From Planctomycetota bacterium (lineage in GTDB: Bacteria > Planctomycetota > Planctomycetia > Pirellulales > Pirellulaceae): DNA of 64,000 bases. The notes under the pieces are model-generated. The model was given only the letters and a program-made list of their open reading frames with translations, made no database searches and was not told the DNA's origin. Of the stretch, positions 1 through 64,000 are shown in pieces. Made by a program: the position numbers and the translations under genes. Every line of letters begins with the position of its first letter. Position 1 is the first letter of the stretch. The stretch covers positions 1 to 64,000 of the forward strand of contig VGZA01000025.1 of NCBI GenBank assembly GCA_016872775.1, read 5' to 3'.

Positions 1-2
1 GC

Positions 3-1646
3 TTGAACAAAGAAGAACGCGCCGAAGCACGCAAAGTCGCTAAGACCTCCGGTCGGGGAGCACCGGGCGCAGGTGGACCGGGACGCGGTGGACCGGGACG
101 CGGTGGACCGGGACGCGGTGGACCGGGACGCGGTGGATTCGGACCTGGTGGACCCGGCGGCCCTGGTGGACCCGGCGGCCCCGGCGGCCCCGGTGGACCC
201 GGCGGCCCCGGGCGTGGCGGACGCGGCGGATTCGGACCCGGTCGCGAGAATGCGGAACCGACCAAGCCTGGCCCTCGCGTCGCTCCCGACGAAGTGCAGA
301 AATTCACCGAGGCGGATCTCTACGATCCCAAGGTGCTGCGGACGATCTTCCTGGAATTCGAACAGCCCGATTGGGAAGCGGAACTCGCCGACTTCTATCG
401 AACCGACGTCAACGTGCCCGCACGCATGATCGTCGATGGCCAGACCTACGCCGACGTCGGTGTCCAATTCCGTGGCATGTCATCCTTCTCCACCGTTTCC
501 GCGGGCTCGAAGCGGTCACTCAATATCTCGTTCGATTGCTCCGACCCTAACCAACGGTTGCATGGCCACAAGACCACCAATCTGCTGAATGTGCACGAAG
601 ACCCGTCCTTTATGCACACCGTGCTTTACTCGCATATTGCCCGACAGTACATGCCGGCTCCCAAGGCGAATTACGTGAAATTGGTCGTCAACGGCGAGTC
701 GTGGGGGATCTACGTCAACGAAGAGCAGTTCAATCGGGAAATGCTCCAGGCCTGGTATCCCAGTGGCAAAGGCACGCGCTGGAAAGTCCCCGGAAGCCCC
801 GGCGCAAGTGGTGGGCTGACCTACCTGGGCGACAATATCGAAGAATACGAGCGGCGCTACCAGATGAAATCGAACGACGGGAAAAAGGCCTGGCGAGCGC
901 TCATCGAATTGTGCCGCAAATTGAATGAAACGCCGCTGGAACAGTTGGAAGCTGAACTCGCTCCAATCCTCGATATCGACGAAACACTTAAGTTCCTGGC
1001 GTTGGAAATCGTCCTGATCAACGCCGATGGCTATTGGATCCGGTCCAGCGATTATTCGATCTTTTTGGACGAGCACGGTAAGTTCCATGTCCTGCCGCAT
1101 GATATGAACGAAGTGTTCCAGCCCGCCATGGGACCCGGCATGTTCGGGGGTGGCCGAGGTGGTCCAGGTCGCGCGGGACCGGGTGCAGGCGGACCGGGTG
1201 CAGGCGGACCAGGTCGAGGTCCAGGCGGACCAGGTGGAGGTCCAGGCGGACCCGGGTTTGGCGGCCCCGGGGGGCCCGGTGGCGGCGTTGAACTCGATCC
1301 GTTGACCGGCCTGGACGACGCGAACAAGCCACTTCGCAGCCGATTGCTGGCAGTCCCCAGCCTGCGTCAGCGGTATTTGCGCTACGTACACGACATCGCC
1401 GAAAAGTGGTTGGATTGGGAGCGGTTGGGCCCGGTGGTCAATGACTACCGTCGGATGCTCGAACCGGAGTTGGAAATCGATACGCGCAAACTCTCGTCGC
1501 TGGCCGCATTTCAAAATGCCGTGCGGGAAACGCCGCCTGAGGTGGAACAGGGGCAGCGCGGTCGGCTCACCAATCTGCGATCGTTCGCCGATCAACGGCG
1601 TAAGTTCCTCCTGAACCATACGGCGGTGCGCAAGGCGTTGGAGTAA
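3..1646 (+). CDS. CotH-type secreted protein kinase, 5'-truncated by window edge
   Basis: The visible 547 residues match the CotH kinase family (atypical secreted kinases first known from spore coats). The family core starts near residue 100 and includes the strand-rich GVQFRGMSS segment near residue 150. An HDMN motif near residues 366-369 fits the metal/catalytic Asp region of CotH kinases. Two Gly/Pro/Arg collagen-like tracts flank or interrupt the domain, at residues 20-80 and 377-435; the second lies directly behind HDMN. The reading frame is open to the left edge and only a TTG is available at position 3, so the real start and any signal peptide are probably upstream. The next gene follows after 4 bases. 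The family assignment is good; the substrate is unknown. Confidence 0.8.
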   Translation: MNKEERAEARKVAKTSGRGAPGAGGPGRGGPGRGGPGRGGPGRGGFGPGGPGGPGGPGGPGGPGGPGGPGRGGRGGFGPGRENAEPTKPGPRVAPDEVQKFTEADLYDPKVLRTIFLEFEQPDWEAELADFYRTDVNVPARMIVDGQTYADVGVQFRGMSSFSTVSAGSKRSLNISFDCSDPNQRLHGHKTTNLLNVHEDPSFMHTVLYSHIARQYMPAPKANYVKLVVNGESWGIYVNEEQFNREMLQAWYPSGKGTRWKVPGSPGASGGLTYLGDNIEEYERRYQMKSNDGKKAWRALIELCRKLNETPLEQLEAELAPILDIDETLKFLALEIVLINADGYWIRSSDYSIFLDEHGKFHVLPHDMNEVFQPAMGPGMFGGGRGGPGRAGPGAGGPGAGGPGRGPGGPGGGPGGPGFGGPGGPGGGVELDPLTGLDDANKPLRSRLLAVPSLRQRYLRYVHDIAEKWLDWERLGPVVNDYRRMLEPELEIDTRKLSSLAAFQNAVRETPPEVEQGQRGRLTNLRSFADQRRKFLLNHTAVRKALE

Positions 1647-1650
1647 CGCA

Positions 1651-2607
1651 GTGCGAACTTCATTGCGATCGATGATTCTACTGCGTTACGGCTTGCGGCA
1701 CGGCAGAAAGCGCACTGCGTCGACGGCGATTGGAGCGTTGACATGCTACATCATGCTCGTGGTGCTCCGTGTCGCGCCTGCAGACGAGCCGGATCGAAAG
1801 GTCGTCGCCCCGCCACCGCGGCACAGCGCCGACGGGTTCTACTCCAAGTATGTCGAAGCGGGCGGTTATCCGATCGTCGGTTCGACCAACGTCAGCGATT
1901 TCGCGATGCTGGAGGCGGCTTACCTCGTCGATCTGTTGTTAGCGCGCCGCCCCGATGTTCGCCGCGCTATGATTGATAGCGGCTCCAAGCTCTGTGTGAT
2001 CGCACACAATGAATTTACAACCGACCTGCCCGAGTTCGCGCGACTGCGGCCCAAAGACTACTGGGATGCTCGAGCGCGTGGAACCGGCGGCTCGTCAACC
2101 GACCCGTTCTGCTCCTGCGGCGAAGAAAATCTGCTGGGCTACGAGAGCGATCCGTATGCCGCCGAGTGCATTTTGATTCACGAGTTCGCCCACAACATTC
2201 ATTTGCGTGGAATGGCGGCAGTCGATCCGACCTTTGACGGGCGGTTGCGCGCCGCGTACGATCGGGCGATGGAGCAAGGCTTGTGGCGAGGAAAGTACGC
2301 CGCGGTGAATCACCGCGAGTACTTCGCGGAAGGCGTCCAGTCCTGGTTCGACAACAATCGCCCGCCCGATCACGACCACAACCACGTCGATACACGCGAG
2401 GAATTGCTGGAATACGACCCGGAACTTGCCCGTTTCTGCCGGGAGGTCTTCGGTGACACAGAACTCAAGTACACCAAACCGGCCACGCGTTTGAACGCGC
2501 ATCTTGCCGGCTACGATCCCTCGAAGGCGCCAAAGTTCGTTTGGCCCGAACGCCTGGAAAAGGCTCGCAACGAAATCCGCGAACAGGCCCGCAAGCGCGC
2601 TAATTAA
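1651..2607 (+). CDS. putative secreted zinc metallopeptidase (HEFAH motif)
   Basis: A 318-residue protein with a hydrophobic N-terminal segment (residues 22-42) that could be a signal peptide or anchor. An HEFAH sequence near residue 176 fits the zincin HExxH signature, followed by NIH and a downstream region rich in acidic residues and His that could supply the third ligand (a YFAEGVQSW segment lies about 50 residues later). I do not recognise a named peptidase family. The GTG start at 1651 has GGAG six bases upstream inside the end of the CotH gene, so the two genes look translationally linked; an ATG at 1672 is an alternative. The stop codon overlaps a dispersed repeat motif that recurs about 1 kb downstream. 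Confidence 0.6.
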   Translation: MRTSLRSMILLRYGLRHGRKRTASTAIGALTCYIMLVVLRVAPADEPDRKVVAPPPRHSADGFYSKYVEAGGYPIVGSTNVSDFAMLEAAYLVDLLLARRPDVRRAMIDSGSKLCVIAHNEFTTDLPEFARLRPKDYWDARARGTGGSSTDPFCSCGEENLLGYESDPYAAECILIHEFAHNIHLRGMAAVDPTFDGRLRAAYDRAMEQGLWRGKYAAVNHREYFAEGVQSWFDNNRPPDHDHNHVDTREELLEYDPELARFCREVFGDTELKYTKPATRLNAHLAGYDPSKAPKFVWPERLEKARNEIREQARKRAN

Positions 2608-2622
2608 CCACAGAGGACACAG
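2600..2622 (+). repeat. dispersed repeat CTAATTAACCACAGAG, copy 1
   Basis: The 16-base core CTAATTAACCACAGAG followed by ACACAGA overlaps the stop codon of the preceding gene. A second copy in the same orientation lies at 3604-3626, so the pair brackets the decayed gene between them. ACCACAGAG/GACACAGAG-type repeats are scattered in many environmental bacterial genomes; their origin here is not known. Confidence 0.6.
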
Positions 2623-2716
2623 AACGCACAGAGAAGAAAGAATCGGAATCTGTGAGCATTTCCTCTATGGACTCTGTACTACTACCGGTCCGATTCTTTG
2701 TGTTCCGCGCAGATTC

Positions 2717-3560
2717 TTACGCAGCGATTGAAGATAACGTTTTGGTGCTGGCCTGTTTAGCGGTCTGGAGTGCGACAATTGCTTCGCGTCCTGCTTGGGT
2801 GACGGTGTAGCGGTGCGTCTTGGGGATTTTCTGGAGGATGCCGCGGGCGCGCAGCATTCGGAGCAGGCGGGTTATTTTCGAGGTCTGGCGTTTGGCTTCT
2901 GCGGAGCTAGGCTCATCGGTTCCAAAGAGTAGTGGGCGGAGATCCCGATTGCGGAATCCATGGATGGCGAACGCGCCGCGGATCACTGCAGCGAGTAGAA
3001 CTCCGTCATCCTCGCTAAGTGGTTGCAGCGCACGGACACGACGTCCACGGTACTCGGTGGGTTGGCAGAACGAGCGCAGCGGGTCCGCCAGAGTTTGATC
3101 GTGTTCCACCGCCGCCAGGGCGTCCAAGTAGCGTTCATTCGAACTCTGGCTGAGTTCGGCACGGCGATGCAGGTCGGCCACTGCTTTGCGCAGCCGTTGC
3201 CACGACTGGGGGTCTAGTACGTAGAAGTAAAAGTGCGAGCACTTGCCCTGGACCTGTCGCAACCCAGCATCTTACTGGCGGCATTGGGGCCGACCTTGAA
3301 CGTCTGACAGGGCTCGACACACTTGAACACCGCCACCAGCTGCCATCGCTTTTCGCAATCTCCAGTGCTCGGGCCTCTTTGTTCTGCTTGCTGCCAGGTA
3401 TATCGACCAGGGGCCGGCCGGCGTCGCAACGCGAGGCTCCACTCCCTTGCCGTCAAAATGCTCCGGGATTAGCCCAAAGCGATAAACCGTCGTGGCAGGA
3501 TGCCACGAAATCTGCGACAGGAAGTTGTCGCCCCGTCATTCGGTTGCGGCCGAGCGAAGC
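2717..3560 (-). pseudogene. remnant of a multicopy hypothetical gene (winged-helix-like C-terminus)
   Basis: At least three minus-strand reading-frame segments join into one decayed protein. A segment near 3520-3460 reads FVASCHDGLSLWANPGAF; one near 3380-3290 reads VAVFKCVEPCQTFKVGPN; the last, 3262-2717, reads GKCSHFYFYVLDP then jumps to a DLHRRAELSQSSNERYLDAL segment and a winged-helix-like end (ITRLLRMLRARGILQKIP). From memory these pieces belong to one family of roughly 400-450-residue hypothetical proteins that is multicopy in planctomycetes and other environmental bacteria, in which the middle portion lies between the LDP and DLHRR segments. If so, this copy has two or more frameshifts plus a large internal deletion. 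The function of the family is unknown to me. Confidence 0.6.
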
Positions 3561-3603
3561 GAGGCCGCGCTGGGCTCTTTGTGGTTTTCTACGGTGTTGG
3601 TTA

Positions 3604-3626
3604 CTAATTAACCACAGAGTACACAG
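3604..3626 (+). repeat. dispersed repeat CTAATTAACCACAGAG, copy 2
   Basis: Second direct copy of the motif at 2600-2622, differing by one base after the shared 16-mer (TACACAGAG against GACACAGA). It lies 12 bases beyond the 3' end of the minus-strand esterase gene. Two direct copies spaced about 1 kb around a broken gene could be insertion boundaries or just members of an intergenic repeat family. Confidence 0.6.
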
Positions 3627-3637
3627 AGAGAGCTTTC

Positions 3638-4795
3638 TCATTCTGCCGACGATTGATTCAATTGATGCACGAGCGTCGCAAACCATAACTCGGCCGCCCG
3701 ACGCTGGCCCGCGGCGGAAAAGTGCCGTCGGCTGCCCGGCCCGCCACGGTTGTCGCCGTCCAGCAGATCGGTGTCAGGCCCGGCGCGGAAACCGGGCATG
3801 CGCGCCAACTGGTCAATCGCGGTTCGGATCCTGCCTTCCCCAACCGGATCGACGTAGACGGTCGGGTGCAACGTCGATTTCGCGAGCAGCCAGGGGGGCG
3901 CGAATCCCCAGGCTTCCTCCGCGGCGCCGCGGATACGCTGCAGGTTTTCCACGTATTGCTCGCTGGAGGTTTTCTCGATCACGTCCGACTCCCCTTGCTG
4001 CCAGAGCACGGCGCGGAATCGGCCGACGTTCTGTTCTACGGCGCAAAGTCGGCGATGCAGCGCCTCGCCGGGCAACCATTGCCTTGACGATGTTCCCCCC
4101 CAAGCCACGTTAACGAATCCGATCGGTACGCGAAGGGAGGGAAGTAACAGATCGCCGACGGCGGGCCAGATCGAGCCACCGTCACTTCCGTCGGGGGCAG
4201 GCTGGGGATCTTCCGCGACGCGCCAAGAATGCGTGGCCGGATCATAGGCTGCGATCCGCTGTCCCGGGTCTTGAACCTTAAGCCGCTCGTCATTGCAGTT
4301 GGTAGCGTACGATTGGCCGGCGACCACGAATAGCTCGCCAACACCCAACGGTTCTAACACGGCCTCCGCGACGATCTCCGATTTCCGCTTCCATCGCAGT
4401 TGCATCCGGTACCAGCCGCCGGCGGGAATGCGCGCGATCGCATGGAACTGTCGATCTCGCACCGAGGGATCCCGCGCGGCCGCCCACGCCGTGGCAGCCC
4501 CTGTGCCGCCGCGCAAAGGTTCGACGCGCCATTCCAGCTCCCCTTCCGTGATCTCAGCCGCCAGTGCTCCACGCAGCGCCACATCGGCGAATCCAAGTTT
4601 GGGTCCGCCCGGTTCGTTGGCATGGGCGTGGGCCGGATCGAACTGAATGCGCTGGCAAACTTGGAAGGGAACCGGCTGCCGCAATGTCAGCTCGGACGGA
4701 GACCGATCGTCCGCCTGCAATGGACCGAGTTGCCACGGGCTCTGCGCAACACCCCAGCAACCGATCAAGATCGAAATCGCGATCACGGTCCGCAT
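3638..4795 (-). CDS. secreted SGNH/sialate O-acetylesterase-like hydrolase (DUF303/SASA type)
   Basis: A 385-residue protein with an N-terminal signal peptide (MRTVIAISILIGCWGVAQS). The SGNH-fold blocks of the SASA/carbohydrate esterase family are visible: GQSYA near residue 155 carrying the nucleophile Ser, WGGTSS as the oxyanion-hole Gly block, WQQGESD as the Asn/Gln block, and a terminal D-x-x-H segment (HFSAAGQRR near residue 360). It probably removes acetyl groups from polysaccharides outside the cytoplasm. An N-terminal beta-rich region (residues 35-140) precedes the catalytic domain. It is divergently oriented to the DUF1549 gene, sharing a roughly 160-base promoter region. Confidence 0.8.
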   Translation of the reverse strand: MRTVIAISILIGCWGVAQSPWQLGPLQADDRSPSELTLRQPVPFQVCQRIQFDPAHAHANEPGGPKLGFADVALRGALAAEITEGELEWRVEPLRGGTGAATAWAAARDPSVRDRQFHAIARIPAGGWYRMQLRWKRKSEIVAEAVLEPLGVGELFVVAGQSYATNCNDERLKVQDPGQRIAAYDPATHSWRVAEDPQPAPDGSDGGSIWPAVGDLLLPSLRVPIGFVNVAWGGTSSRQWLPGEALHRRLCAVEQNVGRFRAVLWQQGESDVIEKTSSEQYVENLQRIRGAAEEAWGFAPPWLLAKSTLHPTVYVDPVGEGRIRTAIDQLARMPGFRAGPDTDLLDGDNRGGPGSRRHFSAAGQRRAAELWFATLVHQLNQSSAE

Positions 4796-4954
4796 GGCAC
4801 AACTCCCAGGATGAGCCCATCCAACACACGCAACGTCGTGCCCATTATGATATGATCCAATTCAGGCGTAAACGGAGCCGACCGGCACACAGGCCGTTGC
4901 CCGCGCGACGGCCCGATCGTCCTGCCTTTGTTTGCCGACGCCAGGAACCGCGCA

Positions 4955-7900
4955 ATGAGCATTTCAACCGATCGTCAACTTGGAATGGCAGTTCTCATTG
5001 CCTTAGGCGTTCTTCTAAACGCTTCCGCCGCGAACGGCGCCGATCCACCCCTGTCGTTCAATCGCGACATCCGCCCGATCCTGGCAGACAATTGCCTCCC
5101 CTGTCATGGGCCAGACAAGAACGCCCGCAAGGCCGATCTGCGACTCGATCAGCGTGACGCGGCGATCGACGCCGGCGCGATTGCGCCGGGCCAGCCCGAG
5201 GTGAGTTCGCTGTTGGCGCGCATCGAATCCGAAGACTCGCTCGCAAGGATGCCGCCCCCGACGACCAAGAAGCGGTTGGACGAACAGCAGCGGTTACTTC
5301 TGCGACGCTGGATCTCCGAGGGCGCGAATTATGAACCGCATTGGGCTTTCCAGAGCATTCCTCGCGAACCGCACGCTCCCGCCGTGCCCCCGCGGATCGA
5401 TTGGGGCGTTTCGCCGCTGGACGCCTACACGATCGACAAAATACGGTCACAAGGCTGGTCCGTCGCGTTGCCGGCAACCAAAGGCGCGTGGTTGCGGCGA
5501 GCCTCTTTTGACCTTTGCGGATTGCCTCCGTCCCTGGAGGAACTGGATCAGTTCCTGGCGGATGAATCACCGGATGCGTACGACGTCGCGGTCGATCGCT
5601 TGTTGAGTTCCCCGGCTTTCGGCGAACGGATGACCGGAGAATGGCTTGATGTCGCGCGCTATGCGGATACGTTCGGCTACCAGACCGACCGCGACATGCA
5701 CGTCTGGCCGTGGCGCGACTGGTGCGTCCGCGCGTTCAATGCCAACCTGTCCTACGATCAGTTCATTCTCTGGCAGACGGCCGGTGATCTGCTTCCCGGT
5801 GCGACGCGCGATCAGAAGCTCGCCACGGCATTCAACCGCCTGCACCGCCAGACGGCCGAGGGCGGCAGTATTGAAGAGGAATTTCGGGTCGCTTACGTGG
5901 CTGACCGCGTCGCGACCAATGGCATGGCATTCCTCGGCCTGACGTTCGATTGCGCGCGGTGCCACGAACATAAGTTCGATCCGATTTCCCAACAGGACTT
6001 TTATCGTCTGGCCGCGTTTTTCGACAACATTGACGAACATGGCTTGTACTCGCATTTCACGGAAACGGCTCCCACGCCGGCGCTATTGCTCTATGAAAGT
6101 GATCCGCAGGCATCTTCCCACCAGTCCCTGCTGGACCGCATTCAAAGTCTCGAAGCGGAGTTGCTCAACGAACGGACGGCGGCTCGAGCGCGATCGGAAC
6201 AGTTTCCACGCGCGGAGATTTCGTTGCCGGTGCCCACCTCGACGTTCCGATTTGAGGATCTGACCGCTGTCGGCGATTACCATCCCGTTGAGGGCAAAGA
6301 GGGACAAGGAATAGGTTTTGGCGGCGACGATGCTTTCGTATGCAAGGATGCCGGTGCATTTGGCCGGACCAGCCCGTTCTCCTTTGCGTTCTGGCTGAAG
6401 CCGGGGCCCGCACAAGCGCGACAGGTGGTTTTGCATCGCTGCGTTGCGGCCGAAGACGCTTCGTATCGCGGCTATGCCCTGACCCTCGACAACGGTCACC
6501 CGGTATTTTCGCTGGTGCATTTCTGGCCGGGGAACGCGGTTCGCGTCCGTACCCGGACGATATTGCCCGAAGGAAAATGGACCCATCTTGCGATCACCTA
6601 CGACGGCGGCAGCAAGTCGGCCGGGCTGCGGATTTATCTCAACGGTGTGGCTGCCGACCTTCAAGTCGAACGCGATCGATTGACGCGGGACATTACCTAT
6701 CGTGGCGAATGGGGAGATTCCGGTTCGCCCCAGTTATCGCTCGGGGCCCGTTTTCGCGACGTCGGTTTTGTCGGTGGCTGCCTCGACGAATTGATGGTGT
6801 TTGACCATGAACTCAGTCCGTTGGAAGTCCCGCTGCTGTCGGGAAGTTCGCCACCCGCGACCGATGATCGAGCCCGCGCGTCGCAATTCGAGCATTATCT
6901 CTTGCGCCACGATTCCGGCTATGCGGCGAAACGGGCGGAGCTCCAGGAGGCACGTCGCCAGGAGAACGATCTGGTCAGCCAGGTGCGACAGATCATGGTG
7001 ATGCAGGAACGGACCGACCGCCGACCGACGCATCTTTTGGCGCGAGGCGCATACGACGCGCCGCGAGAAATCGTCGAACCGGGAACGCCCGCCAGCTTGC
7101 CGCCACTCCATCCTGATTGGCCGCGGAATCGATTCGGGCTGGCCTCATGGATGATCGACGAGCGCAATCCGTTGGTCAGCCGGGTGGCCGTAAATCGGTT
7201 CTGGCAGCTGTTCTTTGGCCGCGGTCTGGTCGCCACCCCCGGCGACTTCGGCAGCCAGGGCCAACTGCCCACGCACCCCGAACTGCTCGACTGGCTGGCT
7301 CGCCACTTCATCGACAACGGCTGGGATGTCAAGGAACTATGCCGGCGAATCGTCCTTTCCTCCACCTATCGCCAGTCAAGTCGCCCGGCGCACGAGGAGT
7401 ATCTGCAGTCGGACCCCGAGAATAAGTGGTTGGCGCGTGGACCGCGGCATCGGCTTTCCGCCGAACAATTGCGGGATCAGGCCTTGGCGGTGAGTGGCCT
7501 GATGGTGGCTCGGCCCGGCGGTCCCGGTGTCTTTCCTTACCAGCCGGCCGGATTGTGGGAAGAGTCGGGGACGAATCGAAGTTATCCCCAGTCGCGTGGC
7601 GAGAACCTGTACCGGCGCAGCCTTTACACCTTCTGGCGCCGTACGGCGCCGCCGCCCACGATGATCTCGTTCGATGCTTCGGGGCGTGAAGTCTGCAGCG
7701 CGAAGCGCGAACGGACGGCGACGCCACTGCAGATGCTGGTGCTGCTGAATGACCCCCAGTTCGTCGAGGCGGCCCGATGCCTCGCCGAACGAACGATGCG
7801 CGAAAACCTTGGTGCGGCCGAACAATGCCTGGTTCCAATGTTCCGCGCACTCACCTGCCGTCCACCGACGGCACCCGAGGCCGAGATCGTCGAACGGTTG

Positions 7901-8068
7901 TTCCGGGAACAGTCGACCGTATTTCGAAGCCATCCCGACGATGCCTTGGCGTTGCTCGGCGTCGGAGAGTCGCCCCGCGATGCGTCGCTCGATCCGGCCG
8001 CACACGCGGCATTGACCATCGTCGCCGCCATGCTGTTGAGCTTTGACGAATGTGTGCATAAACGTTGA
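4955..8068 (+). CDS. secreted PSCyt1-DUF1549-LamG-DUF1553 protein
   Basis: A 1037-residue protein typical of planctomycetes. After a signal peptide (cleavage near residue 30) comes a planctomycete cytochrome-c-like domain with a CLPCHG haem-binding motif near residue 47, then DUF1549 with a conserved CARCHEHKFDP block near residue 334. A concanavalin/LamG-like domain lies at about 430-625 and DUF1553 at about 715-980 (FWQLFFGRGLV, STYRQSS). The family is implicated by genome studies in exported redox or polysaccharide-related functions, but its reaction is unproven. The ATG at 4955 has AGGA upstream; an in-frame TTG at 4928 is weaker. It is followed after 45 bases by its usual DUF1501 partner. 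Confidence 0.85.
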   Translation: MSISTDRQLGMAVLIALGVLLNASAANGADPPLSFNRDIRPILADNCLPCHGPDKNARKADLRLDQRDAAIDAGAIAPGQPEVSSLLARIESEDSLARMPPPTTKKRLDEQQRLLLRRWISEGANYEPHWAFQSIPREPHAPAVPPRIDWGVSPLDAYTIDKIRSQGWSVALPATKGAWLRRASFDLCGLPPSLEELDQFLADESPDAYDVAVDRLLSSPAFGERMTGEWLDVARYADTFGYQTDRDMHVWPWRDWCVRAFNANLSYDQFILWQTAGDLLPGATRDQKLATAFNRLHRQTAEGGSIEEEFRVAYVADRVATNGMAFLGLTFDCARCHEHKFDPISQQDFYRLAAFFDNIDEHGLYSHFTETAPTPALLLYESDPQASSHQSLLDRIQSLEAELLNERTAARARSEQFPRAEISLPVPTSTFRFEDLTAVGDYHPVEGKEGQGIGFGGDDAFVCKDAGAFGRTSPFSFAFWLKPGPAQARQVVLHRCVAAEDASYRGYALTLDNGHPVFSLVHFWPGNAVRVRTRTILPEGKWTHLAITYDGGSKSAGLRIYLNGVAADLQVERDRLTRDITYRGEWGDSGSPQLSLGARFRDVGFVGGCLDELMVFDHELSPLEVPLLSGSSPPATDDRARASQFEHYLLRHDSGYAAKRAELQEARRQENDLVSQVRQIMVMQERTDRRPTHLLARGAYDAPREIVEPGTPASLPPLHPDWPRNRFGLASWMIDERNPLVSRVAVNRFWQLFFGRGLVATPGDFGSQGQLPTHPELLDWLARHFIDNGWDVKELCRRIVLSSTYRQSSRPAHEEYLQSDPENKWLARGPRHRLSAEQLRDQALAVSGLMVARPGGPGVFPYQPAGLWEESGTNRSYPQSRGENLYRRSLYTFWRRTAPPPTMISFDASGREVCSAKRERTATPLQMLVLLNDPQFVEAARCLAERTMRENLGAAEQCLVPMFRALTCRPPTAPEAEIVERLFREQSTVFRSHPDDALALLGVGESPRDASLDPAAHAALTIVAAMLLSFDECVHKR

Positions 8069-8113
8069 AGGGGATCTGTATTTGCCTCGTCGCGGAAGTT
8101 CGAGGAGACCGCA

Positions 8114-9622
<1,509 letters not shown>

Positions 9623-9988
9623 AAACAAATGTGTCACGGTTGAGGGCCGTCCCGAGCCCGTGCCGACGGCACGGGACGTCTCGAATGTGGCACGGGTCTG
9701 CACCCGTTTCTCCGACCTCACGTTACTCTGAGGGATCAACGTTTGCTCTGCCCCTTGGGCACGGGTTCGGGACGGCCCTCACTCGTGGCACACAAGGGGC
9801 ACCCGTGGCACACAGGGGGTATCTGTCACACGAGCTGGAGCCGTGGGACATGATGCTTGCCGCGCGGAGTTCCAAACGGATAGGATCATGCATTGTCGAC
9901 GGCACGGGGCGTTCGATTTGACTTACAACGCTGGCCGGCGGCAGGCGTACGGCATTCATGTCCGATTCTCGAATGTAAGGAGCGAGCC
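9623..9988. other. non-coding gap with a long inverted repeat
   Basis: No convincing gene. The gap contains a 24-base inverted repeat (9641-9664 against 9758-9781, one mismatch; left arm begins TGAGGGCCGTCCCGA) with about 93 bases between the arms. Short iterations of GTGGCAC/CACGGG-like words lie throughout (for example GTGGCACACA at about 9785 and 9805). Confidence 0.55.
9641..9781. repeat. 24-bp inverted repeat, MITE/REP-like
   Basis: Arms 9641-9664 and 9758-9781 are reverse complements apart from one position, with the word GCACGGG also recurring in the loop. It does not abut a T-run, so it is not a standard terminator. Its position downstream of the DUF1501 gene suits a dispersed intergenic element. 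Confidence 0.6.
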
Positions 9989-11092
9989 ATGCGTGGATTT
10001 TCCGAGGGACTGTTGATGACGATCGGATGCCTGTTGCTGGCAGGGGTTGTATCCAGCGCGGACGTTTACGGTTTGAAAGAAGGAACGCCCGATCTGAAAT
10101 CGGCGGGACCATTGGCGTTTGGGCCGGAGGGCATCCTGTTCGTCGGTGATACCAAGGGAGCCGCCGTGTTTGCGATCCGCACGGGCGATAAGTCGGGCGA
10201 TCCGTCGAAAGTGCAGATCAAGCTGGACGATCTGCAGGGCAAGCTCGGCGAGCAATTAGGCGCCAGCGCCCCGGAGATTCAGGTTAACGACATGATCGTG
10301 AATCCGTTCAGCGGCAACGTCTACTTTTCGGTGAGCGTCGGAAGCGCCAAATCGCCGGCCCTCGCGCGGGTCGAACCATCCGGAAAGGTCACGCGAATTT
10401 CGCTGGACAAACTGGAGTTCGCCAAGGCCGCGTTGCCGAACGCGCCGGAGGATGTGGTCGTGGGCGAGGGACCGCGGCAGCGGAACCGGCGCAACGACGC
10501 CATTACCGACCTGGCTTACGTGGATGGACGGGTGCTGGTATCGGGTTTGAGCAGCGCGGTGGCTGCTTCCAGCGTACGAGCGATCGCATTTCCATTTTCG
10601 GACATCGATGAGGGCAGCAGCCTGGAGATCTTTCACGGCGCCCACGGCCGGCTCGAAGATAACGCCCCCATCCGCACCTTCATCCCGTTCGTCATTGAAG
10701 GCGAGCCGCACGTGCTTGCCGGTTTTGTATGCACGCCGCTGGTGAAGTTTCCACTGAAGAGCATCGGGGACGGCGAGCGTATCAAAGGCACAACAGTGGC
10801 GGAGCTTGGCAATCGCAACGTTCCCCTCGACATGATCGCCTACAAAAAGGGTGGCAAGTCATATCTGCTGATGGCGAACAGCGCCCGCGGCGTGATGAAG
10901 GTAAGTACGGATGAGATCGGCCGGAGCGAAGGGATCACTGCGCGGGTCGATGGCACGGCGGGACAGAAATACGACACGATCGAAAGTCTCAAAGGCACCG
11001 TGCAGCTCGATCGACTCAACGAAGAGAACGCCGTGGTGCTGGTCCGCGCCGAGAATGGAGCGACCTCGCTCAAAACCGTGCCCTTGCCGTAG
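9989..11092 (+). CDS. secreted beta-propeller-like hypothetical protein
   Basis: A 367-residue protein with a signal peptide (MRGFSEGLLMTIGCLLLAGVVSSA). Repeating segments such as LAFGPEGILFVGDTKGAAVFAI, ITDLAYVDGRVLVSGLSS and LDMIAYKKGGKSYLLMANSARGV suggest an NHL/SMP-30-like propeller, but no family can be named with certainty. The ATG at 9989 has AAGGAGC eight bases upstream, which decides it over a longer in-frame extension starting at 9893. It stands alone, between a repeat-rich gap and the TetR promoter region. Confidence 0.65.
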   Translation: MRGFSEGLLMTIGCLLLAGVVSSADVYGLKEGTPDLKSAGPLAFGPEGILFVGDTKGAAVFAIRTGDKSGDPSKVQIKLDDLQGKLGEQLGASAPEIQVNDMIVNPFSGNVYFSVSVGSAKSPALARVEPSGKVTRISLDKLEFAKAALPNAPEDVVVGEGPRQRNRRNDAITDLAYVDGRVLVSGLSSAVAASSVRAIAFPFSDIDEGSSLEIFHGAHGRLEDNAPIRTFIPFVIEGEPHVLAGFVCTPLVKFPLKSIGDGERIKGTTVAELGNRNVPLDMIAYKKGGKSYLLMANSARGVMKVSTDEIGRSEGITARVDGTAGQKYDTIESLKGTVQLDRLNEENAVVLVRAENGATSLKTVPLP

Positions 11093-11164
11093 GCCCTGCG
11101 CGGCCGGTTGAAGATGGTACGCGGGTCTTTGATGATTTTTTTGTGATCGCGCTCACTTTGCCTG

Positions 11165-11192
11165 TTGGCCTGGCCGATCTTTGCGATAATAT
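11165..11192 (+). promoter_or_regulatory. candidate promoter of the tetR-type gene
   Basis: TTGGCC (11165-11170) and TAATAT (11187-11192) are separated by 16 bases, a sigma70-like arrangement. It lies just upstream of a palindrome likely to be the operator. Confidence 0.4.
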
Positions 11193-11193
11193 A

Positions 11194-11205
11194 TGAGCGT
11201 GCTCA
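11194..11205 (+). promoter_or_regulatory. candidate TetR operator palindrome TGAGCGTGCTCA
   Basis: TGAGC-GT-GCTCA is a 12-base palindrome directly behind the -10 box and about 90 bases before the regulator's start. A related sequence, GTGATCGCGCTCAC, lies at 11143-11156 just upstream of the -35 box. Two similar sites around a promoter fit autorepression by the adjacent TetR protein (inference). Confidence 0.45.
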
Positions 11206-11298
11206 CAATGTGGCGTCCGGCGTTCAACTCTCGGTTCACGAGTGGAGTGCCGGCCGGTGTTGTCACTGGGGACTGGCAACGCAGACGAGGACAAGGTT

Positions 11299-11883
11299 GT
11301 GCGAATTACGGCGGAGGCCAAGGAATCGACGCGGCGGAAGATCTTGACGGCCGCCCAGGAATTGTTTCGCACCGTCGGCTTTGAGGCGACGACGACGCGT
11401 GACATTGCCAAGGCCGCCGACATCGCTACGGGAACCTTGTTCAACTACTTCCCGACGAAGGAAGCGATTGTGACCTGTCTGGTCGTCGAAGCCGAGCCGA
11501 TCGCGGCGCCGGTTGACTCGGAGCAACACACCACTCTGGAAGAGTCGCTCTTTGCTCACGCGGCGAATTCGCTGCGGTTGCTCAGACCGTATCGCAAGTT
11601 CTTGTTGCCCCTGTTGGAAACTACCTGGTCACTGCTCACCCGATCGGCGGCCGACGACGCGGGCGCGGCGCTGCGTACGGCGCACTTGGAACTGGTCGAA
11701 CAACTCGCAAGGAAGTTCGTTGATGCCAGGCGGCTCACGCCTGTCGCCAGTCAGATGTACTGGACGTTGTACCTGGGAGTACTGGCGCACTGGATCAACG
11801 ACAAGTCGCCGAAACAGGAAGATACACTCGCACTTCTCGACGAGTCGATTGCCATGTTCGTTGGTTGGTTGCAGGACAAGTGA
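11299..11883 (+). CDS. TetR/AcrR family transcriptional regulator
   Basis: About 194 residues from the GTG at 11299 (GAGGACAAGG upstream); a GTG at 11242 would add 19 residues. The N-terminal helix-turn-helix is clear: STRRKILTAAQELFRTVGFEATTTRDIAKAADIATGTLFNYFPTKEAIV, here split around the recognition helix. The C-terminal half is a ligand-binding-like helical domain ending in FVGWLQDK. It is followed after 21 bases by an AarF/UbiB-like pseudogene; from memory the same TetR-AarF pair is intact in other planctomycetes. The regulator itself shows no damage, so it may act on other targets. Confidence 0.85.
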   Translation: MRITAEAKESTRRKILTAAQELFRTVGFEATTTRDIAKAADIATGTLFNYFPTKEAIVTCLVVEAEPIAAPVDSEQHTTLEESLFAHAANSLRLLRPYRKFLLPLLETTWSLLTRSAADDAGAALRTAHLELVEQLARKFVDARRLTPVASQMYWTLYLGVLAHWINDKSPKQEDTLALLDESIAMFVGWLQDK

Positions 11884-11904
11884 AATTAACGACGGAATCC
11901 ACCG

Positions 11905-12934
11905 ATGTCACTCACCGTTTCCGAACTGCTTAAGGCACTGCCGGATCGGGACACTCAAGAGGCAAACTCGGACGCCGCGCTACCTCAACCGTTGCGCGAA
12001 GCGACCATGCGACCGGTACCGATCGGTCGTTGGCGCAGGCTGTCGTTGCTCGGTTCGCTGCAAGCCAAAATCGCCGCGGCGTACGATCGCCTAGGATCTG
12101 CGGAATTTCACGCTGTTTATGTTCCCAGCGCGACTCGACCGGGATGGGGAATTCTTCCAAGCGATGGTGGCCGACTTGCGAATGCGTTTGGAGCAGGAGG
12201 TGGACTACCAGCGCGAGGCGGCGATGCTCGAACAGGCTCACTTGTTGTTTCGCGCCAAGGATGAGATCGTCGTGCCGCGCGTCTATCGTCAGTTCTCGAC
12301 GTCGCGCGTTTTAACGATGCAGCGACTGCCGGGAGTTCATCTCGGGTCGTACTTGGCGACCGATCCGCCTCAAGCCAACCGCAATGAATACGGTCGTCGC
12401 GTGATGCGGGCCATGTATCGACTGCTGTTCACAGTCAAGATGATCTATGCCGACTATCACCCCGGCAACCTGTTGTTTATGGACGACGGCAGGCTTGGGA
12501 GTGCTTGATTTCGGCTGCATCTTGCCCCTTGACGGCGAGTTGTGGGAGGTGTTGCGTACCATCGATCGTGCCCTGACGACGGGATGCGCTTCCACCCGCA
12601 GGCAAGCGGTGATCGAGTGGTCGCAAATCACGGACGAGGCGAGGGCGCCGATGAAATTGCTCGACGAATTCGCCGAATGGTGCTGAGGTTCGCGATATTG
12701 CGGAGGCGAGTACGATTTTGGCAACGAACAGGCATTTCGCCGCGGTTACGATCTGTTCATCCAGCTCGCCAAGACCCGATTCATGCGAACGTGCCCCTGC
12801 ACCGCGTTGATGAAGCGACAGCAATTCGGGCTGGCGTCGGTCCTGTACCAACTTCGCGCCAAGTTCGATGTCCGAGAATTGGCGGAGCAGGAAGTCGTTG
12901 CCACCGGCTGGGACCGTTCGGAATACGCATCCTA
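11905..12934 (+). pseudogene. decayed AarF/UbiB (ABC1) family atypical kinase
   Basis: The pieces of one protein lie in different plus-strand frames. 11905-12100 reads MSLTVSELLKALPDRD and RRLSLLGSLQAKIAAAY; 12119-12500 reads DLRMRLEQEVDYQREAAML, TMQRLPGVHL and ADYHPGNLLFMDDGRLG; a frame change then gives VLDFGCILPLDGELWEVL, and another gives FRRGYDLFIQLAKTRF and VVATGWDRSEYAS. The ADYHPGN and DFG blocks are the AarF/UbiB catalytic-loop and metal signatures. The segment that should hold KxGQ and the Ala-rich nucleotide loop is missing, which implies an internal deletion as well as at least two frameshifts. It is very unlikely to make an active kinase. Confidence 0.75.
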
Positions 12935-13075
12935 AAGCTTTGTCAATGCACTCGAGCCAGCCAGGGGGGCTGGCCATTGACGATGGGGTGCTAGCATTCG
13001 AAAACCGATCTAGGCTCGTCGAGGCATCCACGTTACTCTTCCGCCTCGTCAATACGCCGGACAGGAATCCGTTGC

Positions 13076-13816
13076 ATGCGCTGTTCGCCAAGCCATTTCC
13101 GAATCGTGTTGTTGATGCTGTTCTCCCTGACAGGTTGCCAGGGCGCGGGGTCGCGGCCGAGTCTGTTGACGCAAGGCACGGGCAAAGTTCCGCCGCCTGC
13201 CACCGGTTCGTATGGCACACCGGACAAAGGCTATTTCAATAATCCTGGCGGATCGGGCACGACCGGATCGGGATTCGGTTCGGGATGGGGAAGCGGTTCC
13301 GGCGGCAGCGGTACGGGCACAATCGGCTCGGGCGGCACGAGCGGCGGTGGCACGAGCGGCGGTGGCACGAGCGGCGGTGGCACGAGCGGCGGTGGCACGG
13401 GCGGCGGTGGCTCGGGCGGCGTCAGGCCGGGGACGAACGGCCGTTCGTCGCTTGACCGATCGACCAACGCGCGTATGGCGGCGGCGGGCAACGGCACGGC
13501 ATCGTCCGCGGAACCATCCTCCGACTGGCGGCCGGTCGGCACGACGGGTTCGCCAAAAACACCCTTCGTGTCGCCCGCGTCTTATGAACGCGAAGAATCT
13601 GTCGCCGAGCGATCTCCTTCGTCCTCGCGATCGAAGCTCATGGAACGGTTGCGGGGAATGCCCGCCAATGATGCTACCGGCAACGACACCGGCGTTCCTC
13701 GTTCCTTCCCTCGTGGGAGGAGTGCAAGTGACGGTCTGCCAGAGCCAGAGTCGGAACCGTCGCCGCCGGCTTCTCGATCGAACTCGAAACTTCGCTGGGG
13801 TCCGACCGGCAGCTAG
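13076..13816 (+). CDS. Gly/Ser-rich hypothetical lipoprotein
   Basis: A 246-residue protein with a lipoprotein signal: hydrophobic residues 10-18 then LTGC with Cys21 as the lipidation site. The body is low complexity. GSGSG-type sequence at 55-80 leads into five or so GGGTS repeats encoded by a 15-base tandem repeat (about 13330-13410), followed by a Ser/Pro/Arg-rich tail. No catalytic domain is visible. AGGA lies nine bases before the ATG. It may be a surface-exposed or linker-type envelope protein, but the function is unknown. Confidence 0.6.
   Translation: MRCSPSHFRIVLLMLFSLTGCQGAGSRPSLLTQGTGKVPPPATGSYGTPDKGYFNNPGGSGTTGSGFGSGWGSGSGGSGTGTIGSGGTSGGGTSGGGTSGGGTSGGGTGGGGSGGVRPGTNGRSSLDRSTNARMAAAGNGTASSAEPSSDWRPVGTTGSPKTPFVSPASYEREESVAERSPSSSRSKLMERLRGMPANDATGNDTGVPRSFPRGRSASDGLPEPESEPSPPASRSNSKLRWGPTGS
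13330..13410 (+). repeat. 15-bp in-frame tandem repeat (GGGTS)n
   Basis: About five tandem copies of GGCACGAGCGGCGGT code for Gly-Gly-Gly-Thr-Ser in the lipoprotein. It keeps the frame and probably varies in copy number between strains. Confidence 0.65.
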
Positions 13817-13840
13817 AGCTTCGTCGCGCCGCGGATTCTT

Positions 13841-15028
13841 TTAGATCTTCAGCTCATTCTTGACCGCGGCAAAGGCGTCGAGTGCCCGTTGCAGGTCGTC
13901 GTGTGTATGGGCCGCGCTGACCTGGGTACGGATACGAGCCTTTCCCAGAGGCACGACAGGGAAACTGAATCCGATCACATAAACGCCATGGCCAAGCATC
14001 GCCTCGGCGAATCGAGACGCCAGGGCGGCGTCGCCGAGCATCACCGGCACGATCGGATGTACTCCGGGCAGAATTTGCAGCCCGATCCGCTCCAGCCCCT
14101 CGCGAAAAAAACGCGTGTTCTGTTCCAGCCGATCGCGTAGCGAGGTCGATTCCTGCAGCAACTCCAGCGCACGCAAAGTACCGCCCACGATGCTGGGCGC
14201 CAGCGTATTGGAAAACAGGTACGGGCGCGATCGTTGCCGCAGCAGTTCGACGATCTCGCGCCGACCACTCACATACCCGCCACTGGCACCTCCCAACGCT
14301 TTTCCCATCGTGCCGGTCAACACGTCGATCCGCTCCGTCACCCGATGGTACTCGGGTGTGCCCCGCCCCCGCTCACCGACGAAACCGACGGCATGCGAAT
14401 CGTCGACCATCACCAGCGCCTGGTATTGTTCCGCCAGCCTGCAGATCTCCGGCAGTGGAGCGAGATATCCATCCATGGAAAAGACGCCATCGGTGGCAAT
14501 CAGCCGGTAGCGCGCCTGTGCCGCTTCCCGCAGCTTCGATTCCAGATCGGCCATGTCACAATTGCGGTAACGGTACCGCTGCGCTTTGCAAAGGCGGATA
14601 CCGTCGATGATGGAAGCGTGATTCAGCTCATCGCTGATCACGGCGTCGTCCTCGGAAAGCAGGGTTTCGAACAGTCCGCCGTTGGCATCAAAGCAAGAGG
14701 AGTAGAGAATCGAATCTTCGGTGCCCAGGAACTGGCTGAGCAGGTCCTCCAGTTGTTTGTGGGGCGACTGGGTACCGCAGATAAATCGCACGCTGGCCAG
14801 TCCATAGCCCCAGGCGTCGAGCGCCGCATGTGCGGCGCGTCGAATCTCCGAATGTTGGGCCAGCCCCAGGTAGTTGTTGGCGCAGAGATTGATCACCGGC
14901 TGTCCGTCGCGGACCCGGATCGTTGTGCCCTGAGGGGTCTGGATCACCCGTTCGTTCTTGTAGGTGCCCGCCGCACGGATCTGATCGAGTGTCTGACGCA
15001 GGTGTTCCTGGAATGCTGCAACAAACAT
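13841..15028 (-). CDS. kbl: glycine C-acetyltransferase (2-amino-3-ketobutyrate CoA ligase)
   Basis: A 395-residue PLP enzyme of the alpha-oxoamine synthase family. It cleaves 2-amino-3-ketobutyrate with CoA to glycine and acetyl-CoA, the second step of threonine breakdown by threonine dehydrogenase. Visible blocks are [24 protein letters not shown] (strongly Kbl-like), [15 protein letters not shown] with the PLP-ring Asp/His, and [15 protein letters not shown] with the Schiff-base Lys near residue 244. Length is as usual for Kbl. GGGAG lies seven bases before the ATG and the upstream VWA gene ends 24 bases away on the same strand. No tdh gene is present in the window. Confidence 0.92.
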
Positions 15029-15052
15029 GACGTGCTCCCAGCCCGCGTCGAA

Positions 15053-17077
15053 TTAGAGATTGGGGATCGGGCGGGCGGGCGGCGGCTTTTGCAGCATCTT
15101 TTTCTGATCGTTGCTGGGCGGTGGAGCGTTATTGTTGTTATTGGCCGCTACGGCCGCTGGCGGCGGGGAAAGGTCGGTGAATTTCTCGGTCCAGCGCCAG
15201 CCGATCTGGTCGTTCAGTTCCCGCTGCGCGAGCATGGCCCACGGCGTGCCTGGGTGTTCCTTGACCACGCGCTGCAGGTACATCCGCGCGCGGTCGGCCA
15301 TTTTTTCCAGTTTGCTGTCGACATTGCTGAAGTCGTCGGCCGGTGCGAGCAGCCAGGTATTGCTCTTTTCTTCCTTGAATTTGAGACCACGTTTGGCGGC
15401 GGCGAGCATCTGGTTGTAGCCTTCCGTTCGCGCCTTGACGGCCAAAACTCGGCCCATCGCCAGGTCAAAGCCGGCCTGCCAGCGCAGCGACGACTCCTTT
15501 TCCCGATCACCTTCGCCGAGCTTCAGGACGTTGTAGAGCTCGTCGATTCTCGGTTCGACCTTCGCCGCCTCTTTCTGGGCTTCGGTAAGCGCATTGGCAA
15601 AATCGGCCTCGTTCCGCTTGATGAATTCTGTCGTTGGCGAATCCATCTGGTTGACCGCCGACCGCCGCGCCGCTTCGACCAGCGCCATCCGGGCCTTATT
15701 CGCGGTTACTCGCGATTGATACTCTTTGGCCGAAACATAGTCGGGGCGGTATTTTCGCATCACTTCGGGGTCGAAGAAGTGCTTCAAGTGCGCGGAGTAC
15801 TCCGAAGTTTCTCCGCGTGAAACCGCTCGATTCACGTTGCGATTGGGATGGACGGCGAAGTAGATGCCGCCCGTTTCGTAACAGAGTCGAGTCAGTCCAT
15901 AGGGACCGAAACCGGAATCGATCGGAGCTTCCTCTTCCCGCTGGCCGGAAAACCGCAGGTTGATTTTCTCCGACAGCAGCGACTCAGGTCCCTGGACGAC
16001 CTTGCCCCATTGAGGTGTCTGGTCGTATTTGGGATCGGGATCGACCCACTTGATCAGTGTTTCGCGCTGGCCGAACGGAGCCGGCACACCGATCACATAG
16101 ACAGGCATTTCGTAACGGCGGCAGATTGCGACCGTCTTGTCCAAGCCGTCTTGGTCGGATCCCGCTTCGTCGGTAAACGCAATGATCATCACATTCCGTT
16201 CCGGTTCCCGCGTCGCTTCGTCAGGAATCCGCAATCGCCGATACCACTCGGCGGTCGAGTAAACGGCGCTGAAAACTCGCTCCATGCCGGTGCCGTCGTC
16301 CTGGATGCCGTCGATCGCTTTCTTGATTTCCACCAGATTGTCGGTGGGCTGTTTTGTCAACAATTGCAGTTTGTCGCCGAAGGCGACGATCGACGTCAGC
16401 AAAGGCTTGTCATCGTGCCGTGAAAAGGCCGGATTGGACGCCGCTTCCAGCACGCCTAGTTCGCGATAGACCCGTTCAAACCGTTCCACGATCTGCAGCC
16501 GCTGTGGGCGCAGGCTGGCCGTGGAATCGAACAGCCAGACGACCAGTGTCTTGCGCTGTTCGAGCGAATTTAGAATTTCCTGCGTCAGCCGATCAATCGC
16601 GCCGTCCGCCCCTGTTTCTCCTCCGCTGATCGCCCCGCGGACCACGCGCATCTCATCGAAATTCCGCCCGATCGATTGTTCCAGCACATTGTTGATCGTA
16701 ATGGTCGGACTCTGGTCGGTAGGTGTCAGCTCGCTGGGACTGGAGATTTCTGACTGCAGTTCGGAAACCAGAGGCGCGAGCGACTGCGCCACGTCGTCTC
16801 CATTGGCGCTGTTCGATCCCACATCATCCGCCGGCAATTCACTCCATACCGGCGTCGTCGGCAACTCGATGTCTTTCAGTTCGTCTTCGGTCTCGACCGG
16901 AACGGATACCAACAAATTGGGCTTCTCGTCACGCCGTGGATTATGCAGCAGCGCCAGCACCAGGAACAAAGACAGGTGGACGACAAAACTCAGAAAGAAC
17001 GCGGGGGAGTCGCCATCCAAGGGCGTTTCATCCTCGCCAGTCTGTCGCTGCCACCAGGTTCGCAAAGACTGAATCAC
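15053..17077 (-). CDS. membrane-anchored VWA-like protein
   Basis: A 674-residue protein with one membrane segment (residues 26-44, FFLSFVVHLSLFLVLALL). A von Willebrand factor A-like domain spans about 175-360. Its first strand reads TLVVWLFDSTAS, and DSTAS fits the DxTxS metal-site motif; IAFTDEAGSDQDGLD follows further on. Beyond residue 420 the protein is helical and Ala/Lys/Glu-rich, ending in an Asn/Pro-rich tail. It probably acts as a periplasmic scaffold or metal-dependent binding protein, but the partner is unknown. Start is GTG with GGGAG nine bases upstream. It precedes kbl by 24 bases. Confidence 0.7.
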   Translation of the reverse strand: MIQSLRTWWQRQTGEDETPLDGDSPAFFLSFVVHLSLFLVLALLHNPRRDEKPNLLVSVPVETEDELKDIELPTTPVWSELPADDVGSNSANGDDVAQSLAPLVSELQSEISSPSELTPTDQSPTITINNVLEQSIGRNFDEMRVVRGAISGGETGADGAIDRLTQEILNSLEQRKTLVVWLFDSTASLRPQRLQIVERFERVYRELGVLEAASNPAFSRHDDKPLLTSIVAFGDKLQLLTKQPTDNLVEIKKAIDGIQDDGTGMERVFSAVYSTAEWYRRLRIPDEATREPERNVMIIAFTDEAGSDQDGLDKTVAICRRYEMPVYVIGVPAPFGQRETLIKWVDPDPKYDQTPQWGKVVQGPESLLSEKINLRFSGQREEEAPIDSGFGPYGLTRLCYETGGIYFAVHPNRNVNRAVSRGETSEYSAHLKHFFDPEVMRKYRPDYVSAKEYQSRVTANKARMALVEAARRSAVNQMDSPTTEFIKRNEADFANALTEAQKEAAKVEPRIDELYNVLKLGEGDREKESSLRWQAGFDLAMGRVLAVKARTEGYNQMLAAAKRGLKFKEEKSNTWLLAPADDFSNVDSKLEKMADRARMYLQRVVKEHPGTPWAMLAQRELNDQIGWRWTEKFTDLSPPPAAVAANNNNNAPPPSNDQKKMLQKPPPARPIPNL

Positions 17078-17132
17078 TGGGAAACTCCCTGGACCAGATA
17101 ACTCTCAAGACACCGGTAACTCCAAGACACCG

Positions 17133-17150
17133 GCGACCGCTACCGGTCGC
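17133..17150. other. 7-bp GC-rich hairpin in the 17.1-17.3 kb gap
   Basis: GCGACCG-CTAC-CGGTCGC forms a perfect stem in the roughly 250-base gap between the hydrolase-fold gene and the VWA gene. No T-run follows it. Nearby, the word CAAGACACCGG is repeated twice (about 17105 and 17123). No gene is visible in the gap. Confidence 0.35.
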
Positions 17151-17328
17151 GGCGACTTGCTATTTTCGCCCGAATCGGCGTATTCCGCAAGCAAATCCGC
17201 CGCTTGTCCCAACGGAACCCAAAATGGACCCGACTTCCCGACGGTAACCGCGGAAAAAATGGCCTCCACCCATGATGCTAAAACGCACAGCGCGACCGGA
17301 AGTACTCAGGCCGTCGCCCGGGTGGTAT

Positions 17329-18267
17329 CTATTGCTTTTTCGTCCGGTCCTGCCAGCGCATCAGGTCTCGCTTGTTCACCAGTCGTAACTGTAGAAACTG
17401 CATGATCTTATTGCCGACATCCAGCCCGTTGTTGGGGTCGAGTAGTCTCGGGCCGGGGACTGCGGCGTCCAGACTGACCAGGAACAGGTCCTGCTGCCGG
17501 ATCAGATCCTGTTCCTCTTTCGGCAGCGGGGCGTGTTTGACCTTGAGTTGGTCGTACAGTTTCTGGGCGTCGGCGTCGTTACTTCCTCGAATGATCATCG
17601 TCGAAAGTTGCGAAGCCACGAACGGATGGTCGGGCTTAAGAGTCATTCCCTTGTAAGAGATCTTCGGTGAAATCATTACCAGACCCTTGACGTCCTGTCC
17701 CTGCTTGCCGCGTCCCGGCAGTGGCTCGTAGCTCCAATCGTAATTCGTGTACCGCCAGGCGGTCATCGATCCCATCTCCCCCACGCCGATAATGCAGAGC
17801 TGTTCGATATTGAGTTCGCCCTCATTGTTCTTTCGCATCAGGAAACGTTTCACCGTGTCGATATCGGTGGTCATGTTCTGGAAATGGACGGGCTTCAACT
17901 TGTCGTATTTGATCGTCGAGGTGCGCGCCGCGTTGGCATACAAGACCGAATCGCCGTGGCCACGCATATCGGGGACCGCTACCGCGAACCCACACTCTCC
18001 CAAAACCAGATGCTGGAGACTTAGTGCCAGATCGTGGACTTGCGCGCGCCGTCCACCGTATTCGTGGATGATAATAATCGGGATCGTGTGCTTCTTGTGG
18101 ACCCCCGGATAGAATGTGAACTTCAAGTCGACGCCGTCGTCGGTGGTCTCGGTCTGATCGACGGGATCGGGAATCTGCTCCTCTTGCGCCATGGCGAGAT
18201 TGACGCATACCCCGATGCCGACACCGCAGCTGATCAACCACAAAATCGCGTGCCGACGCATGAACAT
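17329..18267 (-). CDS. secreted alpha/beta-hydrolase fold protein lacking the nucleophile serine
   Basis: A 312-residue protein with a signal peptide (FMRRHAILWLISCGVGIGVCVNLAMA). The fold is recognisable from HEYGGRRAQ (oxyanion region) and VAVPDMRGHGDS. At the nucleophile elbow, where GxSxG is expected, the sequence is IGVGEMG (residues 161-166), so Gly replaces the Ser. A late region (IIRGSNDADAQKLYDQL) resembles the acid loop. It may be a non-catalytic binding protein. The ATG at 18267 has GGGAGGG at good spacing, which is better than an upstream GTG-rich extension. Confidence is high for fold, low for role. Confidence 0.7.
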   Translation of the reverse strand: MFMRRHAILWLISCGVGIGVCVNLAMAQEEQIPDPVDQTETTDDGVDLKFTFYPGVHKKHTIPIIIIHEYGGRRAQVHDLALSLQHLVLGECGFAVAVPDMRGHGDSVLYANAARTSTIKYDKLKPVHFQNMTTDIDTVKRFLMRKNNEGELNIEQLCIIGVGEMGSMTAWRYTNYDWSYEPLPGRGKQGQDVKGLVMISPKISYKGMTLKPDHPFVASQLSTMIIRGSNDADAQKLYDQLKVKHAPLPKEEQDLIRQQDLFLVSLDAAVPGPRLLDPNNGLDVGNKIMQFLQLRLVNKRDLMRWQDRTKKQ

Positions 18268-18429
18268 GCTGAAACCCTCCCAAACCGTGCGGCGCTTCCC
18301 TGATCCTCCACCCACCAATGTATCGTAGACGTCCCCATAGGCCCCGTCAATTCTCAGGTGACGATCAGGTTCTTCGAGCAGGCGCAGCCTTGGACCGTCC
18401 GGGCGTCCAAGAAGTTGTTCGTACGGGGT

Positions 18430-18771
18430 TCATGGGAGTCTTGCCGCGTCATTTTTTGTTCTTTCGGCGGCAAACGACCGGCGTTCGAGTTCCGGGATCG
18501 CCGCCGTGCGATCGTCCGTCGAGGCGGGATCGCCCGACGCAAGACGCGGCGAAAAACCCGGCGAAGAGTCGGGCGGGCAGTTCGATTCGTCGTCGGAATC
18601 GCCAACGATCAGCAGTTGCAGGTCACGCTTAAGCCGGCCCGCGGATGGCGGCGATTTCACGGGCGAACCGCCATCGTTACGATGAAAGCCGGATGCGATC
18701 AACCAACCAACCGACACAACCAGTAAACCTAACCCGATCCGCTTTCCCGAACTCGGATTCCGGCTCCTCAT
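18430..18771 (-). CDS. small single-pass membrane protein, hypothetical
   Basis: A 113-residue protein with one hydrophobic segment (residues 12-27, IGLGLLVVSVGWLIAS) after a basic N-terminus, then a polar Ser/Asp/Arg-rich tail. I recognise no family. It is supported by a strong AGGAGG six bases before the ATG and by its place 53 bases behind secDF on the same strand, which suggests co-transcription with the Sec genes. Confidence 0.55.
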   Translation of the reverse strand: MRSRNPSSGKRIGLGLLVVSVGWLIASGFHRNDGGSPVKSPPSAGRLKRDLQLLIVGDSDDESNCPPDSSPGFSPRLASGDPASTDDRTAAIPELERRSFAAERTKNDAARLP

Positions 18772-18824
18772 CGGATCCTCCTGATCGGACCCGTCAAAGG
18801 GGCCGACCAGTGGATTGTCGGTGC

Positions 18825-21800
18825 CTAGCGATCGCCGACCGCAGCCTTTTTCGCAATTTGTTCACGATTCCCCGATCCGGCCGGGGCATTTTTTTCGCCC
18901 AGGTAGATCAACAACGGTGCGGCGATGAATATCGAACTGTAGGTACCGACGATCACCCCAACGACCAGCGAAAACGCAAACCCGTGAATACTCTGCCCAC
19001 CCGTGAAATAGAGTATCACCACCACGAGAAATGTCGTGAGCGAAGTCAACGTGGTTCGGCTGAGCGTAAGATTGATTCCGTCGTTCACCATCTGCGGGGT
19101 GAGTTTCTGACTCTTCCCCTTCTCCTCCCTTAACCGGTCAAATACCACAATCGTGTCATTAATCGAATAACCGACCAGAGTCAGAAATGCGGCAATGATT
19201 ACCAGGTTGATCTTGAATTCCTCGACGAGCAAAAACGACAGCGGATCGGCGACCCAGTAACTGACCGCCAGCGCGCTGAGCATGATACTGACATCGTGTA
19301 CCAAGGCCAGCACGGCGGCAAATCCCCAGACGACGCTGTGAAAGCGGAACCAGACATAAAGCGTGATCCCGACCAGGCTGGTCAGCATCGCCAGGATCGC
19401 GCGGGACTTGGTGTCGCCGGCAACGGCGCTGCCGATCTCGGACGACGAAATAAACACGGAGGTTTTCTCGAGGTCGTTGCGCACCTCGGACAGGATCTGT
19501 TCCACATCCTCAAGCGACGTGCTGATCCGGACCTTCCACTCCGTGTCGGTGGCATTCGGCTTGGTCGTTTCGACCTTGGGGATCAATTGGATCTCCGGCC
19601 GCGACACGTTTTGCCGGGCAAGAACGTCTTCGATCCGCCCCAGCAACGTCACGGCATTGATGGCCTGTTCAAATTTCAAGGTCGATTCGGCCATCCGTTT
19701 AACGCGCACCGGTTCCTGCGCGGGTGGTTGGGCCGCTTTTTCCTCGGCAGGAGTTTGCTCACCCGGTGCCGCCTTCTCAGGTGCCGTCTTATCTGGCGCC
19801 GCCTGTTCTGGCGCCGCCTGTTCTGGCGCCGCCTGTTCTGGTGCTGGATCACTTGCCGATTTTGCGGGTGTCTCCGTCGTGGGCGGTTGGTCCTGAGCGG
19901 CTGGTGCCGGGTCGTCGTCGGTCGACGGGCCGCAGCCCGACGTCTTTTCCGGCGACTCGGCCGAGTCGCCGCTGCGCTCCGGCTTGGTTGCGCCTGTTGA
20001 AGCAGGGTCTGTTGAAGCAGGGTCTGTTGAAGCAGGGTCTGTTGAAGCAGGGTCTGTTGAAGCAGGGTCTGTTGAAGCAGGCCTTTCTCCGCCGAGCTTC
20101 AATTCAATCTCGACCGGCGGAGCATAGGTCATCGCGTACGTTTGGATCAGGGAATGGCCTTGGTCGTCGACGAGCACTTTCGCAAGCACCGACTCGAGTT
20201 CCGCTTTCTTGCGAATCGACGTGTCGATCTTGAAAACGCGGTCATTCAGCGACAGATCCTGGGCGACCTGCACTTTGGTCAGCGTGTAGTCGATTCCCTC
20301 GTTGTCGAACGCCGCATCGAGCTTCTTCCGCAGGAACGACGCGTTTTGAGCCGTGCGCATGATCGGCTGCACGGTAGTGCCTCCGTTGAAGTCGATGTCG
20401 AGCATCCCGCGGCCGCGATACGCCGTGGCGGCGAAACCGACGACAATCAGCACGATCGAAACTGTCATGCAGGGTTTCGCGATCGCCATGAAATCGATAT
20501 GGGTGCGGCCGAAGAATCTGGCCATTTTCAGCGTCGTCAACCATCGTTGACGCTCGCAGATTTCTAAGATCACGCGGGCACAGAAAACCGCGGTAAACAT
20601 GCTGAACAGGATACCGAGCGTCAAGGTGACGGCGAAGCCGCGCACGGTGTCGGTACCGATGACATAAAGTGTGAGCGAGGTGATCAGCGTCGTCATATTC
20701 GAGTCGACAATCGTCGCGAAGGCGCGGTCAAATCCGTTGCGGATCACCAGTCTCAGGCTCGACCCTTTGCTTAGTTCCTCCCGCATGCGTTCCGAAATCA
20801 AGACGTTTGCATCGACGGCCATGCCTACGGTCAGTACCAGTCCGGCCAGTCCGGGCAAGGTAAAGGGCGCTTTGATCAGAATCATCACGGCAACGATCAG
20901 GCCGAGATTCAACAGCACCGCGAAGTTGGCGACCAGTCCCGAGGCGCGGTAATAAAACGCCATGAACAGCATCACGGCGATCAGCGACGCGGCGATCGAA
21001 ATTTGCCCTTTGAGAATCATATCCTTGCCCAGCAGCGGGTCGATCAGGTTTTGGCTGACCGGCTCCTTGTTCAATACCGCAGGCAGTCGCCCCGCCCGAA
21101 GGATGGAGACGAGGAAATCGACTTCTTCGCCGCTGAAATTGCCGGTGATCCGCCCACGATCGGAGATCCGCGATTGAATCTTCGCCGCCGAAAGCAGCGT
21201 GTTATCGAGCACGATTCCCATTTCCTTGCCGACGTTGTTGCCGGTGAACAGATCCATGCGGCGCGCCGAGTTGTTCTTGAGATTGAATTCGACCTCGTTG
21301 CCGCCTCGCTCGTCCGTCCCGCGCGCCACCGACCCCAGGTCGGCGCCCGTTACGTTCTGGGAATCGGAGGTATCCATCAGGATCTGAATTTCAGCGATTC
21401 CTTCGCGTTTCATATACGCTTCGAGATCGCGTCCGGGCACGCGTTCCGGTTCCACGATCTCCCCACTCGTTGCACTGCGGATCGTGTAGTCGAGTGCGCG
21501 GCCGATGCGCAGACTTTTTTCGTCGGAATCATCGCGGCCGATGGTCACCCAACGGCCGAGTACGCGCTTCCCGTCGGTATCTTGAATCAGCGTCGACTTG
21601 CGCACGTTTGGATCGGGATCACGCGATTGGGCCTGCGCCGAGGCGATCAGAGTCGGGTGGTCCTGCTTGGTCGCGACGATACGGAATTCGAGGTTTCCGG
21701 CCTGCTTGATCTGCTTTTTGATCTCCTCGACTTCCAGAGGATCGACTTCGGGAATGACGATTTCGACTTGCCGTTCGCCAAATTTGCGGATCACGATTTC

Positions 21801-22193
21801 CTTGGTGCCCGCCGGATTGAGCCGGTTCTTCAAAGCTTCGATCAGCGCGTCCATGTTGATCCCACCGGCGTCGTCTCCGCCGGTCGCGCGGCTCTGCTCC
21901 AGGTCGACCTCGAAGACCAGAATCACACCGCCCGCAAGGTCGGTGCCCCATTTTGGCGGCCAACCCGCGCCCAGGTAATCCGGCTTCGGCACGATGATCA
22001 CGATCGACCCGATCAGTGCCATCAGGACCAGGCCGATCCGCCAGCCGTGATCCGGCATACGCAGACTCTTCGCCAGCCAGCCACCGAGCAGAAATGGTAC
22101 CACCAGCACCAGCAGTGCCAGTCCGGTGATCATCAGTGCGATCAGCCAGTTGGGTGGTAACGAGGAACTCGTCTGGGAGAACAATGCGTGCAT
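18825..22193 (-). CDS. secDF: SecD-SecF fusion, protein-export membrane protein
   Basis: A roughly 1122-residue fusion of SecD and SecF, the RND-type subunits that use the proton gradient to help pull preproteins across the inner membrane. The SecD part has an N-terminal membrane region, the periplasmic GTDLAGGVILVFEVDL block, and six-helix transport region (MAVDANVLISERMREE). The SecF part begins near residue 575 with MLDIDFNGGTTV and ends with GYSINDTIVVFDRLREE. A repeat-built Ser/Thr/Asp/Pro/Ala-rich insertion (about 700-830) lies inside the SecF periplasmic domain. ATG at 22193 has AAGGA upstream. yajC and tgt precede it on the same strand, the common tgt-yajC-secDF order. Confidence 0.93.
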   Translation of the reverse strand: MHALFSQTSSSLPPNWLIALMITGLALLVLVVPFLLGGWLAKSLRMPDHGWRIGLVLMALIGSIVIIVPKPDYLGAGWPPKWGTDLAGGVILVFEVDLEQSRATGGDDAGGINMDALIEALKNRLNPAGTKEIVIRKFGERQVEIVIPEVDPLEVEEIKKQIKQAGNLEFRIVATKQDHPTLIASAQAQSRDPDPNVRKSTLIQDTDGKRVLGRWVTIGRDDSDEKSLRIGRALDYTIRSATSGEIVEPERVPGRDLEAYMKREGIAEIQILMDTSDSQNVTGADLGSVARGTDERGGNEVEFNLKNNSARRMDLFTGNNVGKEMGIVLDNTLLSAAKIQSRISDRGRITGNFSGEEVDFLVSILRAGRLPAVLNKEPVSQNLIDPLLGKDMILKGQISIAASLIAVMLFMAFYYRASGLVANFAVLLNLGLIVAVMILIKAPFTLPGLAGLVLTVGMAVDANVLISERMREELSKGSSLRLVIRNGFDRAFATIVDSNMTTLITSLTLYVIGTDTVRGFAVTLTLGILFSMFTAVFCARVILEICERQRWLTTLKMARFFGRTHIDFMAIAKPCMTVSIVLIVVGFAATAYRGRGMLDIDFNGGTTVQPIMRTAQNASFLRKKLDAAFDNEGIDYTLTKVQVAQDLSLNDRVFKIDTSIRKKAELESVLAKVLVDDQGHSLIQTYAMTYAPPVEIELKLGGERPASTDPASTDPASTDPASTDPASTDPASTGATKPERSGDSAESPEKTSGCGPSTDDDPAPAAQDQPPTTETPAKSASDPAPEQAAPEQAAPEQAAPDKTAPEKAAPGEQTPAEEKAAQPPAQEPVRVKRMAESTLKFEQAINAVTLLGRIEDVLARQNVSRPEIQLIPKVETTKPNATDTEWKVRISTSLEDVEQILSEVRNDLEKTSVFISSSEIGSAVAGDTKSRAILAMLTSLVGITLYVWFRFHSVVWGFAAVLALVHDVSIMLSALAVSYWVADPLSFLLVEEFKINLVIIAAFLTLVGYSINDTIVVFDRLREEKGKSQKLTPQMVNDGINLTLSRTTLTSLTTFLVVVILYFTGGQSIHGFAFSLVVGVIVGTYSSIFIAAPLLIYLGEKNAPAGSGNREQIAKKAAVGDR
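19995..20084 (-). repeat. six 15-bp tandem repeats inside secDF
   Basis: Six units of TGTTGAAGCAGGGTC (plus-strand reading), the last imperfect, encode a (STDPA)n linker in the SecF periplasmic domain. A second in-frame repeat (PEQAA)n lies at about 19790-19845. Both preserve the frame. Confidence 0.8.
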
Positions 22194-22290
22194 CACTGAA
22201 TTCCTTTATCGAACGCCGGAAACCCTGCCTTGGGGACTTCGTGAAATCGGCCTCGGATCTTGACTTGCCTGTCCGAAATCAAAACGGTAC

Positions 22291-22339
22291 GACGGACATC
22301 TTGTCCGTCGGTACTTTCCTGACGGACAGGATGTCCGTC
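22291..22339. repeat. two tandem palindromes GACGGACA-x-TGTCCGTC
   Basis: GACGGACATCTTGTCCGTC (22291-22309) and GACGGACAGGATGTCCGTC (22321-22339) sit in the gap between yajC and secDF. A longer relative is at 30782-30805. They form hairpins without a T-run, as expected of a dispersed REP-like element or a processing site between operon genes. Confidence 0.65.
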
Positions 22340-22343
22340 CTAC

Positions 22344-22739
22344 CTAACTGTCCGACTTTTCTTTCTTGGGGGTCTCTTTTTTCTGCGGATCACTTTCGGT
22401 GAGCACCCGTGCGATGGCCGATCGCAACACCGTGACCCGCGTGTTGTTGTTTTCATCGATACGCAGCGCGACCATCTCGTCGCCTTTTTGGGCATTGACC
22501 ACCGTCCCGACCAGCCCACCGACGGTCACAACCCGGTCGTTCTTGGCGAGTCCGTCGAGCATTTTCGCTTGTTCGGCTTTGCGGCGACGCTCGGACGGGA
22601 GCATCACCATCATGAATAGCAGCATGATGGCGAAAATGGGAAACATCGGGCTGGTGAGCAGCGCCATGAGGCCGCCTGGCGCTTCCTCCGCGGCGAAGAT
22701 CAACGAATCGAAAAAGCGGATTGGCAACTCATTCACCAT
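22344..22739 (-). CDS. yajC: preprotein translocase subunit YajC
   Basis: A 131-residue protein with one membrane segment (about 28-46, FPIFAIMLLFMMVMLP) followed by the characteristic basic patch SERRRKAEQAKMLDGLAKNDRVVT and the VGGLVGTV block of YajC. It joins SecDF at the Sec translocon. The Lys/Glu-rich tail is longer than in Escherichia coli. It lies between tgt and secDF on the same strand. Confidence 0.92.
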   Translation of the reverse strand: MVNELPIRFFDSLIFAAEEAPGGLMALLTSPMFPIFAIMLLFMMVMLPSERRRKAEQAKMLDGLAKNDRVVTVGGLVGTVVNAQKGDEMVALRIDENNNTRVTVLRSAIARVLTESDPQKKETPKKEKSDS

Positions 22740-22947
22740 GCGATCGCGGCCCCCGTTGCTTTCGCGGTCGGCGGGCGGCCCGACAAACGATTTTCACTGC
22801 CGTCCCCGTTTCTGCTGGTCATTTCCGCCGAAAGCGGTTCTCATCATAAGTCTTGGTCCCGTAACGGGCAAGGGCAGGTGACGGCGGTGCAAGCGTCGCA
22901 GTTTTTCCGCCAACAGATCGCCATTGAAGGGTACCGGGCGCGCGTCC

Positions 22948-24072
22948 TCATTCTTCGCGCCAGCGACGGCGGCACGCCGCCAGCATGTCGGAGAAACGGC
23001 CCGACTCAATCGCCTGCCTGGCGTCCGACATCAGCCGCTGATAAAAGGTCAGGTTATGCGCCGACAGCAGCATCGGTCCAAGCATCTCCCCCGCCATGAA
23101 CAGGTGCCGCAGATAACCTCGACTGTGCCGGCAGGCTGGGCACGGACAATCCGGGTCGAGCGGTCGCGGGTCGCGCTGGTGGATCGCGTTACGCAGCCGG
23201 ACCGTGCCGTTCCAGGTGAACGCCAGAGCATTGCGACCGTTCCTTGTCGGCATCACGCAGTCGAACAGATCGACCCCGCGAGAAACCGCCTCCAGCAAGT
23301 CGATCGGCCGCCCCACGCCCATCAAATAGCGGGGCCGATCTTCGGGCAATACCGGGCAGACCTGATCCAGCACGGCGTACATTTCGTGGGGCGCTTCTCC
23401 AACGCTCAGCCCGCCGATCGCATATCCCGGAAAGTCGAGACTCCGCAGCCGATCGGCACACCATAATCGGGCTTCGATGTCGAGGCCACCCTGCACAATG
23501 GCGAATTGGGCCTGATCGGCGCGCGTCCCCGCAGCGTAGCAACGCTCCGCCCATCGCACCGTACGCTCGCAAGAATCCAGAATCGCCGCTTTTTCGGCCG
23601 GCAAGCCGACGACATGGTCGAGCACCATCGCCACATCGCTGCCCAGATTCTCCTGGATTTCGATCGCCCGTTCGGGGGTAAGCTGCAGCAGCCGACCGTC
23701 GACATGGGACCGAAACGTTGCCCCCTCGTCGCTGATGCGGGTCTGTTGCGCCAGGCTGAAGATCTGGAATCCGCCGCTGTCGGTCAGAATCGGGCCCGGC
23801 CATCCCGAGAACGCATGCAGCCCCCCGAGATCGCGAACGACATCGTCCCCCGGTCGAACGGCAAGGTGGTACGTATTGCCGAGGATCATCGTCGCGCCAG
23901 TTTCGCGCAGCATGGCGACGGTTAACCCCTTCACTGCCCCCTGCGTTCCGACAGGCATGAACGCCGGAGTCGCTACGTCGCCATGGGGCGTGGAAAAACA
24001 GCCGCGCCGCGCCGCGCATCCCGGGTCGCGGTGGGTCCGTTGATACCGAAACAGCTCGCGATCAGTCGCCAC
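22948..24072 (-). CDS. tgt: queuine tRNA-ribosyltransferase
   Basis: A 374-residue bacterial TGT, which swaps guanine-34 for preQ1 in GUN-anticodon tRNAs. The general acid/base region reads [13 protein letters not shown] and the nucleophile region [12 protein letters not shown]. Zinc ligands appear as [16 protein letters not shown] near residue 310. Length matches the family. The start is a GTG that overlaps the end of the upstream TPR/alpha-CTD gene by 11 bases, implying translational coupling. Confidence 0.93.
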
Positions 24073-25384
24073 GCAATTTCAGACCCATCAGGGTCAGTTT
24101 TTCGCGGACTTCGTTCAGGCTCGTGACGCCGAAATTCTTGCATTCCAGCAGATCATCGCCCGTTTTGCGGATCAACTCCCCAATGGTTGCCAGACCGAGC
24201 CTGGCCATGCACTTGCGGGCTCGCACCGACAGATTCAACTCGGCCAGAGGACGATCGAGCAGAGCCTGGGCATCGGGTGGCATCGCCGATACATCGACCG
24301 GCTCCGGCTCGAATTTCTCGTGGGCGAATTGCCCCAGAGTGAGCCCTTTGGAAGCCAGCATCTCGCGGATTTCGACCAGCGACGTTTCGCCAAAGTTCTT
24401 GCTTGCCAGCAGTTCCTGCTCCGAAGTGCGCGTGAGATCTCCCAAGGTGCGAACGCCCATTTTCTGCAGGCAGTTTCGGCTTCGCACCGAGAGCTCGAAG
24501 TCCGAGACGGGGACGTTCAGGATCTGGGCGAGGCGATCCGATTTGCGCTGAGCATCCTCGTCGAACATCATATCGCCCGAGGCGGAAGCATCCTTGAGAT
24601 AGAGCCGCGCCTGCTTATGATCGGGATAGGTTTCCAGGATCCGCTGATAACAGGCCTGGGCGCGATCGTACTGCTGGCGATCCTCGTACAGTATTCCCAG
24701 GTTCAGCAGCACGCCGACGTGGGTGGGAAAAATCGACGCGGCCCGCTGGTAGAGTTGTACGGCCTCTTCGTCGTTGCCGCGGCGATCGTTCTCGACGGCC
24801 AGTCCGAAAAGCGCGCCGGCATGCCGCTCGTCCGCCGCAACGGCTCGTTCCAGCAGCGCGACTACCTCCGATGGGTTGTCGTGCGACATGGCGATCGTCG
24901 TCGCCCGCTGATAGAGGTATTCCGCGGTCTGCTCCACCGCGCCCGAAAGACTGTCGAGTTTGGCGAGCCCTTTGTCGGGTTGCTTCCCCAGTCGCAGCGC
25001 CTCCGCGATGGCCAGTGCACCGTCGTCGGAGTTGTAGCCGGTGACCATTGCCGCACTGTAGTTGTTAATCGCGTTGCTGTACTGGCCCAGCGCAACGCGC
25101 GCCTTGCCTTGATAGTAAAGGGCGACAGCGCCCCCGTCCGCACTGCCCAGAATCTCCGCGGCGCGGGAATATCGACCCATCAAATACAGGCAGACACCCA
25201 GCCTCACCGACGTCGCCGGGGTCCGTTCCTCCCGGCTGTCCAATTCCGCGACCGCATCGCGCAGAATCGCGAATTGCCCGTAGTCCTCGCTGATTGCGCG
25301 CACAATCGTGTCGATTTCACGGGGTCCAAAACTGTTGTTCGAAAGTACGATTTCCTTCAAGTCCACCGTCAGGCCCGTAGCCAT
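24062..25384 (-). CDS. TPR protein with two RNA polymerase alpha-CTD modules
   Basis: A 440-residue cytoplasmic protein. Residues 1-270 are helical tetratricopeptide-like repeats (for example [22 protein letters not shown] and [29 protein letters not shown], given here separately). Two copies of the alpha subunit C-terminal domain follow at about 293-352 ([32 protein letters not shown]) and 380-440 ([32 protein letters not shown]). In RpoA this domain binds UP-element DNA and activators. It is not RpoA itself because the N-terminal assembly domain is absent. Similar proteins are annotated in planctomycetes; role unproven. It overlaps tgt and follows tRNA-Thr. Confidence 0.8.
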
Positions 25385-25426
25385 AAAGCCATTCTCCAGC
25401 AGTTAACACAGAGACCCCGCCACCAA

Positions 25427-25500
25427 AGCCAGCGGCGGGAGTCGAACCCGCAACCCCCGCATTACGAATGCGGTGCTCTGCCGATTGAAGCTACGCTGGC
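25427..25500 (-). tRNA. tRNA-Thr (anticodon CGU)
   Basis: On the minus strand a full cloverleaf can be folded: acceptor GCCAGCG paired with CGCTGGC, D arm GCTT/GAGC (one wobble), anticodon stem CCGCA/TGCGG around loop TTCGTAA, and T arm GCGGG-TTCGACT-CCCGC. The anticodon is CGT, reading ACG. CCA is not encoded. It lies 42 bases upstream of the TPR/alpha-CTD gene on the same strand. Confidence 0.93.
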
Positions 25501-25701
25501 CCGCGTGCGAAACCGAATAGGTTAGGCCACCGCCGCAAAGTCGTCAAGCCAACAACGTTACGATCACGCTCGTTCGCCGCTCGTTCCGCCGGCGCGGTAC
25601 AACCCGGGGTAAGCTTCGAACGGTCCAACCGGGAACGATCAAACCGGCATCTCGCCGGCCGCGTAATGACGAGCAGCAGAAGTTAACGCTATATTTCCAC
25701 A

Positions 25702-26583
25702 ATGAACAACAAATCACCAGCCCCTGAATTCGGCGTTGCCGATCCACCGCCCGTCCCCAACGTTACCGCGGCGATCGGACCCTACCAGTGCGGCCCCGGC
25801 TCTCCGTTGCTGTTAATCGCCGGCCCTTGCGTCATCGAATCCGAAGAGTTGGCGCTGCGGATTGCGGGGCAACTCCGCGAAATCACATCCTCCCTGCCCG
25901 TGCAATGGGTCTTCAAGGCATCGTTCGACAAAGCGAACCGTACCAGCGGCGCCGCATTTCGAGGTTCCGGTCTGGAGCAGGGGCTGCGCGTCTTGCGACG
26001 CATTCACAGCGAATTTGGCGTGCCGGTAACGACCGATCTGCATGAATCGTGGCAGGCCGCTCCGGTCGCCGAAGTCTGCGATCTGTTGCAGATCCCGGCA
26101 TTCCTCTGCCGCCAGACCGACCTGCTGGTTGCCGCCGCACAGACCGGCCGCGCCGTGCATGTGAAGAAGGGCCAGTTTGTGGCACCATGGGATATGGTAC
26201 ATGTCGTGGCGAAACTGAGATCCGCGGGCTGTACCAACGTTCTGGTCTGTGAACGAGGCACGTTCTTCGGGTATGGTCGGCTGGTGAACGACATGCGCGC
26301 TTTGGTTCAGCTCCGCGAATGCGCGGCCCCCGTCATTTTTGACGCCACACATAGCGTCCAGGAACCCGGTGGCCGTGGCGCATCGACGGGCGGACAACGG
26401 TCGATGGTCGAACCGCTGGCCCGGGCCGCGACCGCGATCGGCATCGATGGCCTTTTCTTCGAAACCCACCCCGATCCCGATCAGTCTCCCAGCGATGGGC
26501 CGAACATGATCCCGCTCCGCGAATTCCCTTCGCTGCTGCACCGCCTGCTGGCAATCCGCCAACTCGTAACTACATTTCCCTGA
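25702..26583 (+). CDS. kdsA: 3-deoxy-D-manno-octulosonate-8-phosphate synthase
   Basis: A 293-residue KdsA that condenses phosphoenolpyruvate with arabinose-5-phosphate to Kdo-8-phosphate for lipopolysaccharide. Blocks include [43 protein letters not shown] and [12 protein letters not shown]. The Cys in GPCVIES, together with [13 protein letters not shown] and SDGPN, supplies the Cys/His/Glu/Asp metal set of the metal-dependent class. The first 25 residues are an extra N-terminal stretch. The ATG is immediately preceded by an AT-rich promoter-like region. A lipoprotein gene follows after 15 bases. Confidence 0.94.
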
Positions 26584-26598
26584 CCCTGCCGGAATCCC

Positions 26599-28407
26599 AT
26601 GAAACAACGTTCCGCATTTCGACTCGGCTGGATGCTGGTACTCGCCTGCCCCTGGATCGCCGCCTGCGACAATCCCGATCCGCAGACATTGCCCCGTCAG
26701 ATCGCCGGCGTCGAACCGACGATCGACAACAATCACCTCTCGGAAGCGATCCGGCAGATAACGCATCTCGATGAATTCGACGAGAATTCCGTCGGGCCGG
26801 AGATCCTGTACCACCTCAACCAGTGGATCGAGGGCCGCCCTGCCTCTGAGGAATGGAAGCGCGACCCTCTGGCCGATCGGCTGCCGATCGCCGTTCGCAA
26901 CGCGTTCGCCCTGGACGCGCTCAACAGCACGCATTTCACGACCAGCGACTTGAAGTTCCTGCAGGAGGCGTATTGGCTGCGCGATCTGACCTCCTGGATC
27001 AGTACGCGCCCTGGGAATCCGGAATTGGAAAAATGGACGCAGGCTGTTGAGCCAACGTTGGGTGCCGAAGATCGAAGCCGATTGCTCAAGCTGGAGCGTT
27101 GCTTTGACTGGATTGTGCGCAATATTCAGATCGACGCACTCTTGCCCGCGGTCGTCGAACAGGCGTCGGCCGACGCTCCGATCGTGGTACCGTTGCCGGC
27201 GGAGAATGTGGGATCAGCCGCGCCCAGCAACAATGCCATCGCTGTCTCGGCCCAAGGCGTGCGCGGACCGGGTACCACGCTGGAGCCGTGGCAGGTCCTG
27301 CTTTACGGTCACGGCGATGCCTGGCAACGAGCCCGATTGCTGATCCTGATGGGAAGGCAACTCGGTATCGAAATCGTGATGCTGGCGACGGAGGACCCTC
27401 AATCGCAGGGTCGCGCCCAGCCCTGGCTTCCGGCGGCGTCGATCGCCGGCGAGCTCTACCTGTTCGACACCGCGCTCGGTTTGCCGCTGCCCACCGCGGA
27501 TGGATCCGGCATTGCTACCCTGCGGCAGGTCATGGACGATCCAACGTTGTTGTCTCGGCTCGATATCGATGACAAGTTGAAATATCCTGTCGGTGCCCGG
27601 CAGCTCGGTCGCATTGTCGCGTACGTCGATGGTTCGCCGGCCGCATTGTCGTTGCGGATGCATCACCTGGAATCAAGTCTGCTCGGCGGCGACCGCGTCG
27701 CGCTCTCTACCAATCCGTCGTCGGTTACTCGTGAACTCAAGCAGCGCCACGGAGTGGCATCGATACAGCTCTGGAGCGTGCCGTGGGATGCCGTGTTGTT
27801 CCAGCAGGCGTTGCTCGCCGGAATTGGACCGGACGCCGAACAGATTCGTCTGGCGATGCTCGAACAGTCGATGTTCCAGACATTGCACCCGCTGGTCCAG
27901 GGCCGGCATCGCCAGTTGCGTGGAATGCTGGAAGGTGGAACTCTGGACGCGAAGGAACAGCGCGAAGGGGCACTGGAGCTGTACATCAAGGCGCGCATCC
28001 CACTGGCTTTCATTGAGAAGCTCGACAAAGATCCCGATGTCCAGCGCCTGCTGGGACTCGCGCGGGGACCATTCGAACGTCCCGAAGACTGGCGCAATCG
28101 ATTGGAAGGCGCAAAGGTCGTTTCCCGTCGCTCGTTGAATTACGCCAGCTACTGGCTGGGACTGGCGCATTTCGATTTGGGAAATTATTCCGTCGCCGCA
28201 AATTGGCTGGATCAACTTACCCTGGCCGTAGAGCCGGACGGCCCGTGGGTCGCCTCTGCCCGCTTCAATCTGGCGCGGGCCCAGGAGGCGCTCGGTGAAA
28301 TCGACGCCGCCCGGTCGCTCTACCTGACCGACGAATCGCCACAGCGTCACGGCTGCATCCTGCGGGCGCGCCGCCTGGCGCGCGGATCGCAAACCAACCC
28401 GCCCTGA
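26599..28407 (+). CDS. transglutaminase-like lipoprotein, probably non-catalytic
   Basis: A 602-residue protein with a lipoprotein signal (LACPWIAAC, lipid Cys23). Residues 165-320 resemble the transglutaminase-like proteins of planctomycetes: a helix LERCFDWIVRNIQID, then GDAWQRARLLILMGRQLGIEIVML and LYLFDTALGLPLP. The position where these folds usually place the catalytic Cys reads GDAWQRA, so the enzyme may be inactive. The C-terminus contains a TPR-like stretch (YASYWLGLAHFDLGNYSVAANWLDQL, quoted in parts). It lies 15 bases after kdsA and 24 bases before the PfpI gene, so it may be co-transcribed. Confidence 0.6.
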   Translation: MKQRSAFRLGWMLVLACPWIAACDNPDPQTLPRQIAGVEPTIDNNHLSEAIRQITHLDEFDENSVGPEILYHLNQWIEGRPASEEWKRDPLADRLPIAVRNAFALDALNSTHFTTSDLKFLQEAYWLRDLTSWISTRPGNPELEKWTQAVEPTLGAEDRSRLLKLERCFDWIVRNIQIDALLPAVVEQASADAPIVVPLPAENVGSAAPSNNAIAVSAQGVRGPGTTLEPWQVLLYGHGDAWQRARLLILMGRQLGIEIVMLATEDPQSQGRAQPWLPAASIAGELYLFDTALGLPLPTADGSGIATLRQVMDDPTLLSRLDIDDKLKYPVGARQLGRIVAYVDGSPAALSLRMHHLESSLLGGDRVALSTNPSSVTRELKQRHGVASIQLWSVPWDAVLFQQALLAGIGPDAEQIRLAMLEQSMFQTLHPLVQGRHRQLRGMLEGGTLDAKEQREGALELYIKARIPLAFIEKLDKDPDVQRLLGLARGPFERPEDWRNRLEGAKVVSRRSLNYASYWLGLAHFDLGNYSVAANWLDQLTLAVEPDGPWVASARFNLARAQEALGEIDAARSLYLTDESPQRHGCILRARRLARGSQTNPP

Positions 28408-28431
28408 AAAACCTCCCTGTGAGTCTCCATC

Positions 28432-28998
28432 ATGTCGAAACGAATTCTGATGCTTGTAGGTGATTACGTCGAGGATTACGAGGCAATGGTGCCGTTCCAG
28501 ATGCTGCTGATGGTCGGGCACCAGGTCGATGCGGTCTGCCCCGGAAAAAAGGCCGGGGATACCGTCGCGACGGCGATCCATGATTTTGAGGGAGAACAGA
28601 CCTACAGCGAAAAGCGGGGCCACAATTTCCGCATTACCGCCGACTTCGATCGGATCAGCGGCGGCGACTACGACGCGCTGGTGTTGCCGGGCGGCCGAGC
28701 CCCGGAGTATCTGCGTCTGAACGCCGCCGTGCTCGACCTCGTCCGCCATTTTTGCGGCAGTGGCAAGCCTGTCGCGGCGATCTGCCACGGAGCGCAGCTG
28801 CTCACGGCAGCCGGTGTCGCCCGCGGACGCAGCTGCAGCGCTTACCCGGCCGTTCGACCGGAAATCGAAGCCTGCGGCGGGACCTACGTCGAAGCGAACG
28901 CGACCTATTCCAACGCGCACGTCGATGGCAATCTGGTAACCGCCCCCGCCTGGCCCGCGCATCCCGCCTGGATCCGCGAGTTCCTGCGTTTGCTCTAG
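28432..28998 (+). CDS. DJ-1/PfpI family protein
   Basis: A 188-residue cytoplasmic protein of the DJ-1/ThiJ/PfpI superfamily. The nucleophile elbow AICHGAQLL carries the conserved Cys and adjacent His; an early Glu (EDYE) matches the acidic residue of the active site, and [15 protein letters not shown] is the usual Gly-rich strand. Members act as glyoxalases, deglycases/chaperones or proteases; the exact activity cannot be told from sequence. It is the last intact gene of a kdsA-led string. Confidence 0.88.
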
Positions 28999-29277
28999 GT
29001 TTTCGTTGCGGTTGCAGGGGGTAACCGGTGCGTCCCGATACGGCTAGAATTCAAGCCACAACCTATGAAAACAGGGTGTAGCGTCCGTTGCCGCTACAGG
29101 TCTCGGATTGGTCGGGCCGCCATTCGATAGCAAAAGCTGTCGAGCTGTCATGCCCGCTCTCCATCAGGTTTCCGCAAACCAGCCGTCTCTGCGTTGCTGG
29201 TTCCGACTTTTCACCGCCGCCGTCGGCAACGGATATCGTTACGTCGAATGGGAATCGAGCAATAGGAAGCACCGCTG

Positions 29278-29702
29278 ATGACAATGGCCGTGTTACAGTT
29301 TCTGTTTTTCGCGGGCGAGCTGGCCGTGCGGTCCGGGCTGGCGAAGACGTTCGTCGGTACGACTTTAATCGCACTGAGCACGTCGCTTCCAGAACTGGTC
29401 ACTTGCTGGGCGGCCGTACGGCTCGGGAGTATCGACATGGCTATCGGCATATTTTCGGGAGCAATGCGTTCAATATGCTGATTCTGGCCGGGCTGGACTT
29501 GGTGCAGCCCGGCTCGCTCTTGTCGGTCGTGTCGTCTTTGCATTGTGTCACGGCGAGTTCCGCGATGCTTGCGACCAGCGTGGTGATCATGGGGCAACTG
29601 TACCAGGTCGAACGTCGTCGCTGGCTGATGGAGCCCGACGCGATGGTAGTGATCTTGATTGTGCTCGGCAGTCTGAGTTTGGTGTATGCGCTGCCTGCGT
29701 AG
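29278..29702 (+). pseudogene. Ca2+/cation antiporter (CaCA) fragment, truncated and frameshifted
   Basis: The first frame reads ELAVRSGLAKTFVGTTLIAL then STSLPELVTCWAAVRLGSID, the alpha-repeat signature of Na+/Ca2+-type exchangers. Near 29452 the frame changes and continues as IFGSNAFNMLILAGLDL, then the terminal membrane segments to 29702. Only the second half of a CaCA protein is present; nothing in 28999-29277 looks like the first half. A non-functional relic is the best reading. Confidence 0.7.
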
Positions 29703-29726
29703 AGGGGTAAACGCCAACCCCTTACA

Positions 29727-29764
29727 AAAACGAAGAAACCCGGCCTCTGGGGAGCCGGGTTTCT
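29727..29764 (-). terminator. intrinsic terminator of the amidotransferase-like gene
   Basis: An 11-bp stem (AGAAACCCGGC / GCCGGGTTTCT, 29734-29744 and 29754-29764) with a 9-base loop. On the minus strand it is followed by TCGTTTTT. It starts 33 bases after the stop of the minus-strand gene. Confidence 0.75.
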
Positions 29765-29796
29765 CGTACGGAGGACGCACACCCGTAAACGCGAGC

Positions 29797-30555
29797 TCAA
29801 GCCACCATCCGTAGTTCTCCAGCGCGCGCCTTCACTCCATCGACAAACTCCTCGAAGATTCGGACGTCCAGCGCCGAAGCCGACGCCGCCTCGGGATGGA
29901 ACTGTGTTCCCATCGCGAACCAGTCCTCCCGGGTACTCTCGATCGCCTCGACCACACCGTCGGGGCAACGGGCTGTCACGCGGAAGCCTCGCGCCAAATC
30001 GTCGATCGCCATGTGGTGCATGCTGTTGACGCGAATTTCGCCATCGCCGTAGACCCGTTCCATGATCGACTTGGACACCACCGTCAACCCATGGCGATGC
30101 GCCGGGTCCTGGGGATCCTTGTGGGGAATCGCCGTCGGCAGGTCCTCGGGAATGTGCAGGTAGAGGTTGCCGCCCTGCGAGATATTCAGCAGCTGGCAGC
30201 CGACGCCGATCCCGAAGACGGGCATCCGACGTTCCGCGATTGCATCCATCAACATCCGGTCAAACGACTCGCGCCGCGGTTCCATCGCCCGCACCGCTCC
30301 ATGCAGCATGAATCCGTCGCGCCGCGGATCGAGATCGGGGCCACCCACCAGCATGAAGCCATGCAGCTGGTCCAGCACACACTCCAGATCGGACAGTTCG
30401 GTCAACGGCGGCAGGATGACCGGAATCCCCCCCGCCTGGATGATCGAATCGTAGTATCCGGCGGCAAGATACGAATAGGCCGGCGCATCTTTCTTGGCGG
30501 ATTTGAATTCGGCGTTAATCCCAATCAATGGCTTGAATGATTGCTTGAACGACAT
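29797..30555 (-). CDS. peptidase C26/PuuD-like glutamine amidotransferase fold, nucleophile missing
   Basis: A 252-residue class-I glutamine amidotransferase-like protein of the gamma-Glu-GABA hydrolase group. GFMLVGGPDLDP and GTQFHPEA (with the catalytic-type His) are conserved. The nucleophile elbow, normally GICRGxQ, reads GIGVGCQ: position 117 is Gly and a Cys appears three residues later at 120. It may be a non-hydrolytic binding or sensing protein, or use a shifted Cys. The ATG at 30555 has GGGAG seven bases upstream, which beats a longer frame opening at 30648. A strong terminator follows it. Confidence 0.75.
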   Translation of the reverse strand: MSFKQSFKPLIGINAEFKSAKKDAPAYSYLAAGYYDSIIQAGGIPVILPPLTELSDLECVLDQLHGFMLVGGPDLDPRRDGFMLHGAVRAMEPRRESFDRMLMDAIAERRMPVFGIGVGCQLLNISQGGNLYLHIPEDLPTAIPHKDPQDPAHRHGLTVVSKSIMERVYGDGEIRVNSMHHMAIDDLARGFRVTARCPDGVVEAIESTREDWFAMGTQFHPEAASASALDVRIFEEFVDGVKARAGELRMVA

Positions 30556-30781
30556 AGGGATACTCCCTTTCCAACGAATGCGTTTCGACTCACTACCTTG
30601 TGAGTCGCGAATGGGGTGTGAGTTTAGGAATTCGTTATTATTGATCAACTCGCACCCGCGATTTTGCGATCGAAGGCGGTTGCTAGCACAAGATCATGTG
30701 CAAGCACTCGATTTCGGCCCTTGTCAATCGGCCTGGGGCGGTTACCCTAAGACCTGTCCAGAAACAATAACTTGATTTGCA

Positions 30782-30805
30782 GGACGGACATCTTGTTGTC
30801 CGTCC
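30782..30805. repeat. palindromic repeat GGACGGACA-x-TGTCCGTCC
   Basis: A 9-bp stem around TCTTGT lies in the divergent gap between the amidotransferase-like gene and the KAS III gene. It is the same family as the two copies at 22291-22339. Confidence 0.6.
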
Positions 30806-30845
30806 GAGCAGGTTCAGACGGCCTACGGTCAGGATCAAAAAGCGG

Positions 30846-32018
30846 ATGCGCTACGAAGAAGTCTGTATTGAGTCGCTGGGGTATACGCTGCCTGAGGAGG
30901 TCGTCGCGTCGGCGGAAATCGAGCGTCGACTGGCACCCCTCTATCAGCGGCTGCGGTTGCCGGAGGGACGCCTGGAGCTGATTTCCGGGGTGCGTGAACG
31001 GAGATTCTGGCCTGTCGGCACGATGCCGAGCAGCATGAGTCTGCTGAGTGCGCGCCGCGCCCTCGAGGCGGCCGAAATCGCACCCGAGCGGATCGGCGCG
31101 TTGATTCACGCCTCCGTCTGCCGTGACTACCTGGAACCGGCGACAGCCTGTTCGGTGCACCATCGTCTTGGCCTGCCGCCCTCCTGCATCGTTTACGATC
31201 TGTCCAACGCCTGTCTCGGACTGCTCAACGGCATGGTGCAGATTGCCAACATGATCGAACTTGGGCAGATCGAGGCCGGCATCGTCGTCGGTTCCGAAGG
31301 CAGTCGGCAACTGGTGGAAAACACCATTGATTGGTTGAATGGCGAAACATCGCTGACGCGCCAATCGGTGAAATCGGCCATCGCTTCGCTGACGATCGGT
31401 TCCGCCAGTTGCGCGATCCTGTTGACTCGCCGCGCGATCAGTCGAACCGGCAATCGACTTTGGCAAGTGACGGTGCGCGCCCATACCGAATTCCACGATT
31501 TGTGCCACAGCGGCTGCGACGAGGCCGTCGGTTCAGGAATGAATCCGCTGATGGATACCGACTCCGAACGGTTGCTCGAGGAAGGCATCGCGACGGGCAA
31601 GGCGGCCTTCACGGAGTTTCTGCGGCAAGCCGATTGCGTCCCCGAATCGCTGCAACGTACCATTTGCCACCAGGTCGGTTCGGCCCACCGTAAACGGATG
31701 CTCGAAGCGCTCGGCCTGCGGCTCGAACGCGATTTCAGTACCTTGGAGTGGTTGGGAAATACCGGCTCGGTGGCCTTGCCGATTACGTTGGCACTGGCGG
31801 CGGAGCAACAGGCGATCCGCAGTGGCGATCAGGTCGGCCTCTTGGGCATTGGTTCGGGGATCAACTGCCTGCTCTGCGCGATCGACTGGCGACAGTCTCG
31901 GGTCCGAGGCAATGGGGGCGCGGTGCATGCGATTCCGAAGCCGCATTTCGACGCCGCGGCAGCCCCCGCCGCGATCGGCGGCCGGGAAGAAGTTCGGTTT
32001 TCCGATACGGCGCGATGA
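30846..32018 (+). CDS. 3-oxoacyl-ACP synthase III family protein (KAS III/OleA-like)
   Basis: A 390-residue thiolase-fold condensing enzyme. The Cys-His-Asn set is visible: DLSNACLGLLNG (Cys123), ICHQVGSAHRK and LGNTGSVALP. The extended N-terminus and the CRDYLEPATACSVHHRLGL block are unlike housekeeping FabH and resemble the planctomycete proteins grouped with OleA, which joins two acyl chains head to head. No oleB, oleC or oleD gene is adjacent, so the product is uncertain. The ATG at 30846 fits the family's start; an upstream in-frame extension would overlap the palindromic repeat. It converges on the kinase gene with 4 bases between stops. Confidence 0.82.
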   Translation: MRYEEVCIESLGYTLPEEVVASAEIERRLAPLYQRLRLPEGRLELISGVRERRFWPVGTMPSSMSLLSARRALEAAEIAPERIGALIHASVCRDYLEPATACSVHHRLGLPPSCIVYDLSNACLGLLNGMVQIANMIELGQIEAGIVVGSEGSRQLVENTIDWLNGETSLTRQSVKSAIASLTIGSASCAILLTRRAISRTGNRLWQVTVRAHTEFHDLCHSGCDEAVGSGMNPLMDTDSERLLEEGIATGKAAFTEFLRQADCVPESLQRTICHQVGSAHRKRMLEALGLRLERDFSTLEWLGNTGSVALPITLALAAEQQAIRSGDQVGLLGIGSGINCLLCAIDWRQSRVRGNGGAVHAIPKPHFDAAAAPAAIGGREEVRFSDTAR

Positions 32019-32022
32019 ACGG

Positions 32023-33438
32023 TCAGCCCCGCGCCATGATATGCAGCACCAGGAAGGTGAGCAGCGCGCCGAAGAGCATGGAAACCGGGATCGAAATCGC
32101 AAGTGCCATGGCGACACACATGCCACGCGACCATTCCTCCGGGTCGTTGTCGACCGAGAATGGCGGCGCGATCGACCGCCCGCGGCGGACCGTGTAGATC
32201 GCGGTCGTATCATGCCGGCCGGAAACCAGCGGATCGGTGCCCTGCGAAAGCTGGCTGGGACTCTCCTGGCTCCGCGAGTCGAAGTCCTCGACATCGAACG
32301 GGACGAAATCGGGACGCCCTGTTTCGACCTCTCGGCCCGTCGGAATCGGGGGCGCGGTCCAGCGTTCGTTGGTCAGGTAGAGCGAGGGGATCGGGTTCGC
32401 CTCACCCGCCCAAGGCTCCAATCGGGCCGCAACTTCCTGGGCCGACTGGATCCTCTTGTCCGGCGACTTTTCCATCATGTCACCGATGACCTCGACAAAT
32501 TCCTCGCTGATCTCCGGATTGAACCGGCGAGGATGCCAGGGCGTTTCCTCCAGGTGCCGCTTGGCCTTCTCCGACGGTGATCCGCCCGGAAACGGGACTT
32601 TGCCGCAGACCGCGTAATACAGGGTGCAACCCAGGGAATAAATGTCGCTGGCCCGCGTGATTTCGCGCGGAGATTTGATCTGCTCGGGCGACAGGTAATC
32701 CGGAGTGCCCACGATCTTGTTCAACCGCGGGTCGGACTCGCTGTCCGACGCGGAAAACGAGAGTCCCAGATCGGACACTTTGGCGACACCGTCGGGTGTC
32801 ACCAGAATGTTGCCCGGCTTCACATCGCGATGGATCAGGTCACGATTGTGCGCATACTCCAGGCCGGACGCCGCCTGGAAAATGATGCTCGCCGCCAACT
32901 GCATCGGCAGCGGACCTCGCGAGCGGACCAGGCGTCGCAGGTCGGTCCCGGGGACATATTCGGTCACCAGGAAATGGACCTTGCCGTCGTGGCCGGCGTC
33001 GTAGGCCCGCACCAGGTGCGGATGGTCCAGTTGCGCCTGGGTGCGAATCTCTTTGGTGAAATTCTGAATGCGGTCCTCGGTCGCAAGGTTGCGGGGCAGG
33101 ACTTTGACCGCGCATTCCCGGCCCATCATTTTATGCACCGCCTTGAAGACCTGCCCCATGCCGCCGGCGGCGATGAAATCGGTGATGATGTACGGTCCCA
33201 GGTTAAGCTTGGTGCGGCCGACGCGCAGTTGATCGGCCTGATACGAAGTGATCGCGCCAAGCTCCACCAGCTTTGCCGCAAGTTCATCTTCGGAAATCTC
33301 GCTGCCGGGTGGCAATCCGAGCTGTGCCGTGAGCATCTCGATCGACTGCGCGATCTGCTCACGGGTGATCAAGCCCGACAATACGGCCGAATTGCGAAAC
33401 GTCCTGGCCACGCCGATTCTTTTCGTCAAATTCTCCAT
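32023..33438 (-). CDS. Hanks-type Ser/Thr protein kinase with C-terminal membrane anchor
   Basis: A 471-residue kinase. A helical N-terminal region (1-80) of the type found in planctomycete kinases precedes the catalytic domain (83-345). The Gly loop AAGGMGQVF, Lys112 in AVKVL, catalytic HRDVKPGN at 203-210 and APE-equivalent SPEQ are present; the metal motif is DLG (223-225) instead of DFG, which is common in bacterial kinases. A Pro/Ser-rich linker leads to one membrane helix at 440-467. The kinase domain is therefore probably cytoplasmic and membrane-tethered. Substrate unknown. Confidence 0.92.
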   Translation of the reverse strand: MENLTKRIGVARTFRNSAVLSGLITREQIAQSIEMLTAQLGLPPGSEISEDELAAKLVELGAITSYQADQLRVGRTKLNLGPYIITDFIAAGGMGQVFKAVHKMMGRECAVKVLPRNLATEDRIQNFTKEIRTQAQLDHPHLVRAYDAGHDGKVHFLVTEYVPGTDLRRLVRSRGPLPMQLAASIIFQAASGLEYAHNRDLIHRDVKPGNILVTPDGVAKVSDLGLSFSASDSESDPRLNKIVGTPDYLSPEQIKSPREITRASDIYSLGCTLYYAVCGKVPFPGGSPSEKAKRHLEETPWHPRRFNPEISEEFVEVIGDMMEKSPDKRIQSAQEVAARLEPWAGEANPIPSLYLTNERWTAPPIPTGREVETGRPDFVPFDVEDFDSRSQESPSQLSQGTDPLVSGRHDTTAIYTVRRGRSIAPPFSVDNDPEEWSRGMCVAMALAISIPVSMLFGALLTFLVLHIMARG

Positions 33439-33449
33439 CGCACCACCGA

Positions 33450-33680
33450 TCAGCCCGACGAGGTTTGATCGTGTTGCCTGGAAATGTGCAACTGGTCCGC
33501 CGGTACGAATGCCGACGTCACGCCCCTATTAGATTGTGCGCAACCGTGACAGGCTCCGCTACACCCGACCCCCTTTTTTCCGCTCCATCTCCCCGCCCAG
33601 CGCAGGACCAGATAAACCGCCGCGGCGGTGATCATCACCGCCACGAGCATTCCTTGGTTCAGGCCGATCGATGTAAGCAT
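33450..33680 (-). CDS. FeoB-associated Cys-rich membrane protein
   Basis: A 76-residue protein with one membrane helix (about 9-27, MLVAVMITAAAVYLVLRW) followed by GCSGACHGC, a Cys-rich cluster as in the FeoB-associated Cys-rich (FeoC-like position) proteins. It probably helps ferrous iron uptake by FeoB. The ATG at 33680 is preceded by GGGATGAG. It lies 37 bases behind feoB on the same strand. Confidence 0.8.
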   Translation of the reverse strand: MLTSIGLNQGMLVAVMITAAAVYLVLRWAGRWSGKKGVGCSGACHGCAQSNRGVTSAFVPADQLHISRQHDQTSSG

Positions 33681-33717
33681 CTCATCCCTATCCGTTTCAC
33701 CGACCGTTGGCCTCGAT

Positions 33718-35964
33718 TTACCAGCCGCACCAGCAGGCAATCTGGTAACTCAGGAAAGCACCGAAATACGCCAGCGACGTCATGTACGTGAACGTAAATA
33801 TCGGCCATCGCCAACTGCCGGTTTCACGGCGCATGACCACCAGGGTGGATCCACATTGGGCGCAAAGGGCGAAAAAAACGATCAACGAAAGGGCCACCGG
33901 GATCCCGAATACCGGCTTCCCACTGTCTTCCCAGGTCGCATTGCGCAGGGCCGCATGCAACTGTTCGTCCTGGTCCGATGTTTCCGTCCCCAGGTTGTAG
34001 ATCACTCCCAGAGTCGCCACCACAACCTCCCGCGCCGGGAACGACGCCACGACGGCGCAGCCAATCCTCCAATCCCAGCCAAGCGGTTTCACGAACGGCT
34101 CGAGTCCCCGCCCGGCCATCCCCAACCAGCTGCGACGCAGATATTCGCCCTGAATCTGGCGATCCAGGTGCGACAATTCTTCGGAAAACGCGGCCCGGTC
34201 CGTTTCGGACAATCCCGATGCGTCGTCCAGGGCCGCCTGGATCTGCGCGTGCCGCGCCCGCCATTCGCCCGGTATGTCGCTTTCGCGATGAGGATAATAG
34301 GCGGCCGCCCAGACCAGAATGCTGACCGCCAGGATCAACGTACCGGCGCGCCGTACGAATTCCCACCCGCGCTGTCCCATTCGTAACAGCACGACCCGCC
34401 ATTCCGGATACTTGTAACTCGGCAGTTCCATCACGAACGGCGGCGTGTCCCCGCGCAGCAGCGTTCGTTTCAACAACATCGCCACCACAATGGCCGTGCA
34501 ACTTCCCACCGCGTACGCCGCGAACCAGACCAGGCCCCGAAGCCCGAATACCCGTAACCAGACCCGTTCAGGAATGAACGTCGCGATCAAGAGGCTGTAG
34601 ATCGGCATCCGCGCGCTGCAGCTCATCAACGGTGCCACCAGCATGGTGACGAGCCGATCGCGCCGGTTTTCGATCACGCGGGTCGCCATGATTCCTGGAA
34701 TCGCGCAGGCAAATGATGACAACAAGGGAATGAACGACTTGCCATTCAGACCGATGCGGAACATCAAGCGGTCCATCAGGTACGCCGCGCGCGCCATGTA
34801 ACCGCAATCCTCCAGCACCGCGATACAGAAAAACAAGACGAAAATCTGCGGCAGGAACACCAGGACGCTGCCAACTCCCTCAATCACACCCGTCACCAGC
34901 AGCGAGCGCAGCGGTCCCTCCGCGAGCATCCCCCCGACAACCGACGCCAGCCAGCTTTTCGCCGCGTCCAACAGCCCGTTCGCCGGCTCCGCGATCAGGT
35001 AAACAAGCTGGAACATCAACGCCATCGTCGCCACAAAGAACGCGGTACCGTAGTAGCGATGCGTGAGCAGTCGATCGATCCGATCGCTGGCGGTGACCCG
35101 GCTCTCATTCGACCGGGAAACGACCCCCTTCAAGACCTCGCCGACCCAGTTGTATCGAGAAATCGCCTCGACTCCCGGCACGGCGCAACCGGCGGTCGCC
35201 AGTCGTTCCCGCGCTTGCTGCAAGTCGTTTGCCAATACACCGTTGATGCCCGGCATGCCCGATTCGCTCAAGTATACCGTCGTATCCAGCAACAACCGCT
35301 GCACAAGAAATCGCGGCGGTTCTTGCCCCGATATCGCCGCACTGCGCGACGCTAACTCCGTGACTGCCTGCTCAAACGGCGCGGGAAAGGCCGGAACGGA
35401 ATGCTCCACCAAGCCGCGCGTTCCACTTGCTAACGCCGTCTTCAGGTCGTCCAGGCCCCGCCTGCGATTGGCCTGGATCGGCACGACCGGTATCCGCAAC
35501 CGACGGGCAAGTTCCCCGGCGTCAATCGTGATCCCCCGCGCCGCCGCCACGTCCATCATGTTTAACGCAACGACCGTTGGCAGACCCAATTCCAGCACCT
35601 GGCTGACCAGGTAGAGGTTGCGTTCCAGATTGCTCGCGTCAACGATGCAAAGCACACTCCGCGGAGGAGCTGTTCCCTTCTGGCGGCCCAGCAGAACATC
35701 CACCGTGATCATCTCATCCGGAGAACGAGGGGCAAGGCTGTAAGTTCCCGGCAGATCGATCAGTTCGATCGAACGATCGCCCCAGCGAAAATCGCCCGTT
35801 TTCCGTTCGACCGTCACTCCGGGGTAGTTACCGGTATGCTGGTGCACGCCGCAAAGCGCACTGAAAAGTGTCGATTTCCCCGTGTTCGGATTGCCGATCA
35901 ACGCAATGGTTACGGTATCGATCGATCCGGATCGGGCCGCTTGAACCATGTGTCGTTCGCCCAT
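33718..35964 (-). CDS. feoB: ferrous iron transporter FeoB
   Basis: A 748-residue FeoB. The N-terminal G domain has GNPNTGKSTLFSAL (G1), GNYPGVTVE (switch I), DLPGTYSL (G3) and a G4-like LNMMD. The C-terminal part has the Gate blocks with paired FeoB membrane segments, including CSARMPIYSLL. It imports Fe2+ across the inner membrane, with GTP hydrolysis controlling the pore. The ATG at 35964 avoids overlap with feoA; an in-frame TTG at 36006 would add 14 residues. The end of the protein includes another membrane pair and the CAQCGSTL block near 720. Confidence 0.94.
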   Translation of the reverse strand: MGERHMVQAARSGSIDTVTIALIGNPNTGKSTLFSALCGVHQHTGNYPGVTVERKTGDFRWGDRSIELIDLPGTYSLAPRSPDEMITVDVLLGRQKGTAPPRSVLCIVDASNLERNLYLVSQVLELGLPTVVALNMMDVAAARGITIDAGELARRLRIPVVPIQANRRRGLDDLKTALASGTRGLVEHSVPAFPAPFEQAVTELASRSAAISGQEPPRFLVQRLLLDTTVYLSESGMPGINGVLANDLQQARERLATAGCAVPGVEAISRYNWVGEVLKGVVSRSNESRVTASDRIDRLLTHRYYGTAFFVATMALMFQLVYLIAEPANGLLDAAKSWLASVVGGMLAEGPLRSLLVTGVIEGVGSVLVFLPQIFVLFFCIAVLEDCGYMARAAYLMDRLMFRIGLNGKSFIPLLSSFACAIPGIMATRVIENRRDRLVTMLVAPLMSCSARMPIYSLLIATFIPERVWLRVFGLRGLVWFAAYAVGSCTAIVVAMLLKRTLLRGDTPPFVMELPSYKYPEWRVVLLRMGQRGWEFVRRAGTLILAVSILVWAAAYYPHRESDIPGEWRARHAQIQAALDDASGLSETDRAAFSEELSHLDRQIQGEYLRRSWLGMAGRGLEPFVKPLGWDWRIGCAVVASFPAREVVVATLGVIYNLGTETSDQDEQLHAALRNATWEDSGKPVFGIPVALSLIVFFALCAQCGSTLVVMRRETGSWRWPIFTFTYMTSLAYFGAFLSYQIACWCGW

Positions 35965-35986
35965 TCGAAAGTCTTGCGGCTCGTTC

Positions 35987-36211
35987 TCATTTCGCGACGA
36001 TTTCAATCCGCGCCGCTTCGGCCCGTCGCAGGCTTAACCGATACCCGCGTATCGCAAACTCCAGAGGGTCTCCCCAGGGCGCCATACCGATCAATTCCAG
36101 TTCGGTGGCCGGTACAATCCCCATTTCCATCAGCCTGCAACTGATGGCGTCATCGCCAGTGACGCGCACGACCGATGCCTGCTCCCCGACGCTCATCTCG
36201 CCCGCGTTCAC
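35987..36211 (-). CDS. feoA: FeoA-domain protein 2
   Basis: A 74-residue SH3-like FeoA domain: MSVGEQASVVRVTGDD, CRLMEMGIVPATELELIG and the GDPLEFAIRGYRLSLRR end typical of FeoA. Its GTG start overlaps the stop of the first feoA by GTGA, and feoB begins 22 bases later. An ATG at 36196 is an alternative start. FeoA proteins bind FeoB and modulate iron uptake. Confidence 0.85.
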   Translation of the reverse strand: MNAGEMSVGEQASVVRVTGDDAISCRLMEMGIVPATELELIGMAPWGDPLEFAIRGYRLSLRRAEAARIEIVAK

Positions 36212-36441
36212 GAGCCCGACTCCGGTTTGACCAGCACCCCCAGCGCGTCGGACTCCCGAAAACAGAGCCGGGTGCCGGCCAGACGAATAATGCAGGGACT
36301 GCCCGGCTGGACCATTTCGACCCGCTCGCCCGCCCGAATTCCCAACTCCTTCAAACGTTGCACATGGTCGGGAACTCCCACGAGCTGCGCGATTTCGGCC
36401 GACTCGCCCGAATTCAACATATGCAGCGGAACCAGCATCAT
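36208..36441 (-). CDS. feoA: FeoA-domain protein 1
   Basis: A 77-residue FeoA domain (LHMLNSGESAEIAQLVG, RLKELGIRAGERVEMVQPGS, CIIRLAGTRLCFRESDALGV). It is the first gene of the feoA-feoA-feoB-Cys-rich protein operon. A palindrome that could be an iron-regulator site lies 11 bases upstream of the start. Confidence 0.85.
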   Translation of the reverse strand: MMLVPLHMLNSGESAEIAQLVGVPDHVQRLKELGIRAGERVEMVQPGSPCIIRLAGTRLCFRESDALGVLVKPESGS

Positions 36442-36452
36442 GGGGCACCGTT

Positions 36453-36465
36453 ATTGAGACTCAAT
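36453..36465 (-). promoter_or_regulatory. candidate iron-responsive operator, 6-1-6 palindrome
   Basis: ATTGAG-T-CTCAAT is a perfect 6-1-6 inverted repeat 11 bases upstream of the first feoA start. Fur-type sites share the 6-1-6 geometry but the bases here are not the classical GATAAT words, so a DtxR/MntR-like or divergent Fur protein is also possible. The remaining divergent gap to hom (36466-36777) shows no gene. Confidence 0.4.
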
Positions 36466-36777
36466 CGCATTAACAGGTTCATCTTAGGTTCCGCCGCCGA
36501 AGTTGGCAACGGCTCCATCTGGATTTGATCCTCAACGTCAAGCACCACGCGGCGGAATGTGCCGGCGATGTCCGAGCTCTGCGACTGTCGAGCGGTCCCC
36601 GTTCCCGATCTGTCGATCGACTGCTACGATGAACCACACAGGGCGCCGTCAAGGGTAGCCTGGCACTCCATCGAACCGTTTGCTGCCGACGTCAACATCC
36701 GCTGCCGCGGATCGCCTTTCACCATGGTGGCCGTGCGGCAAACGGCCCTGACCGACGGCGAATCCCGAGAAAACCGC

Positions 36778-38079
36778 ATGCAATCGACCCAGGTAGGACT
36801 CGTTGGATTCGGCACGGTTGGCACGGGAGTCGCGCGGCTGCTGCTGGACCATGGCGACCGGATCGCGCGGCACTCGGGTCATCGCTTGCTGCTGAGCCAC
36901 GTGGTGGCGTTGAATGTCGAAAAACCACGCGATGTGTCGTTGCCGGAAGGCGTTCTTTCGAACGACATTCGGCGGATTTTGAACGACCAAAATGTGACCG
37001 TCGCGGCGTTGCTGGTGGGCGGGCTTGAGCCGGCGCGGACGATCGCCTTGGACCTTTTGGCGCGTGGGAAGGACCTGGTAACCGCGAACAAGGCACTGTT
37101 GGCGGAACATGGCACGGAACTGTTCGATGCGGCTCGGCGCCACGGCCGCTCGATCGCGTTCGAAGCGGCGGTAGCCGGCGGTATTCCGATTATCACCAAC
37201 ATCAGTCAATGCCTTTCCGCCAATCAGATCTTGTCGCTAAGGGGGATATTGAACGGCACCAGCAACTTCATCATCAACCAGATGGAGGAACAAGGCACCG
37301 ATTTTGCCTCGGCTTTGGCGGAATCGCAGCGACTGGGATACGCAGAAGCGGACCCGACGATGGATGTCGACGGCAGCGACGCGGCACAAAAACTGGCGAT
37401 TCTGGCCCATCTGGCGTTCGGTTCCCGGTTGCACTGGTCGAAGATTCCCCGCGTGGGGATCGACCGCATTCAACTGGCCGATCTGCATTTTGCCAAGGAA
37501 TTAGGCTATCGAATTCGCCTGATTGCGGTGGCGCAGCTTGTGGGGCAGGAACTGGAGATCCATGTTTCGCCGACGCTGGTCAAGATCGGGCGACCGCTGG
37601 CGGAGGTGCGCCAGGCATACAACGCCGTTTCCGTGCAAGGGGACGCGGTTGGTCGGTTGTTCTTCCACGGTTTGGGCGCGGGACGGATGCCGACCGCGTC
37701 CGCGGTCGTTGCCGATTTGATCGATACAGCGGTCGGTCGGGCGCAGATTACCTTTCATGCGCTGGACCTCTGGTCGCAGCGGGCGGAAGGCGTGGCGCTC
37801 TGCGACCATAACCGGACCACGGGGCGGTATTATCTGCGGTTTGACGTGGCCGATTCGCCGGGCGTATTGGCGGAGATCACGGGGATTATGGGGCGGCATC
37901 GGATTTCGATCGCCTCGGTGATTCAGCCGGAGCCGGGCGAGCGGTTTGACGGCTACGTTCCGCTGGTGATCATGACGCACGAGGCGACCGAGGGCGAGGC
38001 GACGGCGGCGGAACTTGAAATTGGTCGACTGGCTGTCGTCCGCGGCAAGATCATTCGTTTGCGCGTGTTGGGAAACTGA
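36778..38079 (+). CDS. hom: homoserine dehydrogenase
   Basis: A 433-residue monofunctional enzyme that reduces aspartate semialdehyde to homoserine. The NAD(P) loop VGFGTVGTGVARLL opens the protein; VTANKALLAEHG, AAVAGGIPII, ILNGTSNFI and EADPTMDVDGSDAAQKL follow, and a C-terminal ACT domain (RFDVADSPGVLAEITGIMGR) suggests feedback control, classically by threonine. The ATG at 36778 gives the family's usual length and starts at the Rossmann strand; a longer frame back to 36559 looks non-coding. The next gene begins 6 bases after the stop. Confidence 0.94.
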   Translation: MQSTQVGLVGFGTVGTGVARLLLDHGDRIARHSGHRLLLSHVVALNVEKPRDVSLPEGVLSNDIRRILNDQNVTVAALLVGGLEPARTIALDLLARGKDLVTANKALLAEHGTELFDAARRHGRSIAFEAAVAGGIPIITNISQCLSANQILSLRGILNGTSNFIINQMEEQGTDFASALAESQRLGYAEADPTMDVDGSDAAQKLAILAHLAFGSRLHWSKIPRVGIDRIQLADLHFAKELGYRIRLIAVAQLVGQELEIHVSPTLVKIGRPLAEVRQAYNAVSVQGDAVGRLFFHGLGAGRMPTASAVVADLIDTAVGRAQITFHALDLWSQRAEGVALCDHNRTTGRYYLRFDVADSPGVLAEITGIMGRHRISIASVIQPEPGERFDGYVPLVIMTHEATEGEATAAELEIGRLAVVRGKIIRLRVLGN

Positions 38080-38085
38080 ATACCG

Positions 38086-39366
38086 ATGAAATATGCGATT
38101 GTGATTCCGGACGGCTGTGCGGACGAACCTCAGGAGAGCTTAGGCGGGCGGACACCATTGCAGGCGGCGCATACGCCGGCGATGGATGCCATCGCGGCGG
38201 CCGGGATTGTGGGGCGGGCCAATCATGTGCCGGCGCACCTGCCGCCGGGATCGGACGTCGCCAATCTGAGTCTGCTCGGCTACGATCCCGAAACGCATTT
38301 CACCGGTCGCGCGCCACTGGAGGCCGCCGCTCAGGGTATTCCGCTCGGCGCGGAAGATTGGGCGATCCGCTGCAATCTGATAACGATCGAACGGCAGGTG
38401 ATGCGCGAGTTCACCGCGGGTCACATTTCCACGCCGGAAGCGCGCGAGTTGTTGCACGCTGCGCAGGAGCGGTTGGGCGGACCCGATCTGCAGTTCCTTC
38501 CCGGAGTCAGCTACCGCAACCTGTTGATCTGGCGCGCCCAAGGCAACCCCGCGCCGTTTTCGCGTGATACGCGCACAGTCCCACCGCACGACCTTACCGA
38601 CCAGGAAGTCTTGGATGCGTTTCCACGCGGGCCGGGCTGTGATCTGTTGACGGGATTGATGGAGGCCAGCGAAGAGGTCTTTGCCGAACACCCCGTCAAT
38701 CGCGCGCGGAGGGAAGCGGGCAAGCCGCCAGCGACCCATGTCTGGCTGTGGGGATTGGGACGGGCACCCAACCTGCCGGGATTCCTCGAGAAATATCGCC
38801 GGACGGGTACGATGATCACGGCGGTCGACCTGCTCCGCGGACTGGCCGCCTTGCTCGGTTGGCGTCGGCTGGAAGTTCCCGGCGCGACCGGTTACCTCGA
38901 TACCGATTACGCGGCAAAGGGGCGGGCGGCGGTCGCCGCCCTGGCCGATTCGGATATCGTTTGCGTCCATGTCGAGGCGCCGGATGAAGCGTCGCACGAA
39001 GGCCGGGTCGACGCGAAAATAGAGGCGCTGGAACGGATCGATTCCTTGATTGTAGCGCCGTTGCATGCGGCCCTTGCCGAATACGGCGACTATCGAATCC
39101 TTGTTTCGCCCGACCACCCTACCCCGGTGCGCACCAGGACCCACAGCCAAGGTTTTGTTCCATTCTGCGTTGCCGGTTGGGGAATGAATCGATCGAGCCT
39201 CGTCGCGCCTGTTGGTGATCCAGTTCGAGGTCCGGTTGGGCATACCGGTCCTCGTACCGGCTATCACGAACTGGCCGCGACCCATTCACCGTATGCGTTC
39301 CCCGCCGGTTGGCAGTTAATGCGCCACTTCCTCGAGGAACCGCTCGACCGCTGGCCAACCACCTGA
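38086..39366 (+). CDS. ApgM-like phosphoglycerate mutase family, candidate homoserine kinase analogue
   Basis: A 426-residue member of the archaeal-type cofactor-independent phosphoglycerate mutase branch of the alkaline phosphatase superfamily. The metal/nucleophile blocks are IPDGCADEP, GSDVANLSLLGYDP (Ser), HVEAPDEASHEG and SPDHPTPV. Between hom and aspartokinase genes, such proteins have been proposed in subsystem annotation as a functional analogue of homoserine kinase, which is otherwise missing here. The 6-base gap after hom supports one operon. Glycolytic mutase activity is the alternative. Confidence 0.8.
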   Translation: MKYAIVIPDGCADEPQESLGGRTPLQAAHTPAMDAIAAAGIVGRANHVPAHLPPGSDVANLSLLGYDPETHFTGRAPLEAAAQGIPLGAEDWAIRCNLITIERQVMREFTAGHISTPEARELLHAAQERLGGPDLQFLPGVSYRNLLIWRAQGNPAPFSRDTRTVPPHDLTDQEVLDAFPRGPGCDLLTGLMEASEEVFAEHPVNRARREAGKPPATHVWLWGLGRAPNLPGFLEKYRRTGTMITAVDLLRGLAALLGWRRLEVPGATGYLDTDYAAKGRAAVAALADSDIVCVHVEAPDEASHEGRVDAKIEALERIDSLIVAPLHAALAEYGDYRILVSPDHPTPVRTRTHSQGFVPFCVAGWGMNRSSLVAPVGDPVRGPVGHTGPRTGYHELAATHSPYAFPAGWQLMRHFLEEPLDRWPTT

Positions 39367-39487
39367 CCGGGGCCCCTGGGGAATGCGGCCCAAGTCCGCT
39401 AAAATTCCTGCCTTCCCACTCCCATTCCGCCGGCAGCGCTGCCCGTGGGTGGTCGTCCAACCGATGGAAACTTGAAACGTCCCAGCC

Positions 39488-41272
39488 ATGGCAATCATCG
39501 TGCAGAAATTCGGCGGAACCAGCGTGGCGACGCCCGAGAAAATCCTGGCGGCGGCCCGTAAGGCGATCCGCGCTCAGAAAGAAAACAATCAGGTCGTGAT
39601 GGTCGTCTCGGCGATGGGGCACAGCACGGACGAGCTGATCGAACTGGCCCGTCAAATCACTGATCGCCCGCCGGCTCGCGAAATGGACATGTTGCTTTCG
39701 ACCGGCGAGCAGGTCAGTGTCGCGTTGATGGCGATGGCGATCCACGCACTCGGTTCGCACGCCGTCAGCCTCACCGGCGCGCAGATCGGAATCCGCACGG
39801 ACGCGACGCACACCAAGGCCCGCATCAAATCGATTTCGACCCGCCGCATGCAGCAGCTGCTCGACGCCGGCAACATCGTGATCGCCGCCGGTTTTCAAGG
39901 CATCGACGAGGATTTGAACATCACCACGCTGGGACGCGGCGGAAGCGACACGACCGCCGTCGCGCTCGCCGCGGTGTTGCGGGCGGAGGCCTGCGAAATC
40001 TATACCGACGTCGACGGCGTCTACACTACCGATCCACGGCTCCTGCCCGAGGCGCGTCGCGTTCCCCGCATCAGCTACGACGAAATGCTGGAACTGGCGA
40101 GCCTGGGATCGGGGGTCATGCACAACCGATCGATCGAATTCGGCAAGAAGTACGGTGTCGCCATCCATGTCCGCAACAGCCAGTCGGACGCTCCCGGGAC
40201 GATGATCGTCGCGGAACCGGAATCCCGCGACGTCGCCGTCTGCGGCGCGGCGCTGATCAAGGATGAAGCGCGAGTCAGCGTGACCGGTGTCCCCGACGTC
40301 CCCGGCACCAGCCTCGATATTTTTTCGCGCATCGCGGCCCGCAACGTCACGGTGGACATGATCGTGCAGGACGTCGGCGAGGGCGGCAAGGCCGACATCT
40401 CGTTCACCGTACCCAAGAACGAGTTGCAGCTGACTTTGGAAGCGGTTCAGGATTCGATTCGTGTTTTTGGAACGGGAACCGTGACACACGATCTGAACGT
40501 CGCCAAGGTTTCCGTCGTGGGGCTTGGTATGGCGCGGCAGACTGGAGTCGCCGAACGGATGTTCCGCACGCTCGCCGACCAGCAGATCAACATCCAGATG
40601 ATCACCACCAGCGAAATCAAAATCTCCGCGCTCGTCAGCCGGGATCACGCGCAGGCGGCCCTGCGTGCCGTGCACGAGGCATTCCAGCTGGAGAAGGCTC
40701 CCCCCGCGCGGGCCGAACCGGAATCGAGTGCGGTGAACGCGGCCGATCCCAGTGACGCCGCCGATGTCGTGACGCGCCTGCAAGGGATCGACATGGAGGA
40801 GTTGTTCATCGACGACATCGCGCTCGACGAGACCCAGGCGCGGATCACGATCAAGGAGGCGCCCGACGCGCCTGGCATCGCTGCCCGCGTGTTTGAGGAG
40901 GTCGCGGCCGCGGGGATTTTTGTCGATATGATTGTGCAGAGCCACGGCGGCGCTGGCCGCGCCAGTTTGAGTTTCACCGTCCCGCAGAGCCGTCTGCAAA
41001 AGGCGCTGAATGTCGCCCAGAGGATTGCCAGCGAAATGGCCTGCGCCCAGGTTACCAGTTGTCCGCGTGTCGCCAAACTCTCCGTGTCCGGTGTCGGACT
41101 GCGTTCCCATACCAGCGTCGCGATCCGGATGTTCCGGGCACTTTCGGAAGCCGGCATCAACCTGGAACTGATCAGCACCAGCGAGGTGCGAGTGAATGTC
41201 ATTGTCGATGGCAGCCAGGGACCGCGGGCACTCGACTGCCTGCAGACCGCCTTCGCGGATGTGTTGCGCTGA
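39488..41272 (+). CDS. lysC: aspartate kinase with four ACT domains
   Basis: A 594-residue aspartokinase. Kinase domain 1-250: VQKFGGTSVATPEKI, LSTGEQVS, LGRGGSDTTAVALAA and YTDVDGVYTTDPR. Two tandem ACT pairs follow (about 265-400 and 440-594), each with the SVTGVPDVPG/ITIKEAPDAPG start and a second VSVVGLGM/LSVSGVGL strand. The usual enzyme has only one ACT pair, so the regulatory half is duplicated. It phosphorylates aspartate for threonine, methionine and lysine synthesis. It is the third gene behind hom; the SDR gene converges with its stop directly abutting (TGA then TCA). Confidence 0.92.
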   Translation: MAIIVQKFGGTSVATPEKILAAARKAIRAQKENNQVVMVVSAMGHSTDELIELARQITDRPPAREMDMLLSTGEQVSVALMAMAIHALGSHAVSLTGAQIGIRTDATHTKARIKSISTRRMQQLLDAGNIVIAAGFQGIDEDLNITTLGRGGSDTTAVALAAVLRAEACEIYTDVDGVYTTDPRLLPEARRVPRISYDEMLELASLGSGVMHNRSIEFGKKYGVAIHVRNSQSDAPGTMIVAEPESRDVAVCGAALIKDEARVSVTGVPDVPGTSLDIFSRIAARNVTVDMIVQDVGEGGKADISFTVPKNELQLTLEAVQDSIRVFGTGTVTHDLNVAKVSVVGLGMARQTGVAERMFRTLADQQINIQMITTSEIKISALVSRDHAQAALRAVHEAFQLEKAPPARAEPESSAVNAADPSDAADVVTRLQGIDMEELFIDDIALDETQARITIKEAPDAPGIAARVFEEVAAAGIFVDMIVQSHGGAGRASLSFTVPQSRLQKALNVAQRIASEMACAQVTSCPRVAKLSVSGVGLRSHTSVAIRMFRALSEAGINLELISTSEVRVNVIVDGSQGPRALDCLQTAFADVLR

Positions 41273-42046
41273 TCAGCCGCCCAGTCCCGCGCCGCCGCCC
41301 ATCGCCACATCCTCGCCGGTGAACCGGCCATGGGCCGCGACATACAGGGCAAGCTCGGCGACTTCCGCGGCGCTGTTCATGCGATGGTCGAGGCAGATCT
41401 GCCGCACCGCTTCATGCACATGCGGCGGCTGCCGCTCCATCATGGCGGTCGCCGTCGGTCCGGGTGAGATACTGTTGATGCGGACTCCGGATCCCCGCAG
41501 TTGCATCGCGCAGGAATTCACGAACGCAGCGATGCCGGCCTTGGTCGCGTTGTAGACCGGGTTGACCCGCGAACCGGATCGAGCGCGGGTTCCCGCAATC
41601 GATCCCAGCAGCAGGATACTCCCGTGACGCCGCTCCGCCATCCAGCCGGCGCATGCCTGAACGCAATAAAACGCCCCGTTCAGATTCACCTCGACCGAAC
41701 GCCTCCAGTCGTCGGTGTCCGTCTCCAGAAAAGGCTCGATCGTCAGAACGCCGGCCGTATAGAACAAAAAATCGACAACCGCCAGCTCCGAGCGGAGTTC
41801 GCGGAACCGTTGCTGGACCTGGGCGGCGTCGCGCACATCGAGCGTACAAGACAACAGGCGAGCGGATCGTTGCGGCAGCCCCTCCAGCCAACGACGAGTC
41901 GACTCCACCGCCGTCGAATCGTGATCGATCAGGACCAGACTTCCCGCCAGATCGACCAAAGACACGGCAATTTCGCGACCAATCCCCCCGCATCCGACCA
42001 GGACCACCGTCGAACCACGATAACCATCGGCAATTCGCTCAAACAT
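41273..42046 (-). CDS. SDR-family oxidoreductase
   Basis: A 257-residue short-chain dehydrogenase. The cofactor loop is VLVGCGGIGREIAV (a GxGGIG variant) and Asp41-type acidic residue (LIDHD) suggests NAD preference. Catalytic Ser-Tyr-Lys are seen as LLLGSIAG and YNATKAG; NSISPGPTATAMM is the usual PG loop. Substrate unknown. Its stop codon abuts that of the aspartokinase gene on the other strand. Confidence 0.88.
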   Translation of the reverse strand: MFERIADGYRGSTVVLVGCGGIGREIAVSLVDLAGSLVLIDHDSTAVESTRRWLEGLPQRSARLLSCTLDVRDAAQVQQRFRELRSELAVVDFLFYTAGVLTIEPFLETDTDDWRRSVEVNLNGAFYCVQACAGWMAERRHGSILLLGSIAGTRARSGSRVNPVYNATKAGIAAFVNSCAMQLRGSGVRINSISPGPTATAMMERQPPHVHEAVRQICLDHRMNSAAEVAELALYVAAHGRFTGEDVAMGGGAGLGG

Positions 42047-42463
42047 CCGCTTGCGTTCTCCTGTGAAGGAGACGGATTATAGCGTATCGATAAGTAGCTC
42101 GAAACTTGTTTCGAGTCGCCCCGGTGAGAGCCTCCGCTTCCTGGGCGTTTGAGAGATCGGAGCAGTGGATTCACGAGCTGTCGCGGCGGACGGCACATCT
42201 CGAAACTTGTTTCGAGCTACGTGCGTCTCGAAACAAGTTTCGAGCTACGTTGGGGCGGTTGCAATTGTGAGCCAGGATGGTTTCAATAGACCAACCCGAA
42301 AAGGGGACCTACTAGCCCAACTTCCCCAACCGACTACCTCAACCGACCGACTTCCCCGCCTTCCCCAACCGTTCGCCTTCCCGAATTCACAACTTTCCCC
42401 TCTCCGACCGTCCCGACAATTTTTTTGAAACCACTTTATCCCCTCTGAGATCCGAGGCCCGTC
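42047..42463. other. non-coding gap with palindromes and pyrimidine-rich tract
   Basis: No gene seen. The first 200 bases carry three palindromic repeats of the CTCGAAACTTGTTTCGAG family. From about 42300 to 42425 the plus strand is a pyrimidine-rich run of CTTCCCCAACCG-like words, low in complexity, ending just upstream of the DUF1080 start. Confidence 0.55.
42098..42244. repeat. three palindromes of the CTCGAAACTTGTTTCGAG family
   Basis: Exact copies at 42098-42115 and 42199-42216 and an inverted-centre copy (CTCGAAACAAGTTTCGAG) at 42227-42244. A further exact copy is at 54494-54511 and a diverged one near 54713-54732. AGCTAC often flanks a copy. Confidence 0.75.
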
Positions 42464-43816
42464 ATGCGAATCGTCATTGTCTATCTTGTCGCAAGCTTGA
42501 TGTTCACCTCCATCGGCCTGCGGAGCGCTACCGCCGAGGAACCGAAAGCGCCGGAAGGATTCACGGTGTTGTTTAACGGCAAGGACCTGGCCGGGTGGCA
42601 CGGTATGCCGCATTTCGATCCACGCGAATTGGCCGCTATGGGTGAACCCCAGCGGAAGATGAAGATCAACGAGTGGACCGCGGACGCGCGACAGCATTGG
42701 ACGGTACAGAATCACGAGTTGATCAACGATGGGCACGGCGCCTACATGACGACCGATCGTGACTTTGGCGACATGGAGTTGTTGATCGAGTACAAAACGG
42801 TCGCCAAAGCCGATAGCGGGATCTACTTGCGCGCGACCCCGCAGGTCCAGATCTGGGACTTTACCAAGGAGGGCGGAAAGTGGGAGATCGGCGCCGACAA
42901 GGGTTCCGGCGGATTGTGGAACAACAGCCCCGGAGCGCCCGGCAAAGACCCGCTCGTGCTTGCCGACAAGCCATTTGGCGAATGGAACAAGGTGCGAATC
43001 GTCCAGGTTGGATCGCGGACCACGGTCTATCTGAACGACAAACTGGTCGTCAATCACGCCGTCATGGAGAACTTCTGGGATCGATCCGCGCCGCTGCTGG
43101 GTCGCGGGCCGATCCAGCTGCAGACGCATGGCGGCGAAATCCGCTGGCGCAATATTTACGTCCGCGAAATTTCCGCCGCGGAGGCGGTCAAGATCCTCGC
43201 CAATGGCGGCCCTGCCGCCGGTTCCACCGCGGCCTCGACCGGTTTCAAGCCGCTATTCGACGGCAAGTCGCTCGAGGGTTGGGCCGGAGCTGTGGACGGT
43301 TACCAAGTCGTCGACGGTTCGGTCCGTTGCAAGCAAGGCGGCGGCGGCGTCCTGCATACCAAGGATGAATACGGCGATTTCGCGGCCCGCTTCGAGTTCA
43401 AACTGCCTCCTGGCGGCAACAACGGACTCGCAATCCGCTATCCCGGCCAGGGCGACACCGCCTATGTCGGCATGTGCGAATTACAGATTCTCGACAACGA
43501 AAGTCCACAATACGCGAAACTTGATGCGCGACAATATCATGGTTCGGCTTACGGCATGGCGGCGGCCAAACGAGGATTCCTGCACAAGCCGGGCGAATGG
43601 AACTTCCAGGAAGTCACCATCAAAGGTTCGACGATCAAAGTCGAACTCAACGGCTCCATGATCCTGGATACCGACTTGGCCAAGATCACGGAATACCTGG
43701 GGAACAGCCCGCACCCGGGTAAGACGCGTACCAGCGGTTACTTCGGTTTCGCCGGTCATGGCGATGCCGTCGAGTTTCGCAATATTTCGATCCGCCGCAT
43801 CGAGTCGGAAAAGTAA
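42464..43816 (+). CDS. secreted two-domain DUF1080 protein (3-keto-disaccharide hydrolase family)
   Basis: A 450-residue exported protein with a signal peptide (MRIVIVYLVASLMFTS). It has two tandem DUF1080 concanavalin-like domains: residues 30-235 (GFTVLFNGKDLAGWHG, DFGDMELLIEYKT) and 255-446 (GFKPLFDGKSLEGWAGA, EYGDFAARFEFKL). DUF1080 members act on glycosides or bind sugars; some are 3-keto-disaccharide hydrolases. Two-domain versions are frequent in planctomycetes. It stands alone downstream of a repeat-rich gap. Confidence 0.88.
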   Translation: MRIVIVYLVASLMFTSIGLRSATAEEPKAPEGFTVLFNGKDLAGWHGMPHFDPRELAAMGEPQRKMKINEWTADARQHWTVQNHELINDGHGAYMTTDRDFGDMELLIEYKTVAKADSGIYLRATPQVQIWDFTKEGGKWEIGADKGSGGLWNNSPGAPGKDPLVLADKPFGEWNKVRIVQVGSRTTVYLNDKLVVNHAVMENFWDRSAPLLGRGPIQLQTHGGEIRWRNIYVREISAAEAVKILANGGPAAGSTAASTGFKPLFDGKSLEGWAGAVDGYQVVDGSVRCKQGGGGVLHTKDEYGDFAARFEFKLPPGGNNGLAIRYPGQGDTAYVGMCELQILDNESPQYAKLDARQYHGSAYGMAAAKRGFLHKPGEWNFQEVTIKGSTIKVELNGSMILDTDLAKITEYLGNSPHPGKTRTSGYFGFAGHGDAVEFRNISIRRIESEK

Positions 43817-43853
43817 CGATGGCGGCGGGCCTTTCTCGCCACGCGAACAGCGA

Positions 43854-44261
43854 CTATTTTCCCGCCTCTTCCACAACTTGCTCGGCCACATAGATTGGAA
43901 GAGGCGGGTCGCAGCTCACGGCGACGGCGATCGCGTCGGACGGTCGCGAATCGACTTCGATCAACTCGCCATCGCGTTTAATTCGCAGCAGGGCGTAGTA
44001 GGTGCGTTCCTGCAGCGAACTGATCATGACGCTGTCCAGTTCACCGCCAAGTTGCGTGACGACTTGGATCAGCAGATCGTGCGTCAGCGGTCGCGGTGGC
44101 GGCGGCTGATTCTTCTTGACGCGACGCTCGATATGGTTCGCTTCCCACATCCCGATCACGATGGGGAATTGGCGTTCGCCGTCGACTTCGCGCAGGTAAA
44201 TGATCTGTTCCGGACTGATGTCGCTGGTAATGATCCGGGAGAGTTTCATGAGCACGGGCAT
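43854..44261 (-). CDS. bifunctional nuclease (BFN/DUF151) domain protein
   Basis: A 135-residue protein carrying the BFN domain: REVDGERQFPIVIGMWEANHI, THDLLIQVVTQLGGEL and YYALLRIKRDGELIEVDSRP followed by SDAIAVAV. DUF151 proteins were named for a plant nuclease; bacterial members are usually of unknown role. GAGG lies upstream of the ATG. It sits 104 bases behind valS on the same strand. Confidence 0.85.
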   Translation of the reverse strand: MPVLMKLSRIITSDISPEQIIYLREVDGERQFPIVIGMWEANHIERRVKKNQPPPPRPLTHDLLIQVVTQLGGELDSVMISSLQERTYYALLRIKRDGELIEVDSRPSDAIAVAVSCDPPLPIYVAEQVVEEAGK

Positions 44262-44365
44262 GGCCTGATTCCTCGAGGAAAATCGCGGTGGGTCGACGCG
44301 ACTTATTATAGAGCGACGGGTGGGGTTCGGGGAACGGCGTTGGGAATGGCACGGGCGGCGAGCGT

Positions 44366-47300
44366 CTATTTCGACTTCCGCAGTTCGCGCAGCGATGCGC
44401 GGGTGGCCTGCAGCTGTTCGCCGTATTTGTTCTGCTTTTCCCGTTCCGCGGCGACCACGGGGGCCGGTGCCCGCTCGGCGAACCCTGGCGCGGCCAGTTT
44501 TCGTTCGATGGCCTGGAGCAACTCACTGAATTTCCGTTCCTCTTTCTCCAGCCGCGCGATCTCGGCATCCAGGTCGATCAGGCCGCTCAGGTCGACAAAT
44601 ACTTCGGCCCCCTCCAGGCTTAACATGGCGTGGGTTTTGGGGATGTCAATGGTGGGGCCGATCTGCGCGAGCGAAGCGTTGGCCATCGACTGAAAGTAGA
44701 TCGCCATCGGCCGCAGCAGTTCGGCGGTTTCCGCATCGGTCCGCACGGCGAATTCGATCGGCTTGCGGGGTGCGATATTCTGCCGGCTGCGGATGTCGCG
44801 CAAGGCGCCGAGCATGGTCTGGAAGCGGGCGAAGCGCTGTTCCATTTCGGTATCGACCCAATCCGAGGTGCTCGCGGGCCACGTAGCGCGCATGATCGAC
44901 TCCGCGGCCCGTTCCCGATTTCCGAGTCCTCGTACGGGCAATTGGGCGTTCAGTAATTGCCAGATTTCCTCGGTGACGAAGGGGATCATCGGGTGCAGGA
45001 GCCGGAGCAGCTGGTCCAAGACGTGGGCAAGCACACGCTGGGCCGACGTCCGACCGTCCGCCGCCTGCAGCCGTCCCTTGGCCATTTCCAGATAGAAACT
45101 GCAGAACTCGTCCCACGTGAAGTCGTACAGCACGCGGGCCGCTTCTCCGAAACGATAAGACTCGAGCGCCTCGGTGGTCTGCCGGTTCACGGTCGCTAAT
45201 CGGCTGAGTATCCAGCGATCCTCGACGGTGAGTTCCGCCGGTTCCACGTCTCCGGGTTCGAATTCGCGCAGGTTGATCAGCGCGAATCGTGCGGCATTCC
45301 AGAGCTTATTGCAGAAGTTGCGGGAGACCTCGAACCGTTCGCTGACAACCAGCCCGCGCGGAAGCGCGTTGTCCTCGGCACTGCGCGCCCACTGCGTCGA
45401 GAACTCTCGATTACATTTGCCGCACTTGATCCGCGGCAATTCGCGGTTCGCGCGCGTCTGATCGAGCAACGATTGGCAATGCGGGCATTCGAACTGCACC
45501 GGCATGCGCACGTCCTGCGTCTCCGTGCAGAGGTAGGCCAGTCCGTAACGCAACGCGTCGGGACCGAACTTCCCGATCACGTCCAGAGGATCGACGCCGT
45601 TCCCTTTGGACTTCGACATCGTCTCGCCGTCGCGATCCAAGATTTTGGGGTGGATGTAGACGTTGCGGAACGGGACGTCGCCCACGTTGTGCAATCCGGT
45701 AATCACCATTCGCGCCACCCATAAGGTGATAATGTCGCGGCTGGTGATCAGCACACTGGTCGGATAGAAACAGGCCAATTCGGCGGTCTTCTCCGGCCAT
45801 CCGAGCGTGGAGTGGGGCCAGAGCGCCGAGCTGAACCAGGTGTCGAGCACATCCTGTTCGCGCGTAAAACCGTCCGTCTCCAGGATCGACTCCAACGGAG
45901 AGTCGTCGTCGGCAATGCAGACATGAATGGTCGCAAAAGTCTCGGCTCTCCCCGCCGATCGACCATCGACATTCATGAACCGTGACTCGGCCGCGCGACG
46001 AGCCTCTTCCTCGACGTAATACGCCGCCCGCTGTTCGGTGACCCGCGGATCGGCGGATAGTTTTTCGACGTAACGCCGCGTCTCTTCCTGCGTGTCGAAG
46101 GCCCGCGACCATACCGGGATCTGGTGCCCCCACCACAACTGACGGCTCACCGGCCAGTCGCGCTTTTCACCCAGCCAGTCGAGATAACTTCTGGCATACC
46201 GAGGCGGCGTAATCGTCACGCGGCCGTCGCGCACGCCATCCATCGCCGACTGGGCCAATCGGTCCATGCGCACAAACCACTGGTCGGCAATGTACGGCTC
46301 GATCGGCGTCTTGCTGCGATCGGAATGAGCCAGATCGATCTCGCGGTCCTCGGTCTGTTCCAGCAATCCCGCCGCCTCCATGTCGGCCACGACGCGCTCC
46401 CGCGCAGCGCGGATCTTCAGGCCCTGGTACGGGCCGGCGTTGGTATTCAACGTGCCGTCCGAGTTGAGGATATTGATCATCGGCAGGGACCGCCGTCGCC
46501 CAACGTCGTAGTCATTGGGGTCGTGCGCGGGGGTGATTTTCACGCAGCCGCTTCCCATCTCGGGCTTCGCCCATTCGTCCGCCACAAGCGGGATTTCTCG
46601 GTCGACCAGCGGAAGGCGAAGTTTACGACCGGCGATCGCCATGTCGCGCAGGCGGATCAAGCCAGGCAGCACATTCCTCCGCCGCTCTTCCAGTTGCTGT
46701 AGTTCCCGCTCCAGATCGGGCTTCTCTTTGGCGGCGGCCCGCTCCAGACGGTTGCGCAACTCGTGCTCCCAGGCGTCCAGCGCCGCGGCCGGATCGGGAT
46801 GCACTGCGACTGCCGTGTCGCCCAGCATCGTCTCGGGCCGCGTTGTCGCGATCGTCACGTATTCCGGTTCGCCGGCCTGAGGGGCGATGACCGGATAGCG
46901 GAAATGCCAGAAGTTACCCTTCACCGTCTCGTGGAACACTTCGTCGTCGCTGACGGTCGTCTGCAGGAAAGTATCCCAGTTGACCAGCCGCAGACCGCGA
47001 TAGATCAGTGATTCGCGGAACAGGTCGAAGAAAGTTCTGCGTACCGCGCGGGCGCAGACCGCGTCGAGTGTAAAACGCGTGCGACGCCAGTCGCAACTGC
47101 ACCCCATCTGTTTCAGCTGGCGGAGTATTCGCGCCTCGTACTGATCTTTCCATTGCCAGATCCGCTCCACCAGCTTCGTTCGGCCCAAGTCGTGCCGCGT
47201 CTTGCCCTCCTCCTCTTTCAAGCGGCGTTCGACGACCGCTTGCGTCGCGATGCCGGCATGGTCGGTCCCCGGCATCCAGAGGGCGTTGAAGCCTTGCATC

Positions 47301-47521
47301 CGCTTCCAGCGGATCATGATATCCTGCAGGGTGTTGTTCAGTGCATGCCCAAGATGCAAGGCGCCGGTGACATTGGGAGGTGGGATCACGATTGTGAAGG
47401 GAGTTCGCGCAGGATCGGGATCGGCCTGGAAACAACCCAGTTCCTCCCAGCGGCTCGCGATCCTTGGACAGGCTTCGGCGTGATCGAAGCGATTGGGCAG
47501 TTCTTCCGGAGAAAAAGTCAT
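44366..47521 (-). CDS. valS: valyl-tRNA synthetase with a zinc-ribbon insertion
   Basis: A 1051-residue class-I synthetase charging tRNA-Val. PPNVTGALHLGHAL holds the HIGH-type motif and MSKSKGNGVDP the KMSKS motif near residue 635; the editing CP1 domain has TTRPETMLGDTA and HVLF-like blocks, and the end is the ValRS coiled coil (LDAEIARLEKEERKFSELL). A roughly 50-residue insertion after KMSKS contains CPHC and CGKC (residues 674-705) and interrupts the expected join to RNFCNKLWNAARF. The ATG overlaps the cimA stop as ATGA, so the genes are coupled. Confidence 0.94.
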   Translation of the reverse strand: MTFSPEELPNRFDHAEACPRIASRWEELGCFQADPDPARTPFTIVIPPPNVTGALHLGHALNNTLQDIMIRWKRMQGFNALWMPGTDHAGIATQAVVERRLKEEEGKTRHDLGRTKLVERIWQWKDQYEARILRQLKQMGCSCDWRRTRFTLDAVCARAVRRTFFDLFRESLIYRGLRLVNWDTFLQTTVSDDEVFHETVKGNFWHFRYPVIAPQAGEPEYVTIATTRPETMLGDTAVAVHPDPAAALDAWEHELRNRLERAAAKEKPDLERELQQLEERRRNVLPGLIRLRDMAIAGRKLRLPLVDREIPLVADEWAKPEMGSGCVKITPAHDPNDYDVGRRRSLPMINILNSDGTLNTNAGPYQGLKIRAARERVVADMEAAGLLEQTEDREIDLAHSDRSKTPIEPYIADQWFVRMDRLAQSAMDGVRDGRVTITPPRYARSYLDWLGEKRDWPVSRQLWWGHQIPVWSRAFDTQEETRRYVEKLSADPRVTEQRAAYYVEEEARRAAESRFMNVDGRSAGRAETFATIHVCIADDDSPLESILETDGFTREQDVLDTWFSSALWPHSTLGWPEKTAELACFYPTSVLITSRDIITLWVARMVITGLHNVGDVPFRNVYIHPKILDRDGETMSKSKGNGVDPLDVIGKFGPDALRYGLAYLCTETQDVRMPVQFECPHCQSLLDQTRANRELPRIKCGKCNREFSTQWARSAEDNALPRGLVVSERFEVSRNFCNKLWNAARFALINLREFEPGDVEPAELTVEDRWILSRLATVNRQTTEALESYRFGEAARVLYDFTWDEFCSFYLEMAKGRLQAADGRTSAQRVLAHVLDQLLRLLHPMIPFVTEEIWQLLNAQLPVRGLGNRERAAESIMRATWPASTSDWVDTEMEQRFARFQTMLGALRDIRSRQNIAPRKPIEFAVRTDAETAELLRPMAIYFQSMANASLAQIGPTIDIPKTHAMLSLEGAEVFVDLSGLIDLDAEIARLEKEERKFSELLQAIERKLAAPGFAERAPAPVVAAEREKQNKYGEQLQATRASLRELRKSK

Positions 47522-49119
47522 GATTTTCGAGCACCCTGTTCGTCTTTGCACAGTTTGTATTCCACCGCATCCACCAGGGCGAGCCAACTGGCTTCGATGA
47601 TGTTTTCGCTTACGCCCACGGTGCCCCACAGGTCGGACGCATCGGCACTCTCGATAATCACGCGAATTCGAGCGGCCGTGCCGGCCTCCGAGTTCACGAC
47701 GCGCACCTTATAGTCGACAAGTCGCATTTCGCGCAGGTTCGGGAAAGCGTCATGGAGCCCTTTGCGCAGCGCGGCGTCCAGAGCGTTCACCGGCCCGTCT
47801 CCTTCCGCGACCTCGTACTTCACCACGCCGTTGACGCCAATTTTCACGGTTGCCTCCGTGACCGGCGACCCCGCCAGTTCCGTTCCTACTTTGACGTGGT
47901 ACTTGATTCGTTCAAAATGGGGCTGGAACGTCCCGGCGCAGCGGCGTACCAGTAGATCGAACGATGCTTCGGCCGCCTCGAACACATACCCTTGATTCTC
48001 CAGCGCCACGACCTGGGCCAGGATCCTGTCCATCAGCTCGCGGTTCTGCTGGATATTGTGTTTGGACGTCAGCGCCATGATGTTCGAGCGCCCGGAGAGT
48101 TCGCTGACCAGAATCCGACGCTCGTTGCCAACCAGCGTCGGGTCGAGGTGTTCATAGCTGTTGGTTGCGCGAGCGATCGCATGCACATGCATACCCCCTT
48201 TGTGCGCGAAGGCACTCTGGCCCACAAACGGCTGGTTCGTGCGCATATGGATATTTGCCGTTTCGTAGACGAAGCGCGAGAGTTCCGTCAGATGTTCCAG
48301 GTTGCCGCGGGGCAGCACTTTGTAACCACGCTTTTTGAAGGCCAGATTGGCGATTACGGAAATCAAGTCGGCGTTGCCGCAGCGTTCGCCGAAACCGTTG
48401 ATCGTGCCCTGCGCTTGCACCGCCCCGGCGTCCACCGCCGCCAGCGAATTGGCGACCGCCAGTTCGCAGTCATTGTGACAATGGATGCCGACCGCCACGC
48501 CGGAATCCCGCAGCGCTTCGATCGCTTCCCGCGTGCCCGCGGCGACCTCCTCCGGCAGGCTGCCGCCGTTGGTGTCGCAAAGCACGACCAGCGACGCGCC
48601 CGCCTCCGCCGCGGTGCGCAAAGTGGTCAGCGCATAGTCCCGATTCGCCTTCCAACCATCAAAGAAATGCTCGGCGTCATAAATCACTTCCCGGCCCGTC
48701 CGCGCAAGGAACTCGGCGCTTTCGCCGATCATCGCCAGGTTCTCTTCCAGCGAGACGCGCAGCACTTCCAACACGTGGAAATCGGACGTCTTGCCAACAA
48801 TCGTACAGACCGGCGCACCCGACGCAAGCAGCGCCTGCATCCCCGGGTCGTCCTCGGCGCGAACGCCTCGGCGACGTGTCATCCCGAACGCGCAGAGCTT
48901 CGCCTGCCGAAGATTCAGGGCCCGGGCCCGTCGGAAAAACTCCACGTCCTTTTCGTTCGAAAGCGGATAGCCGCCCTCCACGTAATCGATGCCGATTTCG
49001 TCCAGTCGGCGCGCGATCTGCAGCTTGTCTTCCAACGACAAACTGATCCCCTCGCCCTGCGTGCCGTCCCGCAGCGTCGTGTCGTACATCTGGATCGTTC
49101 GGTCAGGAGTCGTTTGCAT
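47518..49119 (-). CDS. cimA: (R)-citramalate synthase
   Basis: A 533-residue member of the isopropylmalate/citramalate synthase family, CimA type by length and the C-terminal [20 protein letters not shown] region. It condenses pyruvate with acetyl-CoA to citramalate, the threonine-independent entry to isoleucine. The start [21 protein letters not shown] and [16 protein letters not shown] supply the metal-binding Asp and HxH. AAGGTGAGG lies seven bases before the ATG at 49119. It is preceded by a leader peptide and terminator (49137-49263), and valS overlaps its stop. Confidence 0.92.
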
Positions 49120-49136
49120 CGGTGCCTCACCTTAAC

Positions 49137-49171
49137 AAAAAAACCCTGAAACCCGCGAACGAGCTTCAGGG
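49137..49171 (-). terminator. attenuator terminator, 12-bp stem with UUCG loop and U7
   Basis: On the minus strand CCCTGAAGCTCG (49171-49160), loop TTCG and CGGGTTTCAGGG (49155-49144) pair along 12 bp with two G-U wobbles; seven T follow (49143-49137). It ends 17 bases before the cimA start, so it would stop transcription of cimA itself. Confidence 0.85.
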
Positions 49172-49194
49172 CGTAAATCTCAAATCTGGTCGAT

Positions 49195-49209
49195 CCCCCC
49201 CTAGGCTCG
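49195..49209 (-). promoter_or_regulatory. antiterminator segment of the cimA leader
   Basis: CGAGC-CT-AGGG (49209-49199, overlapping the last codons and stop of the leader peptide) can pair with GCTCG and CCCT of the terminator's 5' arm (5 bp plus 4 bp around a small internal loop). That pairing would exclude the terminator. Confidence 0.55.
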
Positions 49210-49263
49210 CTGCCTCCAAATCGATGGGCAAATAATAACGTCGGTTTCAACGGGAGTTTTCAT
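49201..49263 (-). CDS. putative cimA-valS leader peptide
   Basis: A 20-residue peptide, MKTPVETDVI followed by ICPSIWRQRA. The ATG has AAGGAT six bases upstream. Five of its residues are branched-chain codons: Val at 5 and 9, Ile at 10, 11 and 15, all written GTT or ATT although the genome's neighbouring genes prefer GTC and ATC. The stop TAG is embedded in the antiterminator segment. Placed between a promoter and an intrinsic terminator upstream of cimA-valS, it fits a sensing peptide for Ile/Val tRNA charging. It is too short to be confirmed by homology. Confidence 0.6.
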   Translation of the reverse strand: MKTPVETDVIICPSIWRQRA

Positions 49264-49293
49264 GACGGGATCCTTGGTCAAGCTCGACTCAGT

Positions 49294-49322
49294 AAAATAC
49301 GTCCCGACTCGCAGACTGTCAA
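49294..49322 (-). promoter_or_regulatory. candidate cimA-valS promoter
   Basis: TTGACA (49322-49317) and TATTTT (49299-49294) are 17 bases apart on the minus strand. The -35 box is a full consensus. A start near 49287 would give about 24 untranslated bases before the leader peptide. Confidence 0.6.
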
Positions 49323-49418
49323 TCTGAGCGTGGTTCCGAAACATCGGCGGGGCCATGTCCATGTTGTGCCGTCGGATCTGTTGCCGCCTGAATTTCGCAT
49401 GGGGGTCCGTTCGGTGGA

Positions 49419-49847
49419 TCAATCGTCGCATCCGTACTCCACTGCAAATCCGCCAAGAAATTCTACGCGGTGAACCTCGATTTCGTCCGTGTCACTCATC
49501 TCCAAAACAAAACGCTGTTGCCTCGTCGCGTCGTCGGCCCCAATCTCGACAGAATAGATGGATAAACTCGAAACCTCCACGCCCGGTTCAACGCGTGAGC
49601 GCATGAAGTCGCGGGCGCGCTGCTCGAATTCGGATAGGTTGTCCCGAATCTGCTGAAAGAAGTCTCGCTGCAACTGCGACGGGCCAGAATCTGACGCATC
49701 CACACTCACCATGAAGCCCGCGGTCCTGGAATGCGGAATCGACATCCAAATACCCTGCTCAAACTCGATATGTCCAAATACCGAATCATTGGCGGCAGTT
49801 CTTGGTTTCGGCTTGAATAATCTGAAGAGGTTGCCGAACAAGCTCAT
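49419..49847 (-). CDS. small hypothetical protein
   Basis: A 142-residue protein starting MSLFGNLFRLF, acidic at the end (EYGCDD). The body (FGHIEFEQGIWMSIP, DFFQQIRDNLSEFEQRARDF, SDTDEIEVHRVEFLGGFAVEYG) resembles small alpha/beta proteins of DUF/immunity type that are often single genes, but I cannot assign a family. It ends just 118 bases past the cimA promoter region and lies behind ftsK on the same strand (62-base gap). Confidence 0.5.
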   Translation of the reverse strand: MSLFGNLFRLFKPKPRTAANDSVFGHIEFEQGIWMSIPHSRTAGFMVSVDASDSGPSQLQRDFFQQIRDNLSEFEQRARDFMRSRVEPGVEVSSLSIYSVEIGADDATRQQRFVLEMSDTDEIEVHRVEFLGGFAVEYGCDD

Positions 49848-49909
49848 TAAGTAGGCACCACCCGCGATACATCCAGGAAACCCAATAGCGGACCGGGTCC
49901 CCCCAGAGG

Positions 49910-52900
49910 TCATGCTGCGCCGATGGCACGATCCTCTTCGCCGTCCTCGTCGTCGTCCTCGTCGTCGTCCTCGTCGTCGTCGTCGTCCTCGTCGTCCGCA
50001 TCTTCATCCCCGATCGGGTCCTCGTCGTGGTCGCTCGCCTCGTCGCCGTCCAACTCGTGGGACTCTTCTTCCAGCGCTGCTTCCTCGTCGAACAAATCGT
50101 CGTCCTCCAGCATCGATTCGGCATCCGGATCGTCATGCAGTGGCTCGTCGTCCTTCGTCCGCAAGTTGGTGGCGACACTTCCGCCATCGGCGGCGCGCCG
50201 GCTGTCGCCGGGGTCGCGTTGCGCGAGCGGGGAACTGAAGTCCGATTCCGGTTCACGATCGGGGATGATGCGATTGGAACGGCGTGGCTGCGTCGTGGGC
50301 CGTTCCGGGGTAGCTCGGCTGGGGGCGGGCTCTTGCGAGCGGGCCGTCGACGCCAACGCCATCATTGCAGCCGGCGGAGCAGCCGCTGCCGCGGCAGCGG
50401 CAACGACCGGTGCCGCGAGCGCCGCGGGGCGAATACCGTCTAACGGCTTCTGTCCGCTTTGCATCCGCTCCCAATCATCCAGGGAAATCAGGACTTCGCG
50501 GGCTTGCGAACCGGCATACTGCCCGACAATCCCGTCCTCGGCCATGAAGTCGATCAGACGTGCCGCGCGTCCATAACCGACACCCAGCGTGCGCTGCAGC
50601 AGCGAGACGCTGCCTCGTCCCTCACGCACCACCACATCGATCGCGCTCTCGTACAATTCGTCGCGCTTTTTGATCGCCTCGATCCCGCCTTCGGCTCCGG
50701 CGGACTCGACCTTCATGTTGACGAGTTCGCTGACGAAGTTCTGAGTCTGCCCCTTGCTGCAGAAATCGACGACCCGATTAATCTCGTCGTCACTTAAGTA
50801 GGTTCCCTGGCCTCGCAGCAGTGTGCTGGTGCCGGGCCAGAGGAACAGCATGTCTCCGTTGCCCAACAATTTATCCGCCCCCATTTCGTCCAGCACAACG
50901 CGGCTGTCGGTTCGACTGGCGACCTGGAACGAGATGCGCGCGGGCAGATTCGACTTGATCAGACCGGTGATGACGTCGACGGTCGGCTTCTGGGTCGCCA
51001 GAATCAGGTGGATGCCGACGGCGCGACTCTTCTGCGCCAGGCGAATAATGTGCTGCTCGACCTCCTTGCCCGTCGCCTGCATCATCATGTCGGCGATCTC
51101 GTCCGCGACGATGACGATGAACGGCAGGTTGAGCGGAATGCGTTTGCGGTCCTCTTCGGTTTCCGGCTGCAGACGTTCAAACAGTTCGGCCTCGCCCAGC
51201 TGGTTGTAGCTGCAGATGTGCCGCACGCCGGCCCGCGCCAGCAACGCGTACCGTTCCTCCATCTTTTCGACCGCCCAGGCCAGGATCGCCTCGGCCTTCT
51301 TCATGTCGGTGACGACCGGGTGCATCAGGTGGGGCAGGCGGCCGTATCCGCTCAATTCCACCATCTTCGGATCGATCATCAGCATGCGCACCTCGTCGGG
51401 GCGGCGGGTCATCAGCATGGACGAGATGATGGCGTTCAGGCAGACACTTTTCCCGGTACCGGTTCGCCCGGCGATCAGCAGGTGCGGCAGGGACGCCAGA
51501 TCCACGGTGAGCGGATTCCCCGAAACATCTTTGCCAAGGAAGAGCGGGATCCGCATCTTCTTGACCTTGCCGTTCGCCTCTTCAATCACCTCCCGCATCC
51601 GCACGACCTGGCGCTCTTCATTGGGCACCTCGATTCCCACCGTATTCTTGCCGGGAATCGGCGCGACAATTCGCACGCTTGGCACCCGCAGCGCGATCGC
51701 CAGATCATCGGCAAGTCCCGTGATTTTCGAGAGTCGCAGTCCGGCTTCGAGTTCCACTTCGTACTGAGCAATGACCGGTCCCGTTTCAATTTCGACCACG
51801 CGGACTTTGAAACCGAAATCGAGGAATGTCTTCTCCAGGATTTTGGCTTTACGCCGCACCTCTTTCTCTTGCGCCTCGTAATGCAGGTCCTCGCCGGGAA
51901 TCAACAGATCCAAGCCTGGCAATTCGTATTTGGAAGCGGGACCGCTTTGGCTGGCCTCGTCGAGTTCGGCGAGGACCTTTTCTCGGTCGAGACCGTCGCC
52001 CGTACGGCGGACCTTAAAGTGGGGAGCGGGCGGGGCGGGTCCGGCTGCCAGGCTCCGGCCGGATGCAACGCCAACGCGCGCTGGCGTCTTGCTCCCATCC
52101 GACGTGTTGTCGTGCTCATCCTCGAGATCTTCGTCCAATTCATTGTCGTCCTGGGTGTCGTCGAAATTGTCCGCGTCGTCGTCATCGTCCGCGTCGGACT
52201 CGTCATCGACATCCAGTTCGCTCTCGACCGAATTGACCTTGGCACCTCGGTCGTCGTCAAACTCCGCGCCCGACAATTCGTCACCCGGTTCCTCGTCGTC
52301 GTGGATTGCTTTTTTCGTCGCGAGCCGTTCCTCGGCCGCGGAACGGCGGCCCGATTTCGAATCGGCTCGCAGGTCGTCCTGCAGGTTCGCTTCGCGCTTC
52401 TTGCCCTTAATCTTTACCGCCAGCGCCTCGCGGCCAGGTTCCTTGGACGTGGCCGATTCGGCTTGCGATTCCCGCGAGGCAGCCAGCCGACGGTGGATTG
52501 CGAGAAGCAGCAACAGCCGGACGAGATTCGCGATTCCGCGCACCAGCCAGTAGTCGGTGCACAACAGCAGGCCGCCCGCCGTCAGACTGGCCGCAAGAAT
52601 CAATCCTCCGAGAAAGGCAAAGTGCGCTTCCAGGATGCTTCTGCCGACCGCGCCGACGTAACCGCCCGACCCGATGATCGAGCCGGAGCCGATGCCTGGG
52701 GCCAAGGTCGAGAGCAAGGTGCAAATGCCCGCCGCGGTGGCGAGCCATCCCAGGAACCGGAGCATCGGTGCATCCAGGGCGCGGCGGCGAAGCAGTGCCA
52801 GATCGACAACGATCAGCGACGCCAGCACGTACCAGCTTCCGACGCCAAACGCCGAACGGGTGAGATAGGCGGCTACCGCGCCCCACCGGCCGCAGGCATT

Positions 52901-53089
52901 ATGCAGCGAATCGGTGACCGGAAAACGTGTCTGGTCCGGGCTCAAGATCGAACGCAGCGGCGTGGCATCGATCGCTTCGCGAACGGGGTCGGCCGGATCA
53001 TAGCTCAGGAGTGACAGGCCGAGAAACAGCGTGAAGACGCAGAGTCCCAACGCAAACAAGTCGAAACGCAAACTTCGATTCTCGAACAT
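49910..53089 (-). CDS. ftsK: DNA translocase FtsK/SpoIIIE with acidic C-terminal extension
   Basis: About 1059 residues. Four N-terminal membrane helices (about 8-180) anchor it at the septum, followed by an Asp/Glu-rich linker (250-350). The motor domain has the Walker A GRTGTGKSV near residue 545 and VIVADEIADMMM. The gamma winged helix that reads KOPS-like sites lies at about 815-870 (LLQRTLGVGYGRAARLIDFM). Unusually about 180 residues follow: an Ala/Pro/Arg part and an Asp/Glu run. The ATG at 53089 (MFENRSLRF) matches the usual FtsK beginning; a TTG at 53215 would add 42 residues. Confidence 0.93.
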   Translation of the reverse strand: MFENRSLRFDLFALGLCVFTLFLGLSLLSYDPADPVREAIDATPLRSILSPDQTRFPVTDSLHNACGRWGAVAAYLTRSAFGVGSWYVLASLIVVDLALLRRRALDAPMLRFLGWLATAAGICTLLSTLAPGIGSGSIIGSGGYVGAVGRSILEAHFAFLGGLILAASLTAGGLLLCTDYWLVRGIANLVRLLLLLAIHRRLAASRESQAESATSKEPGREALAVKIKGKKREANLQDDLRADSKSGRRSAAEERLATKKAIHDDEEPGDELSGAEFDDDRGAKVNSVESELDVDDESDADDDDDADNFDDTQDDNELDEDLEDEHDNTSDGSKTPARVGVASGRSLAAGPAPPAPHFKVRRTGDGLDREKVLAELDEASQSGPASKYELPGLDLLIPGEDLHYEAQEKEVRRKAKILEKTFLDFGFKVRVVEIETGPVIAQYEVELEAGLRLSKITGLADDLAIALRVPSVRIVAPIPGKNTVGIEVPNEERQVVRMREVIEEANGKVKKMRIPLFLGKDVSGNPLTVDLASLPHLLIAGRTGTGKSVCLNAIISSMLMTRRPDEVRMLMIDPKMVELSGYGRLPHLMHPVVTDMKKAEAILAWAVEKMEERYALLARAGVRHICSYNQLGEAELFERLQPETEEDRKRIPLNLPFIVIVADEIADMMMQATGKEVEQHIIRLAQKSRAVGIHLILATQKPTVDVITGLIKSNLPARISFQVASRTDSRVVLDEMGADKLLGNGDMLFLWPGTSTLLRGQGTYLSDDEINRVVDFCSKGQTQNFVSELVNMKVESAGAEGGIEAIKKRDELYESAIDVVVREGRGSVSLLQRTLGVGYGRAARLIDFMAEDGIVGQYAGSQAREVLISLDDWERMQSGQKPLDGIRPAALAAPVVAAAAAAAAPPAAMMALASTARSQEPAPSRATPERPTTQPRRSNRIIPDREPESDFSSPLAQRDPGDSRRAADGGSVATNLRTKDDEPLHDDPDAESMLEDDDLFDEEAALEEESHELDGDEASDHDEDPIGDEDADDEDDDDDEDDDEDDDEDGEEDRAIGAA

Positions 53090-53491
53090 CGATGCGCAAC
53101 TGCCGTTCAGTCTGCCGGCCGTCCTCAACGGGGCCGGGTTCCGCGGGCGCATCCATGCCCGAGACATTTCCATACTGTCTATCGTCGCTAAGTCGGTTCG
53201 CGCGACAGCCGGCAAACAGTTTTCGCTCGCGCCCGCTTACGTTTTGCCTGGTAATCAGAACGCACGCAATTCCGATGGCAGGAGTAACCGGCAGGAACGA
53301 ATCGCTTACGGCCTTCTTGTCTCGCAACTCGTCCGGAAATTCTATCCGTCTGGCAAGGCGGAAATCGCTGGAATTCTGCCGGTTTTCGCACGCAGTGACC
53401 GAACGGCTTCCGCGGGTAACGATCGTAACGGTGTTGCCGCCTCTCGACAACAGGCGTCGATAAGCTATGTTCGGGCAGGAGGTAACGAACC
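53090..53491. other. divergent gap between ftsK and epimerase
   Basis: About 400 bases with no convincing gene. A longer ftsK start at 53215 would use part of it. An AGGAGG site is present next to the epimerase start. No repeat of the window's families is found here. Confidence 0.5.
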
Positions 53492-54493
53492 ATGGGACGT
53501 TGGCTTGTGACCGGAGCGGCCGGTTTTATTGGATACCATGTTGCCCGACAGCTCGTCAGCGCGGGGCGCAAGGTTGTCGGCGTAGACAATCTGAACGACT
53601 ATTACTCCGTAAAATTGAAGCAGGATCGACTGGAGCAGTTGCGTCTGTTCCCGGAGTTTGAGTTTCGCCGTTTCGAACTGGCCGATCGCGCGGCCGTTGC
53701 GCAGCTGTTCGCTGACGAGCCATGGGAATGCGTGATCCACTTGGCGGCGCAGGCCGGAGTGCGATACTCCCTGCAGAATCCACACGCTTACGTCGACAGC
53801 AATCTGACCGCCTTTGTGAATCTGCTCGAAGCCGCCCGCCATGCGCGAACGCCCCACTTCGTCTACGCGTCGTCGAGTTCCGTCTATGGTGCGAATCGCA
53901 CGATTCCATTTTCCGTGCGGCACCCGGTCGATCATCCTGTGAGCCTGTACGCGGCCACAAAAAAGGCCAATGAACTCATGGCACATACGTACAGCCACCT
54001 GTTCGGGCTCCCAACTACCGGGCTACGCTTCTTTACCGTCTACGGTCCCTGGGGCAGGCCCGATATGGCTTTGTACGGCTTCAGCGAACGGATCATGGCG
54101 GGCAAGCCGATCGATGTGTTCAACTACGGCAAGATGCGGCGCGACTTTACCTACATCGATGATATCGTCGAAGTCGTCGTTCGCGTCGCCGAGCGAATCC
54201 CAGCCGCCGATCCGGAATGGCGCGACGAGCATGATCCCGGAACGAGTTCTGCGCCGTATCGGATCTACAATATCGGCAACAACCAGCCGGTCGAACTGCA
54301 ACGCGTGATCGAAATTTTGGAACGCGCGCTGGGGCGGACCGCCATCAAAAACTACCTGCCGATGCAGCCCGGCGATGTGCCGGAAACCTTCGCGGATATC
54401 GACGACCTGGCTCGCGATGTCGGATTCCGCCCCGCCACGCCGATCGAAGAGGGCATCGCCCGATTCGTAGACTGGTTTCGCCAGTACAAGTAG
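53492..54493 (+). CDS. UDP-glucuronate 4-epimerase-like NAD-dependent epimerase
   Basis: A 333-residue extended SDR. The NAD loop is VTGAAGFIGYHVARQL, the active site is ASSSSVYG and YAATKKANE (Tyr/Lys), and VDNLNDYYSVKLKQDRL is the hallmark segment of the UDP-glucuronate 4-epimerases (CapI/UGlcAE type), which make UDP-galacturonate for capsules. GRPDMALYGF is a second characteristic block. AGGAGG lies eight bases before the ATG. It opens the polysaccharide region, divergently from ftsK. A palindromic repeat begins at its stop. Confidence 0.9.
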   Translation: MGRWLVTGAAGFIGYHVARQLVSAGRKVVGVDNLNDYYSVKLKQDRLEQLRLFPEFEFRRFELADRAAVAQLFADEPWECVIHLAAQAGVRYSLQNPHAYVDSNLTAFVNLLEAARHARTPHFVYASSSSVYGANRTIPFSVRHPVDHPVSLYAATKKANELMAHTYSHLFGLPTTGLRFFTVYGPWGRPDMALYGFSERIMAGKPIDVFNYGKMRRDFTYIDDIVEVVVRVAERIPAADPEWRDEHDPGTSSAPYRIYNIGNNQPVELQRVIEILERALGRTAIKNYLPMQPGDVPETFADIDDLARDVGFRPATPIEEGIARFVDWFRQYK

Positions 54494-54732
54494 CTCGAAA
54501 CTTGTTTCGAGTCGCAATCCTTACATCTACCTCGCACCAAATTTCGCGAAAAGCCCCGAGCCAACCGCAGCAGTACAACGATGGCATGAACGGCCGTTTG
54601 GCGGTGGTGCTCGGACGGGTGAAACCGTCGGTGATCGCCGCGCAGGGGCTGCAGGGGCTTCGAAGCTGTTGAGCTGTCGCTTTCTCAGGCTATGTTTCGT
54701 CGGCGCTGGGCGAGTCGAAACACGTTTCGAGC
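54494..54732. repeat. CTCGAAACTTGTTTCGAG palindromes downstream of the epimerase
   Basis: An exact copy of the 42-kb palindrome lies at 54494-54511, one base after the epimerase stop codon. A diverged copy (TCGAAACACGTTTCGA with AGCTAC behind it) lies near 54715-54735 before the FGE-like gene end. The 248-base gap shows no gene. Confidence 0.65.
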
Positions 54733-54741
54733 TACCTTCGG

Positions 54742-55614
54742 CTACTTCTCGTCCGCCTTCGTTTCGGTGGTCGGCGAGTCGCCTTCTGTCGCGTCGGCAA
54801 CGATGCGCAGGCCGATGCGGTTATTGCGGTCGTCCGGCAAGGCGCTGCTGCGCAGTGCCACACGGCACATCGCCGGCGCGTCGTTCCAGCTTCCACCTCG
54901 ATTCACGCGGTTGCCGCTTAGGTTGGCTTTCGGGCCGCGCGGGTCTTTCACTTCCTGCGTGGGGTAGACGTCGAGCAGGTCTTCGCACCATTCTCGGACG
55001 TTTCCGTGGACGTCAAAGAGTCCCCAAGCATTCGCCTTCTTTTCGCCCACGGGGTGCGCCTGACCTTCCGAATTGCTTTGAACCCACTCGTTCTTGGGGA
55101 GCGTCTCGGGCTTCTCGCCAAATGCGTAATCGTGTTGGCTTCCGGCACGGCAGGCATATTCCCACTCGGCTTCGGTCGGCAGCCGATAAACGCGCCCCGC
55201 CTTTTTCTCCGCCTCCATTTCCGAGAGTTTTTTGCAGAACTCCACCGCGTCAGTCCAGCTGATGCTCTCGACGGGATATCTCCCGCTGTCGATTTTCAAC
55301 GGCCTGCCGGATTGCACGCGGCGCGCCGTCAACTTGTCCCCTTGAAAATAGCTGGGATTTGATCCCATCATTTTCTTCCACTCGCCCTGCGTAACCTCAA
55401 AAGCACCGATATAGAACGGCTTGCTGATGATGACGTCGTGCTGCGTTTCGTCCGGTACCCCCTCTCGCTTCTTGGGGGATCCCATCTTGAATTGTCCCGC
55501 CGGAATCAGGATCAGCTTCATCCCCGCACTGTTCCGGATCGATTTCGGCTGCTCCGCCAATAGATGGACCCCGCTGCTTCCGATCAATAGCACGACCAAT
55601 AACAGATATCGCAT
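54742..55614 (-). CDS. secreted formylglycine-generating-enzyme-like (SUMF1) protein
   Basis: A 290-residue exported protein with a signal peptide (MRYLLLVVLLIGSSGVHLLA). The FGE/SUMF1 fold is plain: MKLILIPAGQFKMGSP, FYIGAFEVTQGEWKKMMG, YRLPTEAEWEYACRAG, GLFDVHGNVREWCED and RVNRGGSWNDAP. Planctomycetes carry many such proteins; most are not proven sulfatase activators and some bind ligands or act in other oxidations. GGGGAGG precedes the ATG at 55614. It lies between the epimerase and capD-like genes. Confidence 0.85.
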   Translation of the reverse strand: MRYLLLVVLLIGSSGVHLLAEQPKSIRNSAGMKLILIPAGQFKMGSPKKREGVPDETQHDVIISKPFYIGAFEVTQGEWKKMMGSNPSYFQGDKLTARRVQSGRPLKIDSGRYPVESISWTDAVEFCKKLSEMEAEKKAGRVYRLPTEAEWEYACRAGSQHDYAFGEKPETLPKNEWVQSNSEGQAHPVGEKKANAWGLFDVHGNVREWCEDLLDVYPTQEVKDPRGPKANLSGNRVNRGGSWNDAPAMCRVALRSSALPDDRNNRIGLRIVADATEGDSPTTETKADEK

Positions 55615-55756
55615 ACGCGCCTCCCCAAACAATATGAGAAGAAATGAAGTGATATGGATTGGCCACACGGCCAGATGCCGGTGATGATAATCGGTAGACA
55701 GGAAAACGGCAAACTCAGGACATGGCGACAGGGAAACGGGCCGTGTCTCGGGGAAC

Positions 55757-55827
55757 GGGGTCGGGAGTCTTTGGCGTCGACGCTATTTCTGATGGTGAGC
55801 TTGTTAGCGCCAAAGACTCCCGACCCC
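55757..55827. repeat. perfect 20-bp inverted repeat, MITE-like
   Basis: GGGGTCGGGAGTCTTTGGCG (55757-55776) and its exact complement (55808-55827) flank a 31-base loop. It occupies the 250-base gap downstream of the capD-like gene. The GGTCGGGAGTCTTT word is a common intergenic repeat in planctomycete genomes (from memory). It could also act as a hairpin terminator for either neighbour, though no T-run is adjacent. Confidence 0.75.
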
Positions 55828-55862
55828 GATTGTAGGTTGACGTGAAGAACGGCTGCCGTAGC

Positions 55863-57779
55863 TCAGGCGGCTCGTAAGCGGTCAGGGCTCGCGGCAGGGG
55901 ATATCTGGCGCCGATATTGGGGAATGAGTTGTTGAAGCCGATCGTAGATCCGTTCGCGCGGCCCGTCGGCCGATTCGCAGAGTGCCACGACATCTGTCAG
56001 AATCGAGCGGTAGGCTGTGGCATGCGATTCGGCGACGAGGATCTTCGGGTGCGACGTCGGCAGATGCCGTTCGCCAGACAGATGCAGTTCTTCGAACAGT
56101 TTTTCCCCGGGGCGAATTCCGGTGAACTCGATCTCGATGTCACGGCCCAGCTCCAATCCCGACAACCGGATCATGTCCCGCGCCAAATCGACGATCCGTA
56201 CGGGCTCTCCCATATCGAGCACGAAAATCTCACCGCCGTTTCCCATCGCCCCAGCTTGGATAACCAGCTGCGAAGCTTCGGGGATGGTCATGAAATAGCG
56301 GATCATATCGGGATGGGTTACGGTAACCGGCCCGCCACGCTGTATCTGGTCGCGGAAGATTGGGACAACGCTGCCGGCGGAGTCGAGCACGTTGCCGAAT
56401 CGCACGGTAAGAAAGCGACAATTCGAGTGCTCGGCCAGCGCCTGCACATACAGTTCCGCGGCCCGCTTGCATGCGCCCATCACGCTGGTCGGATTCACCG
56501 CCTTGTCGGTCGAGATCATCACAAACGATTCGACGCCGTTCTGATGCGCCAGGTCGGCCATCAGCCGTGTCGTGAACACGGTGTTTTTCACCGCTTCCCC
56601 CGGGTGCGATTCCATCAACGGCACATGCTTGTAGGCGGCGGCGTGAAAGACGATCTGGGGTCGATGTTCCCGCATCAATTGGCTCATGCGCATCGTATCG
56701 CCGACGTCGGCGATGCAGAGCTGCAACTCGATCCCCGTTTGCGCGGCGAGCAATTCTCGCTCCAGGAAATACTGACCATTCTCCGAGCGGTCGACGAGTA
56801 CGATGCGGCGCGGGTTGAATTGCAACAGCTGGCGGCAGATTTCGGAGCCGATACTTCCGGCGCTGCCCGTGACCATCAACACCCGGTCGTCCAGCCAGGC
56901 ATGGAGCTTGCTCAAGTTCAGCCGCACCGGTTCCCGGTGCAGCAGGTCTTCGATCGACACACACCGTGGCCGCACATCGATGTTTCCGTGCAGCAGTTGC
57001 TCGTGACTGGGCACAACCTTGACACCGACGCCGATGCGGCGGGCCTTCTCCATCAGGGGGCGCACGCGCCGGCCGGGCAGTTCGCCCGCGGTGATCAGAA
57101 TTTCGGTTACCGCGAGGCGGGCTGCGAGTTCGCAGGTATCCTGCAATTCGCCGATCACCGGGACTCCGTCGATGCAGTTGTTCAGGCTGGCTCGATTGTC
57201 CGTAATAAACCCGAGAACCCGGTAGCGCAGACTGCGATTTCGACGGATGGAACGCAACAGGGCCTCGCCGGAGTCGTTGGCGCCCACGATGATCACGGGA
57301 ACTTCGTCGGACCCGCCTGGCAATCCGCGTCGTTCCAGCCACAGACGGCTCCACGAACGCATCGCGCCGATCGCAAACAAGGTGCCACTCCAGTCAAGAA
57401 GAAATACGCTTCGAGCAATCTGTGTCTCCGGCTCGCTGAGGTAGTCCGCCAGCGCGAGCAGCACGGAGCCCGCCGTGCTGGCCTTGGTGATCGACATCAG
57501 GTCGTGGAAGGTGACGCACCGGTTCCAGCCTCGCAAAGCGCCGCACCAGGCGAAAGCACAGAGTTTCAGCACGATCAGCAGCGGCAGGTTGCGGCCGATG
57601 GCTTGCCACTCGTTGGAACCAAGCACTCCATCGAACCGCAGCCAGTAGGCCAGGGTATGGACGCCGGCGAGGATCGGAACGACGGCCAGCACGGCGGTCA
57701 GATCCCGCAGGCCGTGGCGCCATCTACCGGCCCATTGGCGTACCAATTTGAGCGATTCCATTCCGTTGTCCTGCTTCAT
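55863..57779 (-). CDS. membrane-bound nucleoside-diphosphate-sugar dehydratase (CapD/WbpM type)
   Basis: A 638-residue protein. Four N-terminal membrane helices (about 20-140) and a nucleotide-binding-like CoA domain (150-280) precede the SDR dehydratase domain with VTGSAGSIGSEICRQLL near residue 300. ISTDKAVNPTSVMGACKRAAELY is the catalytic block of UDP-GlcNAc 4,6-dehydratases; the usual MGASKR Ser is Cys here. It makes the first deoxy-ketosugar of surface polysaccharides. The upstream O-antigen ligase gene ends 24 bases away on the same strand. Confidence 0.9.
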   Translation of the reverse strand: MKQDNGMESLKLVRQWAGRWRHGLRDLTAVLAVVPILAGVHTLAYWLRFDGVLGSNEWQAIGRNLPLLIVLKLCAFAWCGALRGWNRCVTFHDLMSITKASTAGSVLLALADYLSEPETQIARSVFLLDWSGTLFAIGAMRSWSRLWLERRGLPGGSDEVPVIIVGANDSGEALLRSIRRNRSLRYRVLGFITDNRASLNNCIDGVPVIGELQDTCELAARLAVTEILITAGELPGRRVRPLMEKARRIGVGVKVVPSHEQLLHGNIDVRPRCVSIEDLLHREPVRLNLSKLHAWLDDRVLMVTGSAGSIGSEICRQLLQFNPRRIVLVDRSENGQYFLERELLAAQTGIELQLCIADVGDTMRMSQLMREHRPQIVFHAAAYKHVPLMESHPGEAVKNTVFTTRLMADLAHQNGVESFVMISTDKAVNPTSVMGACKRAAELYVQALAEHSNCRFLTVRFGNVLDSAGSVVPIFRDQIQRGGPVTVTHPDMIRYFMTIPEASQLVIQAGAMGNGGEIFVLDMGEPVRIVDLARDMIRLSGLELGRDIEIEFTGIRPGEKLFEELHLSGERHLPTSHPKILVAESHATAYRSILTDVVALCESADGPRERIYDRLQQLIPQYRRQISPAASPDRLRAA

Positions 57780-57803
57780 GTGTGCTCGCCTTCTCGTCCG
57801 AAT

Positions 57804-60581
57804 CTAGAGTTTGCTGGCGCCGCTTCGACGGGCGGACAGCGCCGGCGGCGTCCCGCGAGGCGCGGGATCGTGTTCTTCCGGCCCGCGTTGCGCCGGCCGA
57901 TGTCGACGGCATGCCGCCAGCGCCTGACGCAGTGCATCGTCGCCAGGCCGACGGCGCACGCACCATTCAAATTCGATACGCGCCGCTTCCCACTCACCCT
58001 CCTCCATCAAACGGTACCCCAGCAATCGGTGGTCATCGAATCGTTCCGGCGCGCACTGCACTGCTCGTCGCAGTGCGGCGATCGCCTCAGGGGTTTGATG
58101 CAGCTCGCGGTGAATCGCCTCGGCTTCACGCCACCAATGGGCGGCGGAGCTTCCGCGTTCCGTCGCGGCCCGAGCGGACAACTCTTCGGCATACCGGGTG
58201 CCGACAATGCGCTGGTCGGCTTCCCGCTGCTCGCCGCGCAGCCGGGTGTAGTACCATCCCAATGTCTCGATATCGAGCGGAAAATTTCCCAGCAGGAACT
58301 CGACAGGTACCTGCCGGTCGAGTTGAAGCAAGACGCGGCGTTGCACCGAGACGCTGGTCGAGCCAGCTTCTCGCCAGTAGCCTAAAGCACCGTCGATGTC
58401 TCCCCGCAACGCCGCCTCGCTGCCGGCGAAATACAACACGGAGCCGTCCCGAGGTCGGACGGCCAAAGCCTGACTCACCAGCCTCTGTCGCATTGTTTCG
58501 CCGTGGCCTTCCATGAACACGACTTCGGCCAGTGTCAGGTAGCCTTCTCCGAGCAATGGGCAGAGCCGCAGCCCTTGCCTCGCATGCCACAACGCTTTCT
58601 CCAGCCAAAGCCGGTTCTCGCCGACCACGCGGTCCAACCATTCGTCCTGTTCTGCCAGCGAGTGGAAATCGGCGCGTGATGCCAGCGCCGCTTCGCGAAT
58701 TTGGGTGACGCCTAACGAAACCGGCGATGTCTGCTGGCAAAGATCGAAGTGCAAAAGGTAGAGTCGCGAGAGTCGAACATGCATCCGTGCGTCGGTCGGA
58801 TCGCAACGCACGACGTTTTCCGCCAGTGCGATCCGCTCCGCGGTGATTTGCCGCGCGCTTCGGTCGAGCGTTGCCCTTGGTGCCTCGCTGCCCGCCGCCT
58901 CATCCGGTGCCTCGAGCCGGTCATCCGCGACGCAGCAGGCAAGAAATCGATCGGCGGCAAGCGTTGCTCGCACGCTTCCCCAGTGACTTTCGGCGAACTG
59001 CACCGCGGCCAGGAGCACCGCGACGAAGGCCGCGTACCCGATCCGTCGGGAGAAATGCCGGTCGGTCGGGACGCGCTGCTGACCAACGATCGCGAACAGC
59101 AGGCTCGCGAGTGCCACCGTCAGGGCCATACATCCCGGAATGTACCAGACAAAATCGGCGCAGGACTGAACGCAACTCGCCAGCAGCCCGCTTGCGATGG
59201 CGGCGACGGCAGCCCGCTCGTCGCTGGTACGCAGCGCCCGCCAGGCGTCCCAGACTTTTTTGGCAACTTGTGCCAGGCAGAGAAGAAGAATCCCAATGCC
59301 TGCTAGACCGGCCTCGAAAAGGATCTGCACGTATCCACTTTCGGCGTGGTCATACTGGCACTCGTCGCGCCTTGGTTCAAACCAGGTCTCGTAGGCCAGC
59401 AGATGTCCGCCCACACCGACGCCAAGAATCGGGAATTCGCGGCTGCCGCTCAGGCAGGCGTGCCAGATTCGCCTGCGTACTTGACCGTGGTCCATTTCAT
59501 CCCAGGTCGAGCCGACAAGCGTCTGTAGTTGGGCGGCCAGTCGCGGACCGTCGTAGCTTGCCAGCATGGTGCACGCAACGCAGGCCGCCGCGACGCACGC
59601 CAGCGCATGAGACCGGTTCAGAAAACCGACGGCGGCAAACCCGCAAAGACAGGACACGACAGCCACGCCCAATGCGATCGTCCCGCCGCGGGAAAAAGTG
59701 AGCAGTCCCGCGGTCAATACGACGGTAATTGACACGGCCGAAGCCAATCCGCGCTTCCAGGCTGCCTGCCGTGCGGCGGTCGAGCCGCTTGCAACGACAC
59801 GATTCCAGCGCCCCAGGCTGAACAACAATGGCCCCGCGCCAATCGCTAATGCCTGGGCGAAGTGATTTTCGTTGTCGTACGGTCCTTTGACCGCCTCCGA
59901 CACGTCGCGTGCCGGATGGCTGTAGACCCAGAGGAACTTGCCGTTTCCGACTGCGAATTGGGCGATTCCCAGGACTGCGAGCCCAACCGTAGCGACCGCG
60001 ATACGTTGCAGCCAGATTTCCCAGTCCCGTTGAACTCGAACCCGGTTGTAGACCAGAAACAGCACTCCGCCATAGGCCCAAAGCGTCGACAGGCTGGTGC
60101 ACGTCGCTGAGGGTACGAAGCTGGCACTCTGCCAGTTGCCGAGTCCCGTTGCGGTCGCGTGTCGATTCCAGAGCGGCAACCGGGCGGCCATTCCCGGCGA
60201 AAGACGGTCGAGAAAATCCCGAGGCCATGGAATTAGCTGCACGACGGCCAGGACGGTGGCGGCGGCGATCACCCATTCCAGTCCGGACAGCCCGCGAATT
60301 GGGCCTCTTTGGCCGATCTGGCCTGCCAGCCACAACAGGGCCGCCAGCGCGACCGCAATGACGAATAGAAAATGTCCTGTGGCATAGCGACCACCCAGAA
60401 CAAGCGGCATCAGGAATACCGCGGCGCAGAGCGCGTAGTCGGCGGCGCAAGAACAGTTGCGGGCAAACCGAAGCGGAAAGCGTTCCGCCTCGCATTGCGG
60501 GGCGTTCGCTGGCGTCCCGGCTGGCGCACGGTTGTGCTGCTTCCGAGACGGGCAATCCGCTTCGTGTTTCGGCCTATCCAT
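57804..60581 (-). CDS. O-antigen ligase/polymerase family protein with TPR tail
   Basis: A 925-residue integral membrane protein. About ten hydrophobic helices lie between residues 45 and 530; the O-antigen ligase (Wzy_C) loop is seen as GPYDNENHFAQAL, TFSRGGTIALGV and AESGYVQILFEAGLAGIGILLL (in parts). The C-terminal 380 residues are soluble and TPR-like (LWLEKALWHARQGLRLCPLLGEGYLTLAE and repeats). It probably ligates or polymerises polysaccharide outside the membrane. wzc lies 53 bases upstream. Confidence 0.88.
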   Translation of the reverse strand: MDRPKHEADCPSRKQHNRAPAGTPANAPQCEAERFPLRFARNCSCAADYALCAAVFLMPLVLGGRYATGHFLFVIAVALAALLWLAGQIGQRGPIRGLSGLEWVIAAATVLAVVQLIPWPRDFLDRLSPGMAARLPLWNRHATATGLGNWQSASFVPSATCTSLSTLWAYGGVLFLVYNRVRVQRDWEIWLQRIAVATVGLAVLGIAQFAVGNGKFLWVYSHPARDVSEAVKGPYDNENHFAQALAIGAGPLLFSLGRWNRVVASGSTAARQAAWKRGLASAVSITVVLTAGLLTFSRGGTIALGVAVVSCLCGFAAVGFLNRSHALACVAAACVACTMLASYDGPRLAAQLQTLVGSTWDEMDHGQVRRRIWHACLSGSREFPILGVGVGGHLLAYETWFEPRRDECQYDHAESGYVQILFEAGLAGIGILLLCLAQVAKKVWDAWRALRTSDERAAVAAIASGLLASCVQSCADFVWYIPGCMALTVALASLLFAIVGQQRVPTDRHFSRRIGYAAFVAVLLAAVQFAESHWGSVRATLAADRFLACCVADDRLEAPDEAAGSEAPRATLDRSARQITAERIALAENVVRCDPTDARMHVRLSRLYLLHFDLCQQTSPVSLGVTQIREAALASRADFHSLAEQDEWLDRVVGENRLWLEKALWHARQGLRLCPLLGEGYLTLAEVVFMEGHGETMRQRLVSQALAVRPRDGSVLYFAGSEAALRGDIDGALGYWREAGSTSVSVQRRVLLQLDRQVPVEFLLGNFPLDIETLGWYYTRLRGEQREADQRIVGTRYAEELSARAATERGSSAAHWWREAEAIHRELHQTPEAIAALRRAVQCAPERFDDHRLLGYRLMEEGEWEAARIEFEWCVRRRPGDDALRQALAACRRHRPAQRGPEEHDPAPRGTPPALSARRSGASKL

Positions 60582-60634
60582 GCTGGTTCTCGGTCGATTT
60601 ATCGATGCCTGCTGGGGAGACGGTTCCGCGCCGA

Positions 60635-63091
60635 TCAGGCGGCCCTTCGTGGCACGATGCGCATCCTGACGTTCGGCGGCTCGGTACTCGCGACGGTGAT
60701 TGCTCGATCCTTCGAAGCCGCGCCGCTTCCGCCCGCGGCGTCGCTGTCACCGTCGTCGTCGGCGGTGTAGGCGGGGACGTTTGCGTCCTGCGATTCGTCG
60801 AGCGCCGGCTCATCGCCACTCCCAGCCTCGCCGCCGTTCGCTTCACTGTACCCGTCACCGTAACCATAGCCGTACCCGTATCCGTACCCGTAATTGCCTT
60901 GCTCGGCGGCCGCGCTGACCTTGTTGGCCACGACGCCCGCAATCGCTACCTGCATTCCGCGCAATCCCTGGGCGGCGCGCAGCACAAGTCGCCGGTGGTT
61001 TTTTTCCGGCTGTACGACCAGAATCACACCGTCCGACTGGCGGCCGACGATGGCGCCATCCGTCGCGGCGAGCGCGGGGGGACAGTCGATCAAAACCTGT
61101 TCATATTGCGATTGCGCCCAGGCAATCAACTCGGCCATGCGATTGCGTCCGAGCAATTCGGCTGGATCGAGTGGCTTGCGGCCGGCGGGAAGGATTTCCA
61201 TTTGAGCCAGCCCGCTGGGAACGATACGGGACTGGCATGCGTCAGCAATGTCTCCGTCATCGCGGAGGATCTCCGACAACCCGGGCCGGCGGCGCAGGTC
61301 AAACTGTTTGCTCAATCCGGGCCGGCGCATATCGGCGTCGATAACCAGCGTGCGCTTTCCGGCCTGCGCGAAAGCCGCAGCCAGATTGGCAAGCACGGTC
61401 GTCTTGCCGTCGCCCGGTTCCGCGCTGGTGACGGCAATGCAGTTCAGTTCGTCGGACGAAAACGCGATCGTCGTGCGCAGCGTGCGGAAGGCCTCGGTTT
61501 CTGCTTCCGAGCCAGAACAGCAGACACGCAGGGATTCGATTCCCACGGTGTCGGCTTCGGCTCTCATTTCGCGGATCACCGCCAGCACCGGTGTCGCGAG
61601 CTGTTCTTGAAGTTCCTCGGGAGTGCGGAAGCGGTCATCGAGCAGGTCGAGGGCATGGATCAAGGCGCCGCCGGCCAGGAATCCGCCGATCAGTACGACG
61701 CCGACCACGAAGGGCATGCTCGGGGATATGGGGCGCGGCCGCGCGGCGGGTTCGCTGACCACCGCCACGCGAACATCACCTCGACCGCTGCTCCGCAGAT
61801 CGATACTGGCGATTCGATTGACAAGCATGTCGTGCAATTCGCGCTGTCGATCGACTTCCGATTCGAGCATTGCGATCTGGGCGCGGCGGTCGTTCAGGCG
61901 AATCGCTTCCGCCTCGGCATCGCGATACTGATCTTCCAGACGCTCGGCATGCGCATTGGCCTTGGCCAGTCGCTCCTGGATGATCGACAGCAGCATGGGG
62001 CCCAATCGTTCATCCTGCGGATCCTGGCCCAGCGAACCGGCCCGCCGCTGCAGATCGTCGAGATATCGCCGGGCAGTTTCGATCGATCGCGCGAGCTTCA
62101 GGATTTCCGGATGCCGATCGCCGTAGTGGTTGCGCATGGTATCGAGTCGCGCCTGATCGTCCAGCAGTTTCTTTTGCAGCGCCGTGGCCATTTCGGCGGA
62201 ATGGGGATCAAGTCCCATGGCGTTCATCACGATCTCGCGTCCGACCAGAGGTTCGAGGCTGAGCAGATGTTGCCGCAGATCGCCGCCGTGGCTGGTTGTC
62301 CGCCGCACGGCGTTGAGCGTCGCTTCCAGACCGACCTGCTCCTGTTGGATGCGAATGCGCTCTTCATTCAGCGAAATGACACGCTGCACCGCCGGGTGCA
62401 CGATATGTGCGTTTTCCCGAATCCCCAGATCGTGCAACTCGTGTTGCAGCGACAGCAATTCTTCCTGCCGCTGAACCAGCCGCTCTTCGGCCTTCAAGCG
62501 TTCCTGATCGAGGATCTCGACCAGTTCCGCCGAAACATCCCTGTGGTGCTGCTCGATGAACTTCAGGTAGGCGTCGACCACGATTTCCACGATCGCCGCC
62601 GCTGCTTCGGGGTTTCGCGAGCGATAATTGAGCTCGATCAGATTGGTCTGACGGACGCCCTTGGCGGTAAGGCGTTTCCGCAGCACTTCTCCCCATTCCG
62701 AGCGCCGGGAGGCGGCGAAGTCGATGCGCAGTTCGGCGGGCAACTGGCCGAGTTGCTCGAGTACCTCGTTGACCACGACCGAGTTATGGAACAATCGTTC
62801 GTGTGTCGGAATAAGTGTATCGAGGCTGTTGCCATCGGCGGCCATCGCCGTATTCCAGATATCACTTCCGGTCTGGGTGACCAGCAGCGCCGCGTTCGCT
62901 TGATAGACTCGCGGTACGGTGAGGTAGTACAGCGCCCCGATCGCGGCGACGACGATCAGCGTGGCAAACATCTGCGAGCGACGGTAGCGAATCGTGCGCA
63001 GGAACCGCACCACCGCTTCCATCACGTCATGCCCGGTGCGGCCGTCGTCGACCACCACGCTGACCGATCCTTCCGCCGAATGTTCGTACAC
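60635..63091 (-). CDS. Wzc-type polysaccharide co-polymerase and tyrosine autokinase
   Basis: About 818 residues. Two membrane helices flank a long periplasmic coiled-coil Wzz domain (about 40-420). The cytoplasmic BY-kinase domain has Walker A EPGDGKTTVLANLAAAF near residue 554, Walker A' VIDADMRRPGL and Walker B VLIDCPPALAATD. The tail has a Tyr cluster (YGYGYGYGYGYGDGY, about 734-748), the autophosphorylated region of Wzc. It controls chain length and export with Wza. The GTG at 63091 avoids overlap with the wza stop; an ATG at 63172 would add 27 residues. Confidence 0.9.
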   Translation of the reverse strand: MYEHSAEGSVSVVVDDGRTGHDVMEAVVRFLRTIRYRRSQMFATLIVVAAIGALYYLTVPRVYQANAALLVTQTGSDIWNTAMAADGNSLDTLIPTHERLFHNSVVVNEVLEQLGQLPAELRIDFAASRRSEWGEVLRKRLTAKGVRQTNLIELNYRSRNPEAAAAIVEIVVDAYLKFIEQHHRDVSAELVEILDQERLKAEERLVQRQEELLSLQHELHDLGIRENAHIVHPAVQRVISLNEERIRIQQEQVGLEATLNAVRRTTSHGGDLRQHLLSLEPLVGREIVMNAMGLDPHSAEMATALQKKLLDDQARLDTMRNHYGDRHPEILKLARSIETARRYLDDLQRRAGSLGQDPQDERLGPMLLSIIQERLAKANAHAERLEDQYRDAEAEAIRLNDRRAQIAMLESEVDRQRELHDMLVNRIASIDLRSSGRGDVRVAVVSEPAARPRPISPSMPFVVGVVLIGGFLAGGALIHALDLLDDRFRTPEELQEQLATPVLAVIREMRAEADTVGIESLRVCCSGSEAETEAFRTLRTTIAFSSDELNCIAVTSAEPGDGKTTVLANLAAAFAQAGKRTLVIDADMRRPGLSKQFDLRRRPGLSEILRDDGDIADACQSRIVPSGLAQMEILPAGRKPLDPAELLGRNRMAELIAWAQSQYEQVLIDCPPALAATDGAIVGRQSDGVILVVQPEKNHRRLVLRAAQGLRGMQVAIAGVVANKVSAAAEQGNYGYGYGYGYGYGDGYSEANGGEAGSGDEPALDESQDANVPAYTADDDGDSDAAGGSGAASKDRAITVASTEPPNVRMRIVPRRAA

Positions 63092-63131
63092 TCCCGGCCC
63101 CCATTTACAACGATGCGATTCTTGACACAGG

Positions 63132-64000
63132 TCAGAGTCCCGGAATTGCGCTGGTAAAACCGAATCGGACAAACTCTCGAATAGTGCCGACCACGAACGT
63201 CGTCGGTGTTTCCTCGATGCTTACGACGTCGCCGGACGCCAGACGCAGATTGGCGCTGGCGTCCTGTTTGGCCTCCCGGACGGAAGCCTGTATCAGTATC
63301 GGCGGAGCGTCCGGATTGCCGGCACGGCGGATGATTCGCACCTTGTCGGCGATCTCGATCGAACGTCCACCCGCCATCGCGATTGCATCCAGCAGGCGCA
63401 ATTCCTGATCGTCCGGAAGCTTGAATTGGTCCGCTTTCTTGACCAGTCCCATGACGTGCACGTATTCGTCGGGGCGTTTCATGACCATGACCACCGATCC
63501 GTCGCGCAGATCGAAAGCCCGGCCGCTGTTGGCCGGTGGATTCTCCAGATCGATCTGTGTGGTCCGATGTGCCGTCGCGAAGGAGGATCCTCGCGTGTTC
63601 GCGGGGCCCTCTGCGCGCGATGCCAGCGCAAGTTCGCCCGCGGCATGCCGCGCCGGATCGCCATCCTCGGAGGGATGTCGGACCTCGATGATCGAACTAG
63701 CGTCTTTCGACAACCCGCCCGCCGCAACCAGCGCCGATAACAGATCGCTCTGGGAAGCGGTGAGTTCCTTAAGCCCCGGCGATTCGACGGCTCCCACAAC
63801 CGTGACCAGATTCGTGCGACGTGCCTTCATCATCAGGGCCACCTGCGGCGCTTTGTAAAACCCGCGTTGAACGCTCTCATCGTGAACAACCTGCTCGGCT
63901 TGGGATAATTCCAGCCCCGCTACCGCAACGCTGCCTACCAGCGGTATCTGTAACGTCCCGTCCTCCGCCACCCGCGTCGGCACCGGTTCCACCGCCCGCT
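63132..64000 (-). CDS. Wza-like polysaccharide export protein, 5'-truncated by window edge
   Basis: The visible 286 residues match the Wza/GfcE group. The end of the poly-export domain (TLQIPLVGSVAVAGLELSQAE, in parts) is followed by an SLBB region (VTVVGAVESPGLKELT) and a second one (YVHVMGLVKKADQFKLPDDQ). It would form the outer-membrane channel for the capsule polymer. The N-terminus and lipoprotein signal lie beyond position 64000. It leads directly into wzc. Confidence 0.88.
   Translation of the reverse strand, partial: RAVEPVPTRVAEDGTLQIPLVGSVAVAGLELSQAEQVVHDESVQRGFYKAPQVALMMKARRTNLVTVVGAVESPGLKELTASQSDLLSALVAAGGLSKDASSIIEVRHPSEDGDPARHAAGELALASRAEGPANTRGSSFATAHRTTQIDLENPPANSGRAFDLRDGSVVMVMKRPDEYVHVMGLVKKADQFKLPDDQELRLLDAIAMAGGRSIEIADKVRIIRRAGNPDAPPILIQASVREAKQDASANLRLASGDVVSIEETPTTFVVGTIREFVRFGFTSAIPGL

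Follow-up and report, generated by a model that had tools for sequence, protein, structure and literature searches.

The 64,000-nt window analyzed here (the whole stretch of planctomycete DNA under study) carries on its minus strand, just upstream of the citramalate synthase gene cimA, a short leader which we interpret, with a probability of about nine in ten, as a ribosome-mediated transcription attenuator that would set the expression of cimA, and of the overlapping valyl-tRNA synthetase gene valS, by the supply of charged tRNA-Ile. This reading draws on the fact that a transcript from the leader's promoter must pass a terminator before cimA, and on the comparison with relatives: an ORF with a run of Ile/Val codons recurs together with the terminator, the antiterminator covaries with its partner across loci and is spaced from the last Ile codon, the leader codons are specific to the gene that follows, Ile codons are biased toward ATT, and the promoter is conserved. 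This anatomy, codon bias, covariation, spacing and specificity across genes were established computationally. Leaders of the kind predicted for cimA were also found before leuA and before a DAHP synthase gene, and together they form one set.

In the window, cimA (47518..49119, minus strand; TIGR00977, 680.6 bits vs. a cut-off of 450) is followed by valS (44366..47521, minus strand; NF004349, 1042 bits vs. a cut-off of 704), whose start codon overlaps the cimA stop (ATGA), and the two genes would be co-transcribed. The leader itself spans 49322-49137 (minus strand, as for all leader coordinates below), and the parts listed in an earlier sequence-only reading were all recovered. A sigma-70-type promoter (49294..49322; TTGACA at 49322-49317, a 17-nt spacer and TATTTT at 49299-49294) is the sole promoter-like match within 48500-50500 (mean of 0.5 in shuffles). 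It is followed by a ribosome-binding site read from the sequence (AAGGA, 49271..49275, 7 nt 5' of the leader ATG) and by the 20-codon leader peptide MKTPVETDVIICPSIWRQRA with its TAG stop (49201..49263), which includes three Ile and two Val codons, among them the consecutive GTT ATT ATT, likewise read from the sequence (49231..49239), and a last Ile control codon, ATT, at 49219..49221. Between this ORF and cimA lies a predicted intrinsic terminator stem-loop (49143..49172) with a TTCG loop and 13 pairs, i.e., the 12 previously claimed plus one G-T, and a T7 run (49137..49143) whose first T is also paired in the stem; the stem ends 24 nt and the T run 17 nt before the cimA ATG. The predicted antiterminator segment AGCGAGCCTAGGGG (49198..49211) starts 7 nt downstream of the last Ile codon and overlaps the leader's last codons and stop, and CGAGCCTAGGGG is able to form a duplex of -17.5 kcal/mol with the 5' arm of the terminator (49172-49160). 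Antiterminator and terminator share this arm, and are mutually exclusive. In the window fold, the leader ribosome-site region was paired with the G run of the antiterminator.

Taken alone, the window leader is only mildly beyond chance, and the case for an attenuator thus rests on the comparison with relatives. Two terminator-like matches occur in the 2-kb stretch vs. 2.0 expected from shuffles, the z-score of the leader fold is -1.18, the antiterminator match was equalled in 19 of 500 shuffles, and the window's own level of Ile/Val codons (at least four per eight) was reached in about 6 of 84 shuffled regions, so that the window's copy is one of the weaker ones among these leaders. These mild values, together with a same-strand upstream ORF ending at 49419, speak for a terminator that simply ends the upstream gene and for an accidental short ORF with accidental Ile/Val codons, a reading to which we give next to no weight given the results from related loci below.

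The comparison set combined cimA homologues from 30 genomes (with a match in 30/30, of which a distant homologue, L030, and a fragment, L029, were excluded) with 80 named loci, chosen as the best among 579 confirmed stretches. Removing four loci with < 150 nt upstream and seven duplicates from the 108 anchored loci left 97 non-redundant cimA upstream regions. By our count, a terminator scoring at least 24 was found in 83 of these 97 regions, AGCCCTGAGGCC-loop-GGCCTCAGGGCT-T being a common type, and at least one compensatory change was observed at 6 out of 10 terminator pairs across 42 aligned leaders. RNAalifold, which predicts one single structure, returned only the terminator for the leader alignment A1. 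The promoter is conserved as well: among 62 leaders from relatives, 44 have TTGACA without a mismatch (letter shuffles of 64: mean 2.62, maximum 7). Overall, 68 of the 97 regions combined a terminator with an ORF ending just before it and including at least three Ile/Val in eight codons, while the other 29 had no terminator, no suitable stop or no such codons. Two cultured relatives, Lacipirellula limnantheis (L108) and Aeoliella straminimaris (L062), have passing leaders. The lack of conservation among relatives that the sequence-only reading had named as evidence against itself was thus not seen.

The Ile/Val runs far exceed chance. Across the 84 regions with a terminator and enough upstream sequence, 51 reached at least five Ile/Val in eight codons, compared to 0.58 (maximum 5) for shuffles given identical ORF-picking and two on the reverse strand. 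Ile ranked first and Val second of the 20 amino acids in cimA leader ORFs, and accounted for 21.2 and 13.2% of the last 20 residues, respectively, so that the codons match the amino acid of the controlled pathway. Within Ile, the choice of synonym is also skewed: the last 20 codons of the 68 leaders include 205 ATT, 75 ATC and 3 ATA vs. 436, 1303 and 30 in the cimA genes themselves (Fisher p 7e-54). Leaders of family f18 are likewise ATT-biased (57 vs. 28), and similar shifts occur before the other two genes, with CTA at 22% vs. 3% and CTT at 24% vs. 10% in 19 leuA leaders, and TTT at 69% vs. 45% in 14 DAHP synthase leaders. Slow decoding, or a requirement that the RNA be unstructured, could account for this bias among the control codons.

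Two further observations on these ORFs are worth reporting. Four loci (L019, L055, L056, and L082) have a terminator before cimA and a leader without an Ile run, perhaps through loss, and L019 also has a TTGACA promoter. Separately, some f19 and f22 cimA leaders include inside their ORF a hairpin GGCGCA-GGGAG-UGCGCC (L153, L154, L156, L159, L161, L162, and L181), encoding about PI(A/T)I(T/I)AAQGVR. Its synonymous sites are nearly invariant, and L156 alters two residues and keeps the pair (A-U to G-C), which suggests that conservation may act here on the RNA and not on the peptide. A search of 118 genomes gave six exact matches, all just 5' of cimA; with one mismatch allowed, one more lies before cimA (G116) and six others elsewhere.

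The antiterminator was compared across loci as well. Paired with its own terminator 5' arm, the segment reached -17.2 vs. -15.2 after permutation (0/1000 permutations as low), and the pairing dropped to -8 to -12 once the segment was slid by at least 15 nt. When the segment was located freely, the values were -20.47 vs. -16.66 (0/1000), and the 43 loci at < 80% cimA identity gave a similar result (-20.58 vs. -16.74, 0/2000). Set against the five closest relatives whose arm differs, 47 of 64 loci paired better with their own arm. Family f18 has a different core, with terminators of type CCCTCAGG and segments of type CTGAGG, the TGA of which is the leader stop in several members; its pairing was again better with the own arm (-16.75 vs. 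-14.15 permuted, 0/1000), and combining f18 segments or arms with those of the main lineage weakened it (-13.0 and -12.4). The claim that a segment over the peptide's end pairs with the terminator 5' arm therefore extends to relatives, in which this pairing covaries.

This covariation, the Ile-run ORFs and the codon match at leuA and DAHP synthase are far beyond shuffles, and a conserved promoter lies between the upstream ORF and the terminator; on these grounds we rejected the combination of an upstream-gene terminator with a chance ORF. By eye, we also noticed a recurring spacer motif, CCGG..CCGATNCAA, between leader stop and terminator in the antiterminator loop (for example in L048, L059, L064, and L103), perhaps a small hairpin.

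The position of the antiterminator was measured in the 64 loci with a pairing of -13 or better. Its median start is 10 nt downstream of the last Ile codon (IQR 7.75-13, sd 4.3) and 6 nt upstream of the leader stop (IQR -8 to -4, sd 7.0), and the further the last Ile codon lies from the stop, the lower is the offset of the segment relative to the stop (correlation -0.80). Which landmark is tighter depends on the measure: the IQR favors the stop (4.0 vs. 5.25 nt), because most loci share one layout, and the sd favors Ile, because of the remaining loci. Twelve of the loci have their last Ile at the second- or third-last codon, 3-6 nt before the stop, and by our count the segment lies beyond the stop in all of these but one (L087). 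Two f22 leaders deviate: judged by eye, about 40 nt separate their last Ile codon from the antiterminator. For leuA, the antiterminator starts a median of 7 nt past the last Leu control codon (n = 20, sd 7.3) and 9 nt before the stop, which is here the tighter landmark (sd 5.8). For DAHP synthase, it starts a median of 8 nt past the last control codon (n = 15, sd 4.6 vs. 6.1 for the stop) and 25 nt before the stop, the segment lying mostly in a Gly-rich ORF end; since the duplex window began 30 nt before the stop, offsets below -30 were invisible and some DAHP synthase cases may be clipped. The claim that the codons set the position of the antiterminator thus leans on the atypical cimA loci and on DAHP synthase. 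The placement found is one in which a ribosome stalled at the control codons would free the antiterminator, and a ribosome at the stop would cover it.

These spacings also bear on which amino acid would be sensed. The sd was 4.3 nt to the last Ile vs. 16.3 nt to the last Val (5.6 for the last Ile-or-Val, and at least 22 for eight other residues), from which the main control codon appears to be that of Ile and not that of Val, with Ile-tRNA probably the main signal. The attenuation by Ile and Val put forward in the sequence-only reading is thus upheld in its recurrent, covarying layout, and narrowed as to its codons. We nonetheless considered that the attenuator might sense Val as much as Ile, chiefly for the supply of valS. 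On the same strand, valS is downstream of cimA in 64 of 71 named loci (those with at least 900 nt, including loci that also entered via the 30-genome set), and, by our count, within about 300 nt in 56 of the 71; among the exceptions, L085 has a match on the other strand only and six have none. Val is moreover the second most enriched residue. However, the antiterminator tracks the last Ile better, and the enrichment of Val is weaker (z 3.8 vs. 11.2 for Ile in the systematic survey described below, in which Ser, also enriched in cimA leaders, reached 5.2), so that an equal role for Val seems unlikely to us. The same counts qualify the view that cimA and valS under one leader are an unfamiliar control: we found none described for planctomycetes in the open-licence literature, but the pairing itself is common in the group and not peculiar to the window's genome.

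In terms of mechanism, RNA polymerase would start near 49287 and make the leader, from which a ribosome would translate the 20-codon peptide. When Ile-tRNA is scarce, this ribosome would stall on the Ile codons with its front edge at or just short of the antiterminator (49211-49198), and the freed segment would pair with the terminator 5' arm, letting transcription proceed into cimA-valS. The start point, the stalling, the choice between structures, the readthrough and the direction of the response are what we infer here. Folding of the window leader is consistent with two exclusive structures, as had been predicted, for part of the process: for a stalled ribosome and an RNA polymerase that has just cleared the loop, folding favors the antiterminator hairpin (-21.0), and masking up to +12, for a ribosome that has reached the stop, leaves only the terminator (-21.3). 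In the full-length fold, however, the terminator still wins with the segment free (-26.5). The antiterminator is therefore favored only before the 3' arm is made, and antitermination would have to be kinetic. Across the 64 loci, the two hairpins are matched in strength, with a median of -23.1 for the antiterminator vs. -21.5 for the terminator, and the antiterminator hairpin was the stronger of the two in 38.

Terminator-antiterminator switches are also known in riboswitches and T-boxes, and the terminator could in principle be controlled by such an element or by a protein-bound RNA, with the ORF being secondary. This seems very improbable, since the codon content of the leaders follows the pathway and no Rfam match was obtained at the leader site at gathering scores; relaxed thresholds on 13 related loci gave eight matches, all below gathering scores, and a known riboswitch or T-box was rejected accordingly. 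Elsewhere in the window, an nhaA-I RNA was detected at 29074-29125 on the plus strand (RF03057, 43.9 bits, gathering score 37). There is similarly little to recommend an action of the leader on cimA translation, through ribosome stalling or reinitiation, instead of on transcription termination. Leader genes near structural genes have been proposed to raise translation via reinitiation (PMC4833913, in the part available), but here the leader stop and the cimA ATG lie 81 nt apart with a strong terminator in between, and it is part of this terminator that covaries with the antiterminator, namely its 5' arm.

The same layout was found before two other genes. A covariance model (R1) built from the cimA leaders and searched in 20 genomes also matched upstream of leuA (2-isopropylmalate synthase), with Leu runs such as MFTPALLLLLLSLLALGS and MDTKTLLSLALLLLLAPSTP, and upstream of a DAHP synthase gene, with Phe/Trp/Tyr runs such as MNSVPAYAFGFWFYFTPIGRGAGGGS and MRNCFRYFWFFYFTSRGRGPGGAL. 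In a systematic survey, a terminator was found in 24 of 27 cimA, 21 of 29 leuA and 18 of 30 DAHP synthase loci (the last being 30 taken from 45 matches to family TIGR01361). Leu reached a z-score of 12.8 in leuA leaders, with at least four Leu in eight codons in 20/21, and Phe/Trp/Tyr reached 11.6 in DAHP synthase leaders (Gly: 9.7), with at least four aromatics in eight codons in 16/18. Among loci re-anchored near contig ends, L002 and L272 were positive, L258 and L349 negative. Conversely, terminators scoring at least 24 were found upstream of only 1/20 ilvB, 0/20 trpE and 0/20 hisG genes (4/20, 3/20, and 1/20 at a score of at least 20).

The leuA leaders correspond to loci L297-L324, and the one in the window's own genome (G000:C74:7694-7785) codes for MCRSFLSPLDLRLPAFCRR. 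The DAHP synthase leaders include L201, L202, L210-L213, L215, L217, L222, and others among L267-L296. Before one of the three DAHP synthase genes of the window's genome (L220, G000:C1:63600-65800), we noted by eye an aromatic-rich frame without a stop near the terminator, possibly a degenerate leader or a sequence error. Other R1 matches (L204, L205, L206, L214, and L231-L234) were inspected and are not attenuators of the cimA-leader kind.

A protector (1:2) hairpin as in trp is at most weakly supported across loci (-14.68 for the own pairing vs. -14.22 permuted, 40/1000 permutations as low). It is tempting to speculate, as an idea we hold at somewhat less than even odds, that in planctomycetes of this class cimA, leuA and DAHP synthase, as entry enzymes of isoleucine, leucine and aromatic synthesis, share one compact attenuator chassis with swappable control codons, which would use synonyms rarer in the genes (ATT; CTA and CTT; TTT) and in which the front edge of a ribosome stalled on the last control codon, instead of a constant distance from the stop, would set the start of the antiterminator. 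Because this chassis would have no protector hairpin, a leader that is not translated would, in contrast to trp, be ON. In its compact layout and spacing, the leader may represent a variant of the attenuator kind.

Within the class, a survey of 118 genomes provided 65 further cimA upstream regions, scored for at least four Ile/Val in eight codons before a terminator. Leaders were found in most regions from f18 (17/19), f1 (9/11), f13 (2/2), f15 (1/1), and f20 (2/3), in part of those from f19 (5/10), f14 (1/2), f7 (1/3), and f22 (1/3), and by this criterion in none from f17 (0/10) or f16 (0/1). Among 20 cimA genes from other classes of the phylum, three had a terminator and two of these three also an Ile-run ORF; one locus outside the class (L379) codes for MNIQNIIISIIINIGGD, and its promoter-like site, stop and terminator follow one another as in the leaders of the class.

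With three codon specificities and a wide distribution in the class, these leaders offer a direct and testable account of a possible way in which these bacteria sense isoleucine, leucine and aromatic amino acids. They also allow the placing of control codons, stop codons and antiterminators to be compared between attenuators. The cimA leader would also tie the citramalate route to isoleucine and valyl-tRNA synthetase to one control. Among known systems, a DAHP synthase gene, aroF, lies behind a leader peptide with aromatic residues in Corynebacterium glutamicum. This is a different phylum from that of the DAHP synthase leaders described here, and TIGR01361, the family to which the latter genes belong, had no match in the C. 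glutamicum control genome.

Branched-chain leaders are likewise on record in Actinobacteria, where, in the sections available, candidate leader peptides with runs of branched-chain or Leu codons are given for ilvB leaders, leuS attenuators and the LEU element of leuA (PMC1262725). That LEU element folds as a pseudoknot whose base stem joins the Leu codons to the leuA ribosome site (same sections), whereas planctomycete leuA leaders have a plain terminator layout. Similar in composition is the ilvB-II motif of Corynebacterium, which, in the available portion of its description (PMC10272879), also has a uORF rich in branched-chain amino acids before a terminator stem, usually of 15-17 codons and tested by lacZ reporter. 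It differs in preceding ilvBNC rather than cimA, in another phylum, and in its antiterminator, for which the P1 loop pairs with the lower terminator stem on its right side, compared to the 5' (left) arm here.

For planctomycetes, the accessible counts of a T-box survey include none in its one genome from this phylum (PMC2494555). Naville and Gautheret (2010) present, in the passage available (PMC2965389), their hisS case from Firmicutes as, to their knowledge, the first leader peptide system shown beyond Proteobacteria and Actinobacteria, apart from the atypical ermC leader. Korolev et al. counted short leader genes in Planctomycetes, in a main text without cimA, valS or isoleucine, and we found no description of amino acid attenuation leaders in planctomycetes in the open-licence literature.

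The enterobacterial leu, ilv, trp and his attenuators, as outlined in the available part of PMC1183508, resemble the leaders described here in their short ORF with codons of the pathway and in the competition of a terminator (III:IV) with an antiterminator (II:III). In contrast to these, the commonest layout here puts the antiterminator over the leader's own stop, the 1:2 protector hairpin is not clearly supported, and the target is citramalate synthase, with only the single qualifying terminator before ilvB in the 20 planctomycete regions mentioned above. Attenuation as a mechanism is thus already known, and what appears to be new from these sequence comparisons is the cimA leader in planctomycetes.
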